Shown here: piece after piece, positions 1 to 64,000 of the stretch
Position numbering within the stretch: the stretch's first letter is position 1
How the letters are laid out: each line of letters begins with the position of its first letter
Assembly (NCBI GenBank): GCA_903851195.1
Contig: CAINNJ010000055.1
Coordinates: forward strand, 1-64,000
Length of the DNA: 64,000 bases
Direction of reading: 5' to 3'
Origin: an uncultured Acidobacteriia bacterium
GTDB lineage: Bacteria > Acidobacteriota > Terriglobia > Bryobacterales > Bryobacteraceae
Made by a program: the position numbers and the translations under genes
Notes under the pieces: model-generated
What the model was told of the DNA's origin: nothing
The model's database searches: none
What the model saw: the letters and a program-made list of their open reading frames with translations, nothing else

Positions 1-836
1 CGCGTGATGATGCCCGAGCGTCCTGGCGCGCTTCCCACGCCCGAAGACAAGCGCAACTACCGGAACTTTTGAGAAACCGCTCGGGTTGCAGCCGTCGGGC
101 GCGGCTGACCGGGTGGTTGCTCGGCCTTACGGCGCCGCGCCCGACGGCTCCCGAGCTTCTATGGCAACCTGATGAAGCTGCAGGACAGTTACCTCGTCCA
201 GGTGCTGGACACGCTGGAAGAACAGGGGCTGCTCGAAAACACCCTGATCGTTCGGACCTCCGACCATGGCGAGATGGGGCTGGCTCACGGCGGCCAGCGC
301 CAGAAGATGTTCAATTTTTACGAAGAGACGCTGCGGGTGCCGATGATTTACTCGAATCCGAAGCTTTTTCCCGAACCTGTCGTCTCGCACGCGATGGTTT
401 CGCACGTCGACTTTCCGCCGACGATCGCGAACCTTTTCGATATTCCGCGGCGCGGGCCGGCTGGCAGGGTATCGACTACTCCGGGCTGCTGCTCGATCCG
501 GCCGGCGAAGCGCCGCAGAGGTACATCGCGTTTACCAACGACGACTACCAATTCAGCCAGATCTGCAACGTTTATCCGGGCCCGAACAACCATGTTGTCA
601 GCATCCGGGAGGAACGCTATAAGCTGGCGAAGTACTTCAGCGTGGAGCACCCGGACATCCCGTGCGAGTGGGAAATGTACGACCTCGCGAACGACCCGCT
701 GGAGACGCGGAACCTGGGTTATCGCGGGTATCAGCGGACGCCGGAGGAAGAAGCGCACTTCGCGCGCCTGCAGCGGGATCTTGCCATGGTGGAGCGGACC
801 CGCCTGAAGCCCCTGCCTGCCGCCGCGGCTGCCTGA
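1..836 (+). pseudogene. Broken sulfatase, C-terminal part
   Basis: This is the 3' portion of an arylsulfatase-type gene; the 5' end lies outside the window. The alkaline-phosphatase-fold core is recognisable from RTSDHGEMGLAHG (about 256-300), then FYEETLRVPMIY, and a C-terminal block with YKLAKYF and MYDLANDPLETRNL, which is typical of sulfatase tails. The reading frame is broken twice. A 90-bp palindromic insert at about 69-158 introduces TGA at 70-72; removing it joins NYRNF to YGNLMKLQDSYL in the same frame. A second break lies at about 447-456, where the sequence moves from frame 1 (LFDIP) to frame 3 (AGWQGIDYSGLLLDP). The intact sulfatase at 18917 is of the same broad family. Two independent lesions argue for a real pseudogene, although the second sits in a GC-rich run and could be a sequencing slip. 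Confidence 0.8.
69..158 (+). repeat. 90-bp REP-like palindromic element
   Basis: An imperfect inverted repeat. The 15-bp arms at 91-105 (GCCGTCGGGCGCGGC) and 134-148 are perfect complements around a 28-nt loop that begins TGACCGGGTGGTTGCT. Outer arms CTCGGG at 80-85 and CCCGAG at 150-155 extend it. Excising 69-158 restores the sulfatase protein exactly, so the insert is 90 bp long. The same arms, a 28-nt loop and nearly the same loop sequence (TGAACGGGTGGTTGCT) recur in each unit of the tandem array at 29362-29730. I infer a dispersed, probably mobilisable REP/MITE-like family. No transposase is visible in the window. Confidence 0.75.
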
Positions 837-1044
837 AGCGATGCTTTCGGCGTGAAGTGAGGGGGACCGGGCGGCGGCGGAGGCGGCGGGTTTGCCGCCG
901 CCGCCCTCCCCTGCCCGGACCGCGCCCGCCAGTGATATATTGAAAAAATATCGAAAAATCGTCGGTATTTTATGACTACTCAGGCGATTTCATTCCTGCC
1001 TGCACACGAAATAACCGCTGTATTCCGGTCCCCAATGGCTCGTC

Positions 1045-2226
1045 ATGCAGGTTGAGGCAAGGACGCTGTGGCTGATCACCGCGATTCTGTCGGCCTGTTC
1101 CGGAATTCTCGCGATGGCGATGCGGCGCCACCATGCCGATCACACGGGCAAAGCGCTGAGCCTTTGGGGATGGGCCTGCCTGTGCTCGGGCGTCGCGCTG
1201 GCCATGTCCGCCGCGGATGAGAGAGTGGCGTCGTCCGCCGGTCCGCTGCTGGGGTCGGTCGGGATCGCCCTCAGGTATCTTGCGGTGGCGCGCTTCAGGC
1301 AACAGACGCGGCAGGCCGTCTGGACCGCCATGCCCATTGTTTCCGCTTGTGCCGTCTACCTGTGGTTCGGGCTGCTGAGACCCGATATCGACAGCCGGAT
1401 GGCGGCGTTCAACGCGATTCGCGTGGTGATGCTGCTGCGCACCGCATACATTTTTACGAAAAGGGAAAAAGATCGGCTGCATTTCATCGACAGGCTGTCG
1501 GCCGGAACTTATGTGGCGCTCGGCATCTGGACGACCGGCGTCATTATCGACTTCTTCCTGCACGGTCACTCTGCCTCCGGTTATAACTTCGACTCAGCCC
1601 GGACGGTGTACAACGGCGGCGCCATGGCCGTCGCGCATACCGTTCTTACCACCCTCTTCCTGCTCGCGATCACGGAGAGCCAGAACGCCCGGGTGAAGGA
1701 GCAGGCGATGCACGACCCGCTGACCGGTTTGCTCAACCGGGGCGCGATTGAGGAAATCGGAATGCACCAGAACTCGCTGTCGCGGCGGGCCGGGCAGGCG
1801 CTTTCCGCGCTCATGATCGACGTGGATCATTTCAAACTGGTCAATGACACTTATGGTCACGCGACCGGAGATCTTGTGCTGAAGTCCGTCGCGCGGGTTT
1901 TGCTTCGCGGACTGCGGGACGGGGACTACGTGGGCCGGTGGGGCGGCGATGAATTCTGCGTGTTGCTGCCGGGCGCCCTGTCCGGCGATGCGGAGCGCGT
2001 GGCGAAGCGGATTCTGAATATTTGCGCGAATTCGACTCATTCCGCGGGCGAAAAGGGCGAAAAACCAACCCCTTTAAGCCTGAGCATCGGCGTGGCCACC
2101 ATCGAGGGGCATGCCGGCGGATTCGAACGGCTGATGGCAAATGCCGATGCGGCGCTTTACCAGGCCAAGAAGGCCGGTAAGGGGCGACACGCGGTCGCGG
2201 AATCCGCGCTCTCCGCGAGCCGATGA
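1045..2226 (+). CDS. Membrane-bound diguanylate cyclase (GGDEF)
   Basis: Predicted to make cyclic di-GMP from two GTP at the inner membrane. The first 215 or so residues carry several hydrophobic segments (for example residues 8-26 and a run ending LTTLFLLAI), consistent with an integral-membrane sensor. The GGDEF domain starts near MHDPLTGLLNR, and the catalytic motif GGDEF is intact at residues 300-304. An RDGD inhibitory site (RxxD) lies five residues before it, at 291-294, so product feedback inhibition is expected. There is no EAL domain. The ATG at 1045 has no strong Shine-Dalgarno sequence. The gene converges with the permease at 2229, with only two bases between the stops. The sensed signal cannot be told from sequence. 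Confidence 0.9.
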   Translation: MQVEARTLWLITAILSACSGILAMAMRRHHADHTGKALSLWGWACLCSGVALAMSAADERVASSAGPLLGSVGIALRYLAVARFRQQTRQAVWTAMPIVSACAVYLWFGLLRPDIDSRMAAFNAIRVVMLLRTAYIFTKREKDRLHFIDRLSAGTYVALGIWTTGVIIDFFLHGHSASGYNFDSARTVYNGGAMAVAHTVLTTLFLLAITESQNARVKEQAMHDPLTGLLNRGAIEEIGMHQNSLSRRAGQALSALMIDVDHFKLVNDTYGHATGDLVLKSVARVLLRGLRDGDYVGRWGGDEFCVLLPGALSGDAERVAKRILNICANSTHSAGEKGEKPTPLSLSIGVATIEGHAGGFERLMANADAALYQAKKAGKGRHAVAESALSASR

Positions 2227-2228
2227 AT

Positions 2229-4964
2229 CTATTCCTGCCTGAGGGCGGCCATGGGATCGATACGGGCCGCTCGCCTCGCCGGTGCATAGCCGGCAAGTAT
2301 CGCGGCGCTCAGCAGGACGACCGCGGCCACAGCCAGCGTGCCGGGATCGTCGGGACGCGTCCCGAACAGCAGCGATCCGACCAGCCGGGACGCGATCAGG
2401 GCGGCCGGGACGCCGAGGGCGAGTCCCGTTGCCGCGAGCAGCAGGACCCGCCGCAGAATCATGCGGACCACGACCCCGCGCCGCGCGCCCAGAGCCATGC
2501 GGATTCCGATCTCGCCGACCTGCCGCGTAACGCTGTATGACATGGTCGCGTAGAGTCCCACGCAGGCGATGAGGAGAGCGAGAACCGCGAAGCCCGTGCA
2601 GAGTTTCGCGAACATCAGTTCACGGCTGATCGTCCGATCGATTTCCGCCGCCTGCGTGATGACGCCGGTGACGGGCAGGCGGGAATCGGCCTCCCGCACG
2701 ATCCGCTGCACGCTCCTGACATAGTTCAGCGGATCCCCCGGCGTGCGCAGCGCGCAGGTCACGCGGTCCGGGGAAAACTGGCTGGCGGCCGCGAACAAGG
2801 TCATCGGGTTCTCTTGTCTCAGACCTCCGTAGCGCACGTCCGCCGACACGCCGACGATTTCGAGTTCGCGCTTATCGTCCAGGAAAGTAATGCGCCGGCC
2901 CAGCGGATTCGCGTTCCCGAAGTAAGTCCGCGCCAGCCGCTCGGTGATGACAACGACCGGCGCGGAGCCCGGCTGGTCGCGTTCGTCGATCTCCCGCCCG
3001 GCCAGGAGGGGAATCTGCATGGTGGTGAGAAAATGCGGTCCGGCGCCCATGACGCCCGCGTCCGCCACGGTCACGGCGCCGATCCGGATTGCGCCTCTGT
3101 ATACCCCTCCGGCACTGCCGGCGCTGATGAGGGAAGACTGCGAAAACGTCGCGCCGCGCACGCCGGGAATCGATTCGAGGCGTTTGCGAAGATTCTCGTA
3201 GAATGTAGTGATTTCCGGGGCCCGATGGCCGGCCTGGCGCGCGTTCAAGCTAAACAGCAGGATGTTCTCGCGGGCGTATCCCAACTGGACGGAGTGCAGT
3301 TTGTCGAGTGTCCGGACAAAGAGACCCGCGGCGACCAGGAGCAGAAAAGAGACCGCGATCTGGGCACTCACCAGAATGTTTTGCGTGCGGTTGCGCGGTC
3401 CGCCGCCGCGGCCGTATTTGAGGGCGGGCATGACGTCGGGGCGGGTCGACTGGATCGCGGGCGCGAGGCCGAACAACAGGCCGCAAATCACGGAGAGCGC
3501 CGCCGTCACGCCGAGCACCTGCCAGTTCAGTTCCGCGCGCAGCGTGAAGTTCTCCTGGCCGTGCGAGAACAGAACCGTCAGCGTGCGCATGCCCCAGATC
3601 GCAAAGAGAACGCCGAGCGCTCCGCCGAGCGATGCCAGCATCACGCTCTCGGTCAGCAACTGCCGCACGACGCGAAACCGTCCCGCGCCCAGACTCAGGC
3701 GGACCGCCATTTCACGGCGCCGCGCGGCGGCTCTGGCCAGTTGCAGATTGGCGATGTTCGCGCAGGTGATGGCGAGGATCAGGCCCACCATCGCGAGGAG
3801 CACGAAGAGAGGTTTCGAATACTGGCGGCGCAGGCTGCCCAGACCCTCGGCGCCGGGATTCAGGAGCAGCGCGGGCAGTTTGGCGCGCTCCCCGTCGGTG
3901 GTGGCGGTGGTGGCGACCCACTGATGGAAACGGGGCGCGAGCGCCGTTTGGGCCTGGGCCATGCCGACGCCAGGCCGCAGACGGCCCATGAGTTCAAGCC
4001 AGTAGAAGTTGGCGTCGCTATACAGGCGAGCGGTTTCGGGGCCGTCCAGGAGCAGATTCGTGTGCAGCGGAAGGTAGAGGTCCGGCGACATTGCGGGATC
4101 GACTCCGAAGAATTCCGGCGGCGCGACACCGATGATGGTGAAGGGCACGCTGTCCACGAGAATCGACTGTCCGATCGCATTCGGCGGTCCTCCAAAGCGA
4201 TTCTGACTGGTCGCGAAACTGATGACGGCGACCGGCGTTGCGCCTGGACGATCGTCTTCGGAACCGATCAGACGTCCCGCGGCGGGCGACACCGCGAGGC
4301 CGTGAAAATACTGCCCGGTGACGAACTCCGCGCCGGCGCTGGTGGCCTGTCTGCGGATGGTGAGGTTCCGGCTGTGTCCGTTGCAGTATCCGAAGAGCGT
4401 GGAAAAGGCGGGATTCTGGTGGTCCAGCGTCTCCAGCACGGCGTAGGGGAAGATCCCGCTGATCAGCGCGCCCTTGCCGCCTGGCCAGAACAGGCCCTGC
4501 AGCCCGTGGACGACGTGGACCCATTTGCCGCTGCCTTCGAGGGGCGGCCGGCCACGCCAGTTCAGGACCACCAGAGACTCGGGATCGGCCACCGGCAGGG
4601 AACGGAGCAGAATCGACTCCATGAGGCTGTAGATTGCCGTGTTCGCGCCGATGCCGAGCGCCAGCAACAGGACCGCAAGACTGCTGAACGCTTTGTTGGC
4701 GGCCATGGCGCGACAGCCGTAACGGATGTCCTGAGCGAGTTCCGACCAGAACCGTGTGATCCAGATTTCGCGCGACTCTTCCTGCTTGAGTCCGACGTTG
4801 CCAAAGCGCCGCCGCGCCTCGGCCTGGGCGCGCTCCGCGGACATGCCGCCGGCATGCAGTTCCGCGGCTTTCTCGGCGAGGTGCAGTTCTATTTCTTCGC
4901 GGAGCGCCTCACTGCGCCGGGCGCTGTTGGTCCAATACCGGAGGCGACGCAGCATGACGGTCAC
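2229..4964 (-). CDS. Large MacB/FtsX-type permease (ADOP family)
   Basis: A 911-residue integral-membrane protein of the acidobacterial duplicated orphan permease type: two tandem units, each a MacB_PCD periplasmic domain followed by an FtsX permease domain, with no ATPase encoded beside it. The N-terminus has the short cytoplasmic region typical of the family (EEIELHLAEKAAEL, ARRRFGNV). The first transmembrane helix lies near FSSLAVLLLALGIGANTAIY. The second copy ends with GEIGIRMALGA and a final helix pair near the C-terminal YAPARRAARIDPMAALR. It overlaps the upstream PadR gene by four bases (ATGA), so the two are translationally coupled and probably co-regulated. The transported substrate is unknown; MacB relatives export peptides, lipoproteins or drugs. 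Confidence 0.9.
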   Translation of the reverse strand: MTVMLRRLRYWTNSARRSEALREEIELHLAEKAAELHAGGMSAERAQAEARRRFGNVGLKQEESREIWITRFWSELAQDIRYGCRAMAANKAFSSLAVLLLALGIGANTAIYSLMESILLRSLPVADPESLVVLNWRGRPPLEGSGKWVHVVHGLQGLFWPGGKGALISGIFPYAVLETLDHQNPAFSTLFGYCNGHSRNLTIRRQATSAGAEFVTGQYFHGLAVSPAAGRLIGSEDDRPGATPVAVISFATSQNRFGGPPNAIGQSILVDSVPFTIIGVAPPEFFGVDPAMSPDLYLPLHTNLLLDGPETARLYSDANFYWLELMGRLRPGVGMAQAQTALAPRFHQWVATTATTDGERAKLPALLLNPGAEGLGSLRRQYSKPLFVLLAMVGLILAITCANIANLQLARAAARRREMAVRLSLGAGRFRVVRQLLTESVMLASLGGALGVLFAIWGMRTLTVLFSHGQENFTLRAELNWQVLGVTAALSVICGLLFGLAPAIQSTRPDVMPALKYGRGGGPRNRTQNILVSAQIAVSFLLLVAAGLFVRTLDKLHSVQLGYARENILLFSLNARQAGHRAPEITTFYENLRKRLESIPGVRGATFSQSSLISAGSAGGVYRGAIRIGAVTVADAGVMGAGPHFLTTMQIPLLAGREIDERDQPGSAPVVVITERLARTYFGNANPLGRRITFLDDKRELEIVGVSADVRYGGLRQENPMTLFAAASQFSPDRVTCALRTPGDPLNYVRSVQRIVREADSRLPVTGVITQAAEIDRTISRELMFAKLCTGFAVLALLIACVGLYATMSYSVTRQVGEIGIRMALGARRGVVVRMILRRVLLLAATGLALGVPAALIASRLVGSLLFGTRPDDPGTLAVAAVVLLSAAILAGYAPARRAARIDPMAALRQE

Positions 4965-5299
4965 TCCCCTTCCATGACGCGCGCAATGGCCAGCGTGAGT
5001 TGGGCGTATCTCCGCGTTTCCACCGTCAGCTGTTTGCGACCCGCCGCGGTGATCCTGTAGATTCTGGCGCGCCGGTTATTCGCCGTCAGACCCCAGTCGC
5101 CGTCGATCCAGCCGTTCAGTTCGAGGCGCTGGAGAGCGGGGTAGAGCGAGCCTTCTTCGACCAGGAGTTCGTTGCCGGACGATTGCTGAATGAACTGGAC
5201 GATGCCGTATCCGTGGAGGTCGCGCCCCGACAGAGTCCGGAGGATCAGCATATCGAGGGAACCGGGCAACGAATCGTTCTTCCGCGGTTTGCGTCCCAT
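4961..5299 (-). CDS. PadR-family transcriptional regulator
   Basis: A 112-residue winged-helix regulator. LDMLILRTLSGRDLHGYGIVQF is the standard PadR N-terminal helix-turn-helix region, followed by LYPALQRLELNGWIDGDW and the wing YRITAAGRKQL. It is shorter than PadR proteins with a long C-terminal dimerisation domain and fits the short subfamily that sits upstream of ADOP permeases. It is the first gene of a two-gene unit with the permease, overlapping by four bases. A perfect 14-bp palindrome ends two bases before its start codon, which suggests autorepression. The inducer is unknown. Confidence 0.92.
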   Translation of the reverse strand: MGRKPRKNDSLPGSLDMLILRTLSGRDLHGYGIVQFIQQSSGNELLVEEGSLYPALQRLELNGWIDGDWGLTANNRRARIYRITAAGRKQLTVETRRYAQLTLAIARVMEGE

Positions 5300-5300
5300 A

Positions 5301-5314
5301 CTAAGAATTCTTAG
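5301..5314 (-). promoter_or_regulatory. Palindromic operator before the PadR gene
   Basis: CTAAGAATTCTTAG is a perfect 14-bp palindrome lying one base upstream of the PadR ATG (start codon 5299-5297). It occupies the position where a ribosome-binding site would normally lie. AT-rich dyads of this kind are usual PadR operators, so binding here would block transcription or initiation of the PadR-permease unit. Its function is inferred. Confidence 0.6.
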
Positions 5315-5366
5315 CTTAAGGGGGCGAAGAGCGGCTCGTCAAGCCTGCGGGTGTGGTGAAAAGTCC

Positions 5367-5882
5367 TCAGGGTTTGGCGGGCGCGGGCTGCCAGAGTTCG
5401 ATCTTGTTTCCGTCCGGATCGTAGATCCAGGCGAAACGGCCGTAGGATTCATCGATGCGTTTGTCGTCGATCTTCACGCCCTCCTGTTTCAGGCGGTCGA
5501 GCAAAGCATCCATGTCGTCCACGATGTAGTTGATCATGAACGGGGCGTGGCCGGGATTGAAGTAGTCGGTGGTGGAGGAGAAGACACTCCAGACGGTGAT
5601 GTGTTCCTTTTGCGGGTCGTCGTGTTCGCGCCACGGCAGCATCATGCCGCTGCCTTTGTCGGCGAGTCCGAGATGGTTCGAATACCATTCGCGCATCTGG
5701 TCGCGGTTGGCGGATTTGAAGAAAATGCCGCCGATTCCGAGGATGCGGCCGCGCTGCTCCGCTTTGGCCGGCGCCTTCGGTTTTTCGGGCTGTTCAGACT
5801 GCACTGGTTGGTCTCCTTTTGAGCCGGCCGGGAGGAACAACAGCGCGCCGAGCGCGATTGTGCTCCAGGGTATTCGTTGCAT
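5367..5882 (-). CDS. Secreted VOC-superfamily protein (glyoxalase fold)
   Basis: A 171-residue protein with an N-terminal signal-like hydrophobic stretch (residues 6-20, IPWSTIALGALLFLPAG), then one vicinal-oxygen-chelate domain. Recognisable VOC elements are GIGGIFFKSANRDQMREWY near residue 50, the central NYIVDDMDALLDRL, and the closing YDPDGNKIELWQP, whose glutamate is a usual metal ligand. Members include glyoxalases, bleomycin-resistance proteins and dioxygenases. The substrate cannot be assigned here. The first metal-binding position, usually His, is not obvious, so catalytic activity is uncertain. The gene stands alone between the PadR operator and the multicopper oxidase. Confidence 0.75.
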   Translation of the reverse strand: MQRIPWSTIALGALLFLPAGSKGDQPVQSEQPEKPKAPAKAEQRGRILGIGGIFFKSANRDQMREWYSNHLGLADKGSGMMLPWREHDDPQKEHITVWSVFSSTTDYFNPGHAPFMINYIVDDMDALLDRLKQEGVKIDDKRIDESYGRFAWIYDPDGNKIELWQPAPAKP

Positions 5883-5990
5883 CTGAGGAATATACCGGTT
5901 TGGAGCGGGACGGAAATTTCGCCGTCCTTGGCCGGCTCAGGCGCGCGAGGCGGTGAGTTCATTGCCGAACATTCGTGGAGCGGCTGGTTC

Positions 5991-8054
5991 TTAATGATGC
6001 GTGACGCCTTCGGACGAGCAGGTTGCCGGGGCCTTGCCCCCCGGGAAATCGTCCACGCGCACCAGTTTCATCATGCCCCGGTCTTCATGCGCGAGGATGT
6101 GGCAGTGAATGACGTAAATTCCCTTGAAATCGGCAAATTTTTGACGGATTTTCACGCTGCCGCCCGGGGGAATGGCGACTACGTCCTGCCAGACCGGCGA
6201 CGCCATCCCGAGGGGTTTGTCATTGATCTCGAGCACCTGGAAGGGATTGATATGGATATGGAACGGGTGCGCCGGACCGTTCGAGTCATTGGTCAAAATC
6301 CAGTCTTCCACCGAGTTGACCTGCATGCAGAGACTGATGTTGCCGCCATCTTCGAACTGCGAGCCGTTGATCATGAATTTGGGCGGGCCGCCGCCGCTGA
6401 CACCGGGCTTGTGGCTCATGGTGAAAGACACGGGACGGGCGGGCACCTTCGGCGCGGGCAGATTGGCCAGGAAGGCTGGCAGGACCGGGTAGGCGGCCTT
6501 ATCGGCCGCGCCGAACAGGCTCATGTTCACGGGAGTTCCGGCCACGGCGATGCGGAACAGGAGTTGGTTGCCGCTGCCGCCGCCCAGGTCGTTGGGAACG
6601 AAAACATCGAGATTTTGCGCTTTGGCCGGCGCCTGGACAAGGAAGTCGGCGCGATTGCCGCCCGCCAGGGTAATGGGCAGGGGCCCGTTCATCCCCATGG
6701 GCTGGCTCAGATAATTCTCCCAGGAGAACTGCACGCCGTCCATGGCGACCTGCCGGACGGAAAAGCCCTTCGCGACAGCAGCGGCGATCCAGGTGCTGTC
6801 GAGCGTGCCTTTATTGCCGCCGCCCATGGCGTTCACGAACCGCCATAACTGCACTTCGCCCGGCGCCATGCCGATCTGCGGCCCCTTGATTCCGTTGATG
6901 AATTTCTGGTTGTTGGCGGAGTTGGGGTTGTCGCCGACCGGACCGCCGCCCGGAGTGACGGTCAGGTTCTGCTTGACCGTATATTGCTGCAGCACCAGCA
7001 GCCGTTCCACGAATTTCCCGCCGGCGGGAAGCTGTTTACTGAAAAAGGCCCGGATTTTTTCGTCGTAATCGCCTTCGACCACCAGCGCTCCGGCCAGGCC
7101 GTTGAAGATGTGCAGGGATGTGGCGCCGTGTTTGTGCGCGTGGTACCAGTGCGTGCCGGGCGCCTGACCGGCCTGAATCGGCGAACCCGCGGAAGGGCCT
7201 TTCGGCAGGAAGAAGGTATTCGGGAACGCGCCGACGACGTACTGAGGCCAGCCATAAGCCTTCATGCCGTCGTGAGAGCCCGTGCCGAGAATCAGGGCCT
7301 GATTTTTGGTCCAGAACTCCACGCCTTTTTGCGCGACCAGTCCGCCTGGCTGGGCTTTGGGAAGTTGATCCGCCGTGCAGCCCATCTGGGCGATCTGGTA
7401 GGCGGGCGGCATGTCCGCCCAGGAAGCCGGCGGCGTCGGCCTGCTGAAGATTTCGCGGAACATCTTTTCCCACTGTGCCTGCGTGGTGGTCTTGTCGGGA
7501 ATCACTTCGATCAGGACATTGTCGCCGAGTCCGGACGGGCTGGTGTGGGTGCCGTGGAAGTGGAGGTTGGCGGAATTGGAGCCGTGGAAGCAGTTCGGGA
7601 ATTTGTCGTCGAACGGGTAGCCGGGTCCGCTGGAGTCGCAGACGCCGGGCGCCGTTTCGGGGAACTGGAGGTTATCCACGCGATTGAGGAACATCAGATT
7701 GACGCGACCGCCGACGCGCGCGCGCAGGGTCGGACCGGGGCCGAAGCGGCTGACGTCGATGACCCCTTTCGAGTTCGGATCATTGAGTTCCCAACCCTGG
7801 AAGTAACGCCGCGTCTGTCCGCCGGAAGGGCCGCCGGACAGTTCGACGACGCCGTTCAGAGTGGGCGGTGTGCCGGCCACGGTCTTCGTCGTCAGGGCGC
7901 CGATTTCCGGCAGCAGCGGCATCTGCGCCGAGGCTTCGAAGGGAAGTAAGTGGCCCATGGCGACAGCGGAAGCCGAAAGGGAAGCGCGGCGCAGAAAGGC
8001 ACGGCGGGTGGCTCGCTCGCCCGCGTGGGGACCGGGACGCTTGTGATCAGACAT
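5991..8054 (-). CDS. Tat-exported multicopper oxidase
   Basis: A three-cupredoxin-domain oxidase of about 687 residues that should oxidise phenolic or metal substrates and reduce oxygen to water outside the cytoplasm. A twin-arginine signal (RRAFLRRAS, RR at 17-18) opens the protein. All four copper-binding blocks are present in order: HFHGTHTSP near 166, HWYHAHKHG near 305, HPFHIHINPF near 595 and HCHILAHEDRGMM near 650. The last includes the type 1 site with its Met. I chose ATG 8054 rather than 8063 because AAGGA then sits at normal spacing. The gene lies 33 bases downstream of the cupredoxin-like gene at 8088 and probably shares its transcript. Laccase, bilirubin-oxidase-like and metal-oxidising roles are all possible. 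Confidence 0.9.
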   Translation of the reverse strand: MSDHKRPGPHAGERATRRAFLRRASLSASAVAMGHLLPFEASAQMPLLPEIGALTTKTVAGTPPTLNGVVELSGGPSGGQTRRYFQGWELNDPNSKGVIDVSRFGPGPTLRARVGGRVNLMFLNRVDNLQFPETAPGVCDSSGPGYPFDDKFPNCFHGSNSANLHFHGTHTSPSGLGDNVLIEVIPDKTTTQAQWEKMFREIFSRPTPPASWADMPPAYQIAQMGCTADQLPKAQPGGLVAQKGVEFWTKNQALILGTGSHDGMKAYGWPQYVVGAFPNTFFLPKGPSAGSPIQAGQAPGTHWYHAHKHGATSLHIFNGLAGALVVEGDYDEKIRAFFSKQLPAGGKFVERLLVLQQYTVKQNLTVTPGGGPVGDNPNSANNQKFINGIKGPQIGMAPGEVQLWRFVNAMGGGNKGTLDSTWIAAAVAKGFSVRQVAMDGVQFSWENYLSQPMGMNGPLPITLAGGNRADFLVQAPAKAQNLDVFVPNDLGGGSGNQLLFRIAVAGTPVNMSLFGAADKAAYPVLPAFLANLPAPKVPARPVSFTMSHKPGVSGGGPPKFMINGSQFEDGGNISLCMQVNSVEDWILTNDSNGPAHPFHIHINPFQVLEINDKPLGMASPVWQDVVAIPPGGSVKIRQKFADFKGIYVIHCHILAHEDRGMMKLVRVDDFPGGKAPATCSSEGVTHH

Positions 8055-8087
8055 TTTCGGCATTCCTTTTAGTCGATGGCGATCTGG

Positions 8088-8681
8088 CTAGTTGATGGTG
8101 ATCTGGAAGGTTTCGCTGTCGAGGACGTTACTCAGCGCATCCTGCATGGTGATGCGGAGCAGAAACGTTCCCGCCGTATCGCTTGAACCGGACAACAGGG
8201 GGCCGGCATTGCCGCCGTCCACTACGATTGCCGTCGACGGGAGTTCGGAATAAGCGATGGTAAAAGTATAGGGAGGTTTTCCGCCGGTGATCAGCGGAAC
8301 GGAGGGGAAGATTTTGGTGGTGCTGTCGCGCGTAACGGTGATTTGCAGGTCCGGCGGGTAGAAGTCGTTCACCAGTTCCATCACGCCGGACTCGCCCGGG
8401 TGGAGACTGCACTGGTAATTCAGGGTGTAAACCTGGCCCTGGCTCAGCCCGCCGGGGACGAGAGTTTTCAGCGCATTTCCCGGCGCCTGCGTATTTGAGG
8501 TTGTGCCGGGCTGAATGGCCGTGAGCCCGATGAACGCGCCGGCGGGACCGACCGGCAGGTGGGCCACGGAATCGTTATTGGCCCAGAAGACCAGCTGGCT
8601 GCGGGTAACGCCGACCGAAGGGAAAACGGTGCCGGGGTCATTGTCGGGCCTGATTACAACACGAGGCGGCTGTTCCTGCAT
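8088..8681 (-). CDS. Cupredoxin-like plus Ig-like domain protein
   Basis: A 197-residue protein not assigned to a named family. The first half resembles a plastocyanin-type domain: FWANNDSVAHLPVGP, then YQCSLHPGESGVMELV near residue 105, where a Cys, His and Met stand at type 1 copper spacing. The second half (from about ITVTRDSTTKIF) looks like a bacterial Ig/cadherin-like beta domain with TAGTFLLRI. No signal peptide is visible even though such domains usually act outside the cytoplasm. A strong ribosome-binding site (AAGGAG) supports the ATG at 8681. It precedes the multicopper oxidase on the same strand, so it may be its electron partner or copper carrier. That role is inferred from context. 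Confidence 0.6.
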   Translation of the reverse strand: MQEQPPRVVIRPDNDPGTVFPSVGVTRSQLVFWANNDSVAHLPVGPAGAFIGLTAIQPGTTSNTQAPGNALKTLVPGGLSQGQVYTLNYQCSLHPGESGVMELVNDFYPPDLQITVTRDSTTKIFPSVPLITGGKPPYTFTIAYSELPSTAIVVDGGNAGPLLSGSSDTAGTFLLRITMQDALSNVLDSETFQITIN

Positions 8682-8808
8682 TTAAGCTCCTTAATGTTTC
8701 CGGATCCGCGAAAACTGAGTATAAGCGGGAATAGTAGTAGTGTCAAAGTGTAACTGAAAGGATTCAGGTCTGAATCTCCGTACTTACTACCGAAATGCGT
8801 TTCCGCGC

Positions 8809-11800
8809 TTGTTGGCGTTCCTCTTCGTGCTGGCCGCGCCTTTGTATGCGGCGGGGCCTTCGGGAAGCCTGCAGGGGGTGGTGAGAGACAGCAGCGGGGG
8901 CGTGGTGCCGCACGCCGTTGTCCGCGCCACAGGCGCCGGGCGGACTTACGGGAACCAGACCGGGGAGCCGGGCGAGTTTCTGATGACGGGCATGCAGCCG
9001 GGCCTTTACAAAGTCGAAGTGGAAGCGGACGGCTTTCGCACCGCGGAGGCGCCCGGAACTCTCATCCAGGTGGATCAGGTGACGCGTCTCGATATCCGCC
9101 TTGAGGTCGGCTCCGTTCGCGAGGTCATGCAGGTGGAGGCCGCGACGCCGGGTATCGACAGCACCTCGGCCACACGCAAATGGACGGTGCCGCGCGAGGT
9201 GATTTCCGGTATTCCGCTAAATGGCCGGCAATTTCTCGACCTCGCGATGCTGGTTCCGGGCAGCGTCGCCGCGCCCGCCGGCACACAGGGCGCCGGGTTC
9301 AGCGTCAACGGGATGCGGTCGCAGTCGAATGTTTATCTGCTGGACGGTATCAGCAACACCGATACGCAGACGAACCAGCCGCTGAACCTGTTCCGTATCA
9401 CGGATGCCGTGCAGGAGTTCTCGGTGCAGACCAGCGCTGTCCAGCCGGAACAGGGCCGGGAGACCGGCGGGCAGGTGAACGTGGTCACGCGCAGCGGCGG
9501 CGAGGAATTCCACGGCGGCGTGTTTGAGTTCTTCCGCAATACCGTGCTGAATGCGGCCGATTTCTTTACGAACAAACTGGGCGGCGTAAAGAATCCGCTG
9601 AACCGGAATCAGTTCGGCGCCACGCTTGGTGGTCCTTTGCACCGCGGGGGGACTTACTTTTTCAGCTCCTGGGAAGGCTTTTATCAAAGCGCGCCGACGG
9701 TAACCAGCACGCTGACGCCGTCCGTCGCGCAACGGGCCACCGTGACCGATCCGGTCTCGCGAAAACTGCTGGCCTTTTATCCTTTGCCGAACGTGGCCGG
9801 AGGGCAGTCTTATATCGGAAATGTCAGTAACTCCGATCATGACCACACGGGGCTGATCCGGCTGGACCACCGGCTTACGGCAAGGGATCAAATGGCGGCC
9901 CGGTGGACGCAGTTCGCCGGCGACGACACCACGCCTGGCGCGACTCCGCTGTCGGGCGGCAACGCGGGGCCTTCGGCGCAGGCATCGGGAATGCTGGACG
10001 AGAGTCACAGCTTCTCGCCCGCGACCACCAGCGATCTCCGCTTCGGTTTCTCGCGGTATGCGGTGACGCGCACGCCGCAGGACGCGGGGTTCGATGCGCG
10101 GACCGTGTTCACCGGCGCGGATGGCAACGCGCTGCCGGGCGTGATTGCGAACGGCGGTCTGCCGACCATCAGCATTACGGGTGGATTCGCCAGTCTGGGC
10201 GCCGGCATGAATTTTCCGCAGGGAAGAACCACCAATACGTTTGAATTGGTGGATTCGGTGGCGCAGACCGCGCCATTCGGTTTGACGGAACATGCCTGGT
10301 CGTGGGGCGCCAGTGTGCGGCGTGAAGAACTGTATCGCTATCTGGATCGCGCGAGCCGCGGGGTGATTAATTTCGCCAGCTTCGCGGACTTCGCGCGAGG
10401 CCAGATCAACTCCGCCACGATCCGCAGCGGGAGCACGTATTCGTCCTGGAGCCGGACGCCTGCAGCCTTCTTCTGGCAGGACCGCTGGCGCCCGCAGCCC
10501 GGCGTCAGCGTCACGTACGGACTGCGCTATGAACTCTTCTCCGCGCTGGCGGAACGCGAACACCGGGCGGCCAACTATATTCCCGGAACAGGGCTCGTGG
10601 TTGTGGGCACGAACCGGGTGCTGGATATCGACCCACTGCGCACCGGGCCGGCCGCGCTGGTGCTTCGCGACAGCCCGCTTTCGCTGCCGGGCTCCGGCAT
10701 GTACGCGAACCGGAACAACGTGGCTCCGATGCTCGGCGTGGTCTGGTCACCGGGCAGCGGCGGACAACTGGCGGTCCGCGCCGGTGTTCGGGTGGGTTAC
10801 GACGATCTTTTCAACAACATTCCCGTGAGTATGGGGCTGGCTCCGCCGGCGAGCCTGCAGACGACGCAGACCGCAAACGTGACGCAGCCGGGCCGCTTTG
10901 CGTGGCCGCTGGCGTTCGATCAGAACGTTCCCCTGATTTCCAATTTCGGCAGGCAGGGGCCGGGGACGCCGGTGAGCGGCGTGATTGCGCTGCAGGGGAT
11001 CGATCCGCATCTGCAAAATGCGCGAGCGCTGCTTTATCATCTGGGGCTGCAGCGGCAGTTCGGACAGTTCGCGCTCGAAGCCGATTATCACGGAAGCCAG
11101 GGCCGTCACCTGGGCGTTTTCACCGATGTGAACCAGCCCGTAGTCATCGTGCGGGATGCGGCGAAGCGCGGGCCGGTGACGCCGAACGAACAGGTGTTTC
11201 CGGACCCGCGGTTCGGGCAGATTCAGATCGCCAAATCGATTGCGAATTCAGGTTACAACGCCGGCACGATTAGTCTAAGACGGCAGGCTCGCTCCGGTTC
11301 TTACTTACAAGCGTCTTACTCTTTGGCTAAGTCGATTGACGACAATTCTTCTTACTATGGTTCCGGAAGTCAGCCGGGGGAACCGGGCGCGCCGATCGAC
11401 AACCGTAATCTTCGCCTGGAACGAGGTGCGTCCGCCTTCGATGTCCGCCAGAGTTTCGTCGCGGCCGCCGTGTTCGCGATTCCCCGCTGGCGCGCGGCGA
11501 CGGGCATTGCGGGCTACGCGCTGCGGGACTGGAAGCTTTCCGGCATCGCCACCCTGCAGGCCGGAACTCCGTTTACCGTGGTGATGGGCGGCCCCGATAC
11601 CAGCGGTTTCAACCAATCCACGCAGGGCAGCAGTCCGAACGCGCAGAATCGTCCGAACCTGACGGGAGCGGGGCCGGTGGCGCAGGACAATCGCAATCCG
11701 GACGCGGCTTTCGATATCACCCGGTTCAGCGCCTCGCTGGCCGGTCAGCCCGGGACGGCCGGCCGCAACATTTTGTACGGCCCGGGGCTCAGCAACATCA

Positions 11801-12036
11801 ATCTGGCTGTTCTCAGAACGATCGGGCTGCGGCGGGAAGGCCTGCGGCTGGACTTTCGCGGCGAGTTCATGAATCTGCTGAACCACACGAATTTCGCGCA
11901 GCCCACGGCAGACCTGAACAACGCGAATTTCGGCAAAATTACCCAGACGGTCGGGTCGACCAGCGCGAACTCGACGACCGGGGGATCCACGGGGGGCGCG
12001 CGGCTGGTTCAACTGGGTTTGCGGCTTTCGTTTTAA
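8809..12036 (+). CDS. Oar-like TonB-dependent outer-membrane receptor
   Basis: A protein of about 1,075 residues. After a signal sequence ending LYAAG comes a carboxypeptidase-regulatory-like beta domain (GSLQGVVRDSSGGVVPHAVV, about residues 20-105), then a plug with FSVNGMRSQSNVYLLDGISN and a long beta-barrel ending in LVQLGLRLSF. A terminal Phe is typical of outer-membrane barrels. Acidobacteria carry many such receptors, usually for oligosaccharide or peptide uptake; the ligand is unknown. The TTG at 8809 gives a signal peptide with no basic residue. An in-frame CTG at 8770, with AAAGGA seven bases upstream, would add NLRTYYRNAFPR and make a normal n-region, so the true start may be 8770. 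The TonB energiser at 60274 could serve it. Confidence 0.9.
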   Translation: MLAFLFVLAAPLYAAGPSGSLQGVVRDSSGGVVPHAVVRATGAGRTYGNQTGEPGEFLMTGMQPGLYKVEVEADGFRTAEAPGTLIQVDQVTRLDIRLEVGSVREVMQVEAATPGIDSTSATRKWTVPREVISGIPLNGRQFLDLAMLVPGSVAAPAGTQGAGFSVNGMRSQSNVYLLDGISNTDTQTNQPLNLFRITDAVQEFSVQTSAVQPEQGRETGGQVNVVTRSGGEEFHGGVFEFFRNTVLNAADFFTNKLGGVKNPLNRNQFGATLGGPLHRGGTYFFSSWEGFYQSAPTVTSTLTPSVAQRATVTDPVSRKLLAFYPLPNVAGGQSYIGNVSNSDHDHTGLIRLDHRLTARDQMAARWTQFAGDDTTPGATPLSGGNAGPSAQASGMLDESHSFSPATTSDLRFGFSRYAVTRTPQDAGFDARTVFTGADGNALPGVIANGGLPTISITGGFASLGAGMNFPQGRTTNTFELVDSVAQTAPFGLTEHAWSWGASVRREELYRYLDRASRGVINFASFADFARGQINSATIRSGSTYSSWSRTPAAFFWQDRWRPQPGVSVTYGLRYELFSALAEREHRAANYIPGTGLVVVGTNRVLDIDPLRTGPAALVLRDSPLSLPGSGMYANRNNVAPMLGVVWSPGSGGQLAVRAGVRVGYDDLFNNIPVSMGLAPPASLQTTQTANVTQPGRFAWPLAFDQNVPLISNFGRQGPGTPVSGVIALQGIDPHLQNARALLYHLGLQRQFGQFALEADYHGSQGRHLGVFTDVNQPVVIVRDAAKRGPVTPNEQVFPDPRFGQIQIAKSIANSGYNAGTISLRRQARSGSYLQASYSLAKSIDDNSSYYGSGSQPGEPGAPIDNRNLRLERGASAFDVRQSFVAAAVFAIPRWRAATGIAGYALRDWKLSGIATLQAGTPFTVVMGGPDTSGFNQSTQGSSPNAQNRPNLTGAGPVAQDNRNPDAAFDITRFSASLAGQPGTAGRNILYGPGLSNINLAVLRTIGLRREGLRLDFRGEFMNLLNHTNFAQPTADLNNANFGKITQTVGSTSANSTTGGSTGGARLVQLGLRLSF

Positions 12037-12042
12037 ACGGTT

Positions 12043-12945
12043 TCAGGCGCGCAGGTTGCGGAGATACTGGTAATCCACTTTCATGGATTCGAGCGCGGGC
12101 ATGTCGTGGAACGGCGGTTCCTGCTCCACGAACATACAGGCGATGTCCAGCTTCTTCGCGGCGGTGAAAATCCTGGCGTAGTCGATGCCACCGCGCCCGA
12201 GTTCGGTCGGCACGGGCGCGTGTTCGCCGGTGTCACCCAGCCTGGTGGTGGGCGTAAAGCCCGGCTTAAATTCTTTGATGTGGAGCAGTTTGAAGCGGTC
12301 GGGACAGCTGTTCAGAAGCTCCACGGGATCGTGCCCGGCCACGGTGACCCAGCCGCAGTCCAGTTCCAGGCTGACGAGACCGGCATCGGTCTCGCGCAGC
12401 AGTTCGTCATAACCGGTGACGCCGCCTTCGAGCTTTTTAAATTCGAAGTTGTGATTGTGATAAGCCAGCTGTAAGCCTGCCTTTTTCACCTGTTCGCCGA
12501 TTCTGTTGAAATGCGCCGCGCTCCATTTGTAATCGTCGAGCGTGAGGGCGTTCACCAGGGCGATGAAGAAGCCAATCTTACCGGCTTGCGGGTCGGCGTG
12601 AACGCGGGAAAGGTCGATGATCCAGGGTACGGTCATCACCATGTAATGCTGGCCCAGGGTTTTGGCGAAAGCGATCTGACTGTCCGGATCCTTCAGCAGA
12701 TCCGGCAGCAGGTAATGTCCGGCGGGATTCTTCAGCCCCACGTCGTCGAGCATCCGGCGCAGTTCGTTCGCGCCGAGGTTCGACATCGGCGACAGTTCCA
12801 CGTCCTTGTAGCCCGCGGCGGCGACCTGTTTCAGGGTACCGGCGGGATCCTCTTCCATCTCTTCGCCGACGGTGTAGAGTTGCAGGCCGATCGGCGCGGG
12901 CAGGATGCCGTTTTCGAGGCCCATCGTCTCCTCGTTCGTGGGCAT
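12043..12945 (-). CDS. Sugar phosphate isomerase/epimerase, xylose-isomerase-like
   Basis: A cytoplasmic TIM-barrel protein of about 300 residues in the AP-endonuclease-2/xylose isomerase-like superfamily. Diagnostic segments are IGLQLYTVGEEM at the first strand, YHNHNFEF (metal-site His region), LELDCGWVTVAGHDPVELL, HIKEF and the closing MFVEQEPP. The Glu and His residues in these blocks form the usual divalent-metal site. The substrate may be an inositol- or keto-sugar-type compound but is not determinable. The start at 12945 is preferred over 12972 because it lies one base after the TGA of the MetE-like gene, giving a coupled TGAAATG junction. No signal peptide, unlike the Tat homologue at 61375. 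Confidence 0.85.
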   Translation of the reverse strand: MPTNEETMGLENGILPAPIGLQLYTVGEEMEEDPAGTLKQVAAAGYKDVELSPMSNLGANELRRMLDDVGLKNPAGHYLLPDLLKDPDSQIAFAKTLGQHYMVMTVPWIIDLSRVHADPQAGKIGFFIALVNALTLDDYKWSAAHFNRIGEQVKKAGLQLAYHNHNFEFKKLEGGVTGYDELLRETDAGLVSLELDCGWVTVAGHDPVELLNSCPDRFKLLHIKEFKPGFTPTTRLGDTGEHAPVPTELGRGGIDYARIFTAAKKLDIACMFVEQEPPFHDMPALESMKVDYQYLRNLRA

Positions 12946-12946
12946 T

Positions 12947-14071
12947 TCAGCCCCAAACCTGCCGCGCGACATCGGCCACGAGCCGGATCTTGGCCCACTC
13001 CACTTCCTCGGTCACAGGGTTTCCTTCCGCCACGGAGGCGAAGCCGCATTGCGGACTGAGCGCGAGATTTTCGAGCGGCACGATTTTCGCCGCCTGATCG
13101 ATGCGCCGCAGGAGGTCTTCCTTGGTTTCAAGTTCGGCGCGTTTGCTGCTGACCAGGCCCAGCACGACCGTCCTGTCTTTGGGCACGAAACGGAGAGGCT
13201 CGAAACTGCCGGAGCGTTCGTCGTCGTACTCGAGCAGAAAGCGGTTGACACGCAGCGTGGAGAAAAGCTTCTCGGCGATGGCGTCGTAGCCGCCCTCGGC
13301 GTACCAGTTGCCCCGGTTATTGCCGCGGCACAGGTGGATGGCGAGCAGCGGGGCGTTGCCGTCGGCCGCGGCGCGGGCAGCATCGAACGCCAGATTGTCG
13401 GCGGCGATGGCCTCATCCAGCGCGACTTCGGGATCCATGCCGGTATCGGCGCGCAGCTTTTCGCGCCACTTCGGATCGATATACCAGGAGTAACGGGGCG
13501 CGTCGATCTGGATATAGCGGAGGCCCTCTTTCGCCAGGGCGGCGACCTCGGCGCTCACGATCGACGCCACGTCGGCGAGCAGTTCCGAGTGGCTGGCATA
13601 GACTTTGTCGGTGACGCCGCGCCGGAACAGAAGCATTGGAAACTGGGTCGCGCTGGGGAGCGTGATCTTTGCCGGTCCGGGGCTGTTGGCCAGCAGAAAC
13701 GGCACCTCATGGCCCGTCATGCGGCGCTTTGAAACGATCTTCGCGGTGGCGATGCCGTCGACGGCGCTGGCCTTATCCTGCACGGAAGCGGCGTGCTGCC
13801 AGTGGTAGCCGCCAGCTTCGTGGCCGGTGTCGACGCCATCGACGGAATCGACAAAATCGCTCATGAAATTGCGGCGGCGGAACTCCCCGTCGGTGAAGAC
13901 GCCGAGGCCCGCGTCCTTCTGCCGCGCGAGCACGCCCAGGATGCAGGCGTCTTCTGTTCTTTTTAGATCTTCTTTACTTCTAAAATCTGTGGGGCTGGCG
14001 GAGGCTCTGGCGGCGAGCAACTCCGCGGGTCTGAGGAAACTGCCTACGTGGTCCGAGCGGAAGGATGACAT
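12947..14071 (-). CDS. MetE C-terminal-domain-like methyltransferase
   Basis: A 374-residue protein matching the catalytic C-terminal barrel of cobalamin-independent methionine synthase without the N-terminal half. MSSFRSDHVGSFLRP opens the domain, and TDGEFRRRNF follows. The zinc ligands look intact: HLC in LAIHLCRGNN, a Glu in LEYDDERSG and the Cys in LALSPQCGF. Stand-alone MetE-like proteins of this size may transfer methyl groups from other donors or act as vinyl ether/thioether lyases, so true methionine synthesis is not certain. The ATG at 14071 fits the family start; a longer upstream frame has no homology. The stop is one base from the isomerase start, implying a two-gene operon. Confidence 0.85.
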   Translation of the reverse strand: MSSFRSDHVGSFLRPAELLAARASASPTDFRSKEDLKRTEDACILGVLARQKDAGLGVFTDGEFRRRNFMSDFVDSVDGVDTGHEAGGYHWQHAASVQDKASAVDGIATAKIVSKRRMTGHEVPFLLANSPGPAKITLPSATQFPMLLFRRGVTDKVYASHSELLADVASIVSAEVAALAKEGLRYIQIDAPRYSWYIDPKWREKLRADTGMDPEVALDEAIAADNLAFDAARAAADGNAPLLAIHLCRGNNRGNWYAEGGYDAIAEKLFSTLRVNRFLLEYDDERSGSFEPLRFVPKDRTVVLGLVSSKRAELETKEDLLRRIDQAAKIVPLENLALSPQCGFASVAEGNPVTEEVEWAKIRLVADVARQVWG

Positions 14072-14141
14072 GAGGGTAAGGTCTGCGGGCGAGGATATCA
14101 CAGCATTCGCGACCCGAGGTCCCGATCGCATAACGTGGTAG

Positions 14142-15404
14142 TTGCAGCCTGAGTTGCCCGGGAGCCGCCGGATCCTGATTCTTTCCCCGTTTCCGCCGCG
14201 GCGTGACGGCCACCATGGCGGCGCGCGGTCCATCGCGCACAGTGTAGCGGAACTGGCCGCCGGCCATCGGGTACGCGTGCTCTGTCTCGCTGCCGATGGA
14301 GAACAGCCCGCGGAGCCGGCGCTGGCGGGTCTCTGCGAGAAGGTGGAAGCGGTCCGGCGGCCGGGCGCGTCCGTGGGGTTCAGGCGTGTGCTGCTCACCG
14401 GCGCCTCGGTCGCGGCGGGCCTGCCGTTTTGGGTGGGGAACTGGAAGGTGGAAGAGTTCCGGCGGCGCGTCCGGGAAACGGTGCGGGAGTGGCGGCCAGA
14501 TATCGTGCACTTCGAGTTTCATGTGATGGCGCAATACGCCGACGCGGCGGAAGGCTGCCGCCGGATCCTGGTCGAGCATGAGCCCGGAACGGCGGCGGCG
14601 CGTGACCGGCGGCTTTTGAGTCCCGCGTGGCAGCGTCCTTTGCTCGATAGGGAGGTCAAGGCCTGGACTCGGTACGAGCGCGCGATTCTGCCCCGCTTCG
14701 ACGCGGTTGTGTGTTTCTCCGGGCGTGACCGGGAGGAGCTTGCGGCGCTGGAGCCGGCGGGGAATTTCTTCGTCATTCCTCCTTCCGCCGGTATCGTGGC
14801 CGAACCGCCCGCGCCCGAAGGCGGGATCTCCCCGCCGACTCTGCTTTTCTCGGGAAACTTCCGGCACCCTCCGAACGTGGATGCGGCTATTCGCCTGGCG
14901 CGCGACATCTTTCCGTTGGTGCGGGCGCGCTGTCCCGGGACACTGCTGCGAATCGCCGGCGCGCATCCGCCGCGGCGTCTTCACGCGCTTGCCGCGGGCG
15001 ATATCGAAATCACGGGGATGGTCCCGGACATGCAGCCACTGATTGCCGCCGCCACGGTGGTGGCCATCCCGTTGCGTAGTGGTTTGGGGGTGCGCATTAA
15101 GACGATCGAGGCCCTTGTTCTGGGCAAGGCGGTGATCGCGACCGCGCTTGCAGCGGAAGGGCTGGGGGTGCGGAACGGGCAGGAGTTTCTGGAGGCCGGG
15201 AGCGATGCCGGGTTTGCCGACGGCATCACGGCGCTGTTGCAGGATCCGGCGCGCCGCGCGGAGTTGGGCCGGCAGGCGCGGGAGTGGGCCCGGGTGTTTT
15301 GTCAGCCGGGCCGCCTCCGGGCCGCTTACGAAGATTTGTACGAGCGTCTTACTTTGTTACCGGCTTTGTTACCGGCTTTGTTACCGGCCGATCACACGGG
15401 CTAA
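14142..15404 (+). CDS. Family 4-type glycosyltransferase
   Basis: A GT-B glycosyltransferase of 420 residues, predicted to add a sugar from a nucleotide donor to a surface-glycan acceptor at the cytoplasmic membrane face. RRILILSPFPPRRDGHHGGA is the typical N-terminal strand and Gly-rich loop. The C-terminal half has FSGNFRHPPNVDAAIRL, GMVPDMQPLIAAATVVAIPLRSGLGVRIKTIEAL and GKAVIATALAAEGL, the donor-binding region, with a Glu in the usual position. The TTG start at 14142 lacks a strong ribosome site. The last residues repeat LLPA three times, encoded by a perfect 12-bp tandem repeat. The stop overlaps the tail of the convergent propeller gene by 24 bases. Confidence 0.88.
   Translation: MQPELPGSRRILILSPFPPRRDGHHGGARSIAHSVAELAAGHRVRVLCLAADGEQPAEPALAGLCEKVEAVRRPGASVGFRRVLLTGASVAAGLPFWVGNWKVEEFRRRVRETVREWRPDIVHFEFHVMAQYADAAEGCRRILVEHEPGTAAARDRRLLSPAWQRPLLDREVKAWTRYERAILPRFDAVVCFSGRDREELAALEPAGNFFVIPPSAGIVAEPPAPEGGISPPTLLFSGNFRHPPNVDAAIRLARDIFPLVRARCPGTLLRIAGAHPPRRLHALAAGDIEITGMVPDMQPLIAAATVVAIPLRSGLGVRIKTIEALVLGKAVIATALAAEGLGVRNGQEFLEAGSDAGFADGITALLQDPARRAELGRQAREWARVFCQPGRLRAAYEDLYERLTLLPALLPALLPADHTG
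15352..15387 (+). repeat. Three 12-bp tandem repeats
   Basis: CTTTGTTACCGG occurs three times head to tail at 15352-15363, 15364-15375 and 15376-15387. It encodes LLPA repeats at the C-terminus of the glycosyltransferase and reaches the stop codon of the convergent gene at 15381. In-frame slippage here would change the tail length by four residues without breaking the frame. Confidence 0.9.
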
Positions 15405-16418
15405 CCAGTCCCGCGTCCACATCCGGGGAGAACGTCCCACCGGGCGCAGCGCTCCTGTCACCGCAGCGTCGTCCAGAACCGCGATTGCGGCGTGTTCGTC
15501 GTTGATCCCGTAACTGATGAGCCACCGGCCGCCATCATAAAGGGCGCCACACGGGTAAACCACCTCCGCAACGGTGGAGTTCAGGCGCTCCTGCCCGAAC
15601 CGGTTCCCGAAGGGGTTGGGCAGTGCCAAGGGATTTTCCGCACAGGCGAACGGCGCGAACGGCGGCTCGCCGGAGTAGGTGAGGCAGCCCGCAACGTATC
15701 TGGAGCCGGTCCGTGTCTGGTAGCAGGAGTGGTAAACGGCGACGTAGCGCCCTTGCCGCAGCACCGGCGGGGCGCCGCCTCGCAGGGTTCCGAAACGCCT
15801 CGACCAGGGGTAATGGTTCCATTGCGCGGAAGAAGCGTCCGCAAACTCCATGCGGCCCTCCCTGATGCCGGCGAGCCGCAAAATGCGCAACGGGGCCAGC
15901 GAATACACGCTGAACAGGTTGCCCTCCGCAGAGAACAGTCCCCAGTTCTTTTCGAGGCGGGCCTGGTTTCCGGGCAGAACGAGTTCCCGGGGGCGGCCGG
16001 CGGGAGTGAGGCTTTGCCCATCCAGTTCCTGCAGGAACTGGTGATTCGATGGCTGGTGGGAGCCGGAATTCCAGTGGAGAAGCAGGCGATTTTCATGAAC
16101 GATCAGACGGGGGTCGGCAAACCAGCGGTGGGCTTGTCCCGGGTATTGCCGCTCCGGCGGCGGGCTGAGCAGGTCACTGAGCGGGAGTTGGGAGCCCGGT
16201 TCGACCGCGAGGTTCGGGTCGAGCCGGCAGATGGCGAGGCGACGGAGTCCATCGGACAGAACCACCCGGTACGCCATGATGTAGCCCGCGGCGCAGGCCG
16301 CAATGGCAGGATTGAAGAAACGCGGTTCACCGGATCGGGACGGGTTGCTCCACTGCGGGGGCAGCAGTTCGGCGGCGGTGAAGATGCGCGCAGAGTCGTC
16401 AGAATGAGCCGAAAACAC
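15381..16418 (-). CDS. Five-bladed beta-propeller glycan protein (GH43/GH130-like)
   Basis: A 345-residue cytoplasmic protein. Segments such as HRWFADPRLIVHENRLLLHWNS, KNWGLFSAEGNLFSVYSL and GGAPPVLRQGRYVAVYHS match the blade pattern of the five-bladed propeller glycoside hydrolase/phosphorylase superfamily (GH43, GH62, GH130). Acidic residues in ADPR, EKNWG and AEVVYPCG could be catalytic, but I cannot assign a reaction. The GTG start at 16418 has GGCAGG just upstream. It lies in a polysaccharide-assembly cluster, converging on the GT4 gene and diverging from the GT9 gene, which suggests trimming or modification of the same glycan. Confidence 0.6.
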   Translation of the reverse strand: MFSAHSDDSARIFTAAELLPPQWSNPSRSGEPRFFNPAIAACAAGYIMAYRVVLSDGLRRLAICRLDPNLAVEPGSQLPLSDLLSPPPERQYPGQAHRWFADPRLIVHENRLLLHWNSGSHQPSNHQFLQELDGQSLTPAGRPRELVLPGNQARLEKNWGLFSAEGNLFSVYSLAPLRILRLAGIREGRMEFADASSAQWNHYPWSRRFGTLRGGAPPVLRQGRYVAVYHSCYQTRTGSRYVAGCLTYSGEPPFAPFACAENPLALPNPFGNRFGQERLNSTVAEVVYPCGALYDGGRWLISYGINDEHAAIAVLDDAAVTGALRPVGRSPRMWTRDWLARVIGR

Positions 16419-16433
16419 CAGTACCTGCCGGAA

Positions 16434-17699
16434 ATGTCCGATCGGCGGCTGCTTCCCCCGATGCTGCGTCTGGTTCGCCGCGCGGGGCGGGTTTCCGGCC
16501 AGGGGGAGGCCATATCGTCGCCTTCCATTCTCATCATCTCAGTGGAAGGGCTCGGCGACACCATCCTGACCGTGCCCCTGCTGCGCGCCGCGCGCCGGGC
16601 GTGCCCGGGCGCCCGGATCACGCTGGTGACCGCAAGCGGGTCGGTGGCGCTGTTCCGGCATTGCCCGTATGTCGATGAGGTGGTGGGGATGGACAGGGCC
16701 GCCTGCTTCCGGCCGCTGCCGCGCGTCTTTTCGGTGGTTCGGTTGCTGCGGGCGGCGCGGTTCGTCCGCACGGAACTGGGGAACCGGCATTTCGACATCG
16801 CGATTAACGCCGACCCGTGGACGAACGTGGTGGGGGCGGCTTTTCTGGCGTGGTACAGCGGCGCGGCGCAGCGGATCTGCGCCATTCCGGCGTCCCCCGC
16901 CGTGAGCCCGCGCTGCGCGGTCAACCGTGCGGAAGAGGAACTCTATTCCACCGTGCTGACGCTCGACGGGCACCGGATCCGCTATTCGGTGGAGATGGCG
17001 CGCCATTTGTGGAGCGGCGAGGTCTCGGCGGATCTGGAACTCTGGCCGTCCGCGGACGACGAAGCCTGGGCATTGGAACGGCTGGCCGGCAGTGGGGAAC
17101 CGCTGATCGCGCTGGGAATCGGCGGCAGCGTTCCGAAGCGCATCTGGCCGGCGGCGGCTTTTGTTGCCATGGCTCGCGAACTGGCGGAGCGGATGCCCTG
17201 CCGATTTGCCGTTCTGGGCAGCCCGCAGGAAGCGGCGAAAGCCGAGGGCATTGCCGCGGCAATCGGAGCGCGTGCGTTCAGCCTGTGCCGGGAGGATGTA
17301 AACCGGTCGCTCGCCGTGCTTGGACACGCACACGCTTACTTCGGGAACGACACCGGGTCGATGCATCTGGCCGCGGCTCGCGGCGTGGCTTGTCTGGTGA
17401 CCTCCTGTCATCCGCGGGGAGCGCCGTCCGGCCATCTGAACGCGGAGCAGACGTATCATCCGTGGAACGTCCGTTATCGCTATCTGCGCCCCGCCGCGGC
17501 TTCGGAAGCCTGCCGGGCGGGGTGCGTGGCGGAGGCACCGCACTGCATCCTGGGCATCGGGCCGGCGGAGGCCGCGGGGGAACTGGCGGCGTTCCTCTCA
17601 GCGAAACACGATCTTGTCGTAGGGCGGAAGACGGCGGATGAGATCGAGGTTAGCCCCGGCCCTGCCGGCCAGGCGGACGCGCGCCTGGGCGAGGGCTGA
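16434..17699 (+). CDS. Family 9 (heptosyltransferase-like) glycosyltransferase
   Basis: A GT9 enzyme related to ADP-heptose:LPS heptosyltransferases. The domain begins at ILIISVEGLGDTILTVPLLRAA, the hallmark N-terminal motif. The C-terminal half shows IALGIGGSVPKRIWPAAAF and YFGNDTGSMHLAAARGV, the conserved D-x-G-x-x-H donor site. The ATG at 16434 avoids overlap with the divergent gene start at 16418; an in-frame ATG at 16404 is the alternative. The protein runs about 30 residues beyond the usual family end (after LAAFLSAKHD), and that tail overlaps the convergent pyruvyl transferase gene by 102 bases. It probably adds a sugar to lipopolysaccharide core or a surface polymer. Confidence 0.88.
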   Translation: MSDRRLLPPMLRLVRRAGRVSGQGEAISSPSILIISVEGLGDTILTVPLLRAARRACPGARITLVTASGSVALFRHCPYVDEVVGMDRAACFRPLPRVFSVVRLLRAARFVRTELGNRHFDIAINADPWTNVVGAAFLAWYSGAAQRICAIPASPAVSPRCAVNRAEEELYSTVLTLDGHRIRYSVEMARHLWSGEVSADLELWPSADDEAWALERLAGSGEPLIALGIGGSVPKRIWPAAAFVAMARELAERMPCRFAVLGSPQEAAKAEGIAAAIGARAFSLCREDVNRSLAVLGHAHAYFGNDTGSMHLAAARGVACLVTSCHPRGAPSGHLNAEQTYHPWNVRYRYLRPAAASEACRAGCVAEAPHCILGIGPAEAAGELAAFLSAKHDLVVGRKTADEIEVSPGPAGQADARLGEG

Positions 17700-18845
17700 G
17701 AGCCAGACGTCGCGCCGGTCGAGCGCGTCGCCGATGGTGGCGGCCAGATGCCCGGCGTCCACGTCATCGATGCGTCCGGATGCGGGGCAGCCGAGATCGC
17801 GGACCAGCCCCGCCATCTTCTGCAGACGCGGAATGGCGACCGGGACGGTGCCCGCGAGCGTGGATTCGATGATGAAGTGATAGCGCTGCCCGACCGTCAC
17901 CCGCGCACAGGCCAGCAGGGCCAGCGCTTCGTCGGGGGAATAGTAATCGACGGGCACCTGAACGACGGGAGACTCCATGCGTGCGGCCATGTCCGCGGCG
18001 GCGGCGCGGTCCATTGAGGGGTCGGGACGGAAGTCGTTACAGAAGAGCGCAATCTGCACACCCCGCGACCGGGCGACCCGATCCAGCGCGGCGGCGGTGG
18101 CGCTCTTGGCTGCATGGCAGTTCCTCCAGTTCAGGTGGACGAAGTTGGCGACCAGGAGTGGCCGCGCCAGGTCGATACCGAGGGACTCCCAGAGCCGCGC
18201 GGCCCAGGCCGAGCAATCAGTCGTTTGGCGGTAGTTCCAGGCCCAGTCGGCGCCCACCACCACGTTTTCCGGAGCGACGCCCAGGTCGATCAGCGCGGCG
18301 CGGCATTCCGGTGTGCGGACGCTCCAGCTGCGGATTACGGGCCGCACCTTAGTGGTGAAGACGCGACGGGATTCAGCGCCCGAGAGGTGGTCGGCGCCGA
18401 TGCCGACCGCATCCACAGGGATCCGGCGGCGTGCGTAGGGGCGAAGCCGGCTGGCCACGGCGTTCATGACCGCGGGCCCCTCGTCTTCCGTGATCGGGGT
18501 GGTGCCGACGATCAGGCCAGCCTGCGCGCGAAACGGATGGCGAAGCGCCTGCCAGCCGCGCCAGAAGACGTGACGCGGGGCGATGGAGGTGTAACGGTAC
18601 GACGCGGGGTAGGGCGCGCGGGATGCGGTGGCTTCTTCCGAGAGTTCGACGTTCAGGCGGAGTTGGGGCGGCAGCCGGTTCCAGCAGGCGCGGGCCATGA
18701 ACTCTTCGCCGAGATTGCCGCCGCCGAGTCCGCTGAAGATGTGGCAGATTTCGAGGGCGTCCGCCGGGAGCGCCGCCGCGGGTTCCAGAGGGGGGAGGAA
18801 TCGGGCCGGGGGGCGGAGGCGGAACTTGGGACGCAAGGCTTTCAA
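17598..18845 (-). CDS. Polysaccharide pyruvyl transferase family protein
   Basis: A 415-residue protein of the CsaB/EpsO-like family, which attaches ketal pyruvate from phosphoenolpyruvate to surface sugars. Family landmarks are FSGLGGGNLGEEFM near the start, SVRTPECRAALIDLG with VVVGADWAW in the middle, and VTVGQRYHFIIESTLAGTVPVAI with KMAGLVRDLG near the end. The RYH segment corresponds to the conserved R-x-H of the active site. The start is a TTG at 18845. It closes the glycan cluster from the right, converging on the GT9 gene. The C-terminal RRLPPYDKIVFR is encoded opposite the GT9 tail. Assignment is by motif; the acceptor sugar is unknown. Confidence 0.75.
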   Translation of the reverse strand: MKALRPKFRLRPPARFLPPLEPAAALPADALEICHIFSGLGGGNLGEEFMARACWNRLPPQLRLNVELSEEATASRAPYPASYRYTSIAPRHVFWRGWQALRHPFRAQAGLIVGTTPITEDEGPAVMNAVASRLRPYARRRIPVDAVGIGADHLSGAESRRVFTTKVRPVIRSWSVRTPECRAALIDLGVAPENVVVGADWAWNYRQTTDCSAWAARLWESLGIDLARPLLVANFVHLNWRNCHAAKSATAAALDRVARSRGVQIALFCNDFRPDPSMDRAAAADMAARMESPVVQVPVDYYSPDEALALLACARVTVGQRYHFIIESTLAGTVPVAIPRLQKMAGLVRDLGCPASGRIDDVDAGHLAATIGDALDRRDVWLSALAQARVRLAGRAGANLDLIRRLPPYDKIVFR

Positions 18846-18916
18846 AGTAGCATGCGCGAATTCGCATGCGGCGGCCCGGACGTATACGATACCTGAGTGG
18901 GAACGGGAGAGTACGA

Positions 18917-20389
18917 ATGAATCGCAGGACGTTTCTGGCGACCGCCGCCGCGGCTGCGCTGACAGGCGCCGCGGGGGCGCAACAGGGCGGGCGCAGGCGG
19001 CCGAATGTGCTGATCGTCATGGCCGATCAGCATAAGCGCAGCTGCATGGGCGCGTATGGCGATCCGGTGGCGAAGACGCCGAACCTCGACCGGCTGGCGG
19101 CCGGGTCCGTGCGCTTCACGAACGCGTATTGCTCGAATCCGGTCTGCACGCCTTCGCGCGCCTCTCTGCTGACCGGGCTCTACAGCCATCATTTGGAAGC
19201 GCAGAGCAACACGACGCCGTTTCTGCCGTCGCACCCCACCATGGCGCACCACTTCAACCGGGCCGGCTACTTTTCCGGGCTGATCGGAAAGATGCACTTC
19301 GTGGACGCCCAGACGCACGGGTTCGAGTACCGGCTGGATTTCAACGACTGGCTGCAGTATCTGGGACCCAAAGCGCAGATCTACGCGGATGAACTGGGGC
19401 AGCGGAACTCCGGCTCCGGCCTGCCGCAGATCGACGATCTATGGCGGGACGAGGACGATCCGTGGAAAGGCCATCGGACGCCGGACGGGCGCGAGGGTTC
19501 GGTGGCGGTGGGGCGCGTCTCCCGCTTCGCCGAGCAGGACCACTTCGAGAGCTTTGTCGCGCGCGAGTCCGTGCGCTTCCTGCGCAATTTCGGCAAGACC
19601 GGCCAGCCGTTCTTTCTGGTGACTTCGTTCCTGAAGCCGCATGACCCGTTCATGCCCGCGGGCCGCTTCATGGATCTGTTCCGCCCGGAAGACATGAAGC
19701 TGCCGCACAGCTGGGGCAAGGCGGATTCGAGTCGGCTGCCGAAAGAGGTGGTCAGTTCGATAGGATTCAACGGCCCCACGCCGGAACTGCGGGATCCGGC
19801 GGAGGCGCGGAAACGGATCGCCTGCTATTACGCGAATCTGGCGCAAATGGACGACTGCCTGGGGAAGATCCTCAATGCCCTGCGGGAACTAAACCTCGAA
19901 AACGACACGATTATCTGCTACACGTCCGACCACGGCGAGATGCTGGGCGATCTGGGGTTGTGGCAGAAGTTTGAATTTTACGAGGGCTCGTGCGGCGTGC
20001 CGCTGCTGATTCGTGTGCCGGGGCGCGCGGCGGGCGTGTGCGACGCGCCGGTGAGTCAGGTGTCGCTTTCCGCGACGCTGACGGACCTGGCCGGGGTGAC
20101 GCAGCTGGCTCCCAACGATGGCGTGAGTCTGACGCCGTGGATTGCGGAACCGCGAAGCAAGCGGGATGCGGGTCCGGTTTACGCCGAGTACGGATTGCGG
20201 AGTAATCAGCCGAAGAGCATGATTCGGGTGGGTCAGTGGAAGTATACGTACTGGGCGCGGGATATCGGGGAGCTGTACGATCTGGAGGCCGATCCGGAGG
20301 AGTTGCGGAACCTGGCGGGATTGCCGCAATACGCGGCGAAGGCGGGTGAATTGCGGGCGCGGCTGCTGGCGTGGAACCGTTTCGGGTGA
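18917..20389 (+). CDS. Exported arylsulfatase-type sulfatase
   Basis: A 490-residue sulfatase that should cleave sulfate esters outside the cytoplasm. The N-terminus NRRTFLATAAAAALTGAAGA is a Tat/Sec-type export signal. RPNVLIVMADQHKRSCMGAYG carries the metal-binding Asp, and CTPSRASLLTG holds the C-x-P-S-R signature, with Cys77 as the residue converted to formylglycine. YTSDHGEMLGDLGLW supplies the second metal site. The ATG at 18917 follows GGGAGAG at suitable spacing and leads directly into the signal peptide, so the longer frame from 18866 is rejected. An anaerobic-type sulfatase-maturating enzyme is not present in the window. It sits next to other glycan-degrading genes, including the sialidase at 22099. 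Confidence 0.92.
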   Translation: MNRRTFLATAAAAALTGAAGAQQGGRRRPNVLIVMADQHKRSCMGAYGDPVAKTPNLDRLAAGSVRFTNAYCSNPVCTPSRASLLTGLYSHHLEAQSNTTPFLPSHPTMAHHFNRAGYFSGLIGKMHFVDAQTHGFEYRLDFNDWLQYLGPKAQIYADELGQRNSGSGLPQIDDLWRDEDDPWKGHRTPDGREGSVAVGRVSRFAEQDHFESFVARESVRFLRNFGKTGQPFFLVTSFLKPHDPFMPAGRFMDLFRPEDMKLPHSWGKADSSRLPKEVVSSIGFNGPTPELRDPAEARKRIACYYANLAQMDDCLGKILNALRELNLENDTIICYTSDHGEMLGDLGLWQKFEFYEGSCGVPLLIRVPGRAAGVCDAPVSQVSLSATLTDLAGVTQLAPNDGVSLTPWIAEPRSKRDAGPVYAEYGLRSNQPKSMIRVGQWKYTYWARDIGELYDLEADPEELRNLAGLPQYAAKAGELRARLLAWNRFG

Positions 20390-20443
20390 GGATTGCCGGG
20401 ACAGAGTCTCCGGAGCTTCAAGAGCCCAAATCGGACCTCCAGA

Positions 20444-20887
20444 TCAGGGTAATTCTTCGAGATCGAGCAGATCCTTTGTTCGGCCGGACGCCTGCTTGTT
20501 TCGTTTCAGATCCTCCAGAGAAATAGAGGGAATCCGCAGTTCGTCGTCTTCGATAAACACGCGCCGCGGCCAGCAGTCCTCGAATTCCACGCCCGAGATC
20601 TTTTTGAGCACTTCGATGCGGAGCGGTGGCACACCCATACGCACCATCGCGTCTTCCTCACGGAGCAGATCGTCGGGCGCTTTCTGGAATCCGAAGTCGC
20701 GAATGGCCTGCAGCACCCTCTTCTGGTTCTCCGCGTCCGAAGCGATCCAGAGATCCATATCGACCGTGTTCCTGACATAACCAAAGGCGTTCACCGCATA
20801 GCCGCCGATCAGCAGAAACCGCGCGCTATGGGCATCGAGCGACTTCAAGAACTCTTTGAAATCTCGTGGTATCCGGGTCGTAGGCAT
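20444..20887 (-). CDS. Nucleotidyltransferase-fold protein
   Basis: A 147-residue protein with the compact nucleotidyltransferase core seen in MNT/AbiEii-like proteins. RFLLIGGYAVNAFGYVRNT is the GG-helix, and DMDLWIA provides the paired acidic metal-binding residues. A third acidic residue in LRIEVLKK completes the likely triad. The rest, ending SLEDLKRNKQASGRTKDLLDLEEL, follows the pattern of stand-alone NTases that modify tRNA or proteins, or are inactive. It overlaps the small upstream gene at 20826-21032 by 62 bases. Such pairs are often described as toxin-antitoxin-like, which is inference here. Confidence 0.75.
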   Translation of the reverse strand: MPTTRIPRDFKEFLKSLDAHSARFLLIGGYAVNAFGYVRNTVDMDLWIASDAENQKRVLQAIRDFGFQKAPDDLLREEDAMVRMGVPPLRIEVLKKISGVEFEDCWPRRVFIEDDELRIPSISLEDLKRNKQASGRTKDLLDLEELP

Positions 20888-21032
20888 TCAGGATCTGCCG
20901 GGTAAGTTCCAGCGCGACAAGGCGCTCTTCCATCGTCCGTGTCTTCCAGTAATCCCGTGCATCGGAAGGCGTCGCGGTGGTAACCACTGAGATTGCCGAA
21001 CGGTCCATGCGGATCTCGTCTGTCAGCGCCAC
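20826..21032 (-). CDS. Small protein paired with nucleotidyltransferase
   Basis: A 68-residue protein of unknown function. RDYWKTRTMEERLVALELTRQILNAY is a pattern I associate with short genes found directly upstream of nucleotidyltransferases, ending in RFQRVLEV. The start is GTG 21032, or ATG 21008 within the same frame. Its 3' end overlaps the downstream NTase start by 62 bases in another frame, so the two must be translated from one message. It could be the regulatory partner of the enzyme. No DNA-binding motif is evident. Confidence 0.6.
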   Translation of the reverse strand: MALTDEIRMDRSAISVVTTATPSDARDYWKTRTMEERLVALELTRQILNAYDPDTTRFQRVLEVARCP

Positions 21033-21082
21033 AGCCCGATCTTAACAGAGTTCGCCGGACTTTCTGGCTGTATGCTACAAAC

Positions 21083-22102
21083 ATGAACCGCCGCCGTTTT
21101 CTTCGACTTTCCTCCTCTGCCCTCACGCTCGCGTCCGCTGGGGCGGCCGCTCCCGTCAGCAAACGCGAACGAATGCTCCGGTGGGTGGCCGGCGAGAACA
21201 TTCCGAACTACACGCCTGCCGCGTTCTTTCTCCACTTCGGCGAGGGTTACAAGACCGGCTCCGCCGCGGCGAAGCGCCACCTCGAATTCTTCCGGCAGAC
21301 CGACATGGATTTCGTGAAGATCCAGTTCGAGCAGACTTACTCCCGGCAGGAGTTTCTGCGGAAGCCGGCCGACTGGTCGAAGCTGAAACTGGCCGGGCTC
21401 GATTTCTACGAGCCGCAACTGCAGACGGTCCGGGAACTGGTGAAGGCGGAGAAGAAGAATTCGCTCGTCCTGATGACGCTTTACTCGCCCTTCATGTGCG
21501 CGGGGCACTGCGCGGGCGCGCCGCTGCTCCTGCAGCACCTCGAAGAAAATCCGGAGGCGGTGAAGAAGGGCCTGGAGATCCTGACGGAGAGCCAGATGCT
21601 GTTCGTGCGGGCGTGTATCAAAGAAGGCGTCGACGGGTTTTACGCGTCCACGCAGGGCGGGGAAGCGGGGCGCTTCCGGAATCCTGCGATCTTCAATCAG
21701 TACATCAAGCCTTACGATCTGGTGTCCATGAAGGAAGTGGCGACGGCGTGCCCGTTCAATATTCTGCACGTTTGCGATTACGTGGCGCCGTATTCGAGCT
21801 ACGACAATTACCAGGACTATCCGGGACACGTGGTCAACTGCAACGTGAAACTGAACAATCGCGTGATTTCCGGCCAGGAAATCACCGGGCTCTTCAAACG
21901 CCCTTTCATGGGCGGCATGGATCGCCACGGGATTATCGGGACGGGCACGCCCGCGCAGATCGAGGCGGAGATCCGGCAGGTGGTGAAGAATTCGCCGCGC
22001 CGGCTGATTCTGGGCGCCGACTGCACGGTGGAGGCCGACACGAGCTGGGACCGGCTGCGGCAGGCCATCGCGGTGGCGCATCAGGTGGGAAGTCCGGCGT
22101 GA
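21083..22102 (+). CDS. Exported UroD-like TIM-barrel protein
   Basis: A 339-residue member of the uroporphyrinogen decarboxylase/methyltransferase (URO-D) superfamily carrying an apparent Tat signal (MNRRRFLRLSSSALTLASAG). After the signal, KRERMLRWVAGENIPNYTPAAF resembles the URO-D N-terminus. FNILHVCDYV and GGMDRHGIIGTGTPAQIEAEI match the conserved C-terminal region, where URO-D members end with NPRRLILG-like sequence. Export rules out heme synthesis as the role. A methyl- or decarboxylation-type reaction on an external compound is possible. It overlaps the sialidase start by four bases (GTGA), so the two form a coupled unit. Confidence 0.75.
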   Translation: MNRRRFLRLSSSALTLASAGAAAPVSKRERMLRWVAGENIPNYTPAAFFLHFGEGYKTGSAAAKRHLEFFRQTDMDFVKIQFEQTYSRQEFLRKPADWSKLKLAGLDFYEPQLQTVRELVKAEKKNSLVLMTLYSPFMCAGHCAGAPLLLQHLEENPEAVKKGLEILTESQMLFVRACIKEGVDGFYASTQGGEAGRFRNPAIFNQYIKPYDLVSMKEVATACPFNILHVCDYVAPYSSYDNYQDYPGHVVNCNVKLNNRVISGQEITGLFKRPFMGGMDRHGIIGTGTPAQIEAEIRQVVKNSPRRLILGADCTVEADTSWDRLRQAIAVAHQVGSPA

Positions 22103-23235
22103 CACGGCGCGAAACACTCGGCCTGCTGGGCGCGGCCGCATTCGCGAAAGCCGCCGTGACGCCGCCGACGGACCTGTTCGTCAGCGGGACCGGCGCCTAT
22201 CACACATACCGGATCCCGTCGCTGATTCCGTCGAAAAAAGGCACGCTGCTGGCGTTTTGCGAAGGCCGGCGCGCCGGTGGCGGGGACAGCGGCGATATCG
22301 ATATCCTGCTTCGCCGCAGCACGGATCACGGGCGGACATGGTCGGAGCCGGTGACCATCGTCGACATGGGCGCGGATACGGTCGGCAATCCCTGTCCGGT
22401 GGTGGACAGTAAGACCGGCACGATCTTTCTGCTGCTCACTTCCAACCCGGGCAATGTCACGGAGCGGCAGATCATCGACCAGCAGATTACTGAGCAATCG
22501 GTGCCGCAGACACGGCAGGTCTGGATCGTGTCGAGCGGCGACGACGGCGTCACCTGGTCGAAGCCGCGAGAGATCACGGAATCGGTCAAAGACCCGGCCT
22601 GGACCTGGTATGCGACGGGCCCGGGCGTCGGGATCCAGCTGCGCGGCGGGCGTCTGGTGATTCCCTGCGACCACGTCCAGGCCGGCACGAAGGAGATGTA
22701 TTCGCACTGCATCTTCAGCGATGACAACGGCCGCACGTGGCGGCACGGCGGACGCACCAGCGGCAAGACGAATGAATGCCAGGTGGCTGAACTGCGTGAC
22801 GGCTCGCTGCTGCTGAATATGCGATCTTATGCGGGACAGAACCGCCGGGCGATGGCGCGGAGTTCCGATGGCGGGGTGACGTGGGGCGCAGTGGAACTCG
22901 ACCCGGCGCTGGTGGAGCCGGTCTGCCAGGCGAGTCTGCTCCGGGTGGGGACATGGCTGCTGTTCTCGAATCCGGCGTCGCTGAAGCGCGAAAATCTCAC
23001 GGTGCGGGTGAGCCGCGACGACGGCAAAACGTGGCCGTTTCGGCTGGTTCTGGAGCCTGGCCCCGCAGCCTATTCGTGTCTCGCGCAGGTTTCCCGCGCC
23101 ACGTTCGCCTGTCTCTATGAGCGGGGCGCGAAGACGCCCTACGAGCGGATCAGTCTGGCGTTTTTCGGCCCCACGGATCTGGTTCAGACGCGCGCGTTCA
23201 GTTCTTTGGGGTCGAAACCGGCCACGGCTTTGTAG
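22099..23235 (+). CDS. Exo-alpha-sialidase-like protein (GH33/BNR repeats)
   Basis: A 378-residue exported six-bladed propeller. YRIPSL at residues 37-42 is the sialidase Arg-Ile-Pro motif (catalytic Arg). Five Asp-box repeats follow: STDHGRTW, SGDDGVTW, SDDNGRTW, SSDGGVTW and SRDDGKTW. FCEGRRAGGGDSGDID supplies the acid/base Asp region. The N-terminus TRRETLGLLGAAAFA is a probable Tat signal. The GTG start at 22099 overlaps the UroD-like stop. It should release terminal sialic acid or a related sugar; related proteins act on other glycans. The last 52 bases overlap the tail of the convergent monooxygenase gene. Confidence 0.82.
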   Translation: MTRRETLGLLGAAAFAKAAVTPPTDLFVSGTGAYHTYRIPSLIPSKKGTLLAFCEGRRAGGGDSGDIDILLRRSTDHGRTWSEPVTIVDMGADTVGNPCPVVDSKTGTIFLLLTSNPGNVTERQIIDQQITEQSVPQTRQVWIVSSGDDGVTWSKPREITESVKDPAWTWYATGPGVGIQLRGGRLVIPCDHVQAGTKEMYSHCIFSDDNGRTWRHGGRTSGKTNECQVAELRDGSLLLNMRSYAGQNRRAMARSSDGGVTWGAVELDPALVEPVCQASLLRVGTWLLFSNPASLKRENLTVRVSRDDGKTWPFRLVLEPGPAAYSCLAQVSRATFACLYERGAKTPYERISLAFFGPTDLVQTRAFSSLGSKPATAL

Positions 23236-24425
23236 CGGCCGGCCACCTCTTCGAGTTCCGCGTTCGTGATCACATCGGAAAGCCGCGCGAAGCCGTTGGG
23301 AGCGCGATCCTCCACCATCTGCATCACGATCTCCGGCCCCTGCCGCCGGTTGCTGTGCACGATGGCCACCGTCTTCCCGAGGCGCTCCCGCTCGTAGTTC
23401 TGTAACGCCAGCACCGGGTTATCGGGAGTCGCGGCAAGTGCGGCGGCAACCGCGGCGGCGTCCAGAACGGCCTGGGAAGCGCCGTTCGAGCCGACGGGAT
23501 ACATGGGGTGCGCCGCGTCTCCGAGCAGCGTGACCCGGCCGAAACTCCAGCGCGGCACCGGATCGCGATCGACCAGCGGATACTCATAGATCGCATCGGC
23601 GCCTTCGATCAGAGCCGGTATGTCGAGCCAGTCGAAACGCCAGTCGCGGAAGTGCGGCAGGACGACACTCTTCTCGGTGCGGCGGTTCCAGTCCCGCGCC
23701 ATCGGCGTATCGCCGCCGACATAGACGTCCGCGACCCAGTTGATCAGCGCCGGACCGCCGGGCGCCGCTTCGCGAATCGGATAGGCGACGAACTTGCAGT
23801 TGGCGTAGCCCGCCATGATCATGGACCGGCCGGTGAGGAAGGGAGGCGCTTCCGTGGTGCCGCGCCACAGCACGCGGCCCGAGTAGACGGGCTGCACTTC
23901 GGACGGATAGAACACGCGGCGCGCGACGGAGTGGATGCCGTCCGCGGCGATCAGGATGTCGGCTTCGTGCGGCGGCAAAGCCGCGCCGGTGACCGGGTCC
24001 GTGAACTCCGCGGTCACGCTGCCGCTATCGTCCCGAAACGCTTGCAGGCGGTGGCCGGTGTGGATGCGATCGGGTCCCAGCCGTTCCAGAGCCGCATCGA
24101 GCAGCAGCTTTTGAAACAGCCCGCGATGCAGGGAATACTGCGGCCAGTTGTAACCTGCTGCCAGACCGCGCGGCTCGCGCCAGATGGGCACGCCGAACTT
24201 GTTGTGATAGGCCAGTTCCGCCGTCGCGACGCCGGACTCCGCCAGGCGCGGAGCAAGACCGAGGATGGTCAGTTCGCGCACGGCGTGCGGCAGCAGATTC
24301 AGCCCGACTCCCAACTGCCGGATTTCCGGGGTGGCTTCGAAGACCTCGCAATCGATACCCAGACGGTGCAGGCTGAGCGCGGCGGCAAGCCCGCCGGGGC
24401 CCGCGCCGACGATGGCTGCTTTCAT
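23184..24425 (-). CDS. FAD-dependent aromatic-ring monooxygenase
   Basis: A 413-residue group A flavoprotein hydroxylase. The FAD-binding GAGPGG is at residues 7-12 in KAAIVGAGPGGLAAALSLHR; the DG motif is ILIAADGIHSVAR, and the GD motif is VTLLGDAAHPMYPVGSNGA, with the FAD ribityl contact. The closing RYKAVAGFDPKELN is characteristic of salicylate/3-hydroxybenzoate 6-hydroxylase-like proteins. It would use NAD(P)H and O2 to hydroxylate an aromatic acid. ATG 24425 overlaps the stop of the esterase by four bases (ATGA), so both are co-translated; an earlier in-frame Met lies inside the esterase. Its 3' end overlaps the sialidase gene. Confidence 0.88.
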   Translation of the reverse strand: MKAAIVGAGPGGLAAALSLHRLGIDCEVFEATPEIRQLGVGLNLLPHAVRELTILGLAPRLAESGVATAELAYHNKFGVPIWREPRGLAAGYNWPQYSLHRGLFQKLLLDAALERLGPDRIHTGHRLQAFRDDSGSVTAEFTDPVTGAALPPHEADILIAADGIHSVARRVFYPSEVQPVYSGRVLWRGTTEAPPFLTGRSMIMAGYANCKFVAYPIREAAPGGPALINWVADVYVGGDTPMARDWNRRTEKSVVLPHFRDWRFDWLDIPALIEGADAIYEYPLVDRDPVPRWSFGRVTLLGDAAHPMYPVGSNGASQAVLDAAAVAAALAATPDNPVLALQNYERERLGKTVAIVHSNRRQGPEIVMQMVEDRAPNGFARLSDVITNAELEEVAGRYKAVAGFDPKELNARV

Positions 24426-25348
24426 GCGCCGCAATCCGGAAACATGATCTGCGCGGTCTGGTAGAGGTAACGCCGCCAGTTGTTCCACTCATGCCCGCCC
24501 GTGCTGAGCACCCAGAAGTTGCGGATGCCATTGGCGTTGAAGAGCGCCATCACCCGCTGCGAATTGCGCAGCGCGATGTCGGTCTCGCCCGCCGCCATGT
24601 AATACGGGATGCGAAACAGATCGTTGGTTCCGGGATCTTTCAGCAGGGCGCGGTAATTCTCTTCGAAGGTCTTCAGATCGGCCTCATTGATGTGGCCGGA
24701 ACTGTAGACGTACAACTCGCTGAAGGTATCCAGATGCGGCAGCCCGGTGTGCAGCACGACGAAGCCGCCCATGGACAATCCGGCCAGCGCCCGGGCCTCG
24801 CGGGACGCCACGGTGCGGTAGTGGCGATCCACGTACGGAATAATCTCCCCGAGGTAGTTGCGGGTGCAGAGATCGTCTTTGCCGGGCGCGGAGGGCGTGG
24901 CGCTGGCGCATTTGCCGGTGGCCGGCATGACGACGATCATCTTCCTGGCCTTGCCCGCGGCGATCAGGTTATCGAGAATCAGGTTGGCGGCGTGATCGCC
25001 TTTGGTCCAGGCGGTGTCGTCGTCCCCGCCGCCGTGATTCAGATAGAGAACGGGATAGCGCGCCGTGGTGGCGGTATCGTAGTCCGGCGGCGTGTAGATC
25101 TGCATGCGCTTTTCCGCGCCGTCGGAACCGGGATACACGACCGCTTCGACCTTGCCGTGGGGGACGTCTTTCCGGGCGTAGAAAGACGCGTCGCTGTACT
25201 CCGGCAGAGCAGGCAGGACAGGGAGTGGGCAGACGCCCTTTTTCGGGGCGGGCAGACCTCTGCCGGGTCCGCGAACCTGGGCGGGAATCACGCCCGCAAG
25301 CAACATGCAGGCGATAGCGGCGAAAGAATATGCCCGGCGGCGAGTCAT
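24422..25348 (-). CDS. Secreted esterase (Esterase D/feruloyl-esterase type)
   Basis: A 308-residue alpha/beta hydrolase with a signal peptide (RRRAYSFAAIACMLLAGVIPAQ). The nucleophile elbow GLSMGG lies near residue 190 within RALAGLSMGGFVVLH, and GGHEWNNWRRYL supplies the catalytic His. HGGGDDDTAWTKGD is the oxyanion-hole region. The fold matches the putative-esterase family (CE1-like), which includes feruloyl and acetyl-xylan esterases and enterochelin esterase. A feruloyl-esterase-like role followed by the aromatic hydroxylase would make biochemical sense, but it is inferred from neighbours. It is downstream of the acyl-CoA ligase by 19 bases, suggesting a three-gene transcript. Confidence 0.85.
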   Translation of the reverse strand: MTRRRAYSFAAIACMLLAGVIPAQVRGPGRGLPAPKKGVCPLPVLPALPEYSDASFYARKDVPHGKVEAVVYPGSDGAEKRMQIYTPPDYDTATTARYPVLYLNHGGGDDDTAWTKGDHAANLILDNLIAAGKARKMIVVMPATGKCASATPSAPGKDDLCTRNYLGEIIPYVDRHYRTVASREARALAGLSMGGFVVLHTGLPHLDTFSELYVYSSGHINEADLKTFEENYRALLKDPGTNDLFRIPYYMAAGETDIALRNSQRVMALFNANGIRNFWVLSTGGHEWNNWRRYLYQTAQIMFPDCGA

Positions 25349-25367
25349 GGTGGTTTCTCCTGTCAGA

Positions 25368-26933
25368 TCAGCCCTGAACGCGTTTTTCTTTGCCCTGCCA
25401 GAACCGTTCCCGCAGGTCTTTCTTGAGGATTTTGCCAGTGCCGCCCTTGGGCAGCGCTTCGGAAACGAACTGGTACTGGCGGGGCATTTTGAACTTCGCC
25501 AGCAGCGGCGTGATGAACTCCTGGAGTTCCGCTTCCGTCAGGGTGTGGCCTTCCTTCGGCAGCACGAACGCGACGGGGATCTCGCCCCAGCGCGCGTCCG
25601 GCGCGCCGACGACGGCCACTTCCACCACGCCGGGGTGCGACGCGATGGCGCGCTCCACTTCAATGGAAGAAATGTTCTCGCCGCCGCTGATGATGATGTC
25701 TTTCTTGCGATCCACAATGTGGATGATGCCTTCGTCATCCCAGACCGCCATGTCGCCGGAGTGGAACCAGATGCCGGACATCACCGCCGCGGTGGCTTCG
25801 GGCTCGCGGTAGTAGCCATCCATCACGTTGTCCCCGCTGATCACCACTTCGCCCGAGGTCGACATGTCGCGCGGCACGTCCTGCATGTTCGCGTCGACCA
25901 CCCGGATCTGCGTGCCCGGAATGGGCCAGCCCGCCATGGCGCGGTGGCGAAGGCGATCGTTTTCATCCGCGTAAATGACGGTGCTTTTGCTGCGGGCCGT
26001 GGAAGCCACCGGGCTGGTTTCGGTGAGCCCGTAGCCGGCGTGCACCTCGCAATGGAAAGCGTTTTCCAGTTGGCGTACCAGTTCGGGGGAGGCGGCGGCG
26101 CCGCCGATGGTGACGAGTTTCAGGCTGGACAGATCGTAATTCCCGCGATCCGGGCAGTGCAGCATGGCCGTCGCCATGGTGGGCACCACGGACATGGAAC
26201 TCGCCTTTTCGTCCTGAATCAGACGGCAAACACCGGAGGGTTCGAAGCGCCGCACCATCACCTGCTTCATGCCGAGCAGGGTGGAGATCTGCGGCCGTCC
26301 CCAGCCGTTGGCGTGGAACAGCGGGATGGTGTGCAGTTCCACCCAGCTATCGTCGCCCGTCAGCGTGGTGGTGACCTGCAGCGCGTGCATGTAGACGGTG
26401 CGGTGAGACAGCATCACGCCCTTGGGCGTGCCGGTGCTGCCGCTGGTGTAGAAGAGTTCCGCGATGGAGTCTTCGTCGAACGTCATGATATCGGCGCGTT
26501 CGGCGGTTCCCCCGGCGAGAAAGGCCTCGTATTCCGTGTCCAGATTGATGGTTCTCATGGAGGGCCACGCCTGGCTCAGAACGGCGGCCAGCGGGGCGAA
26601 ATCGGCCTCATAGAACAGAATCCGGGTTTCCGCGTGCCGCATGATCGCGCTGAGTTCCGCCGGCGTCAGGCGCACGTTCAGAGGCATGACGATGGCGCGC
26701 GCCTGGATCACGCCATAGTAGCCTTCGAGAAGTTTGTGGGTGTTGAAGCTGAGGTAACCGACGCGGTCGCCGGGCTGTACGCCGCTCCGGACCAGCGCGG
26801 AGGCCAGCTTTTCGCAGCGCTCTCCGAACTGCGCGTAGGTGAACCGTTCGGCGCCGCAGATAATTCCCTGCCGTTTTCCGAACAAATCGACGGCCCGGTG
26901 CAGACAGCGCAGCGGCGTCAGTGGAATCTTCAT
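25368..26933 (-). CDS. Acyl-CoA ligase (AMP-dependent synthetase)
   Basis: A 521-residue ATP-dependent acid-CoA ligase. Core motifs are complete: FYTSGSTGTPKGVMLSHRT (phosphate loop), GYGLTETSPV, HSGDMAVWDDEG, VDRKKDIIISGGENI and the C-terminal KGGTGKILKKDLR with the acyl-adenylation Lys. The pattern is close to medium/long-chain fatty-acid and aromatic-acid ligases; the substrate cannot be fixed. ATG 26933 is used rather than 26972, because MKIPLTPLRCLHRAVDLFGK aligns with the family N-terminus. It heads the minus-strand unit ligase, esterase, monooxygenase, which together look like a pathway for esterified aromatic acids. Confidence 0.88.
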   Translation of the reverse strand: MKIPLTPLRCLHRAVDLFGKRQGIICGAERFTYAQFGERCEKLASALVRSGVQPGDRVGYLSFNTHKLLEGYYGVIQARAIVMPLNVRLTPAELSAIMRHAETRILFYEADFAPLAAVLSQAWPSMRTINLDTEYEAFLAGGTAERADIMTFDEDSIAELFYTSGSTGTPKGVMLSHRTVYMHALQVTTTLTGDDSWVELHTIPLFHANGWGRPQISTLLGMKQVMVRRFEPSGVCRLIQDEKASSMSVVPTMATAMLHCPDRGNYDLSSLKLVTIGGAAASPELVRQLENAFHCEVHAGYGLTETSPVASTARSKSTVIYADENDRLRHRAMAGWPIPGTQIRVVDANMQDVPRDMSTSGEVVISGDNVMDGYYREPEATAAVMSGIWFHSGDMAVWDDEGIIHIVDRKKDIIISGGENISSIEVERAIASHPGVVEVAVVGAPDARWGEIPVAFVLPKEGHTLTEAELQEFITPLLAKFKMPRQYQFVSEALPKGGTGKILKKDLRERFWQGKEKRVQG

Positions 26934-27060
26934 TCTGTTAGCTCCCGGCCCAATATGGCGGACCCTAAGCATTCTACATGCCGCCGTTTCGCCCTGTCAC
27001 GCGCCTGCGCGGGGTGCGGGACATTACGGACAGAGACGCAGCGGGACATACTATGATGAC

Positions 27061-28254
27061 GTGGTGACTCAGCCCGCACCGGTTGTCATACCGGCCCCCG
27101 GTGAGCCCGTCCGGCCCTGGCGTATTCTTCGCGGCCTTACCCTCTCCGGCTTTCTGCTGGCTCTCCCCGGCGGTCTGCTGCCGGTGTGGGGTTATCACGT
27201 CCGCGGAGACCTGGGAACCGCCGCGAATTACTTCGCCGCGCTGGGCGCCGGACTGACCGGCGGCGCCGTGCTGGGGCTTCGTCTGCACCGCGACCATCCC
27301 GTGGAACGGGTGCTCGGGGCAGGGTGCCTTACGGGTGCGCTTTCGCTGCTGATGCTGGCTTTTGTAGCCCCTCCGGCGAGTGCCTGGCTGCAGGCGGCGG
27401 CGCTCCTGCTCACCGGAATGGCGGCGGGTTTCATCAACACCGCGGTTTTCGAAGCTCTCGCGGCGGCCTGGGAGGGCGATCCGGCCCGGATCATTCTGCA
27501 GGGCGGTATTTTCTTCGGCCTGGGCAGCGTGGTTTCGGCATGGCTCCTGTCGAAGTGCATCGATTCGCTGGATGCCCCGATCCTGTTTGGGCTGGCGGCA
27601 CTGGTGGCGGGCGTGTCGGGCCTGCTGTTTTTACGCGCTCCGCTCCCGAGGCACGCGCGCGCCTGGCCCATGCCCCCGGCCGCCAAAGATCTGCGGAGCG
27701 TGCTGGCGATTCTCTTCGCTCTTCTGCTGTTTTTTCAGTTCGCCAGTGAATGGTGCATCGCGGGCTGGCTGCCCGTGTTTCTGATCGACCGGCTGGGCCT
27801 GAGTCCGGAGACGGCCGTGCTGCTGCTGGCGCTTTACTGGCTGGCGCTGACGGCGGGGCGCGTGGTGGTGGCTCGCCTGCTGCGTCTGGTCCGCCACGGC
27901 AGGCTGCTGGGGATCAGCGCGTTTTGCGCCCTCTTCGGCTGTATTTGCCTCGTGGCGGCGAACACGCGCGGCGGTGTCGTGACCGGCATCCTGCTGACGG
28001 GCTTCGGGTTTTCCGCCATTTATCCGCTGGCTTCCGAGCGCATCGCCACGCGGTTTTCGTTTTATCATCCGGGCTACTTCAACGGCATCTTCACGTTCGC
28101 CATGCTGGGCGGCATTCTCACGCCGTTCGCGGTGGGCCACCTGGCCGCCGCGCTGGGGCTCCGCGTGATTCCGCTGGCGGCGATTGTGGGCAGTTGCGCG
28201 GTTTTCGTGCTCGTCTTTCTGATCTGGCTGGGCCGCAAGGTCTCCGGTTCCTGA
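27061..28254 (+). CDS. Major facilitator superfamily transporter
   Basis: A 397-residue integral-membrane carrier with about twelve hydrophobic helices, starting at LTLSGFLLALPGGLLPVWGY and ending VFVLVFLIWLGRK. AALGAGLTGGAVLGLRLHRD and GRVVVARLLRLVRHGRLL occupy the loop positions typical of MFS proteins. The second half has SEWCIAGWLPVFLIDRLGLS. The GTG at 27061 (or 27064) is chosen; the frame runs further upstream but without hydrophobic sequence and into the divergent ligase start. The substrate is unknown; neighbouring genes hint at a sugar or aromatic acid. It is divergent from the acyl-CoA ligase. Confidence 0.85.
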   Translation: MVTQPAPVVIPAPGEPVRPWRILRGLTLSGFLLALPGGLLPVWGYHVRGDLGTAANYFAALGAGLTGGAVLGLRLHRDHPVERVLGAGCLTGALSLLMLAFVAPPASAWLQAAALLLTGMAAGFINTAVFEALAAAWEGDPARIILQGGIFFGLGSVVSAWLLSKCIDSLDAPILFGLAALVAGVSGLLFLRAPLPRHARAWPMPPAAKDLRSVLAILFALLLFFQFASEWCIAGWLPVFLIDRLGLSPETAVLLLALYWLALTAGRVVVARLLRLVRHGRLLGISAFCALFGCICLVAANTRGGVVTGILLTGFGFSAIYPLASERIATRFSFYHPGYFNGIFTFAMLGGILTPFAVGHLAAALGLRVIPLAAIVGSCAVFVLVFLIWLGRKVSGS

Positions 28255-28280
28255 GCGCGGCGCCGGAAAACGGCCGCGGG

Positions 28281-28311
28281 TTGACGTATTCCGCTGTGCT
28301 TGCTGTACAAT
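28281..28311 (+). promoter_or_regulatory. Putative promoter for tatA
   Basis: TTGACG at 28281-28286 and TACAAT at 28306-28311 are separated by 19 bases, a little long for a sigma-70 promoter. The tatA start lies 25 bases after the -10 box. Confidence 0.5.
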
Positions 28312-28335
28312 AGTCGATGAAAGGTGGCCGTTTAA

Positions 28336-28542
28336 ATGTTTCCGCAAAGCTTACAGACTGCTGGTCTTGGTGGCCTTTCCGGTACCGAGCTGATGGTGGT
28401 GCTCGGAGTCGCGGCGCTGCTCTTCGGCGGCAAGAAGATTCCGGAATTTGCCAAAGGGCTGGGTGAAGGAATTAAAAACTTCAAACACGCCATGAAAGCC
28501 GAAGAAGAAGTTCCTCCCGTAGAAACCAAGAAGCAGGCCTAA
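28336..28542 (+). CDS. tatA: Twin-arginine translocase subunit TatA/E
   Basis: A 68-residue protein with one N-terminal membrane helix ([16 protein letters not shown]) followed by the amphipathic helix [21 protein letters not shown]. The FGGKKIPE hinge with its Gly and the following Lys are the family signature. It forms the pore component of the Tat pathway, which exports folded cofactor-containing proteins. tatB and tatC are not adjacent. The window encodes several likely Tat substrates (multicopper oxidase, UroD-like protein, sialidase, GH32, isomerase at 61375). Its own promoter and a terminator make it a single-gene unit. Confidence 0.93.
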
Positions 28543-28630
28543 GCTTCATACGCCGCCGGCAAGTCGGGCGGCCACGGCTTCAACGCCGGGAATCCGGTGA
28601 CGGGAATCCGGTAAAGAACTCCACGAACGA

Positions 28631-28679
28631 AAAACCCCGCATTCGGTTCCTCTTCAGAGGCAACTGGATGCGGGGTTTT
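28631..28679. terminator. Bidirectional terminator
   Basis: AAAACCCCGCAT at 28631-28642 pairs perfectly with ATGCGGGGTTTT at 28668-28679. The run of T after either arm allows use from both sides. It separates the convergent tatA and HU genes. Confidence 0.85.
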
Positions 28680-28741
28680 CGTTTCTGGTCTCTTGTGAAG
28701 CCGTCACCCGGCAGTTGCCCGCCGGGTGAGGACAGCCGAAA

Positions 28742-29101
28742 CTATTTCGCTTTCTTTGCAGCGGCCTTCGCCGTGGCTTTCGTGCCAGCGGCTTTGGTCG
28801 TGGCGGCCTTGGGCGGAACAATGGCGTCTTTCGCCGCTTTCGCAACGCGGAACTTCACCACTTTCTTGGCCGGAATCTTGATGGATTCGCCGGTCGCCGG
28901 ATTGCGTCCCATGCGGGCTTTGCGATCCACGCGAACGAGTCTGCCGATACCGGGCAGCACGAAAACCCCGTTCTTTTTCACTTCGGATACCGCGAGGCCG
29001 GAAAGATGCTCCAGCACAGCACGGGCCTGCTTATTCGACACTTCACCCGCTTCCGCGAGAGAGCGCACCAACGCGGTCTGCGTCATTCTCTGAGTGGCCA
29101 T
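28742..29101 (-). CDS. HU-family DNA-binding protein
   Basis: A 119-residue histone-like protein that bends and compacts DNA. MTQTALVRSLAEAGEVSNKQARAVLE forms the helical dimer region, and the arm segment VLPGIGRLVRVDRKARMGRNPATGE carries the conserved NPxTG of the DNA-gripping loop, with KIPAKKVVKFRVAKAAKDAI closing the core. A lysine/alanine-rich tail of about 25 residues (AAGTKATAKAAAKKAK) extends beyond a typical 90-residue HU, as in some actinobacterial and acidobacterial variants. ATG 29101 has GGAGG six bases upstream; the longer frame to 29224 is untranslated leader. A good promoter lies at 29202-29230. Confidence 0.93.
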   Translation of the reverse strand: MATQRMTQTALVRSLAEAGEVSNKQARAVLEHLSGLAVSEVKKNGVFVLPGIGRLVRVDRKARMGRNPATGESIKIPAKKVVKFRVAKAAKDAIVPPKAATTKAAGTKATAKAAAKKAK

Positions 29102-29201
29102 TGAACCTCCAGTTCTTTTGATGCCGTGAGCGGTTGAGGTGCACGGAAGCCCTTTATTTATTGGGGCCGGGAGCAACCCGCTGTGTTCACGAGCCGTTAC
29201 A

Positions 29202-29230
29202 ATCATACGGAACGCGGAAAACATTGTAAA
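29202..29230 (-). promoter_or_regulatory. Promoter of the HU gene
   Basis: Read on the minus strand, TTTACA (29230-29225) and TATGAT (29207-29202) are separated by exactly 17 bases, a close sigma-70 match. Transcription from it would give a 5' leader of about 95 bases before the HU ATG. Confidence 0.7.
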
Positions 29231-29361
29231 GAGAAAATGTAGTGCAAACGCCCTGTTGGCTCATTTTTTGCATATTTTTGGCCTGTTTTCGCGGTCAGCC
29301 TGCCCCGAAACCCTGATTTCAGGGGCTTCGGACACGTTCGCCGCCCCGAAACGGCCTGCCC

Positions 29362-29730
29362 GCGCTTCTTTACTGACACGCGCAAGTCCAGCCGCCGGAC
29401 ACGGCTGAACGGGTGGTTGCTTCGCTGTTTGACGCTGTGCCCGGCGTTTCTTGCGCTTCTTTACTGACACGCGCAAGTCCAGCCGCCGGACACGGCTGAA
29501 CGGGTGGTTGCTTCGCTGTTTGAGGCTGTGCCCGGCGTCTCTTGCGCTTCTTTACTGACACGCGCAAGTCCAGCCGCCGGACACGGCTGAACGGGTGGTT
29601 GCTTCGCTGTTTGACGCTGTGCCCGGCGGCTCTTGCGCTTCTTTGCTGACACGCGCAAGCCAGCCGCCGGACACGGCTGAACGGGTGGTTGCTTCGCTGT
29701 TTGACGCTGTGCCCGGCGTCTCTTGCGCTT
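29362..29730. repeat. Tandem array of four 90-91 bp palindromic units
   Basis: Units begin at 29362, 29453, 29544 and 29635, with the start of a fifth (GCGCTT) at 29725. Spacing is 91, 91, 91 and 90 bases. Each unit has GCGCTTCTTT, then ACACGCGCAAG, then an inverted repeat (GCCGCCGGACACGGC and GCTGTGCCCGGCG in the first unit, 29391-29405 and 29434-29446) around a 28-nt loop starting TGAACGGGTGGTTGCT. Copies differ at only a few positions, so the array is recent. There are no unique spacers between units, so it is not a CRISPR. A diverged single copy interrupts the sulfatase at 69-158. Confidence 0.9.
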
Positions 29731-29799
29731 GGTACCAACACGCGCGACGCATCGCCTGGGCTGTCTTCGGAAGCCGCCCGCCGGATAGACTAATAGTTC

Positions 29800-31017
29800 A
29801 TGCCTTTTGAAGAAGTTGTGGAGGCCGAAGGCCACCTGATCGACTCCCATGTGATGGAGCAGATCTTCGACAAAGTAGTGGAATCCAACGGCCGCTTTGA
29901 AGTGGAGCAGTTCCGCATCGGCCGCACCAACAGCGAACCGTCGTATCTGCGGCTGCGCCTCGAAGCTCCGTCCAAACCGGAGATGGACCATCTGCTTGCG
30001 CAGATTCTGCCCATCGGCTGCTCTCCCGTGCAGGGCGGCGACGCCGTTCTGAAGCTGGTGGAACGCGATCGCTGCGCGCCCGAGGATTTCTATTCCACCA
30101 GCAACCACCACACCTTCGTGCGCATCGGCGGCGAGTGGGTGGAAGTGCAGAACCAGCGCATGGATGCGATGGTCGTGGTGAAAGGCAGCGAAGCCTGGTG
30201 CCGCCGTCTGCGCGATCTGAAAGCCGGCGACATGGTGGTGACCGGCATGCACGGCATCCGCGTGAATCCGGAATCGAAGGAGCGCGACCGCCTGGCCTTT
30301 TCGTTCATGTCGAACGAGATTTCCTCGGAGCGGCAGGTGGAGACCGCCGTGCGCCAGACGGCCGCTCTCGCCCGGACAGCAAGGGAGCAGGGCAAGACCA
30401 TCGTCGCCGTCGCGGGGCCCGTGGTGGTGCACACGGGCGGTGTCGCCGGGCTCTCGAAACTGATTCGCCACGGCTGGGTGAACGCGGTGCTCAGCGGCAA
30501 TGCGCTGGGCGTGCACGATATCGAATCGGCGCTGCTCGGCACCTCGCTCGGCGTGCGCATGGAAGACGGGCGGCAGGCCGAACACGGACACCGCAATCAC
30601 ATGCGCGCCATCAATGCCATGTATCACGAAGGCGGCATCCGGGGCGCGGTGGAAAGCGGGCGGCTGCGGTCCGGCGTGATGTACGAGTGCGTGAAGAACG
30701 ATGTGCCCTTCGTGCTGGCGGGCAGCCTGCGGGACGACGGCCCCTTGCCCGAAACCATCACGGACATGAACGTGGCGCAGGACGCCTATGCGGCGCTGCT
30801 GAAGCCCGCCGGGCTGGTGATCTGTCTCGGTTCCATGCTGCATTCCATCGCGACGGGCAACATGCTGCCGAGCTGGGTGAAGATCGTCTGCGTCGATATC
30901 AATCCGGCGGTGGCGACCAAGGTGAGCGATCGCGGCACCGGCCAGGCGGTGGGCGTGGTCACCGATGTCGGCTTGTTTCTGGAACTGCTGTCACGCGAAC
31001 TGGTGGACACCAAATGA
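29800..31017 (+). CDS. TIGR00300/LOR-SDH domain protein, ornithine-cyclodeaminase-like
   Basis: A 405-residue cytoplasmic protein of the TIGR00300 (LOR/SDH conserved domain) family. EAEGHLIDSHVMEQIFDKVV and FRIGRTNSEPSYLRLRLEAP form the N-terminal domain. The C-terminal half has a Rossmann-like region, IVAVAGPVVVHTGGVAGLSKLIRHGWVNAVLSGNALGVHDIE. Archaeal and cyanobacterial relatives (including AgrE/ArgZ C-terminal domains) convert ornithine to proline with NAD+, so an ornithine cyclodeaminase role is possible but not proven for this copy. Its stop overlaps the queF start by four bases. The tandem repeat array lies immediately upstream, with its promoter probably in or after the array. Confidence 0.8.
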   Translation: MPFEEVVEAEGHLIDSHVMEQIFDKVVESNGRFEVEQFRIGRTNSEPSYLRLRLEAPSKPEMDHLLAQILPIGCSPVQGGDAVLKLVERDRCAPEDFYSTSNHHTFVRIGGEWVEVQNQRMDAMVVVKGSEAWCRRLRDLKAGDMVVTGMHGIRVNPESKERDRLAFSFMSNEISSERQVETAVRQTAALARTAREQGKTIVAVAGPVVVHTGGVAGLSKLIRHGWVNAVLSGNALGVHDIESALLGTSLGVRMEDGRQAEHGHRNHMRAINAMYHEGGIRGAVESGRLRSGVMYECVKNDVPFVLAGSLRDDGPLPETITDMNVAQDAYAALLKPAGLVICLGSMLHSIATGNMLPSWVKIVCVDINPAVATKVSDRGTGQAVGVVTDVGLFLELLSRELVDTK

Positions 31018-31412
31018 AGGCTTATACCGACGAACACGCCGCCGCGGGCATCGACGCGGAACTGCCCGCCATCGAGACGTGGCCGAATCAGTTTGCCGGC
31101 TACGAGATCGAAATCGACGTGCCGGAGTTCACTTCCATCTGCCCGAAAACCGGGCTGCCGGATTCCGGCGTCATCACCATCAACTACGTGCCGGATAAGC
31201 TCTGTCTGGAGCTGAAGTCGCTCAAGATGTACACGATTGCGTACCGCAACCTGGGAATCTTTCAGGAGAACGTGGTCAATTGCTTCCTGCGCGATATCGT
31301 CAAGGCGTGCAAGCCGAAGTCGGTGACGGTAACGGGCGATTTCGTGCCGCGCGGCGGCCTGGGCTCGCGCATGGTGGCGCGCTGGGAGAAGAAGCACAGC
31401 CGTGGCCGATAG
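31014..31412 (+). CDS. queF: NADPH-dependent preQ0 reductase
   Basis: A 132-residue type I QueF that reduces 7-cyano-7-deazaguanine to preQ1 in queuosine biosynthesis. The nucleophilic Cys lies in EFTSICPKTGLPDSG, and the family motif ELKSLKMYTIAYRN with the downstream GIFQENVVN is complete. The C-terminus VTGDFVPRGGLGSRM matches the unimodular (YkvM-like) form. ATG 31014 overlaps the preceding TGA (ATGA), so translation is coupled. No other queuosine genes are in the window. The methyltransferase gene begins inside its last codons. Confidence 0.93.
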   Translation: MKAYTDEHAAAGIDAELPAIETWPNQFAGYEIEIDVPEFTSICPKTGLPDSGVITINYVPDKLCLELKSLKMYTIAYRNLGIFQENVVNCFLRDIVKACKPKSVTVTGDFVPRGGLGSRMVARWEKKHSRGR

Positions 31413-32985
31413 CTCTTCCGGGAACTCCTCTCCCGACAGCCTGAAAATCGAAGAGCTCACGGCGATCATTCACACCGTGCGGGACCGCGTGCGGGCGCGT
31501 TATCCGGAGCCTCGCGAGGGCGAGCCCGCAGCGTCGCCGGAGCATCCCCGTATTCAGATCCCGGTGGCGGATCTGCTGCCGCTGGTGCACGCGCGCGATG
31601 CCGCGCAGGCCAAGATCGCGGCCATCGGCAGCGTCAATCCGCGGGCCGGCGGCGCGCTGAACACGCTCATCCAGACCGTCAAGAAGACCATCGCCCGCGC
31701 CTTCCAGTGGTTCGTGCGCGATCAGGTGACGTTCAACCGGGAGACCATCTCGGCGATTGAAGCGGTGCTCGAAGCGCTGAACGAACACAACCGGATTCTG
31801 GTGTCTCTCGCGGCGCAGACGAACGAAAACCTGCAGGGCGTGCGGGCGGAACTCGCGGCGCGCGTGCAGGATCTGAGCCGGCAGATCGACGTGCGCGCCG
31901 AGGAAACCAACCAGCGCCTGGAAGCCCGCGCCGACCGGCTGGTGGCCGTGGTGGAGCAGGTGGACCTGCTGAAGGCCGAAGCCGTCGAACTGAAAGACGT
32001 GCGCCGTCACTGGGCCGAGTGGCGCATCGACTGGGAAAAGAAGCTCTCGCTCAACGAGATTCAGTTCCTGCGCAGCGTGGCCGATCTGCAAGGCGCCTTT
32101 CAGCATCGCGTGACGCAGATCGAATCGAACTTCCGCGATATCGTGAAGGCGCAGCACGGCGAGTATCTGACGGCGCTCGACCGCGCGAATACCGATATCC
32201 AGAAGCGCTTCTGGAGCGATCTGGACGCGGTCCGCCGGGAGTACGAAGGGCTGATTCACCGCGAACTGCGGCTGATCCGACAGAGGGCTTTTCTGAGCGC
32301 CCCCGCCGCGCCTGCCCCTCCCGCCCCCGCCGTCCCTGGCGCAATGAAGACCGATTTCGATTACGGCCGTTTTGCCGAGTGTTTCCGCGGCCCCGAAGAG
32401 TACGTGCGGCGCAACCAGGAGTTCTACAAGCCCTTTTTCGCGGGCCGGACGAACGTGCTCGACATCGGCTGCGGGCGCGGCGAGTTCCTTGAAACCATGC
32501 GGGAGATCGGCGTGGCGGCGCGTGGTATCGATCTGGGCGAAGAGTCGGTGGCACAGTGCCGTCAGAAGGGTTTCGACGCGCAGGTGGCCGATCTTTTCGA
32601 CTACCTGGCCGAGCAGCCCGATGAAGAGTTCGATGGCATCATGAGCACCCAGGTGGTGGAACACCTGCCGCCGGAGCGGATCCGGGAGATGATTCGGTTA
32701 TGCGCCGCGAAACTGCGCAAGGGTGGTGTGCTGGCGATTGAAACCCCGAATCCGGAGTGTCTGGCGATCTTTGCCACCCACTTCTATCTGGATCCCACGC
32801 ACACACGGCCCGTGCCGCACCAGTTGCTGGCGTTCTATCTGGAGGAGGCGGGCTTCGGGTTGCTGGAGGTGCACAAGCTCGCGCCGGCCTCGGAATCCAT
32901 CCCTGAAGTGAACGAACTGCCGGAAAAATTTAAAAATCGATTCTTTGGCGGTCTGGACTTCGCAATTTTGGGCAGAAGGTTGTAA
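31402..32985 (+). CDS. Coiled-coil class I SAM methyltransferase
   Basis: A 527-residue protein in two parts. Residues about 90-290 are highly charged and helical with heptad-like patterns (ETNQRLEARADRLVAVVEQV), predicting a long coiled coil, followed by an Ala/Pro linker (APAAPAPPAPA). From about residue 340 a SAM-dependent methyltransferase begins: VLDIGCGRGEFLETMREIG near residue 352 is motif I, then GIDLGEESVAQC and STQVVEHLPPERI. Such fusions are common in surface-polysaccharide loci, where they cap or modify the chain end. The substrate is unknown. The GTG start at 31402 overlaps queF by 11 bases. Confidence 0.82.
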   Translation: MADSSSGNSSPDSLKIEELTAIIHTVRDRVRARYPEPREGEPAASPEHPRIQIPVADLLPLVHARDAAQAKIAAIGSVNPRAGGALNTLIQTVKKTIARAFQWFVRDQVTFNRETISAIEAVLEALNEHNRILVSLAAQTNENLQGVRAELAARVQDLSRQIDVRAEETNQRLEARADRLVAVVEQVDLLKAEAVELKDVRRHWAEWRIDWEKKLSLNEIQFLRSVADLQGAFQHRVTQIESNFRDIVKAQHGEYLTALDRANTDIQKRFWSDLDAVRREYEGLIHRELRLIRQRAFLSAPAAPAPPAPAVPGAMKTDFDYGRFAECFRGPEEYVRRNQEFYKPFFAGRTNVLDIGCGRGEFLETMREIGVAARGIDLGEESVAQCRQKGFDAQVADLFDYLAEQPDEEFDGIMSTQVVEHLPPERIREMIRLCAAKLRKGGVLAIETPNPECLAIFATHFYLDPTHTRPVPHQLLAFYLEEAGFGLLEVHKLAPASESIPEVNELPEKFKNRFFGGLDFAILGRRL

Positions 32986-33032
32986 GATAGTTCTTGGCGC
33001 TTGACCACGCCTTGTTTTTCCCCTTCCCCTGC

Positions 33033-33106
33033 TGGGACGTCGTCTAACGGTAAGACTGCAGACTCTGGATCTGCGTATCGCGGTTCGAATCCGTGCGTCC
33101 CAGCCA
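33033..33106 (+). tRNA. tRNA-Gln (anticodon CUG)
   Basis: A complete cloverleaf: acceptor arms TGGGACG and CGTCCCA, anticodon stem GCAGA/TCTGC around loop CTCTGGA with anticodon CTG, T-arm with TTCGAAT loop, discriminator G and an encoded CCA end at 33104-33106. Confidence 0.95.
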
Positions 33107-33124
33107 ATTCAACAAATTTCATTC

Positions 33125-33157
33125 GTGACCTCCGCTCTGCTGCAGAGCGGAGGTCAC
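33125..33157. terminator. Perfect 15-bp hairpin after tRNA-Gln
   Basis: Arms 33125-33139 (GTGACCTCCGCTCTG) and 33143-33157 are perfect complements around a 3-nt loop. There is only a weak T tract. It lies between the tRNA and the convergent wrbA gene, so it may terminate both. Confidence 0.65.
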
Positions 33158-33173
33158 AACACGTCCGTTTCGT

Positions 33174-33794
33174 TTAACTGGCCGCGCGTCCGGCCTTCAG
33201 TGCGTTCGCGATCTGCGTCACGCGGCGTCCCTGATACTTCGCCACTTCGAGATCCTGTGCCGTAGGCGGCGCGCTGGTCTGTCCCGATACACTCGATGCA
33301 CCATACGGCGTTCCGGCCGCGAACATCGAGGGATCGCCATAGCCCAGCGGGACGATCACCAGACCAAGATGCGCCATGAAGTTGAACATCGTGATGAGGG
33401 TGCTCTCGTTGCCACCGTGGGGCGTGGACGTCGAGGTGAAGGCGGAACCGGCCTTGCCGACCAGCTTGCCCTGGAACCACAGACCGCCCAAACTATCCAC
33501 CCATGCCTTCAGCTCGGAACTGACGTTCCCGAAACGCGTCGGCGTGCCGAAAACGATTCCATCGGCCCACTCGGCATCGGCTTCCGCAGGCGCTTCGTAC
33601 TGTTCGTTCATGCGCTTCGCGTTCTCGCTCCAGCCGGGCGCTTTCGCCATCACCTCTTCACCCACCAGTTCGCGGACGCGGCGCAACCGCACCTCCGCCC
33701 CTGCAGCCCGCGCGCCCTCGGCAATTGCCTGCGCGAGCGCTTCCGTTGTGCCGTTGCGCGAATAAAACGCGATCAGGATATTTGTCGTTTCCAT
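33174..33794 (-). CDS. wrbA: NAD(P)H:quinone oxidoreductase, WrbA type
   Basis: A 206-residue flavodoxin-like enzyme that reduces quinones by two electrons with FMN. NILIAFYSRNGTTEALAQAI is the FMN phosphate loop; ADGIVFGTPTRFGNVSSELKAWVD and GKAGSAFTSTSTPHGGNE are the WrbA flavin-binding segments, and LVIVPLGYGDPSMF is also typical. The length is normal for WrbA. ATG 33794 is preceded by GAGGAG at good spacing, so the longer frame is rejected. It follows the pirin gene by 28 bases on the same strand, suggesting an oxidative-stress pair. Confidence 0.9.
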   Translation of the reverse strand: METTNILIAFYSRNGTTEALAQAIAEGARAAGAEVRLRRVRELVGEEVMAKAPGWSENAKRMNEQYEAPAEADAEWADGIVFGTPTRFGNVSSELKAWVDSLGGLWFQGKLVGKAGSAFTSTSTPHGGNESTLITMFNFMAHLGLVIVPLGYGDPSMFAAGTPYGASSVSGQTSAPPTAQDLEVAKYQGRRVTQIANALKAGRAAS

Positions 33795-33822
33795 TCCGTT
33801 CTCCTCTGTATGGTCTGACTGC

Positions 33823-34515
33823 TTAAGCCAGGTCGAATAACAGGATCTCACCCGACCCGGATACTTCAATGCCATCTTCCCCGCTGATGGCAGCCGCATC
33901 GCCCGTCCGCAGCGCGGTCCCGTTCACACTGGCGCTTCCCCGGATCACGTGCAGCCAGCCGTACCGGTTCTTGCCGAGCGTATGAGCCACCTGCTCGCCC
34001 TGCGCCAGTTCCGCCACGAACACCCGGGCGTCCTGATTGATGCGGGCAACCCCGTCTCCGCCTTCCGGACTGGCCAGCAGCCGCAGTTTCCCCTGCTTTT
34101 CCGCCGCTTCAAAACGGATCTGTTCGTAGCTGGGCTTCGTGCCCGCGGTGGCCGGTTCCAGCCAGATCTGCAGGAAGTGGACCGGCGCCGAACGCGAGGG
34201 ATTGTACTCGCTGTGCTGAATGCCGGTTCCCGCCGACATGCGCTGGATCTCGTTCGGCCCCAGCACTTCTTCGTGCCCCATGCTGTCCTTGTGTGCCAGC
34301 GAGCCGCTGAGCACGTAGCTCAGGATCTCCATGTTCTGGTGACCGTGCATGCCGAAGCCGCGGCCCGGCGATACACGGTCCTCATTGATGACCCGCAGAC
34401 TGCGAAAGCCCATGTGGGCCGGGTCAAAGTAGTCGGCAAACGAAAAGGAATGGCAGGAATCGAGCCAGCCGTGGTTGGCGTGGCCGCGTTCTTCACTCTT
34501 GCGAACCCGAATCAT
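33823..34515 (-). CDS. Pirin-family bicupin protein
   Basis: A 230-residue cupin protein. WLDSCHSFSFADYFDPAHMGF opens the family domain, and GRGFGMHGHQNMEILSYVLSG carries the metal ligands HxH and Glu; AGTGIQHSEYNPS holds the fourth ligand His. The short C-terminal half fits the 230-residue pirin group, some of which have quercetin 2,3-dioxygenase activity, while others act as redox sensors. The gene precedes wrbA. Whether the product is an enzyme or a regulator cannot be told. Confidence 0.88.
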   Translation of the reverse strand: MIRVRKSEERGHANHGWLDSCHSFSFADYFDPAHMGFRSLRVINEDRVSPGRGFGMHGHQNMEILSYVLSGSLAHKDSMGHEEVLGPNEIQRMSAGTGIQHSEYNPSRSAPVHFLQIWLEPATAGTKPSYEQIRFEAAEKQGKLRLLASPEGGDGVARINQDARVFVAELAQGEQVAHTLGKNRYGWLHVIRGSASVNGTALRTGDAAAISGEDGIEVSGSGEILLFDLA

Positions 34516-34583
34516 TGTTCTGATCTCCTGTGCAATCAGATGAAATGAGACGGTGTAAAGATTCTTGACGTAAAGGTACTGCG

Positions 34584-35081
34584 TTATTCCAAGCTGACCG
34601 TGACGTTCACGGGCAAATTCTTCGGCGGATAGCAGGCCTTGTTGTCACACGCCTGGTAGCGCAGCGTACCGGTTTGGGCGGCGGGTCCGCTCTGCGCGTC
34701 GGCGGGAACTTTGAATTTCGTGGCGATGCTGAACTCGCCGGTGACCACGGAGATCGGCTTGTCGGAGAAAGAATACTTCTCCATCTCCGCCTTCGGATAC
34801 GTGATGGTCTCCACCTGCAGCGGACCGGCCGTCCACTTCAGGGTCAGGGGGATCAGATAGGCCTCGGTCGGTTTGTTGCTGTTGGCGTGATAGCCGGAGG
34901 GCAGGGAAGCCTTCAGCGTCACGGTGACGTCGGAACCCTTCTTCGCCTTCACGGTAGGCAGCGGCGGGACGCTCAGCGTCGGCGCCATCTGGGCGATGGT
35001 TATCGGCGCACTAACTGCCGCTATGACCAGCAGACTTTGCAACGGACGCAGGAGGAGTTTCCAGCAGCTTTTCAATCGCAT
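34584..35081 (-). CDS. Secreted DsbD-alpha-like domain protein
   Basis: A 165-residue protein with a signal peptide (MRLKSCWKLLLRPLQSLLVI) and one domain like the N-terminal periplasmic domain of the disulfide interchange protein DsbD. RYQACDNKACYPPKNLPVNVTV at the C-terminus contains the family C-x4-C pair. The membrane and thioredoxin parts of DsbD are missing. ATG 35081 lies 71 bases inside the TlpA gene but gives the only convincing signal peptide; Met 34988 is the alternative. Together with the TlpA it could form a cell-envelope thiol-reduction relay. That link is inferred from position. Confidence 0.65.
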   Translation of the reverse strand: MRLKSCWKLLLRPLQSLLVIAAVSAPITIAQMAPTLSVPPLPTVKAKKGSDVTVTLKASLPSGYHANSNKPTEAYLIPLTLKWTAGPLQVETITYPKAEMEKYSFSDKPISVVTGEFSIATKFKVPADAQSGPAAQTGTLRYQACDNKACYPPKNLPVNVTVSLE

Positions 35082-35580
35082 CTTCAAAATCCTTTTTGTT
35101 GGCCAGTCCGACGTGGACCGAAGCCACGCGTCCGTCACGATCGACCACGAACGTGGTTGGCAGCGCTTCCACGCCGCCGTACAGATCCCCGGTTTTGTCG
35201 TCGCCCAGCAGGATCCGGTAGTTAATTTTCTTCTCGGAGACGAACGGCGTGATCGCCTTCCAGCCATCGTCGTCCATGGAAATCCCCACCACTTCGAAGC
35301 CGCGGTCTTTGTACTTCCGCTGGAAATCGACGAACCAGGGAATCTCGATCGCGCACGGCCCGCACCAGGTCGCCCAGAAATCCACCAGCACCACCTTGCC
35401 TTTGAAATCGGAAAGATGGACGACCTTGCCGTTCACATCCTTGAGCTCGAATTCCGGCGCGGTCTTGCGGTCTTTGTCATCCTTCACCGCGGCGCGGACG
35501 GGTTCCTGCGGGGCGCACGCCACCGTACCCAGTCCCAACGCGGTAAGTCCCACCAGTGCAAGCCGAAGGGCGTTTCGCAT
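35011..35580 (-). CDS. TlpA-like thiol-disulfide oxidoreductase
   Basis: A 189-residue envelope thioredoxin-like protein. The N-terminus RNALRLALVGLTALGLGTVAC looks like a lipoprotein signal, with Cys at the cleavage point. APEFELKDVNGKVVHLSDFKGKVVLVDFWATWCGPC is the TlpA/ResA start with the WCGPC active site, and the cis-Pro loop is in EALPTTFVVDRDGRV. ATG 35580 starts the signal; the earlier in-frame Met is not needed. It should keep cytochrome or other secreted thiols reduced. Its 3' end overlaps the DsbD-alpha gene by 71 bases. Confidence 0.9.
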   Translation of the reverse strand: MRNALRLALVGLTALGLGTVACAPQEPVRAAVKDDKDRKTAPEFELKDVNGKVVHLSDFKGKVVLVDFWATWCGPCAIEIPWFVDFQRKYKDRGFEVVGISMDDDGWKAITPFVSEKKINYRILLGDDKTGDLYGGVEALPTTFVVDRDGRVASVHVGLANKKDFEDAIEKLLETPPASVAKSAGHSGS

Positions 35581-35600
35581 AATCCTCACTGACACTACGA

Positions 35601-36110
35601 TTATATGGCCAGCCATCCGGTTGCAAGTTCCCGGCTGAACCACTCCCGCCGTCTGCGTCCGCGGCCCGGCGCCAACGTCATTTCCGCGTTATCCCCGACG
35701 TAAATCCAGGCTGCCGTGTCACAGAAGCTCTCGCAGCAGTATTCCCGCCAGCGCCGCGTTCGGCCGGCGAGATCGCGCGCGGTCAGCAATCGCTTCCTCC
35801 ACTCCGCCGACCAGCCCGCTTCACCGCGCGCGCGGGCCGTCCACTCCTGCCGCAGCAGTTCCTCCCACGCGAGCCGGCGCGGATTGCCAAGCCGTACCCA
35901 GACGAAATGGAAGAGTTCATGTAACAGAATCCGGTCGTGCTCGGATTTATTCCCGGCCGTATCGCTGTCGAGTAGTTCTTCGTCCAGAACGATCAGCCGG
36001 CGCGGGATGTACGTGGCCGCGTGCGCGGGGTTCCCGGCCGTGTCCGTGAGTTCGGCCCGATAGCGGACTTCTATCGGCGCGCCCCGGAAATCAGGTAGTA
36101 TCGCATTCAT
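35601..36110 (-). CDS. HExxH putative zinc metallopeptidase
   Basis: A 169-residue protein of no named family. LLHELFHFVWVRLG contains HELFH at residues 64-68, the zinc-binding HExxH signature, and a Glu in CCESFCDTAAWIY about 60 residues later could be the third ligand, as in gluzincins and IrrE/ImmA-type proteins. The N-terminus RYRAELTDTAGNPAHAATYI suggests a beta-rich substrate region. ATG 36110 overlaps the start codon of the divergent GH32 gene; ATG 36116 is an alternative. No signal peptide. The peptidase function is a motif-based prediction. Confidence 0.6.
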   Translation of the reverse strand: MNAILPDFRGAPIEVRYRAELTDTAGNPAHAATYIPRRLIVLDEELLDSDTAGNKSEHDRILLHELFHFVWVRLGNPRRLAWEELLRQEWTARARGEAGWSAEWRKRLLTARDLAGRTRRWREYCCESFCDTAAWIYVGDNAEMTLAPGRGRRRREWFSRELATGWLAI

Positions 36111-37587
36111 GGCCATCACCCGACGTTCCCTGCTCCTTGCCACTGGCGCCACGTTTGTGGCCGCGAACGCGGCCCCGATGGAAAACGACGCTGAGACCGA
36201 GAGCGACATCCTGTCCGCCGCCACCAAAGCCGTACGCGATGCGATTCCCCTTGCCGCCGCCGACCCCGGCCGCCCCGTCTACCACTTCCATCCTCCCGCC
36301 CAATGGCACAACGACCCCAACGGAACCATTTTCCACAAGGGCTGGCACCACCTGTTCTATCAGCTGAATCCGTACGGATCCGAATGGGGCCACATGCACT
36401 GGGGCCATGCCCGCAGCCGGGATCTCATCAACTGGGAGCACCTGCCCCTCGCGCTCGGGCCTTCGAAGGACAAGGGTGAGGATCACGTGTTTTCGGGTGG
36501 CGCGCTGCCGGGGCCGGGCGGGAAGCCTCTGGTGTTTTATACCAGCATCGGCGACGCGCGTCCGCCGGAACAGTGGCTCACCGAGCCTCTCGACGACGAT
36601 CTCATCGCATGGAAGAAGTCGCCCGCCAATCCGGTGCTGACCCTCGCCTCGCACGGTTCGCTGCAGGTGAATGAATGGCGCGATCCGTTTCCGTTCCGGG
36701 AGGGCGGCGTCAACTATATCGTCTGCGGCGGCAACCTGCGGTCGTCCGGCGGGCAGGCCGCGGTGCAGCTGTATCGCGCTGAAAATCCGGAGATGACGCA
36801 GTGGAAGCACCTCGGGCCCATCTTCATCCATCCCGATCGCGCCATCTGGAATATCGAATGCCCGAATCTCTTCCGCCTCGGCAACAAATGGGTGCTGGTG
36901 ATTTCGCCGCATGGCCCCACGCAGTATTTCGTCGGGGAACTGGATCTGAAACAGCCCCGGTTCCTTCCCGAACGGCAGGGAATTCTGGACCCCGGCAAAT
37001 CCTACGCGAGCAATATCTCGGTCGACGGTGCCGGCCGCACGCTGTTCTGGATCTGGGGCAAAACGGAGACGCCGGCGGGGAAGGGCTGGAACTCCGTGAT
37101 GGCGATTCCGCGCGTGCTCTCGCTCAGCGATATCGGCGATCTGAAGCAGTCGCCCGTGACGGAGCTCGATCGGCTGCGGCAGGACGAACGGAAAATTCCG
37201 GACGTGAGCCTGGACAACGCCGCCCGCAAGATCGGCAGCGGCGATTGCCTGGATCTGGAGTGCACCCTCGATGTCGGGCCGAACGCCACGGCCGGGTTGC
37301 GCCTGCGGGGCACGGAGATCCTGTTCGACCCCGGCACGGGAACTCTGAAGGTGGGCGACGTCGCCGGTTTCGTGGGAAAGTCGAACCGGGTTCAGGTGCG
37401 GTTTCTGCTCGACAAGCGCGTTCTCGAGGTGTTTTCCAATAACGGCGCGTCGGCCATCTTCCAGACCGTCGACGCGTGGAGCGGCCCGGCCGAGGTGGAA
37501 CTGTTCGCGCGCGGCAAGGCTGCCTTCAGCGCCATTCGCCTGTGGAAGATGAAACCGGCCGCCATGAATCTCAGCCGGTTCGCCTGA
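36109..37587 (+). CDS. Glycoside hydrolase family 32 fructan hydrolase
   Basis: A 492-residue exported enzyme that should release fructose from levan, inulin or sucrose. The three GH32 motifs are intact: WHNDPNG at 66-72 with Asp69 as nucleophile, RDPF at 191-194, and ECPN at 250-253 with Glu250 as acid/base. The N-terminal propeller is followed by the beta-sandwich from about residue 370 (LDLECTLDVGPNATAGLRL). TRRSLLLATGATFVAANA is a Tat-type signal. The ATG at 36109 shares bases with the divergent peptidase start. No fructose transporter is adjacent. Confidence 0.9.
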   Translation: MAITRRSLLLATGATFVAANAAPMENDAETESDILSAATKAVRDAIPLAAADPGRPVYHFHPPAQWHNDPNGTIFHKGWHHLFYQLNPYGSEWGHMHWGHARSRDLINWEHLPLALGPSKDKGEDHVFSGGALPGPGGKPLVFYTSIGDARPPEQWLTEPLDDDLIAWKKSPANPVLTLASHGSLQVNEWRDPFPFREGGVNYIVCGGNLRSSGGQAAVQLYRAENPEMTQWKHLGPIFIHPDRAIWNIECPNLFRLGNKWVLVISPHGPTQYFVGELDLKQPRFLPERQGILDPGKSYASNISVDGAGRTLFWIWGKTETPAGKGWNSVMAIPRVLSLSDIGDLKQSPVTELDRLRQDERKIPDVSLDNAARKIGSGDCLDLECTLDVGPNATAGLRLRGTEILFDPGTGTLKVGDVAGFVGKSNRVQVRFLLDKRVLEVFSNNGASAIFQTVDAWSGPAEVELFARGKAAFSAIRLWKMKPAAMNLSRFA

Positions 37588-37590
37588 GCT

Positions 37591-38172
37591 TCAGCGCACC
37601 TTCACCGTCACGGTGCCGATATCCTCCTGGTGATCGTCCCCGTAGGCGGTCACCCGGTAGGTGGTCGTCTTCGTCGGATTATCGTTCAGGCAGTTGATGC
37701 CGGGCGCGAACTTGCCGGGGCCGGCCTTCACCTTCGTGGTGTTCTGCAGCTTGAAGCAGACGCGCACCAGTTCGCCCTTCTTCACCTCGGCCGCGCTCAC
37801 CGCCAGATCGTAGATCCGTGGTGGTTCGCCCGCCACCTTCACTTCGACCGATTTCGATTCCTTCGTGCCATCCTGCCCGAACGCCGTCAGCGTGTAGGTG
37901 GTCTGGCGCTTCGGGGAGATCTCGAAGCACCGGGACAGGGCGGGCCAGACATCCTCGGAAGGCGGATTCATCTCCAGCTTCGTGGCGTTCTCCACGCCAT
38001 AACAAAGTTTTCCGGTCAGCCCTTTCGGGATCATCTTGTCGGCTGCGTAGAACTGCGTGATCTTCACGGGCCGGACCGTCTTGCCGCTGGTGACAACCGG
38101 AGCCTCGGTGCTGCCGCATCCGGACAAGAGAAGACTCGTGAAAACAAAAGCTGCGACGGGTGGTCTTGACAT
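37591..38172 (-). CDS. Lipoprotein with duplicated Ig-like domain
   Basis: A 193-residue predicted lipoprotein: AAFVFTSLLLSGC ends in a lipobox Cys. The mature part is two tandem beta domains of about 75 residues that resemble each other. The first runs from KITQFYAADKMIPKGLTGKL to SKSVEVKV and the second from RIYDLAVSAAEVKKGELVRV to GTVTVKV; both have TTYTLTAFG/TTYRVTAYG and a pair of Cys. The duplication is clear; the function is not. The stop lies three bases from the convergent GH32 stop, and the next gene upstream on this strand is 22 bases away. Confidence 0.7.
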   Translation of the reverse strand: MSRPPVAAFVFTSLLLSGCGSTEAPVVTSGKTVRPVKITQFYAADKMIPKGLTGKLCYGVENATKLEMNPPSEDVWPALSRCFEISPKRQTTYTLTAFGQDGTKESKSVEVKVAGEPPRIYDLAVSAAEVKKGELVRVCFKLQNTTKVKAGPGKFAPGINCLNDNPTKTTTYRVTAYGDDHQEDIGTVTVKVR

Positions 38173-38193
38173 AAGCGGCGGTGTGGAAAATCC

Positions 38194-39681
38194 CTAAGGC
38201 AGAAGCATTTCGAGGGCCTTCGTTACCGAGTCCCCCTCCTTCAGCGTAACCACGTCCGCTCTGTCCATCAGATTTACGTCGTCCGGGTCGAAGTCGAAAC
38301 TGCTCAGCACGCGGTACCGCCCGGGCGCCAGTTGCGGGAACGTGAACCTGCCGTCCGGGTCGGTGCGAAGATTCCACAGTTGCAGCCTCTTCTCCGGGCC
38401 GTCCGGATTGTAGAGTTCCAGATAGACCGTCGCGCCGGCGACGGCTTTCCCTGCCGTTGAGACCACTCCTGAGATCGTTCCGGGCCGGGGAGCCAGCACG
38501 ATTTGCAGGCGGGCCGAATTCCCCAGGTACAAGCCGAACCAGCCATCGTCCCGGCTGGCGGCCTCTCCGCCGAACTGCGACCGGATCGACGCCAGATAGT
38601 ACGAGGCGGGCGGCTGCAGCGTCAGTTCCCAGTGCCCGGGCGGCAGCGGTTCGTCGGTCCGCAGGGTTCGGGGCGGCCCGGTTCCGTCCAGATCCACACG
38701 GCGGGCCTGGATCGGCGTAAACGCCACGCCACGGACGCCCTGCCAGTCGATGGAAGGCCGGTAGAGCGGCCCGCAGCCGATGCGGACTCCCGCAACATCC
38801 TTCTCGGCGATCACGCGCGTATAGCTGCCGCATTCCGCGCCCGCCACCGTTCCTTCGGCCACGAACTCGATCGGCCCGGGCGGAATACCCGCCGCTTCGA
38901 ACGGCGTGTTCGGATTGAACGGGCCCGCTGTCGCGATCACGCGCCGCCCGGTGTCCGTGATCAGGGTCAGCCGGGCCGCCACGGAGGAACTGAACACGCC
39001 GTTCACCTGCAGCAGTTTGCCTTTGGCGGCGCGGATCAGCACGTCCGGCAGCGTTTCGCCCAGGCGCAGCCGGACGGGTTCGGCCGTTTCGAGCGCGAGG
39101 CCGTATTTGTAGTACGTGGGGAGCAGCGGCGAATCGTCTTCCAGCAGCCCGGCTCCGGAGCGCACCACGTAGAGGCCGGGTTCCAGGCCGCCCACGCGGA
39201 AGTTGCCGCGCTCGTCGGTCTTCACTTCCGTAACGCGCCGCACGGGCTTTTTCGCGGTGTAAACGTGCACCGGCCAGTCCGGAATGCCCTCGCTATTCTC
39301 GTCCAGCACGGTTCCGGTCATGGCCGCCAGATGCCGCATGCGGAGCTGAAAGAAGTTCGAGACCGCGTCGGCCGTGATCTCGAAGGGCATGCCGGGCCGC
39401 CCGGGCCGCAGTTGTCCGGCTTCGGTATCGGCGAAGCCGCGCCGGATGGCCTTGAGCACATACCATCCCGGCCGTACGCTCAACATGGTGAAACCGCCAC
39501 GTTCGCCGGTCCGCAGGGAGAGCACGCCCGCGCTGTTTGCGGGCAGGGACGCGCCGGACAACGGGGTCAGTGTGACCAGCGTGCGGGCCAGCGGATTGCC
39601 GGTCTCCTCATCGAGCACCACGCCCTGAATTACGGCCGCTTTCGCGGAGGCAAGCAGAAGGGCGGCAATCAGCAGTTTCAT
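38194..39681 (-). CDS. Secreted carboxypeptidase-regulatory-like repeat protein
   Basis: A 495-residue exported protein with a signal peptide (MKLLIAALLLASAKA) and several carboxypeptidase-regulatory-like (transthyretin-fold) modules. Modules are visible at the start (IQGVVLDEETGNPLARTLVTL), the middle (LAAMTGTVLDENSEGIPDWPV) and the end (TISGVVSTAGKAVAGATVYL). Each ends with the GRF/PGRYRVL-like edge strand. No enzymatic motif. Such proteins are abundant in acidobacteria and are thought to act in binding or adhesion at the surface. It probably shares a transcript with the lipoprotein gene 21 bases downstream. Confidence 0.7.
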   Translation of the reverse strand: MKLLIAALLLASAKAAVIQGVVLDEETGNPLARTLVTLTPLSGASLPANSAGVLSLRTGERGGFTMLSVRPGWYVLKAIRRGFADTEAGQLRPGRPGMPFEITADAVSNFFQLRMRHLAAMTGTVLDENSEGIPDWPVHVYTAKKPVRRVTEVKTDERGNFRVGGLEPGLYVVRSGAGLLEDDSPLLPTYYKYGLALETAEPVRLRLGETLPDVLIRAAKGKLLQVNGVFSSSVAARLTLITDTGRRVIATAGPFNPNTPFEAAGIPPGPIEFVAEGTVAGAECGSYTRVIAEKDVAGVRIGCGPLYRPSIDWQGVRGVAFTPIQARRVDLDGTGPPRTLRTDEPLPPGHWELTLQPPASYYLASIRSQFGGEAASRDDGWFGLYLGNSARLQIVLAPRPGTISGVVSTAGKAVAGATVYLELYNPDGPEKRLQLWNLRTDPDGRFTFPQLAPGRYRVLSSFDFDPDDVNLMDRADVVTLKEGDSVTKALEMLLP

Positions 39682-39801
39682 TCAACTCTAAGACGCGGCC
39701 GGACACCGGGACGTGCAGTCGATGAAACATTCTAAATTTTTCGCGCACTTGTGTTTTAGAGTACATGTTCCGACTTCGGAAACGTCTCAGGAGAAAATTA
39801 C

Positions 39802-40467
39802 TTGAAGAACACACAAACCGCGGTTCTGCTCGTTCTGGCCGCGTTTTCCATGCCCGCTTTCGCGGCGACTGTTGTGGATGTCGGCCCCTATGCTTCCGGC
39901 GCTTCCGGCTGGAGTTTTCAGTTCGACAGCGGCTATTTCGCCGGTTCCTTCACCACCGGCGACACCGCTTTTGGCGACGTCACCATCATGGTGCCGCTGG
40001 AGGCCGATTTCGGTCAGGGCGCACAGTGGACCTCCTCCCTGGCCACCAGTCTGAGCGATCTGTTTGGCAGTTCCCAGACAGCTTCCGGCTCGGTGACGAT
40101 CCCGGGCAGCTGTATTGCCTGTACGCCCGGAACCTACTACACGGCGATCAGCAACGCCTCGCTGAGCGCCAACACCACGTACTATTTCGCGCTGGCCAAC
40201 ACCGGAGGGGCGAACGGATACTGGGAGGGCAATCGCCCGGCCGTGTCGCTCTCGATTAACGCCGACCCCACCGTCATCCACGGGTTCGACTACTACAGCC
40301 GCAATGGCACCACCTGGGCGCTCACCTCGGACGGCATCAGCCACCCGAATTCCCGTACCGACGATTTGCTTCTCTATACCGTAACCGGCACGGCGACTCC
40401 GGAACCGGCATCGCTCCTGTTGAGCCTCTCCGGCGCCGCTCTGCTCTGGCTGAAACGCCGCGGCTAA
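39802..40467 (+). CDS. PEP-CTERM sorted exported protein
   Basis: A 221-residue protein with an N-terminal signal (KNTQTAVLLVLAAFSMPAFA) and the C-terminal tripartite PEP-CTERM tag: TPEPASLLLSLSGAALLWLKRR gives the PEP motif, a hydrophobic helix and a basic end. The tag marks cleavage by an exosortase and surface delivery. The middle is Ser/Thr/Gly-rich with no recognised domain. TTG 39802 has AGGAG nine bases upstream, so I choose it. No exosortase is present in the window, so the processing enzyme must be elsewhere. A terminator follows. Confidence 0.85.
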   Translation: MKNTQTAVLLVLAAFSMPAFAATVVDVGPYASGASGWSFQFDSGYFAGSFTTGDTAFGDVTIMVPLEADFGQGAQWTSSLATSLSDLFGSSQTASGSVTIPGSCIACTPGTYYTAISNASLSANTTYYFALANTGGANGYWEGNRPAVSLSINADPTVIHGFDYYSRNGTTWALTSDGISHPNSRTDDLLLYTVTGTATPEPASLLLSLSGAALLWLKRRG

Positions 40468-40486
40468 TCTGCTTTGCAGTTCCTTC

Positions 40487-40514
40487 GCGGGCCTCACCGG
40501 GGGCCCGCATTTTT
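40487..40514 (+). terminator. Rho-independent terminator after PEP-CTERM gene
   Basis: GCGGGCC (40487-40493) pairs with GGCCCGC (40502-40508) and is followed by ATTTTT. The T tract touches the stop codon (40513) of the convergent U32-like gene. Confidence 0.85.
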
Positions 40515-41445
40515 ACGCCTGTACGGGTTTCCGCAGCGGGGACATCACGGCGTCAGGGCACGAACGCGCGATGGTCTGCATCGCCAGACTCGCCCGCCGC
40601 ACCCGCTCACGCGAGAGGGCCAGCACCGTGCCTTCGATATGCGTGCCGCTCGGATAAATATCGGGTGAGTTGCGCAGCCCGAACTTCAGGTAAACCGGCG
40701 CGGCCACCCGAATCAGCTCGGGAATCTCGAAATACCGGATGAAGCCGCCGATGTTGTCGGGCGCTTCCACGTAGAAATCGATGGGCGCCGCGATGGCCAT
40801 GCGGATTGCCGCGATCTGCGGAATGGTGAGGTCGGACGGGATATTGATGGTCGTCGCCCCCAGATCTTCCAGAATTTTCGCCGAGACAGGATTCGCCGGG
40901 GCCATCATGACGGAGGTCTTGACAATCAGATCGGCGGGCAGATCGCCCGTCTGCTTCATCTTCCCGATCACCTGGAGCACGCCGAGGTCGGAAACCAGTA
41001 CGCTCTTCAGACCCAGTTCCACGCCGCGCTGCAGATCCTCGAGCGCGAAGCGCAGCTGATCCGCCCCGCGCGCGCTCAGGCCCAGCGCTTTGCCCGCCGG
41101 CGAGAAGACCTGCGCGCCCACGTCGAAGGTGGCGCGCGGTCCGATGAAGAGATTCACCTCGATGCCGGCCTCACGACCGATCGCCAGCATCTCGATGATT
41201 TCCTCGTCGGTCATCAGCATGATGCCGCTGCCCTGGCTGACGCGATGCAGCGGGACGTCCCGCTTGCGGCCCTCTTCGATGACGGCCTGCAGGGAGCGCG
41301 GTCCTTCCGTGCTCGGAATCTCGATTCGATACTGCCCGCCGTCTTCGAAGCGGAGAGGGGAAGACGGCGCGGGCACCGGGTCGGAGGCGGGGAAGCCCAG
41401 GCTTTGCAGCCAGTTCCCCGGATTGCTTGCGGAGGCATTGCTCAT
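40513..41445 (-). CDS. U32-peptidase-like TIM-barrel protein
   Basis: A 310-residue cytoplasmic protein. LIVKTSVMMAPANPVSAKILEDLGATTINIPSDL and GGFIRYFEIPELIRVAAPVYLKFGLRN resemble the barrel segments of U32 peptidase/collagenase-like proteins, which also act in RNA or quinone hydroxylation. The N-terminal region QGSGIMLMTDEEIIEML is less diagnostic. There is no clear metal-cluster Cys pattern, so function is open. Its ATG (41445) overlaps the thrB stop by four bases, so it is translated with homoserine kinase. Assignment by pattern only. Confidence 0.5.
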   Translation of the reverse strand: MSNASASNPGNWLQSLGFPASDPVPAPSSPLRFEDGGQYRIEIPSTEGPRSLQAVIEEGRKRDVPLHRVSQGSGIMLMTDEEIIEMLAIGREAGIEVNLFIGPRATFDVGAQVFSPAGKALGLSARGADQLRFALEDLQRGVELGLKSVLVSDLGVLQVIGKMKQTGDLPADLIVKTSVMMAPANPVSAKILEDLGATTINIPSDLTIPQIAAIRMAIAAPIDFYVEAPDNIGGFIRYFEIPELIRVAAPVYLKFGLRNSPDIYPSGTHIEGTVLALSRERVRRASLAMQTIARSCPDAVMSPLRKPVQA

Positions 41446-42332
41446 AACAGTTCGAAACCTTTCTTCGAGACGCCGGCCTCGATCACTTCCGTGGTGCAGC
41501 CGTTCAGGGCGAAGACCTGCCGCACAAGGTCGAAAACCCGATCATAGCCCCGTTCGTGGAACACCAGCACCGCCGGCCCCGCCCCGCTCAGCGTGCAGCC
41601 CAGCAGGCCGGGCGCGCGCAACTGAAGAATCTCGCTCAGCCCGGGCACCAGCCGGGCGCGGAACGGCTGGTGCAGCCGGTCTTCGAGCGCCGTGGGGAAA
41701 GCGGATTTATCGCCCGTCGCCAGCGCGGCGATCAGCAGGGCCGTGCGCTGGATGTTGTGGGTCACGTCGGCGCGGGAATAGTTCTCCGGCAGCACCGCGC
41801 GCGCCTCTTTGGTGGGCAGCTGAAAATTCGGCACCACGATGGTCACAAGAACGTCGCGGGGCATTTCGAGCCGTACAGCCCTCGTATTGCCACCCGGTTC
41901 CACCGCGCTGGCCACCACCGACCCCAACACGCAGGCGGCGACGTTATCCGGGTGGCCTTCCAGACGCGCCGCTTCGTCGAGAATGCGGCCTGTCTTCCAG
42001 CCCAGCCCCAGCAGCTTCTCGGCAATTACCACGCCCGCTGTCAGCGCCGCGGCGCTCGAACCGAGCCCCTTGCCGATCGGAATTTCGTTGATGATCTCCA
42101 GATGCACGTTCGGCAGCTGGAGATGACCCCGGGTGGCCACGGCCAGCGCCGTCTGCCAGATGAGATTGTCTTCCTTCCGCGAGATCAGATCCGCGTCCCG
42201 TCCGGAAGCCTCAATGGTGAGCCGGTCGGCGACGGAGAAACGACATTCCAGATACACCTGCACGGCGATACCGAGAGCGTCGAAACCGGGGCCGAGGTTC
42301 GCACTCGACCCCGGCACACGTAATATATGCAC
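41442..42332 (-). CDS. thrB: Homoserine kinase
   Basis: A 296-residue GHMP kinase that phosphorylates homoserine in threonine synthesis. VPGSSANLGPGFDALGIAV is the GHMP N-terminal motif, IPIGKGLGSSAAALTAGVVIAEKLLG is the ATP-binding motif 2, and LGCTLSGAGPAVLVF is motif 3. HPDNVAACVLG also fits ThrB. The GTG at 42332 gives the canonical start VHILRVPGSSAN; the frame extends upstream but that part overlaps a divergent gene and lacks homology. The gene is coupled to the U32-like gene downstream. thrA/thrC are not in the window. Confidence 0.93.
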   Translation of the reverse strand: MHILRVPGSSANLGPGFDALGIAVQVYLECRFSVADRLTIEASGRDADLISRKEDNLIWQTALAVATRGHLQLPNVHLEIINEIPIGKGLGSSAAALTAGVVIAEKLLGLGWKTGRILDEAARLEGHPDNVAACVLGSVVASAVEPGGNTRAVRLEMPRDVLVTIVVPNFQLPTKEARAVLPENYSRADVTHNIQRTALLIAALATGDKSAFPTALEDRLHQPFRARLVPGLSEILQLRAPGLLGCTLSGAGPAVLVFHERGYDRVFDLVRQVFALNGCTTEVIEAGVSKKGFELL

Positions 42333-42411
42333 GGGTGACAAGCTGTCATTATCTAACCCCGGCCCCGACGATTCAATGAAGTGGCCGGAAATCTGCCATA
42401 ATATTCCGGAA

Positions 42412-42729
42412 ATGTCTCCCGGTCGATACCTCTGTTCACAACTGGTGACACTGAGCCACGAGGAGGGCGCGACCATCGTCAACCTGGAGGAAATTTACGC
42501 CGCGGGCGCGGTGGTGGAGTCCGAAACGGCTGTGCCGGTGGATACCGGCGTGGAACTACGCTGCGGGCAGGCGTATTTCACGGGCAAAATCACGGCCGCC
42601 GAGGCGCACGACTTCGGCTGGAGGCTTTCCGTTTTGTTCTCACCCGAAACCCCCTGGCGGCCGGAGCAGTTTCGTCCCGAACATCTGTTCGATCCGGCAA
42701 CGGTACCAGGCGCGGTGAAAAAGACTTAG
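42412..42729 (+). CDS. Small PilZ-like hypothetical protein
   Basis: A 105-residue protein. Its beta-strand pattern (LCSQLVTLSHE, GATIVNLEEIYAAGAVVESETAVPV, GVELRCGQAYFTGKITAAEAHDFGWRLSVLFS) resembles PilZ-type c-di-GMP domains, but the RxxxR/DxSxxG signature is not intact, so c-di-GMP binding is doubtful. ATG 42376 is an alternative start. It is divergent from thrB and followed by a strong terminator, so it is a single-gene unit. Function unknown. Confidence 0.55.
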   Translation: MSPGRYLCSQLVTLSHEEGATIVNLEEIYAAGAVVESETAVPVDTGVELRCGQAYFTGKITAAEAHDFGWRLSVLFSPETPWRPEQFRPEHLFDPATVPGAVKKT

Positions 42730-42744
42730 GCCGCAAAAGAAAAG

Positions 42745-42784
42745 AACCGGCCCCGGGGCTGAGCGCGCCCCGTGCCGGTTTTTG
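42745..42784. terminator. Bidirectional terminator
   Basis: AACCGG near 42745 pairs with CCGGTT ending at 42780 through a GC-rich stem containing CCCGGGGC/GCGCCCCG, followed by TTTG. It separates the PilZ-like gene from the convergent frr. Confidence 0.8.
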
Positions 42785-42808
42785 TATTTTCGTCTTTCGC
42801 GGACCGAA

Positions 42809-43375
42809 CTACTTGATTTCCATGATTTCTTTTTCTTTGGCGCGCGCCAGCTGATCGAGCTTGCCCATGAAGTTGTCGGTCAGTTTCTGGGTCTCGTCCA
42901 GGCCGCGTCGCCCTTCGTCCTCGGGGATTTTCTTATCCTTCGCGAGACGATTGATCTGGTCGTTGGCGTCGCGGCGGATGTTGCGCACCGCCACGCGATG
43001 GTCTTCGGCCACGCCGTGCAGCTTCTTCGCCAGTTCCCGGCGGCGCTCTTCGTTCAGCGGCGGAATCGGAATCCGAATCATCTTGCCGTCGTTTGAGGGG
43101 TTTACGCCCAGGTCCGCGTTGCGGATCGCCTTTTCAATCGGCGCGATCTGCGATGTATCCCACGGCGTGACCGTGATCATGCCGGGCTCGGGAACATGCA
43201 GATTCGCCAGCTGATTCACCGGCGTGGGAGTGCCGTAATAGTCCATCCGCACATTGTCCAGCAGATGGATGCTGGCGCGGCCCGTACGGATCGTCCCCAT
43301 CGCATGTTGCAGGTCGCTGATGACCTTTTCCATGCGCGTTCTGGCGCCAGCTTCGATTTCCTTAACAGTATTCAT
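42809..43375 (-). CDS. frr: Ribosome recycling factor
   Basis: A 188-residue cytoplasmic factor that with EF-G splits post-termination ribosomes. RMEKVISDLQHAMGTIRTGRASIHLLDNVRMDYYGTPTPV is the conserved N-terminal region, and the C-terminal three-helix part has PPLNEERRRELAKKLHGVAEDHRVAVRNIRRD. Length is normal. It is last in the run rplM, rpsI, rpsB, tsf, pyrH, frr, seven bases after pyrH, and a bidirectional terminator follows. Confidence 0.97.
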   Translation of the reverse strand: MNTVKEIEAGARTRMEKVISDLQHAMGTIRTGRASIHLLDNVRMDYYGTPTPVNQLANLHVPEPGMITVTPWDTSQIAPIEKAIRNADLGVNPSNDGKMIRIPIPPLNEERRRELAKKLHGVAEDHRVAVRNIRRDANDQINRLAKDKKIPEDEGRRGLDETQKLTDNFMGKLDQLARAKEKEIMEIK

Positions 43376-43382
43376 GATGTTG

Positions 43383-44090
43383 TCAACTAATGAGCGTGCC
43401 GACCCGCTCGCCGGACGCCATTCGCATTATATTGCCCTGTGTGTTGAGGTTGAAGATCAGGATGGGCAGCTTGTTGTCCCGGCACATCGCAATTGAGGTC
43501 GCATCCATCACGCCCAGCGATTTCGTCAGCACTTCGGTATAGCCGATCTGCTCGTACATCACGGCATCCGGATGCTTCATCGGATCTTTGTCGTAAACGC
43601 CGTCCACTTTGGTGGCTTTCGCGATCACCTGGGCGCGGATTTCCAGCGCCCGCAGCGTGGCGGCGGTGTCGGTCGAGAAATACGGATTGGAGGTGCCGGC
43701 CGCGAAGATGACGATGCGGCCCTTTTCAAGATGTCGAATGGCCCGGCGGCGGATGTAGGGCTCCGCGACCTGGTGCATCTGGATCGCGCTCATCACGCGC
43801 GTGTGCTGGCCCATCTGCTCCAGGGCGTCCTGCAGCGCGAGCGCATTGATCACCGTCGCCAGCATGCCCATGTGGTCGCCGGTTACGCGGTCCATATTCC
43901 GGGCGGCGAGCGCGATGCCGCGGAAGATGTTGCCTCCGCCCACCACCACGCCCACCTGAATGCCGTTCTGTGACAGAGCGGCAATTTCCGCGGCCAGACC
44001 TTTGACGCGTTCCGCATCGAGTCCGAAGGATTGCGGGCCGGCCATAGCCTCGCCGCTGAGTTTGAGGAGAATGCGTTCGTATTTGGGCAT
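43383..44090 (-). CDS. pyrH: UMP kinase
   Basis: A 235-residue hexameric kinase that makes UDP from [16 protein letters not shown] is the N-terminal phosphate-binding strand; [12 protein letters not shown] and [20 protein letters not shown] are PyrH hallmarks, and [18 protein letters not shown] carries the catalytic Asp/Thr. [17 protein letters not shown] completes the ATP site. It lies seven bases before frr and 58 bases after tsf, so the three form the usual tsf-pyrH-frr unit. Confidence 0.97.
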
Positions 44091-44148
44091 TGGAAAGGTG
44101 GGCAGGCAGGCGCCAGGATGGCGCCTGCCCGGGACTGCGATGGACTGA

Positions 44149-44769
44149 TTACGCCTGCGCCGCGTCGGTCGCCGTTTCGCCGACCTTGAAACGGGCGAAG
44201 CGGGAAACCGAGATGTTCTCGCCGAGCTTGGCGATCTTCGCCTTGATCAGCTGGTCGATTGTCATCGTATTCTCTTTGACGAACGGCTGTTCCAGCAGGC
44301 AGACCTCTTCGTAGAACTTCGCCATGCGGCCTTCCACGATCTTCTCGGCCACTTTCTCCGGCTTGCCTTCGTTCACCGCGCGCGCCTTCTGGATCTCTTT
44401 TTCCTTCGCCAGCACGGCTTCGGTGACATCTTCCTTGCGGATGAACTGCGGATCGGCGGCGGCGATGTGCATCGCCAGATCGCGGACCAGTTCCTGGAAA
44501 TCGTCGGTGCGGGCCACGAAGTCGGACTCGCAGTTCACTTCCACGAGTACGCCCAGCTGCGAACCGGCGTGAATATAGGTGCCGACCGAACCCTGCTTCG
44601 TGGTGCGGCTCGACTTTTTGCCGGCCGAGGCGATGCCCCACTTGCGCAGAAGGGTTTCCCCTTCGGCCAGGTCACCTTTTGCCTCGACGAGCGCCTTCTT
44701 GCACTCCATCATTCCGGCTCCGGTACGCTCCCGGAGCTGCTTGACTAAACTTGCGCTGATTTCGGCCAT
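44149..44769 (-). CDS. tsf: Translation elongation factor Ts
   Basis: A 206-residue nucleotide exchange factor for EF-Tu. [31 protein letters not shown] is the N-terminal UBA-like module, and [29 protein letters not shown] is the conserved core. It is of the short bacterial form with one core repeat region and ends soon after [17 protein letters not shown]. It follows rpsB by 99 bases, the normal neighbour. Confidence 0.96.
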
Positions 44770-44868
44770 AAATTTAATTTTCCTGCTTCAGGCTGCTGAA
44801 CGCACCACAGGACCGCAACGGTCCGGAAAGTTCCCGGAGACGCCGGCGGTCCTGGAGTGCCGGGCGTT

Positions 44869-45768
44869 TTAGACTTGAGAGGCTTCGGTTACCGCGGCTT
44901 CCGGCTCGGCTCCGGTTTCGGATGCCGGTCCCTTGCGGGTGGCAGCCGTGTCGTCGAGCATCAGGCTTTCCTGCATGATCTGCTCGGCGTACTTGGGGTC
45001 CACATACTGCGAATACTCGGCCGGCAGTTCTTCCACCGGGCCGTCTTCCACCGCTTCCTTGCCGGCGCCGAAATCGTGTTCGGTAGCCAGCGCGCGGCCT
45101 TCAATGACGGAATCCGCAATCTTGCTGGTGAACAGACGAATGGCGCGGAGAGCGTCGTCATTGCCGGGAATCACCCAGTCCACTTCGTCCGGATCGCAGT
45201 TGGTGTCCACGATGGCGACCACCGGGATGCCCAGACGGCGGGCTTCCTTCACGGCAATCGCTTCTTTGTTCGAATCGATGACAAAGACGACATCCGGCAG
45301 GCCCGGCATATCTTTGATACCGGCCAGGTTCGAATCGAGATGCTTGCGCTCCCGTTCCATCCGGACGATTTCCTTCTTTGGGCGGCCACCGTAGGAGCCC
45401 TCGGCAGCCATCTGCTCGAGTTCCTTCAGGCGCTTAATCGATTTCTGGACCGTGACCATGTTGGTGAGCAAACCGCCCAGCCAGCGCTGATTCACATAAA
45501 ACATCTGGCAGCGGTTGGCTTCTTCGGCCACCGCTTCCTGAGCCTGGCGCTTGGTGCCGACGAAAAGAACCGTCTTGCCCTGAGCCGCCATTTCAACCAC
45601 ATACCGCGCCGCGTCTTTGAAGAGCTTCAGCGTCTTCTGCAGGTCGATGATGTAGATCCCGTTTCGTTCGCCAAAGATGTATTCTTTCATCTTTGGATTC
45701 CAGCGCTTGGTCTGGTGCCCGAAGTGAACGCCGGCTTCGAGCAATTCTTTCATGGAAATAGCAGGCAA
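44869..45768 (-). CDS. rpsB: 30S ribosomal protein S2
   Basis: A 299-residue small-subunit protein. [41 protein letters not shown] is the S2 N-terminus, and [26 protein letters not shown] is the conserved GTP-binding-like region. The C-terminus extends about 60 residues beyond the usual end with an acidic, low-complexity tail ([17 protein letters not shown]). The start is a TTG at 45768, five bases after AGGAG. A large inverted repeat lies in the leader. Located between rpsI and tsf. Confidence 0.97.
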
Positions 45769-45865
45769 ACGAACTCCTTACAAATAAACAGAACCCATAC
45801 CTCCGCAATGCTGTCCTAAGCGAGATTTGCACCGGGGAGGAATACGAGAGGATGGACACAGTTTC

Positions 45866-45914
45866 GGGGCGTGGTTCGTTCGCGCGGAAAAAGAACCGCG
45901 AAAAACCACGCCCC
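45866..45914 (-). other. Stem-loop between rpsI and rpsB
   Basis: GGGGCGTGGTT at 45866-45876 is the perfect complement of 45904-45914, with an inner CGCGG/CCGCG pair. On the transcribed (minus) strand it ends before the rpsB ribosome site. It could be an attenuator or an S2-responsive leader; this is inference. Confidence 0.6.
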
Positions 45915-45935
45915 GGCCACAACCAGCAAATACTT

Positions 45936-46337
45936 CTAACGCTTGGAGAACTGGAACCGCTTACGGGCGCCCTTCTGGCCGTACTTCTTCCGTTCGTGCT
46001 GCCGGGGATCGCGGGTCAGAAGGCCGGCCTTCTTCAGCGCGCCACGGAGCTCGACGTTGAACTGAACCAGAGCGCGTGCAATACCGAGCCGAATCGCCCC
46101 GGCCTGACCCACGACGCCACCGCCGTTTGCCAGCACCAGAACGTCGAACCGTTCCTGCATTTCCACCGTACGCAAAGCCTGCTGCACCGGAATGCGGGTG
46201 GCTTCGGTCGGGAAATAGTTCTCAAACGCCCGGCCGTTCACGGTGATCTTGCCCGATCCCGGCCTCAGGAACACGCGCGCAATGCTGCGTTTGCGACGTC
46301 CGGTCCCCAGATACTGCTCAATTTTTCTTAACGCCAA
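45936..46337 (-). CDS. rpsI: 30S ribosomal protein S9
   Basis: A 133-residue small-subunit protein. [28 protein letters not shown] is the S9 start, and [27 protein letters not shown] is the basic C-terminal tail that reaches the P-site tRNA. The start is a TTG (46337-46335). It follows rplM by 51 bases, the universal rplM-rpsI pairing. Confidence 0.97.
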
Positions 46338-46388
46338 CTTCGGGATACCTTTCCTAAGAGCTTCTTTAGATCGCAGGCTGTGAACAGC

Positions 46389-46820
46389 TTACGAAATGGT
46401 GAGCGCCGCGGGTTGCTGGGCGGCGTGCGGATGTTTATCACCCGCGTAGACTTTCAGCTTCCGGTACATCTGCTTGCCGAGTTTGGTCTTTGGCAGCATG
46501 CCCGAAATTGCTTCCTCGATCATACGGGTCGGACGAGAGGCGCGAACTTTCTTCGCACCTGTTTCAACCAGTCCACCCGGGTAGCCGGTGAAGTGCCGAT
46601 ATACTTTTTGATCGTCCTTTTTGCCCGTCAGTTTGACCTTGGAGGCATTGAGAACAATCACGTGGTCGCCCGTGTCGATAAAGGGCGCCCAGCTCGCTTT
46701 GTGTTTACCCATCAACAGCTGGGCTGCACGGCTGGCGAGTTTGCCGAGGACAACATCATTGGCATCGATAACATGCCATTTTCTTTCGATTCCCGGCTTT
46801 GACGGGAAGACCGTACTCAT
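46389..46820 (-). CDS. rplM: 50S ribosomal protein L13
   Basis: A 143-residue large-subunit protein. WHVIDANDVVLGKLASRAAQLLMGKHKASW is the N-terminal L13 signature, and PTRMIEEAISGMLPKTKLGKQMYRKLKVYAGDKHPHAAQ the C-terminal one. ATG 46820 is chosen over GTG 46826. It heads the rplM to frr run; two hairpins and TATAAT lie in its leader. Confidence 0.97.
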   Translation of the reverse strand: MSTVFPSKPGIERKWHVIDANDVVLGKLASRAAQLLMGKHKASWAPFIDTGDHVIVLNASKVKLTGKKDDQKVYRHFTGYPGGLVETGAKKVRASRPTRMIEEAISGMLPKTKLGKQMYRKLKVYAGDKHPHAAQQPAALTIS

Positions 46821-46859
46821 GAACACACGACTCCGTTTGATTGCGCTACCAATATAGGC

Positions 46860-46990
46860 TACCGAAGGCTGCGGAATATGTCAAACCGCTGAATACGCAT
46901 GACTGCCCGTTGCGCGCTATTGGGAGCGCGCTGATCTCACTCGGGCCTGCTGCCCGGGTCCTGACACGCCTTCTCAAAGAATTATACCAG
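46860..46990 (-). promoter_or_regulatory. rplM leader: promoter and two hairpins
   Basis: Read leftwards, a TATAAT box is at 46986-46981, then a hairpin with CGGGC/GCCCG arms (about 46942-46956), then a perfect hairpin GCGCGCT/AGCGCGC (46912-46931), then TTGACA at 46884-46879, which may be a second promoter. The hairpins suggest an L13-type autoregulatory leader. The rest of the gap to 47030 shows no gene. Confidence 0.5.
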
Positions 46991-47030
46991 TTCGTAATCC
47001 GCGGAACGCCTGGGGGTTCGAAACTTCGCT

Positions 47031-47474
47031 TTAACTTCTCTCCCGGCCGATCACGAACGTCGTAACGATCCCGCCGATCCCGCCAACGCCCAAAATGCCG
47101 CCCGTTACGTCGTGGCCTTTGAGCGCCGCGCACAAACCCGCCCCCAGGCTGGCGAAAGTGATCGCCACCGCGCAGATCTGGCCGCGCCTGGCTTCTTTGA
47201 ATTGTTCTCTGCTTTGATCGATCCGGGCCTGGACGATCCGGATCTCAAGGTTGTGACGATGCGCGGCCTCGGCTTCGGTCATGCGAAAGATGCGATCCGC
47301 TAAACCGGGCTGGATTTCCTCGTAGCCCGCCAGCAAGCGTGGGGAAGGGACAGGGCCGCTAAAAGCAGTAGCGGTGAGAGTGGTTGTACGCCCGCAGGCC
47401 GATTGCAAACCGGCAGGCACTTTCCCGGGCGGCTGATTAGTGGCTCTTTGCGGTTCGTTCGGTGAGCTCGACAT
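47031..47474 (-). CDS. DUF2335-like membrane protein
   Basis: A 147-residue protein. GYEEIQPGLADRIFRMTEAEAAHRHNLEIRIVQARIDQSREQFKEARRGQ is the helical DUF2335 region, followed by two hydrophobic segments, AVAITFASLGAGLCAAL and TGGILGVGGIGGIVTTFVIG, that should anchor it in the membrane. The function of the family is unknown. It overlaps the small upstream gene by 38 bases, implying joint translation. Confidence 0.75.
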   Translation of the reverse strand: MSSSPNEPQRATNQPPGKVPAGLQSACGRTTTLTATAFSGPVPSPRLLAGYEEIQPGLADRIFRMTEAEAAHRHNLEIRIVQARIDQSREQFKEARRGQICAVAITFASLGAGLCAALKGHDVTGGILGVGGIGGIVTTFVIGRERS

Positions 47475-47658
47475 CTATTTGCCCCATTGCGTCAAATAGA
47501 CCCTTGCCCACGACTCCCCAATCGGCCCGAATACCTTCTTCGACCGTAGTTTCTGCCAAATTCTTACCTGCGTGGAAGAATTGGATTTCACCGCGCTGTC
47601 CGGAAAGCGTAAACACGCTGCCGAACCCCCGCAGGAAACCGTTCAGTTGGCGACTCAT
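47437..47658 (-). CDS. Small hypothetical protein upstream of DUF2335
   Basis: A 73-residue protein with no recognised family. FLRGFGSVFTLSGQRGEIQFF and AETTVEEGIRADWGVVGKGLFDAM are conserved-looking and neither very basic nor hydrophobic. ATG 47658 is chosen because the upstream part of the frame lacks any pattern. It overlaps the DUF2335 gene by 38 bases in another frame. Expression is inferred from the overlap and good coding character. Confidence 0.5.
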   Translation of the reverse strand: MSRQLNGFLRGFGSVFTLSGQRGEIQFFHAGKNLAETTVEEGIRADWGVVGKGLFDAMGQIDVELTERTAKSH

Positions 47659-47769
47659 AGCTCCAATTATAGACGCTTCAATTGGTAAAGCAAATTCTAC
47701 CGTCCACACGTCGAAGCCACAAGTACGTTGCCGTATCCCGTACCATTGCGGCACCCGGCCCTGTCCCGA

Positions 47770-50700
47770 TCACCGGAACTCCGCGGCCTTTCGTCCCGAT
47801 CCGCCCGCCGCCGGCTGTGCCGTCCGCTGGTAGTTCGGGAACTCCGGACGCGTCGGTTCCACCACCGGATGTTCCTTTAACTGCTGCAGGGCAATCGTCA
47901 CCGCTCGTTCCAGTTGCGGATCATGTCCTTCGGACACCAGCTTCGGGTCCATCTCGATCTCCACGTCCGGCGCGACACCCTTATTCTCCACATCCCACTC
48001 GTTCTTCGGATTGAAGAAGCCGAAATCCGGCGCCGTCACCGTCCCGCCGTCCATCAGCGTCGGATACTGCCCGATTCCCACCAGCCCGCCCCACGTTCTC
48101 TTGCCGACCAGCGTGCCCGTCTTCGTGGACCGGAACATCCACGGCATGGCATCTCCGCCCGACCCCGCCATCTCGTTGATCACCATCACCTTCGGACCCA
48201 GAATCGCCGCCGCGGGCGAGCGGTAGATCGCCCCATACCGGGGACTCCACCATCCAAACAGCTGCCGGTTCAGCACTTCGATCACATAATCCGCCACCTG
48301 GCCGCCGCTGTTGAACCGCTCGTCCAGCACCAGACCCTGTTTGTCCGTCTGCGCGAAGTAGTAGCGGTGAAACTGGTGAGGCCGCCCTGCCCGGTGTCCG
48401 GCATATAAACATAGGCCAGTTTGCCGCCGCTCAGCTTATCCACCAGCCGCCGGTTGTCTTCCACCCACGCCTGATGCCGCAACTGGAGTTCGTTCGCCAC
48501 CGGCACCACGGTCACTTCCCGCTTTCCCGCGCCCGCCGCGTCGCTTGCGACCCGCAGCACCACATGCTTGCCGGCCGTGTTTTCAAGAAGGCTCGAAAGG
48601 TCGTCCTTCCCGGTCAGTTCCTGCCCGTTCACCGCCAGCAGGAAATCTCCGGCATTCACGTTCAAACCCGGCGCGGCCAAAGGCGCCTGCAACTCCGGAT
48701 TCCAGTTCTCGCCCGTGTAAATCCGCCGGATGCGATAGCGGTTGTTCACAATCTCGTAGTCCGCGCCGAGCAGGCCGCCCGGAATGGCGCGCGCGGTCGG
48801 AATGTTGCCCCCGCCGCCGCGCAGATGTCCGACGGTCATCTCGCTCAGCATGTCGTGGAAGATGTAATTGAGATCGGCGCGCGAGGACAGCGAGTCCAGA
48901 TACTTCTCATACGCCTTTTCCTGATCCGCCACGTTCACGCCATGCAGGTTCGGGTCGTAGAAATAGCTGCGCTCGATGCGCCAGACTTCGTGGTACATCT
49001 GCTTCCACTCGGCCACGGGATCCACCAGCGCCTCCACTTCCGTGAGTTTCAGCGCGCCCTCACCCGGCTTGACCGGCGCGGACGAGGACACGATGACGAA
49101 CGGCGGCGGCGTCGCCGCACCGCCCCGGCCGCCCCGTCCACCCGCGCCCCCGCCCATTCTCAGCAGCATCCTGTCGCCGTTGGCGGAAAGATCGAAGGCC
49201 GCGACTCCGGTCGCCAGCGTTTCCGTTTTGCGGGTCTTCAGATCGAAGCGCACCAGCGTCGCGCCCCCGCCACCGCCGCGCCCGCCGCCCGAACCCGCTT
49301 CGGTGACAAACACGATGCCCGCCCGTCCCGTCGCGAGCCCGCCATAGTTGCGCGCGGGCAGCGGCAACGCGACAATTCGCTGGGCAATCTTCTCGAAATC
49401 GATCCGGACCGGCTTAGGCGGCGCTTCCGGCCGAGCCCCGCCACCACGTCCGCCGCGCCCGCCGCCGGACTCTGCGTCCGCCGCCTCGCCCGGCGCTTTC
49501 TCGTCATCGGACTCCGGCGCGAGCGGTGACGCCACATTGTTTGGCAATACCGCCAGGTACACGCTGCTGGTCACCTCGTGCTCGTCGCTGGTCATATCCA
49601 GACCGCTCGACGTGGGGCCAAAATTCGTGCTCGCCGTGAAGTACAGATACTGCCCGTCGCGATCGAAGGCCGGCCGCCGCGCGTCGCTCATGCCGTCCGT
49701 GATCTGGTGCGTCTTGCCGTCCTCCAGCGAGTACACGAACACCGCGTGCAGCCGGTTCGGCAGGGACCGCGAAAAGGCCAGCCACTTCGAATCGCCGGAC
49801 CAGTTGAATTCCCGGCTGGCTTCATGGAAGTAATCGGTATCCACATGCGTGAGCTTGCCGGCCGCAATCTCCACTTCCCAGATGTTCAGCTGATTGTCGT
49901 GGAACGCGATCCGCCTGCTGTCGGGCGACCACTTCGGGCTGAAGTAGTACGCGGCTTTCCCGGCCAGCGGGATCTTCTTCGTCTCGCCGTCGCCGTTCTG
50001 CCCTTTGATGTGCAGCGCGTACTCACCGGCTTCGTCGGAAAAGTAGGCGATCGACCGCCCGTCCGGGGACCATGCCGGCGCGCGTTCCATCACTCCTGGC
50101 GTATGTGTCAGATCCCGCAGATCGCCCTTTTCCGCCGGCGCGGTAAAGATCTCGCCATGCGCTTCGAACACGGCCCGCATGCCGGTGGGAGAAATCTTCG
50201 CGTTCTGAATCTGGCTCGCCACATTCTGGAACCGAGGCCGCACTTCGGAAAGGTCCGCCGTAATCTGCACCGGAACGGCGTGTTCCTTGCCGGTCGCGAT
50301 GTCGAAGATATGAATCTGCCCGAACTGCTCATAAACGATACCGCCCGGCCCCGCGCTCGCCGACACGATATCGCGCACGGTCCCGGTCCCGTTGTTCGGA
50401 ATCAGCTTCTTCACCTGTTTCGACGCGGGGTCGTACTCGAACAGCGTCATCGGGCCGTCGCGGTCGGAAAGGAAATAGACCTTGCCGCCGATCCACATGG
50501 GATTAATATCGTTGGAATCCGTGCGCGGAACCTTCACCGTGGTGAGATCGGCCAGGTTCACGATCCACAGATAGCTGGCCTCGCCCCCGCGATACCGCTT
50601 CCACGCCACGAAGTTGCTGAAACCGGGCGCGAACTGCCCGCCATCCAGCGGCGCGTACACCATTCGTTTCCCGTCCGGCGAATAGGCGCCCGTGCAGGCC

Positions 50701-51152
50701 ATTGGCAAGGGCAGGGAAGCCGCCAGGCCGCCCTCCGCCGCCACCGTGAACAGCTCCGTGTAGCGCGACTGGCTCTCGCGGTTCGAACGAAACAGAATCC
50801 GCTTACCGTCGTGCGTCCAGCCCACCACGCGATCGGCGTCGGGATGATACGTGATGCGCTTCGGAATTCCGCCCGACACAGGCACGGTAAAAACGTCCGT
50901 ATTGCCGTCGTATTCGCCCGAAAACGCGATGGTGTTCCCGTCGGGCGAGAAAGCCGCGTCGGTCTCGAAACCTGTTCCGGACGTGAGCCGCTGCGCCATG
51001 CCTCCCTGCCGCGGCACACTCCACAAATCGCTGGCGTAAGTAAAAACGATCAGATCTTTGTTCATCGCCGGACGCTGCAGCAGATGCAGCGCGGCGGGCT
51101 GGGCGAAGGCGAAGGATGCGGAAAGGAAAAGAAAGCCGGCGGAAAGTCTCAC
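47770..51152 (-). pseudogene. Tricorn-type protease, frameshifted
   Basis: A secreted tricorn-like protease of about 1,125 residues if read through. From GTG 51152 (GAGGAG upstream; signal RLSAGFLFLSASFAFA) come TolB-like propeller repeats (FSPDGNTIAFSGEYDG and others), a second propeller with Gly/Arg-rich inserts, a C1/PDZ region (LAAPGLNVNAGDFLLAVNGQELTG) and then the catalytic core. The frame breaks near 48368: DTGQGGLTSF is followed by a nonsense tail, while the expected continuation, VLDERFNSGGQVADYVIEV, is in the next frame. One missing base explains it (TTCACCGC where TTCAACCGC would fit). The Ser-containing EMAGSGGDAMPWMF lies after the break, so the product as written lacks its nucleophile. 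Sequencing error remains possible. Confidence 0.8.
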
Positions 51153-51220
51153 AGGAGCACTCCTCAGGAATCTAGCCAGTCTAGCGCGTCGGCGGCATTC
51201 CGGTTTGCGCCTACACTGAG

Positions 51221-52234
51221 ATGGATATGGAAATTGTTGCCGGAGTGCTGCTGGGCGGTCTCGCCTGGCTGTTTGTCCGCGTGGTTCTGCTCGGGGTGTA
51301 CACCGTCGACCAGAACGAGCGCGCCGTGAAGACCAGTTTCGGGCGTGCGGAACGCGTTGCCGAGGGGAAGACGACCCTCGACGATCCCATTGCCGAGCAT
51401 CTGCGGCCCGAAGAACGCGAGCGATACCGTTACCCACAGGTCCGCGTGATCCAGCCCGGCGGGCCCTACTTTAAGATGCCGTGGGAGAACATCCACAAAG
51501 TTTCCATCGCCACCATGACGGTGAATATGGCCCTCGATCTGGAGGACCGCGAAGCCAACCAGGGAGGCACCCGCCTCGAAGCCGTCACGAAAGACCAGCT
51601 AAACACCGGCCTGACCGGACAGATCCGCTATCGCGTGAGCGAAAGCAATCTCTACGCCTTTCTTTTCGGCATCAAGAAGCCGTTCGTGCACGTGCTCGGT
51701 TACTTCGTTTCCGTGCTGCGGCAACGCATCGCGAATTTTGAGGCGAAGCCCGATCCCCTGACGCTGCCGGCAGCCGGCGCCGTCCCCGGCAACGTCGCGG
51801 GCAGTGAAATGATCGGCGTCTCCATCAACGATCTGCGCAAGAATCTGCGCGATCTGAACGAGTACGTCGATAACGAATGCCGCTCCGCCCCCGCCCGTTA
51901 CGGCGTGGTCTTCGACGCCTCCCTGATCACTGCCATCGACCCTCCCCCGGAAGTGGAATCCGCCCTCGCTGCCATCAACACCGCGCACAACCAGGTCTCG
52001 AGCGACATCAGTCTGGCGCAGGCTTCGGCGGATCAGAAGATCGTGCAGTCCCGGCGTGCCGTCGAAATCGAAACCCTCCGCGCGCAGGCCGAAATGGCGC
52101 CCATCCAGTCACTGGCGCAGGAACTCCTCGAACTTTATAAGGCCGGACCGGCTGTGCTCGCGTCCTATCTCCGCAACGTGCGCATGGCCCTGCTCGACAA
52201 GGCCCAACAAATCTATCTGGAGGTGAGCCGGTGA
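51221..52234 (+). CDS. SPFH/Band 7 membrane protein
   Basis: A 337-residue protein anchored by one N-terminal helix (VAGVLLGGLAWLFVRVVLLG). The SPFH domain begins YTVDQNERAVKTSFGRAERV and shows IQPGGPYFKMPWENIHKVSIATM, as in HflK/stomatin-like proteins. After it comes a helical coiled-coil region (DQKIVQSRRAVEIETLRAQAEMAPIQSL). Such proteins form membrane rings that organise proteases or lipids. It overlaps the next SPFH gene by four bases (GTGA), so the two probably form a hetero-complex as HflK and HflC do, but these are not clear orthologues. It is divergent from the tricorn gene. Confidence 0.82.
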   Translation: MDMEIVAGVLLGGLAWLFVRVVLLGVYTVDQNERAVKTSFGRAERVAEGKTTLDDPIAEHLRPEERERYRYPQVRVIQPGGPYFKMPWENIHKVSIATMTVNMALDLEDREANQGGTRLEAVTKDQLNTGLTGQIRYRVSESNLYAFLFGIKKPFVHVLGYFVSVLRQRIANFEAKPDPLTLPAAGAVPGNVAGSEMIGVSINDLRKNLRDLNEYVDNECRSAPARYGVVFDASLITAIDPPPEVESALAAINTAHNQVSSDISLAQASADQKIVQSRRAVEIETLRAQAEMAPIQSLAQELLELYKAGPAVLASYLRNVRMALLDKAQQIYLEVSR

Positions 52235-53145
52235 GAACCTTTCTGAGCACCGCCTTGTTTGTCTTTCTGGGCGGCTTCTTCGTGGAGATGCTGCTCATCG
52301 GCCTGGCGCGCTTTTTCGGCGTCTTCGCCACCGTGCAGGAAGGAACCTGCCGCGTCTACGTCCTCTTCGGCAAGGTCCTGGGAGTGCTCGATGAGCCCGG
52401 CCTGCACGTTCTGCCGCTGCGCCTGGGCCTACGCGCCCTCATCGTCAACATGTTGGGAAAGTGCCATGTGCTCGACCTGCGCCTCGATCAGGAGTATCTG
52501 CGCAGCGAGGCCGTGAACTCCGAAGAAGGCGCGCCCATGGGAATCGGCATCTGGTATGAGATGTGGATCAGCGATCCGGTCGCCTATCTGTTCCGGAACA
52601 CGGACCCGCGCGGCTCTCTGCGGGCCAACGTCAGCAACTCGACCGTTCGCTGTCTCAGCAACATGCCGTTGGCGGAGATGCTGGAAACCCGCCATGAGAT
52701 GAGCCAGGCGGTGCGCACGGAAGTGTCCGCGAAATCGCAGGCCTGGGGTTACCGGATCGGTTCCGTCTACATCCGCAAAGTGCATTTCCGCGATCTCGGC
52801 ATGATCCGCCAGATCGAGGAAAAAGTGGTCAACCGGCTGCGCCAGGTGACCTCGGCGATTCGTCAGGCGGGCGCCAACCAGGTCAGCGTCATCACCAGTT
52901 CCGCCGAACGCGAAGCCGCCGTGGAACTGGCCCGCGCGGCGGTGATTCGCCCCGCCACGCTGCGGCGCGTTTTTCAGGACGTCGCCAGTGTGCCGGAGGT
53001 CAGCGAGGCGCTGTTCCAGATCCTGGAAACGCAGAGAATCATGGCCAGCGGCGGAAAGCTGATGCTGCTGCCGGCAGGTCCACATGCCCGGGTTTTGTCG
53101 ACGTTGCTGGCGGCCGACGCAACGGCCAAACCGAAAACTCCTTAG
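52231..53145 (+). CDS. Second SPFH-like membrane protein
   Basis: A 304-residue protein with an N-terminal helix (LFVFLGGFFVEMLLIGLA). VFATVQEGTCRVYVLFGKVLGVLDEPGLHVLPLRLGLRAL matches the start of the SPFH fold, and VSAKSQAWGYRIGSVYIRKVHFRD the end, where charged helices follow (REAAVELARAAVIRPATLRR). It is shorter than the first copy and lacks the longer coiled coil. GTG 52231 overlaps the upstream stop (GTGA). It is likely the partner subunit of the protein at 51221. Confidence 0.78.
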   Translation: MRTFLSTALFVFLGGFFVEMLLIGLARFFGVFATVQEGTCRVYVLFGKVLGVLDEPGLHVLPLRLGLRALIVNMLGKCHVLDLRLDQEYLRSEAVNSEEGAPMGIGIWYEMWISDPVAYLFRNTDPRGSLRANVSNSTVRCLSNMPLAEMLETRHEMSQAVRTEVSAKSQAWGYRIGSVYIRKVHFRDLGMIRQIEEKVVNRLRQVTSAIRQAGANQVSVITSSAEREAAVELARAAVIRPATLRRVFQDVASVPEVSEALFQILETQRIMASGGKLMLLPAGPHARVLSTLLAADATAKPKTP

Positions 53146-53175
53146 GATTGCCCTTCACGTGCATGTGCCGCTCTG

Positions 53176-53739
53176 ATGAGAGAGGCACATCACAAATCAC
53201 CGTATCTGGACCTGGATAAGCAGGAGAGTGCGACCTGCGAGGCGATTCGCGAAAATATCCGTCTGATTGCCCGCATGGAAGAGAAGTATCTGAATAACCG
53301 GAAGATCAATGAGCGTCTTGCCGACGTGATTGGTTCTTTTTCCGGCAGTATGTCCTTCGTGATCTTCCATGTTCTTTTTTATACGCTGTGGATTCTGATC
53401 AATCTCAGGATTCTCACGTTCATTCCGGCTTTCGATCCGTTTCCCTTCCTCCTGCTGAGCATGATCGTCTCGCTGGAGGCCATCTTCCTTTCCACCTTCG
53501 TCCTGATGAAGCAGAACCGCATGAGCAAGCGCGCCGACTCCCGGGCCCATCTGGACTTGCAGATCAACCTCCTGGCCGAAAAAGAGATGACTATGGTGCT
53601 GCAAATGCTCCGCCTGATCGGCGAACAGGTCGGCGTTCGCGATAAGCGTCTGGACCGGGAACTCGCCCAGCTCAGCAGGGAAACACCCGTCGAAATGCTT
53701 GCCAACGAAATCGAAGAGAGCTTGCCGAAAGAAAGCTGA
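53176..53739 (+). CDS. DUF1003 membrane protein
   Basis: A 187-residue inner-membrane protein. RLADVIGSFSGSMSFVIFHVLFYTLWILINL and FDPFPFLLLSMIVSLEAIFLSTFVLMKQNRMSKRAD are the two-helix DUF1003 signature with its conserved FDPFPF loop. The C-terminal part is a charged helical tail (KRLDRELAQLSRE). DUF1003 proteins have no established biochemical role. It is third in the five-gene membrane cluster, 30 bases after the second SPFH gene. Confidence 0.88.
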   Translation: MREAHHKSPYLDLDKQESATCEAIRENIRLIARMEEKYLNNRKINERLADVIGSFSGSMSFVIFHVLFYTLWILINLRILTFIPAFDPFPFLLLSMIVSLEAIFLSTFVLMKQNRMSKRADSRAHLDLQINLLAEKEMTMVLQMLRLIGEQVGVRDKRLDRELAQLSRETPVEMLANEIEESLPKES

Positions 53740-53765
53740 CCGAAAGACGCTGAAAGGACAACTGC

Positions 53766-54461
53766 ATGGAAACGATTCGCCATAATTTCACCTCGCCCAA
53801 CGTCGGTCAAGTCGAGCGCGGGGCTTCCGTCATGTTGGGCAGCCTGCTCGTGTATTACGGACTTCGCAAAAGCTGGGCCGGCGCCGCCCTCGCCTTCCTG
53901 GGCATCGGCTTTCTGCGCCGCGGCATTACCGGCTTCTGTTACACGTACCAGACCTTTGGCGTCCGCACGGCTGAGAATGAGGGCAGGAATGTATCCGTCC
54001 CGTACGAACTCGGCGTGCGCGTGGATGAGAAGATCGTTATCGAACGTCCCCGCGCGGAGGTTTACAGGTTCTGGAGAAAGCTGTCCAACCTCGCCGCTTT
54101 CATGGAGCATGTGGAAACGGTGCAGCCCGTACGCGGCGATCAGCGTTCCCACTGGGTGGCCAGGGGACCGGGAGGTAGCAAGGTTGAGTGGGATGCGGAT
54201 ATCATTAACGATATTGAGAACGAACTCATCGCATGGCGCTCCCTGCCCGGTTCCGATGTGGACAGCGCAGGCTCCGTGCATTTCCATGACGCGCCCGGCG
54301 GAGGCACGGAAGTGACCGTGGAACTCCAGTACAATCCGCCTGCCGGCGCCGTCGGCGCGTGGGTCGCGCGGATGTTTGGCGCCGATCCCTCCACACAAAT
54401 TCACGGCGATCTGCACCGCCTGAAGACGCGGCTCGAGACGGCCGTCGTCTCGCCCAGCTGA
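53766..54461 (+). CDS. DUF2892-SRPBCC fusion protein
   Basis: A 231-residue protein in two parts. Residues 1-65 have two short hydrophobic stretches (ERGASVMLGSLLVYYGLR, WAGAALAFLGIGFL) of the DUF2892 membrane type. From about residue 80 a SRPBCC/START-like domain follows: VDEKIVIERPRAEVYRFWRKLSNLAAFMEHVE, WDADIINDIENELIAWRSL and the closing GGGTEVTVELQYNPPAG. SRPBCC domains bind hydrophobic ligands or lipids. Fourth gene in the membrane cluster, with a 26-base gap upstream. Confidence 0.82.
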   Translation: METIRHNFTSPNVGQVERGASVMLGSLLVYYGLRKSWAGAALAFLGIGFLRRGITGFCYTYQTFGVRTAENEGRNVSVPYELGVRVDEKIVIERPRAEVYRFWRKLSNLAAFMEHVETVQPVRGDQRSHWVARGPGGSKVEWDADIINDIENELIAWRSLPGSDVDSAGSVHFHDAPGGGTEVTVELQYNPPAGAVGAWVARMFGADPSTQIHGDLHRLKTRLETAVVSPS

Positions 54462-54462
54462 C

Positions 54463-55557
54463 GTGCTGCGGGGCTCGTTCCGGGTTTTCGTTCTCTACGA
54501 CGTGGCGGAGCGGATCGATCTCGATCGGCTTCGCCGCACGCTCGGCTCTCCGCCGACTCCCCGTCAGCCCAGATTTGAACACCCGGCGCCCGAATATGTC
54601 CGTTTCGAGCGCGAACCCGTGGTCGAGTATCCGGAACCGTCCCGCCTGCAGACCGGCGAAGCCTTCCGCGTCTGCATCAAGTACTTCGACTACGGCGTCA
54701 TCAGCATTGAACTGGAACTCGATTTCGCGACCGGCTGGGACGACCTCGTCCGCCTTTCCAGCCGCTGGATCGCGGCGCCTGAAATTGAAGCCTGCACCAC
54801 CGACCTGCTGCGCACCCACCTGCAGCGCGCCGCCGAATCTCTGGTCCAGCCGTACCAGCGCCGCCTGAGCGAGGATTACTACGTGATCCACCTGCAGGAA
54901 GCGCTCGATGAGTGCGGGAACCCTCTGCTCGCCAGCCAACTGCTCGCCGAGCACGGAAGCCGCATCGCCCAACTCATCCGCGGCGATTCGCAGGAACTCT
55001 CGCCTTCCGAGCGCGCCGAAGCGCTGCAATCGGGCATGTCCTACTATCCCGACGATCTGCTCGTGGTCGGCTGGGTCGCCGCTTTCGTGTACGACACCAT
55101 CGAAGGCGCCATTCCGACACTGCAGCTACTCGAATACGCCAATGCGCAGTTGCTCGAATTCCGCCATTACGATGAACTGCTCACCGGCGTCCTGGCCAAT
55201 GTCTACAAGCTGCTGGAGCACAAAGGCGGACTCATGCAGCACTGGACCATGGCCGGCAAGGCGGAGCGCCTGAACGCCATGCGGCTCGACGTCACCGAGC
55301 TGACCGAACGCACCGATACCGCCATTAAATTTCTCAGCGACATGTTCTACGCCCGCGCCTACCGCGTGGCCGCCGCCAGGGTCGGTGTCACGGACTACCG
55401 GGCTCTCGTGGAACGTAAGCTGCGCATCGCGGGCGACCTGTATGAGTTCATGGTCGGCGGCTTCCACCAGACGCGGTCTTTCATTCTCGAAGTGATGGTG
55501 GTGGCGATCCTCGTGATTGAACTACTTCACCTGTTCCGCAACGGTCTCACCCGCTGA
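54463..55557 (+). CDS. RMD1/DUF155-like membrane-anchored protein
   Basis: A 364-residue protein with a single C-terminal membrane helix (FILEVMVVAILVIELLHLF). SRWIAAPEIEACTTDLLRTHLQRAAESL, LSEDYYVIHL and LLEYANAQLLEFRHYDELLTGVLANVYKLLEHKGG resemble the RMD1/DUF155 family, in which a C-terminal helix follows a soluble domain. Eukaryotic members tether mitochondrial or other membranes; bacterial roles are unknown. GTG 54463 lies one base after the preceding stop. It is the last gene of the cluster, before a 90-base gap. Family assignment is by pattern. Confidence 0.65.
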   Translation: MLRGSFRVFVLYDVAERIDLDRLRRTLGSPPTPRQPRFEHPAPEYVRFEREPVVEYPEPSRLQTGEAFRVCIKYFDYGVISIELELDFATGWDDLVRLSSRWIAAPEIEACTTDLLRTHLQRAAESLVQPYQRRLSEDYYVIHLQEALDECGNPLLASQLLAEHGSRIAQLIRGDSQELSPSERAEALQSGMSYYPDDLLVVGWVAAFVYDTIEGAIPTLQLLEYANAQLLEFRHYDELLTGVLANVYKLLEHKGGLMQHWTMAGKAERLNAMRLDVTELTERTDTAIKFLSDMFYARAYRVAAARVGVTDYRALVERKLRIAGDLYEFMVGGFHQTRSFILEVMVVAILVIELLHLFRNGLTR

Positions 55558-55646
55558 TTGGCACCGTACCGTTTCATCCACCCGGCGCTGTGCGACCGAA
55601 TAAGAACAGTCTCCGGCGGCGTTATAGTGATTGCTGAGGAGACTCC

Positions 55647-55943
55647 ATGAAGTCTGTCACGCTGGGAATTACTCTGATTCTGGGACTTTCGGTATCCGCG
55701 CTCGCGGCGGATTTCAAAGGTTTCGTCGAAGACACTGCCTGCTCCACCAAACCCGCCATGAAGCAGAACGCGCAATGCGCGAAGAAATGCATCGATGGCG
55801 GATCTCCCGCGGTTCTGGTGACCGAAGACGGCACCATTTACAAGATCGCCAATCAGGATAAAATCACCAGTCATGCCGGTGAGAACGTTACCGTAACGGG
55901 CGACCTGAAGGGCGACACCATCACGATTGCAAGCGTAAAGTAA
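55647..55943 (+). CDS. Small secreted two-Cys-pair protein
   Basis: A 98-residue exported protein with a clear signal peptide (VTLGITLILGLSVSALA). The mature part is beta-rich, KGFVEDTACSTKPAMKQNAQCAKKCIDGGSPAVLVTEDGTIYKI, with three closely spaced Cys that could bind metal or form disulfides, and ends in an OB-like strand set (VTVTGDLKGDTITI). I do not recognise a named function. Such small secreted proteins are common in acidobacteria. AGGAG nine bases upstream supports the ATG. A strong terminator follows. Confidence 0.8.
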   Translation: MKSVTLGITLILGLSVSALAADFKGFVEDTACSTKPAMKQNAQCAKKCIDGGSPAVLVTEDGTIYKIANQDKITSHAGENVTVTGDLKGDTITIASVK

Positions 55944-55958
55944 AGAACCGGGATAACG

Positions 55959-56000
55959 AAAAAAGGGACTGGCGAGAGCAATCTCGCCGGTCCCTTTTTT
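55959..56000. terminator. Bidirectional rho-independent terminator
   Basis: AAAAAAGGGAC pairs with GTCCCTTTTTT, and inner GGCGAGA pairs with TCTCGCC around a 4-nt loop. It serves the small secreted gene and the convergent dinB-like gene. Confidence 0.93.
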
Positions 56001-56021
56001 GCTGTCGATGCGCGTGCGGAA

Positions 56022-56528
56022 CTACGCCGCGGCGAACGGGTTGTCGTCCGCGCTCGGGCCGTAAATGGACGGAACCTTGCCGCCCATCGGACGGATATAA
56101 GAAGACAACTGCCCGCGATGGTGAATGGTATGTCCCATCGCGAAACCAACGAAATCGACCGCCGGCATCTGTGAAATGCCGAAAAAGTCCAGAGTCCGCA
56201 CCGCTTCCTCGGGTGTAAAGGCGGCAATCTTCTCAATGGCCGCATTCATATTGGTCAGGTACCACGCGGAGATCTCCTCCGGGGTCGTCACGGTCTCCGG
56301 TTTCTCCGGGCCCTTGCCAAAAGCCCCGCTCAGAATGCCCTGGAGGAACATCACGTCGGCCGACGCAATATGCCACAGCAGTTTCCCCGCCGGCATACAG
56401 CGTTCCGAGGGCCGGTAGTCCAGGTTGGCGTTTGGCGCGGCGGCCAGAACCTTCGCCGTAGTCGCAATCTCCTGACGCAGGATACCGAGATTGTGGTCGA
56501 GCAGAAATTTCGCTTGTTCAGCAGTCAT
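56022..56528 (-). CDS. DinB-family metal-dependent protein
   Basis: A 168-residue four-helix-bundle protein of the DinB/YfiT superfamily. The three metal-ligand His positions are present: LLWHIASAD, then FAMGHTIHHRGQLSSYIRPMGG. The region ISAWYLTNMNAAIEKIAAF forms a helix. Members include bacillithiol transferases and proteins of unknown role, so activity is open. ATG 56528 is preferred to 56543 because MTAEQAKFLLDHNLGILR is the family start. Confidence 0.88.
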   Translation of the reverse strand: MTAEQAKFLLDHNLGILRQEIATTAKVLAAAPNANLDYRPSERCMPAGKLLWHIASADVMFLQGILSGAFGKGPEKPETVTTPEEISAWYLTNMNAAIEKIAAFTPEEAVRTLDFFGISQMPAVDFVGFAMGHTIHHRGQLSSYIRPMGGKVPSIYGPSADDNPFAAA

Positions 56529-56579
56529 TCCGCCAGCATACATCGTCGGAGTGGGTTCGTTGTTCGCCGGCGTTCCGGT

Positions 56580-58370
56580 TTACGCGGCGCACTCGCCGCG
56601 GCCGAGCTGCAGCGAGAAGTTCTCGTCGTCGCCCCAGTCCTTAAACATCTCCGGATCGGAGGGCGAGGGCTTCGCCAGATCGGCCAGGAGTTCCTTCTTG
56701 AAGAACTCCACCTTGTTCCGCAGCACGTAGCCCCGAAACGTTTCGCCGTCCTGATGGTTCTGCTTGTAATGATCCAGCACCCGGGTCATCGCGATGGTGG
56801 CGTGGCGCGCCGGCAGGCTCATCACCTGCAGCCCGAAACGCATCACCCCCTGCTCGTCATACCCGCCGCCCAGCAGCATCTGGTAGTGCGGCACTTCTTT
56901 GCCGTCGATCTTGCGGGCGTTGCCATAGAAGCCGATTTCCGCTGTCCAGTGCTGTCCGCAGGAGTTCGGGCAACCGCTGATGTTGATCTGCAGATTGCGC
57001 AGCAGCGGGTCGTCATAACCCTTCACCGCATCCTCGCACGCGTAGCCCAGGTTCATCGATTTCGTCAGCGCCAGATTGCACGAATAAGCGCCCGGGCAGG
57101 TCACCACATCCTGAATCTCGCGTGCGCCTTCATCGCCCAGGCCGATCGCTTTCAGCGCCGCATACACGCGCGGCAGAGACGCCAGCTGGATAAAGCCCAG
57201 CACCAGGTTCTGTTCCACGCTGACCCGCAGGCAGCCATCGCCCGCTTCCCGAGCGATCTTTGCGATCCCGCGCATCTGCGAACTGGTCATGTTGCCCTGC
57301 TGAATCTTGACCGTGGCCATTGCGTAGCCGGTTTGCTTCTGTTCTTCGACGCTCGATTCGAGCCAGCGATCGAACGCCGGGTCGCCCGAGGAACCGTTGT
57401 TCACGACCGGCAACTGCGCTCCGTCGCCCAGAGGCAACGGCTGGCTGAGATGCCCGCCAAAACCCTCCGGCACGGTTTCCGGAGTCGGAATGCCGCCGTT
57501 CGCCAGAATGTCCGCGTACTCTTTGTCGATGGCCTCTTTCAGCCAGTCGAAACCGCGCTCGCGCATCACGAACTTCAGCCGCGCCATGTTGCGGTTCTTG
57601 CGGTTGCCGTACTGATTGAACACGCGCAGCACCGCTTCAATCCGGTTCACGATACGCTCGGCCGGCAGGAACTCATCGAGCACCTTCGCCTCGACCGGCA
57701 GAGGACCCAGACCACCGCCCACCACCACCCGGAAGCCGCGCTCGCCATCGCGAATCACCGCCTTCGCGCCAACGTCGTGGATTGCCGCGATCGTGCAGTC
57801 GGAATTCGTGCAGCCATCGAACGCAATCTTGAACTTGCGCGGCATGCTGTCGGTCAGACTCTTGCGCAGAAACGCATACGCCACGCGCTGCGAGTAAGGC
57901 CGCACGTCGAAAACTTCGTGCCGTGTCAGACCCGCATAGGGACACGCCGTCACGTTACGGACGGTGTTATAGCAGGCTTCGCGCGAGGTCATTCCCACGT
58001 CGTGCAGCATATGCATCGCATCCGCGAACTTCTCGAGCGGCACGAAGTGGAACTGCATATTCTGGCGCGTGGTGAGGTGGCCCTTGCCGGCCGCGCAAAA
58101 ATCGGAGACGTCGGCCAGCCGTTCCATCTGGGCCGCTGTCAGCATGCCCCCGGGGACTTTGGTGCGCATCATCTGCACGCCGGGCTGCCGCTGTCCGTAG
58201 CAGCCAAAACGCAGCCGATATGGCCGGAAATCATCGTCGGTAATCGTCCCGGCAAGGAATTCGGCGGCTTTGTTGCGGAAGGCTTCAATCTCCGCGCGGA
58301 CGGTCTGATCGTGCTGCTGATTGAATTCGTCGCGCACTTCGACGGCAACTGAAGTTTCGGGGTGGGTCAA
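56580..58370 (-). CDS. Nitrite/sulfite reductase (ferredoxin type)
   Basis: A 596-residue siroheme/4Fe-4S reductase that adds six electrons to sulfite or nitrite. Two tandem NIR_SIR halves are seen. RPYRLRFGCYGQRQPGVQMMRTKVPGG opens the first; the cluster Cys are in VVTCPGAYSCNLALTKS (near 425) and NISGCPNSCGQHW (near 470), which give the C-x5-C and C-x3-C spacing. GHLTTRQNMQFHFV is the siroheme-binding region. No neighbouring cys or nir genes decide between the substrates; NirA/CysI-type assimilation is likely. It is downstream of the M48 gene across a long stem-loop. Confidence 0.9.
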   Translation of the reverse strand: MTHPETSVAVEVRDEFNQQHDQTVRAEIEAFRNKAAEFLAGTITDDDFRPYRLRFGCYGQRQPGVQMMRTKVPGGMLTAAQMERLADVSDFCAAGKGHLTTRQNMQFHFVPLEKFADAMHMLHDVGMTSREACYNTVRNVTACPYAGLTRHEVFDVRPYSQRVAYAFLRKSLTDSMPRKFKIAFDGCTNSDCTIAAIHDVGAKAVIRDGERGFRVVVGGGLGPLPVEAKVLDEFLPAERIVNRIEAVLRVFNQYGNRKNRNMARLKFVMRERGFDWLKEAIDKEYADILANGGIPTPETVPEGFGGHLSQPLPLGDGAQLPVVNNGSSGDPAFDRWLESSVEEQKQTGYAMATVKIQQGNMTSSQMRGIAKIAREAGDGCLRVSVEQNLVLGFIQLASLPRVYAALKAIGLGDEGAREIQDVVTCPGAYSCNLALTKSMNLGYACEDAVKGYDDPLLRNLQINISGCPNSCGQHWTAEIGFYGNARKIDGKEVPHYQMLLGGGYDEQGVMRFGLQVMSLPARHATIAMTRVLDHYKQNHQDGETFRGYVLRNKVEFFKKELLADLAKPSPSDPEMFKDWGDDENFSLQLGRGECAA

Positions 58371-58432
58371 AACAGAATCTCCGTATTCTCTATCAAGAAT
58401 ACCAAATTAAGGGCGGCAGGAAACTTCCGGAG

Positions 58433-58492
58433 CGCGGAAGCCGCCTGTCCGCCTCTCCACAACCGAGAGGAAAGTGACGGCCGGCTTCCGCG
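58433..58492 (-). terminator. Nested stem-loop between M48 and reductase genes
   Basis: CGCGGAAGCCG at 58433-58443 pairs perfectly with CGGCTTCCGCG at 58482-58492. Inside, CCTCTC pairs with GAGAGG. It lies just after the M48 stop on the minus strand, without a strong T tract, so it may be a terminator or a REP-like hairpin. Confidence 0.6.
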
Positions 58493-58503
58493 ACCGCCGA
58501 ATC

Positions 58504-60264
58504 TTAGTGAACGGGTTTCTTCGGCGCCAGAGGGTCGGAAGACTCGCTGGCCGGGTTCGCTGTCGCCTGACCTTCCTGGCCGTTCGGCGCCGCCGCGTTC
58601 TGACTGCCCTCCGCCGCGCCCGCATCCCGGTAGGTCAGATGGATATAAACCGGCGCCAGTTCGAACGGCATCTTCTCTCGCGCCGAGAGCAGCGGGACGC
58701 TGCGGGTCCGGGCCATTTCCAGATCGTCCATCCACGGATCGAGCCTGGTTCTCGATCCCAGCGGCAACGCGGCAACCTGATCCGTTCGCGTGGCCTGCAG
58801 TTGCGGCGCCTTTTCCAGCAAAGCGGCCATCCGGAGAACGTTATCGGCCCCGGCGTTCTTCCCCTCGCCGGCGATCCGGCTGCCGAACAAAGGCTTGATC
58901 AGGCACGGCAATCGGTTTGCCTCCGTACTCAGCGCTTTCAGAAAGAGTCCCGCCTTGCCAAGCCCGTCTTTGTAGGGCGACGCCATCAGCAGGCGAACGG
59001 CCTCCTCATTGGCCGCGTCCTCTTCTTTTTGGGGCCGCGCCATGCGGAATTTCGCCAGCGTCTGCTCATCGTCGAAAAGCACGCGGTCGGAGAACGCGTA
59101 CTCCGAGTCCGTATCGTGTCCCAGCGCGATGTGCGCCAGTTCGTGAGCCAGTATCGCAGCAAGCGAAGCCTCGTCCGGCAGCGTATCCAGCAAACCCCGG
59201 CTGATCACAATGGTGTGACCTACCGTGAACGTCTCAAGCGGCGTCGTCAGCAGTGCCCGCGTGCGGACTGCCGGCGAGATCCGCAACTGGTTCGTCACCA
59301 CCAGATTGTTCACCACCGTGTCCAGAATCTTGTCGAGCCCGCCCTGCCGCGCCATCATCCCGGCTTTTTCCATGCGGTCCAGCACATTGTTTTCGGCCTC
59401 GTGCTCCCACGCCCGCCGGCTTTCCACCGGAGAGTTGTCCGCCGCCGTGTCGCTGCTGTCTTTGGCCTGCTCGAAAGTCATGTTGGTGAACTCTGCATTC
59501 TTCCGTTCCGCGGGCGTCGAATAGCCCCAGAGCCGCGTTACGGCCTTGAACCGGACTTTGCGAAGATTCATGGCGTAGCCGAGCGCGGCTTCCTCCGTGT
59601 AAACTTCCGCCGGCAGCCAGAGGTCGGGCCCGGCATTGACGCGCCAGCTGTCGAAATGAAGATAGGCCCGGGCATTGGTGCCTCCCGAGTAAGTCCCGTT
59701 GGAGCGAACGATGTGAAAGCCCTTGTCTTCGATCCAGATATTGCCGAGAAACCTCCCTCGGCCCGCACCTTCGCGCGGCTTTACGCTGACCACGTAAGTC
59801 CGCACGTCGCCCAGATATTCCCGGCGAACGAACTCGAACTCATAATGACCACGATCGAACGCCCCGCCATCGATCAGGATCATCTGCGCGAAGCCTTCCG
59901 GAAAGAAACGCATGGCAAACATCGGGCTGATCACCGGAATCCCCCGGGGCATCCAGCCCGACTTGGGCAAAAATGACTTCTCCGCAACGCCGTTGGAAAA
60001 ATCCAGCTTGCCCAGAAAATAGTGATCGGATTTCGGAACGGTTCCAAAATCTGAGTCTTTTTCCAGATCCTGAATATACGTTTCGGCAACCGGATGCGAA
60101 CTCCTGAGTAGCCCCATCAACGCGTTTTCTTTGGCGATCACACGGTCGATTACTTCCTCGAAACTGCCGCCGGAGGACGGGCGCGGCTGCGCGTCAATAC
60201 CCGGAACGGTAAGCAGGATCGATACCGCGAAAAGCCTGCCGGGAAAACAAAACTTTCTTTTCAT
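58504..60264 (-). CDS. Secreted M48-family metallopeptidase
   Basis: A 586-residue exported protein with a signal peptide (FCFPGRLFAVSILLTVPGIDA). The zinc motif HELAH stands at residues 374-378 within LAAILAHELAHIALGHDTDSEYAF, and the following EEAVRLL region supplies the third ligand, as in the M48B (Oma1/BepA/YcaL-like) group. VTNQLRISPAVRTRALLTTPLETFTVGHTIVISRG is the family segment before it. The N-terminal 330 residues (FVRREYLGDVRTYVVSVKP) are an uncharacterised beta-rich region. It probably works in envelope protein quality control. It lies nine bases downstream of the tonB gene, so both may be co-expressed. Confidence 0.87.
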   Translation of the reverse strand: MKRKFCFPGRLFAVSILLTVPGIDAQPRPSSGGSFEEVIDRVIAKENALMGLLRSSHPVAETYIQDLEKDSDFGTVPKSDHYFLGKLDFSNGVAEKSFLPKSGWMPRGIPVISPMFAMRFFPEGFAQMILIDGGAFDRGHYEFEFVRREYLGDVRTYVVSVKPREGAGRGRFLGNIWIEDKGFHIVRSNGTYSGGTNARAYLHFDSWRVNAGPDLWLPAEVYTEEAALGYAMNLRKVRFKAVTRLWGYSTPAERKNAEFTNMTFEQAKDSSDTAADNSPVESRRAWEHEAENNVLDRMEKAGMMARQGGLDKILDTVVNNLVVTNQLRISPAVRTRALLTTPLETFTVGHTIVISRGLLDTLPDEASLAAILAHELAHIALGHDTDSEYAFSDRVLFDDEQTLAKFRMARPQKEEDAANEEAVRLLMASPYKDGLGKAGLFLKALSTEANRLPCLIKPLFGSRIAGEGKNAGADNVLRMAALLEKAPQLQATRTDQVAALPLGSRTRLDPWMDDLEMARTRSVPLLSAREKMPFELAPVYIHLTYRDAGAAEGSQNAAAPNGQEGQATANPASESSDPLAPKKPVH

Positions 60265-60273
60265 AAGTAGCCC

Positions 60274-61260
60274 TCAGGAAAGCTGAAACAAAATATGGAC
60301 AATGCCGCGGGTATCCACCGGGTTGCCGTCACGCAACCCCGGACGAAAGCGAATTTTCGCCGCTGCGGCCCGAGCCGATTCGTCCAGGCCGAAACCCAGA
60401 CCACGAACTACCCGCATCACTTCGACCTTTCCACTCGCGTAGAAGACCACGTCCAGAATAACCTCGCCTTCCACCGACCGGCCGCGCGCTTCGTCCGTAT
60501 AGAGCGGTTTCGGCTTCCAGAGGATCTCGACCGGGGTTTCCGTGCGCGCCGCGGTTTTCCCCTCCGCATGCGCCGCGGCGGTGGGCAAATCGAAACCGCC
60601 GGCCCTCGCGACAGGTTTCCCGGCAGGCCCCGTACCCGAGCCGTTCGGAACGCCCGAAGCGTCGCCAAAGCCACCTGTTCTGACCGCCATACCCTTCCCG
60701 CCGGTGCCGGTCGGGCCCTCGGGTACTCCCGCGGCAAACCCGCCCACCTTCACCGTCTTAGAAGTGGAGTCCACCGACGAGGATTTACCGGAACCCTCGA
60801 AAAGGCCGGTTCGGACCACCGGTTCCGGCCTCGCCGCCGGCAACGCGGCAACTGGTATCTCCTGCCGCGCCACGGGAATGGCCGGTGCCTCCACGCGGGG
60901 CGCCTCCACCGCTACGGGCTCGGGCTGCCGCACGGTTTTTACCGGAACAGGAACAGGGGGAAGTTCGAAATGCGCCACCGGACGCGGAACATTTGTAGGA
61001 ATTACCGGTGCAAGTCTTGATACCGGTCGAATCGGAGTCCTTACCTGCCGGATCGGAGGCGGCGGCGGAAGCTTCACAGGCGCCACTAAGCTGATGGTTT
61101 CCGGAGTCCTCCGAATGGGCACAACTGCGCGCGTGAGGGAGTAGGGTAAGTAGATCAGTAAGGCAACCGCAAGTGCATGAATGATCAGGCTGGTAAGCCA
61201 CCGGGCCCATGACCTGCCAGCCGGTTCGATCGTGCGAAATAAGAGCGGATCGGCATTCAT
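60274..61260 (-). CDS. Energy-transducing TonB protein
   Basis: A 328-residue inner-membrane protein that transmits proton-motive force to outer-membrane receptors. One helix (ARWLTSLIIHALAVALLIYLP) is followed by a Pro-rich spacer (KLPPPPPIRQVRTPIRPV and others) and then four glycine-rich copies around GGF (VGGFAAGVPEGPTG, RTGGFGDASGVPNG, RAGGFDLPT and the partial RTGLFEGSG). The TonB C-terminal domain is EILWKPKPLYTDEARGRSVEGEVILDVVFYASGKVEVMRVVRGLGFGLDE. I place the start at ATG 61260; a TTG at 61266 is also possible. exbB and exbD are not adjacent. It could drive the receptor at 8809. Confidence 0.9.
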   Translation of the reverse strand: MNADPLLFRTIEPAGRSWARWLTSLIIHALAVALLIYLPYSLTRAVVPIRRTPETISLVAPVKLPPPPPIRQVRTPIRPVSRLAPVIPTNVPRPVAHFELPPVPVPVKTVRQPEPVAVEAPRVEAPAIPVARQEIPVAALPAARPEPVVRTGLFEGSGKSSSVDSTSKTVKVGGFAAGVPEGPTGTGGKGMAVRTGGFGDASGVPNGSGTGPAGKPVARAGGFDLPTAAAHAEGKTAARTETPVEILWKPKPLYTDEARGRSVEGEVILDVVFYASGKVEVMRVVRGLGFGLDESARAAAAKIRFRPGLRDGNPVDTRGIVHILFQLS

Positions 61261-61374
61261 ATACAAAGTATCTCGTACGTCGTTTTTACCACTAAAGTCT
61301 TGCGCATGAAGGCGTCCAATGTGTTAAAAAACACTGCAATCAAACGCCAGTTCGTTGGTACAATCATCACGTTC

Positions 61375-62340
61375 ATGAACCCTACACGCAGAGGTTTTCT
61401 GACCGTCGGCGGCGCGCTCGCCGCGGCGGCCCAAATCCAGGCGCAGCGACCTTCCATGTGGAAACCGAAGGTCGGCGGCCTGATGAATTATTCCGAAGCG
61501 AATGTCGCCTTCATGAAACAGGAAGGTTTCACCAGCATCGGCTTTTGGGCGCAACCGAAAAGTAACCTTGCTCCCGGCGTCGCCACGGACGCCTCACTGG
61601 AGAAAATTCGGGAAGATGTGCGCCAGTCCGGGCTCTACTGCTCCGTGCTCGGCGTGACCGCCAACCACATCGATCCCGATCCCGCAAAGCGTAAAGCGGT
61701 CAACGACCATACGGCCGGCGTGATCGAGATCGCCGGCAAACTGGGCGTGCCCCATATCGGCACGATGTCCGGTAAGGATCCCGCAAAGAAACTCGAGGCG
61801 CAGGTGGACGACATTCGCCGCGTTTACGAGGAGAAGTATTTCCCGCTCTGCGAGAAGTACAAAGTCCGCCTCGTCTGGGAACCCTGGCCCGAAGGACCAA
61901 ACGTCGCTACCGGTCCGATGGGCTACGAAGCGCTCTTCAAGGCTTTCGGAAACTCTCCGTACGTCGGCCTGCAGTTCGACCCGTCCCATTATGTCCGCCA
62001 GTTCATGGACCCCTACCAGGCCGCGCGCGACTGGTCCGACAAAATCTTCGATGTTCATCTCAAAGACACCGAAATCAGGTACCAGGTGTTGCAGCGGACC
62101 GGCATCAATCCCCCCGGCCCCGCCCAATGGTGGCGTTACCGTATTCCCGGCCAGGGGCAGATCGACTGGCCGAAGTTCTTCACGGTGCTGATGGATAAAG
62201 GCTACACAGGCGCGATGAATATCGAGCACGAAGACGACACCTATCACCCCGGCTACGTCAACGGCAATGACATCAACGACGGCTACAAGACCGGCTTTCG
62301 GCTGGGACTGCGCTTTCTCCGCCAGTACGTCCCGGTGTAG
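61375..62340 (+). CDS. Tat-exported sugar phosphate isomerase/epimerase-like
   Basis: A 321-residue TIM-barrel protein of the AP-endonuclease-2/xylose isomerase-like superfamily, with a Tat signal (MNPTRRGFLTVGGALAAAAQ). VRLVWEPWPEGPNVATGP, LQFDPSHYVRQFMD, DVHLKDTEIRY and MNIEHEDDTYHPGY carry the Glu, Asp and His metal ligands. It differs from the cytoplasmic homologue at 12043 by the export signal. ATG 61375 is chosen because the signal begins there; the frame from 61300 is longer. Substrate unknown, probably an extracytoplasmic sugar derivative. The 83-base gap to the Cas10-like gene holds no other gene. Confidence 0.87.
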   Translation: MNPTRRGFLTVGGALAAAAQIQAQRPSMWKPKVGGLMNYSEANVAFMKQEGFTSIGFWAQPKSNLAPGVATDASLEKIREDVRQSGLYCSVLGVTANHIDPDPAKRKAVNDHTAGVIEIAGKLGVPHIGTMSGKDPAKKLEAQVDDIRRVYEEKYFPLCEKYKVRLVWEPWPEGPNVATGPMGYEALFKAFGNSPYVGLQFDPSHYVRQFMDPYQAARDWSDKIFDVHLKDTEIRYQVLQRTGINPPGPAQWWRYRIPGQGQIDWPKFFTVLMDKGYTGAMNIEHEDDTYHPGYVNGNDINDGYKTGFRLGLRFLRQYVPV

Positions 62341-62423
62341 CCGCCCACGGACCGCCAGCTGCCCGCGCGGTCCGTCGGGCGGTTGAGTTGTGGCACTAGT
62401 GTTAGGCTAACGAGAGACCTCGC

Positions 62424-63842
62424 ATGTCAGCGCAGATCCTGTTACAGGGCAGACTGCTGGGGGCGGATGAATTTCTCCTTTCCGCTCCGGCAGATAAAGA
62501 TAATCGTGCGTTTGAAGCGCGCCTCTGGTGGGTGGCGTTGCTGGGCGACGTCTTGCCGCGCGCTCTGCTCGCGGAACTGCAACTGCCTCCTCTGCTTCTG
62601 GGCTCGGCCGGTGGCGGCAGATTTCTGGTGATTCTTCCGGATAACGCCCGCGCCGCGGCTGCCGGCGAGTTTCTCGACAAGGTCAGCGAGGCGCTCGAAC
62701 GCTTTACCGGCGGAGTCGTGCGCATCGCCTGGAGTGCCACGGAAAATCTGGGCGACTGGACAGTCGTCCGCAAGCGCCTGCAGGACGGCACGCGCGCTTC
62801 GCAAAAAACGCACGCCCCCGCGGCCGGCTTCTTCGACCCTTTCGTTCCCGCGCCCTCCGGCGATTCGATTCCGCGCGGTCTGCGCGACGCCACCGGCATC
62901 GGTTTCAGCCTGGATTTCCCGGCACTGCTCGGCATCGAAGGCGGCCAACATCGCTGGGATCTCGGCCGTCAGGCCAGTCTCGAAAACATCTCGCTTACCC
63001 GGCACGCCGCGCGCAACGGCGACGCCATCGCATCGGTGAAGGAACTCGCCAAGCGCGCCAAAGGCGAAAAGCTCTGGGGCATGCTGCGCGGCGAGATCGA
63101 CGATTTCGGCACCCGCATCCGCCGCGCCCAAAGCGTGGAAGAGCATGTCCAGCTTTCCATGCTGTACAAGCAGTTTCTGGCGGGCGAGATCGAACTGCTC
63201 TGTTCCCAGGGCGACTACTTCCAGCGCGTCACCGTCCTTCGCGCCGATACCGCCGATTTCGCGGTCTATGGCTCCTGGGACGCCCTGCCCGGATTTGCCC
63301 GCGAACTGCAGCGCGTCTTCGCCGTCTTCGCTGAAGAGAACCTGAAGGAACTGCCCGGCGGGGAAGCGAAGAGCATCACCATGGCGACCACGCTGGCCGA
63401 CCCGGGCGCGGCTATCGCGCGCGTCTGGCAGGACAGCGTTCGGGATCTCGAAATCGCTAAGGCGTCCGATAAGGATTGCTTCTACATGCTGGGCGAAGTG
63501 CTCGAATGGAAGCAGCTGAACGAGGCGGCGGAACTCAAAGACACCGTGGTTCAGCTGAACGAGGAATTCCGCGGCGGCAAGCAGTTCCTTAGCCAGTTGC
63601 GTAACCTGTATAAGAAGGCGGAAACGCCCGGCGCGGGTCCGGCCGATCAGGAACGCCTCATGGCGCGGGCCGTCCGTTTTCAGCGGCGCTTTGCCCGCGT
63701 GGCGAATCGCAAAGAGCGCGAGTTCCAGAAGTTGCGTTCCCATCTGATGAAAGAAATGGCCGGCCGCAGTCAGAGGGGCCGGCTCAAATTGCGGCCGGAA
63801 GGTTTGGTGGCGCTCGAGTGGGCGCGCCTCGCAGAGGATTAG
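62424..63842 (+). CDS. Divergent HD-less Cas10-like protein (type III CRISPR)
   Basis: A 472-residue protein that I read as a reduced Cas10, the large subunit of type III effectors. It begins directly at the first palm domain: RLWWVALLGDVLPRALLAEL, then GSAGGGRFLVILP at residues 60-72, as in Csm1. KLWGMLRGEIDDFGTRI (EIDDFG at 224-229) replaces the usual LGVLRMDVDNLG strand. LRADTADFAVYGSWD (residues 272-286) aligns with the YAGGDDxFxVGxWD block, so GGDD has become DTAD. LGEVLEWKQLNEAAEL near residue 355 and the helical tail (RAVRFQRRFARVANRKERE) match the final domain. There is no N-terminal HD nuclease domain and no zinc-finger Cys pairs; typical Csm1 has about 750-850 residues. Predicted inactive as DNase and as cyclic oligoadenylate synthase. 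Supported by pattern only. Confidence 0.72.
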   Translation: MSAQILLQGRLLGADEFLLSAPADKDNRAFEARLWWVALLGDVLPRALLAELQLPPLLLGSAGGGRFLVILPDNARAAAAGEFLDKVSEALERFTGGVVRIAWSATENLGDWTVVRKRLQDGTRASQKTHAPAAGFFDPFVPAPSGDSIPRGLRDATGIGFSLDFPALLGIEGGQHRWDLGRQASLENISLTRHAARNGDAIASVKELAKRAKGEKLWGMLRGEIDDFGTRIRRAQSVEEHVQLSMLYKQFLAGEIELLCSQGDYFQRVTVLRADTADFAVYGSWDALPGFARELQRVFAVFAEENLKELPGGEAKSITMATTLADPGAAIARVWQDSVRDLEIAKASDKDCFYMLGEVLEWKQLNEAAELKDTVVQLNEEFRGGKQFLSQLRNLYKKAETPGAGPADQERLMARAVRFQRRFARVANRKEREFQKLRSHLMKEMAGRSQRGRLKLRPEGLVALEWARLAED

Positions 63843-63848
63843 AGAGAC

Positions 63849-64000
63849 ATGGCTGAAGAGCAGGCGAAACAACAGGGAAATCGCGAAAATCGGCCGCCCC
63901 GCGAAGGCGGCGGTGGCTCCCGGCCCGGTGGCCGCCCCGCCGGTGGACCCGGTAGCGGTGGTCCCGGCGGCGAACGGCGCGAAGGGCGTCCCGGGGGTGA
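63849..64000 (+). CDS. Gly/Arg/Pro-rich protein, 5' part only
   Basis: A gene starting ATG 63849, six bases after the Cas10-like stop, with the GAGAG of the stop region as ribosome site. The 50 visible residues (MAEEQAKQQGNRENRPPREG, then GGGGSRPGGRPAGGPGSGG and onwards) are a low-complexity Gly/Arg/Pro region. The end is cut by the window. In a type III locus the next gene is often a small subunit such as Csm2, so this could be a disordered N-terminal extension of one, or an unrelated RNA-binding protein. No domain is visible yet. Confidence 0.55.
   Translation, partial: MAEEQAKQQGNRENRPPREGGGGSRPGGRPAGGPGSGGPGGERREGRPGG

Follow-up and report, generated by a model that had tools for sequence, protein, structure and literature searches.

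The window examined here is a stretch of 64,000 nucleotides opening a 220,556-base contig (G000:C55) of an uncultured member of the Bryobacteraceae. Close to its right end lies a complete cas10 ORF with an ATG start, coding for 472 amino acids (aa), which is preceded by a promoter-like element and followed on the same strand by csm2, csm3, csm4 and csm5 (Table 1). The window stops within csm2. Each of the four csm genes exceeds its own NCBIfam cut-off and, as they stand directly after cas10, the operon encodes a Csm complex derived from type III-A.

Table 1. Features of the csm locus, numbered from the first base of the window
Feature	Position	Strand	Evidence or remark
Extended -10 promoter-like element TGnTAnnnT (TGTTAGGCT)	62400..62408	+	immediately 5' of cas10; same element in relatives
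cas10/csm1, no HD domain, DTAD in place of GGDD	62424..63842	+	ORF, profiles, alignment, AlphaFold2 model
csm2 start, RG-rich N-terminal extension	63849..64000, continues to 64439 beyond the window	+	TIGR01870, 5.9e-11
csm3	64465-65301, same contig beyond the window	+	TIGR02582, 1.8e-57
csm4	65324-66724, same contig beyond the window	+	TIGR01903, 9.7e-42
csm5	66721-67872, same contig beyond the window	+	TIGR01899, 8.7e-19

The 472-aa protein was matched by the NCBIfam Csm1 profile TIGR02578 (3.5e-32; 112 bits, the full-length cut-off of 170 not being reached), with the best stretch at positions 481-734 of the 753 in the profile. It was also matched by the PADLOC Cas10 profile (7.1e-13) and by Pfam Cas10-Cmr2_palm2 (1.5e-5; 25.5 bits, slightly below the cut-off of 27). 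An AlphaFold2 model (mean pLDDT 85.5, pTM 0.84) gave 78 matches in the PDB at E <= 0.001. The best 50 of these were without exception Csm1 or Csm-complex entries, and the top match was 9g9j_A (E 8e-18, TM 0.73 by query length).

The Palm 2 domain and the Csm1 fold are present in this protein, and the GGDD cyclase motif is not. Neither the profiles nor alignment to solved Csm1 revealed an HD domain: the N-terminus aligns, in weak stretches, with Csm1 residues about 250-275, and with TIGR02578 position 222. The tetrapeptide DTAD (residues 275-278) is aligned under the GGDD of solved Csm1 and sits, in the model, at the turn that joins strand 269-274 to strand 278-284. The zinc-finger Cys set is absent, because the whole protein contains only 2 Cys. 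These results confirm that the gene encodes a Cas10/Csm1 without an HD domain and with GGDD changed to DTAD, as an earlier note on this DNA had read from its letters, including the missing Cys pairs. The same note had drawn a comparison with types III-C, III-D and III-F, to none of which the system belongs, since csm2-csm5 lie above the III-A (Csm) cut-offs and cas10 scores best as Csm1. The HD domain is optional in Cas10, being present in 39% of surveyed type III loci according to the text of PMC11229360. In one relative of the same genus (L060, genome G010), cas10 carries a mid-protein insertion of ~30-40 residues that is acidic and rich in proline and threonine.

A scan of named genomes yielded 149 relatives, of which 80 loci were examined (alignment A2 comprises 42 of the 80). 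As far as the contigs reach, the genes of these loci run on one strand in the order cas10-csm2-csm3-csm4-csm5, with csm2 and csm3 each found in 78, csm4 in 72 and csm5 in 63; 17 of the loci are cut off by a contig end with part of the operon missing, and L085 is the one exception, with no csm2 match inside its contig. Of 11 further family loci, 10 show the same order and the eleventh is truncated. The N-terminal extension of Csm2 is RG-rich, with fewer than two RG/GR pairs only in L080 (a cut sequence), L091 and L114 among 78 rows. None of the 78 loci has lost the catalytic Asp of the Csm3 GGxD motif. The roles of this residue, of the HD domain and of GGDD we take to be those of known type III biology; on that footing backbone cleavage, which the earlier note had offered as one possible activity of the system, would depend on the one known catalytic site that remains.

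The pattern TGnTAnnnT was first spotted in the genus of the window, where 16 of 17 loci carry it (0.2 expected; it is missing from L052), and was then checked on 44 of the 64 loci from other genera, all 44 of which have it within 75 bases upstream (0.68 expected). Directly 5' of this element, one relative alone (L120, 9572-9930) has a tandem repeat of 70-base units, which is no CRISPR array because the units are near-identical. No operon neighbour is conserved family-wide, the commonest flanking ORF family being present in 16 of the 80 loci. A Uma2-family gene directly after csm5 (C55 67880-68374, past the window end) was rejected as a part of the system, since a relative occurs in only 1 of the 80 loci and is placed upstream of cas10 there. 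An acidic tail of Csm4 was seen in many members of the genus; the alignment cut was rough and the tail was hence not used as a feature.

In the 80 loci, the state of the cyclase motif separates the genus of the window from the other genera. In the 64 loci outside the genus, GGDD is found in 59, GGND in 2, GSDD in 2 and GGED in 1. All 16 relatives within the genus (L049-L064) have lost GGDD, and 11 different tetrapeptides stand in its place (ENAE and GSAD three times each, GAAD twice, eight others once each). Likewise, RGDxD retains its first Asp in 63 of 64 loci outside the genus and in none of the 16 inside. The lack of GGDD that the earlier note had pointed out is characteristic of this genus and of a few further lineages, and not of the system in general. 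Among the 11 further family loci, the motif is lost in g55 (2 loci), g70 (1) and g5 (1 of 3), and GGDE was read in g44 and g47; GGED and GGDE both occur in loci with known effectors, as reported in the text of PMC11229360.

A tree was built without the motif columns from 62 rows; L064, L096, L104, L106, L108, L122 and L123 are not among them, nor are roughly half of the rows from other genera. The genus of the window forms a single clade (SH-aLRT 100), which branches from within the GGDD members. With the two GGND rows scored as neither lost nor kept, at least four changes of the cyclase motif are needed on this tree, the losses outside the genus being less firmly counted because the tree is a quick one in which g70 and g5 have long branches. 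For cas10, eight pairs within the genus gave dN/dS values of 0.054-0.125 and seven pairs outside it 0.061-0.112; these values are rough because dS is high in several pairs. Judged by these ratios, cas10 is under purifying selection, and the repeated loss of the cyclase motif, in several lineages, came with no relaxation of it. Csx1_HEPN, sought as a signalling partner, was found in 0 of 200 family genomes.

Distribution was assessed with a cas10 match threshold of E <= 0.001, mostly in draft MAGs. Within the genus, 18 of 19 genomes (including that of the window) and 13 of 13 good ones have cas10; the relatives of the gene are 63-83% identical to it, and 19 of the 19 listed matches are free of internal stops. 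In the Bryobacteraceae as a whole, cas10 was detected in 185 of 200 genomes, 136 of 141 good genomes and 70 of 76 genera, and the csm cas10 is nearly always present in a single copy per genome. No sampled genome of g8 (G025, G096, G130, G151, G164) or g64 (G081, G123) has it; g64 is also without the solitary Cas6 described below, which g8 keeps in 2 of 5 genomes. Two typical members of the clade, L067 (Nevskia soli) and L124 (Acidimicrobiia bacterium), probably come from misnamed genome bins.

Among the genomes sampled from the class, 52 of the 54 that belong to the family matched, against 1 of 196 from outside it (a weak match of 63 aa at 2.6e-4), the split between family and non-family depending on a kinship-sorted listing. 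None of 6 genomes of the sister family in the order gave a match. The phylum sample gave 8 matches in 247 genomes, namely 2 of the family and 6 others (3.5e-10 to 2.1e-5). Four of these six, all except G408 and G590, were examined: each encodes a Csm1-like protein other than this cas10, with GGDD and a length of 831-860 aa in three cases and 531 aa in the fourth. Plasmids and phages gave no match. The Csm complex is close to being a core trait of the Bryobacteraceae.

To the right of position 64,000, where the earlier note had advised looking for Csm or Cmr subunits and a CRISPR array, the rest of csm2 and csm3-csm5 were found and an array was not: none was detected in C55:60001-120000, nor in the loci of the 80 relatives. 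Repeat runs in the operon loci L056, L087, L112 and L120, in the operon regions L207 and L210 and in the Cas6 regions L159 and L176 were rejected as arrays, being either tandem repeats whose units are near-identical or two-copy repeats. Within the window itself, positions 29388-29750 hold a tandem repeat of four near-identical copies of a 90-91-base unit, which is not CRISPR either. Arrays do occur elsewhere in the same genome, on C34, C38, C50 and C60, with Cas1 on C50. C60 also carries ordinary-looking type III genes, including a 560-aa Cas10-like ORF with GGDD. A second type III-like locus (L152, G000:C38:184001-196635) has a 552-aa Cas10-like ORF (9131-10789, minus strand), in which RAGEDF stands where the cyclase motif is presumed to be, and its CRISPR array starts at 12274; the type III genes on C60 and C38 were recognized by ORF reading and weak TIGR02578 matches.

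Cas1 is present in 110 of the 200 family genomes. The csm operon is about as common with it as without it (105 of 110 Cas1-positive and 80 of 90 Cas1-negative genomes, p = 0.11), and its presence is independent of Cas1. Array-like patterns, defined as three or more ATTGAARC handle pairs on a strand, so that other handles escape, were seen in 59 of 110 Cas1-positive and 4 of 90 Cas1-negative genomes, and in 2 of the 69 genomes that have csm and Cas6 and no Cas1 (G031, G132). G159, an assembly of only 2 contigs, likewise has csm and Cas6 and lacks Cas1, and it shows no such pattern. Independence from adaptation is firmer than the absence of arrays, because the pattern misses about half of the Cas1-positive genomes.

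Pfam Cas6 was matched in 170 of the 200 family genomes. In 20 regions around such matches, several of them short, we found one related standalone gene, without conserved neighbours and without a CRISPR array. PADLOC identified it as Cas6 in three members (8e-70 to 1e-76), Pfam placed it above the cut-off in four, and NCBIfam gave a weak match in 1 of 4. A profile of this solitary Cas6 (alignment A3 left out L162, cut at a contig end) had matches at E <= 1e-25 in up to 169 of the 200 family genomes; in 7 of these the best match has an E-value above 1e-45 and may be a different Cas6. Among the genomes sampled from the class, it was found (E <= 1e-10) in 49 of the 54 that belong to the family and in 9 of the 196 from outside it. 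In the genome of the window, the gene lies on C60, a few kb from the type III genes there. Cas6 accompanies csm in 162 of 185 genomes, leaving 23 csm-positive genomes without a match, and occurs in 7 of 15 genomes without csm (p = 4e-4); the link is only suggestive, because among good genomes the figures are 119 of 136 with csm and 3 of 5 without. No source of guide RNA was found near the operon: no hairpin shared by the 17 genus loci was seen by eye in the 160 bases upstream of cas10, Rfam gave no match in C55:60001-100000, and no arrays were found in the loci. Detecting repeats that are used outside of arrays is a known difficulty, as noted in the text of PMC8730458.

Across the clade, DNA cutting, signalling and memory are, to judge from the genes, variable or absent. 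We favour an RNA-guided RNase that receives its guides from the solitary Cas6, because what stays constant is a filament that would hold and cut RNA, together with an enzyme of the crRNA-processing type. On the proposed mechanism, the solitary Cas6 would cut a precursor RNA encoded elsewhere into guides, and the Csm complex, loaded with these, would cleave complementary RNA through Csm3. In the genus of the window, Cas10 would be no more than a scaffold; in most other genera it may also signal. We give about even chances to the view that a III-A-derived Csm ribonucleoprotein was adopted by the Bryobacteraceae for a near-core function that is encoded on the chromosome and has been uncoupled from CRISPR memory, acting as an RNA-guided RNase. 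The narrower proposal, that the domesticated effector and the solitary Cas6 form a family-wide housekeeping RNase that uses non-CRISPR guides against the cell's own transcripts and still works where both known Cas10 activities are gone, is held more tentatively, at somewhat under even chances.

The main rival is the use of arrays in trans, by which Csm would remain an antiviral effector that has lost its own array and receives crRNAs from the arrays of the genome via a general-purpose Cas6. The arrays on four contigs of the window's genome and the frequent ATTGAARC handles in Cas1-positive genomes agree with it; such use in trans has been proposed for III-G, and most III-B, III-C, III-E and III-F loci are without arrays (text of PMC12669027). 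However, csm persists in most Cas1-negative genomes, few of which show array-like patterns even where Cas6 is present, and dN/dS of cas10 is as low as 0.072 between two Cas1-negative members of the genus (L053-L057). We regard this rival as possible and rather less likely than the adopted RNase. A complex without any base-pairing guide, which would either bind RNA as a scaffold or cut it guide-free, the RNA being brought in by the RG-rich Csm2 tail, would account for that extension and for the guide source not found, but it is improbable given the invariant catalytic Asp of Csm3 and a Cas6 kept almost as widely as csm. The missing HD domain, GGDD and array might also mark a decaying remnant of a type III system, a very improbable reading that is already contradicted by sequence constraint, namely the intact reading frames, the low dN/dS within the genus and the promoter-like element in nearly all of its loci.

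That the complex occurs almost throughout the sampled family and that no CRISPR memory was found next to it suggests a CRISPR machine in permanent work of another kind. Type III systems are viewed as patchy and mostly signalling. An array-free, near-core Csm complex sets RNA cutting apart from both memory and signalling, and offers a way to test whether an effector of CRISPR origin can turn into an ordinary regulator guided by RNA.

We found no printed description of this complex in the literature searched, mostly without subscription papers, and "Acidobact" does not occur in the main texts of PMC12669027, PMC11229360 and PMC5294841. One type III survey required complete genomes and a Cas10 of at least 500 aa (text of PMC11229360), so that the 472-aa protein would be left out. 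According to the text of PMC12669027, ~97% of Cas10 proteins are predicted to be active.

Among known systems, the complex resembles type III-A (Csm) in Cas10/Csm1 and Csm2-Csm5 by profile and in the Csm1 fold by structure, and III-A-like operons from other families of the phylum have the same gene order, with a Cas6 gene adjoining in two (L203, L204). It differs from type III-A in having no HD domain and no linked array or Cas6, in the RG-rich tail of Csm2, in being near-core in a family and in the loss of the cyclase in several lineages. With III-G, as described in the text of PMC12669027, it shares an inactive cyclase (here in this genus), a locus without an array and the lack of adaptation genes. 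However, III-G has retained HD and lost the Cas7 Asp, whereas here HD is absent, the Csm3 Asp is kept and csm2 is present where III-G would have Csx26. The cyclase is also inactive in III-C and III-F (text of PMC11229360); the subunits here are not of their families, csm2-csm5 scoring best as III-A. Isolated type III cas loci, which made up 28% of type III loci in one survey, likewise have no array within 10 kb (text of PMC5294841); in contrast to these, the complex described here is one orthologous lineage across 70 of the 76 sampled genera of a family.
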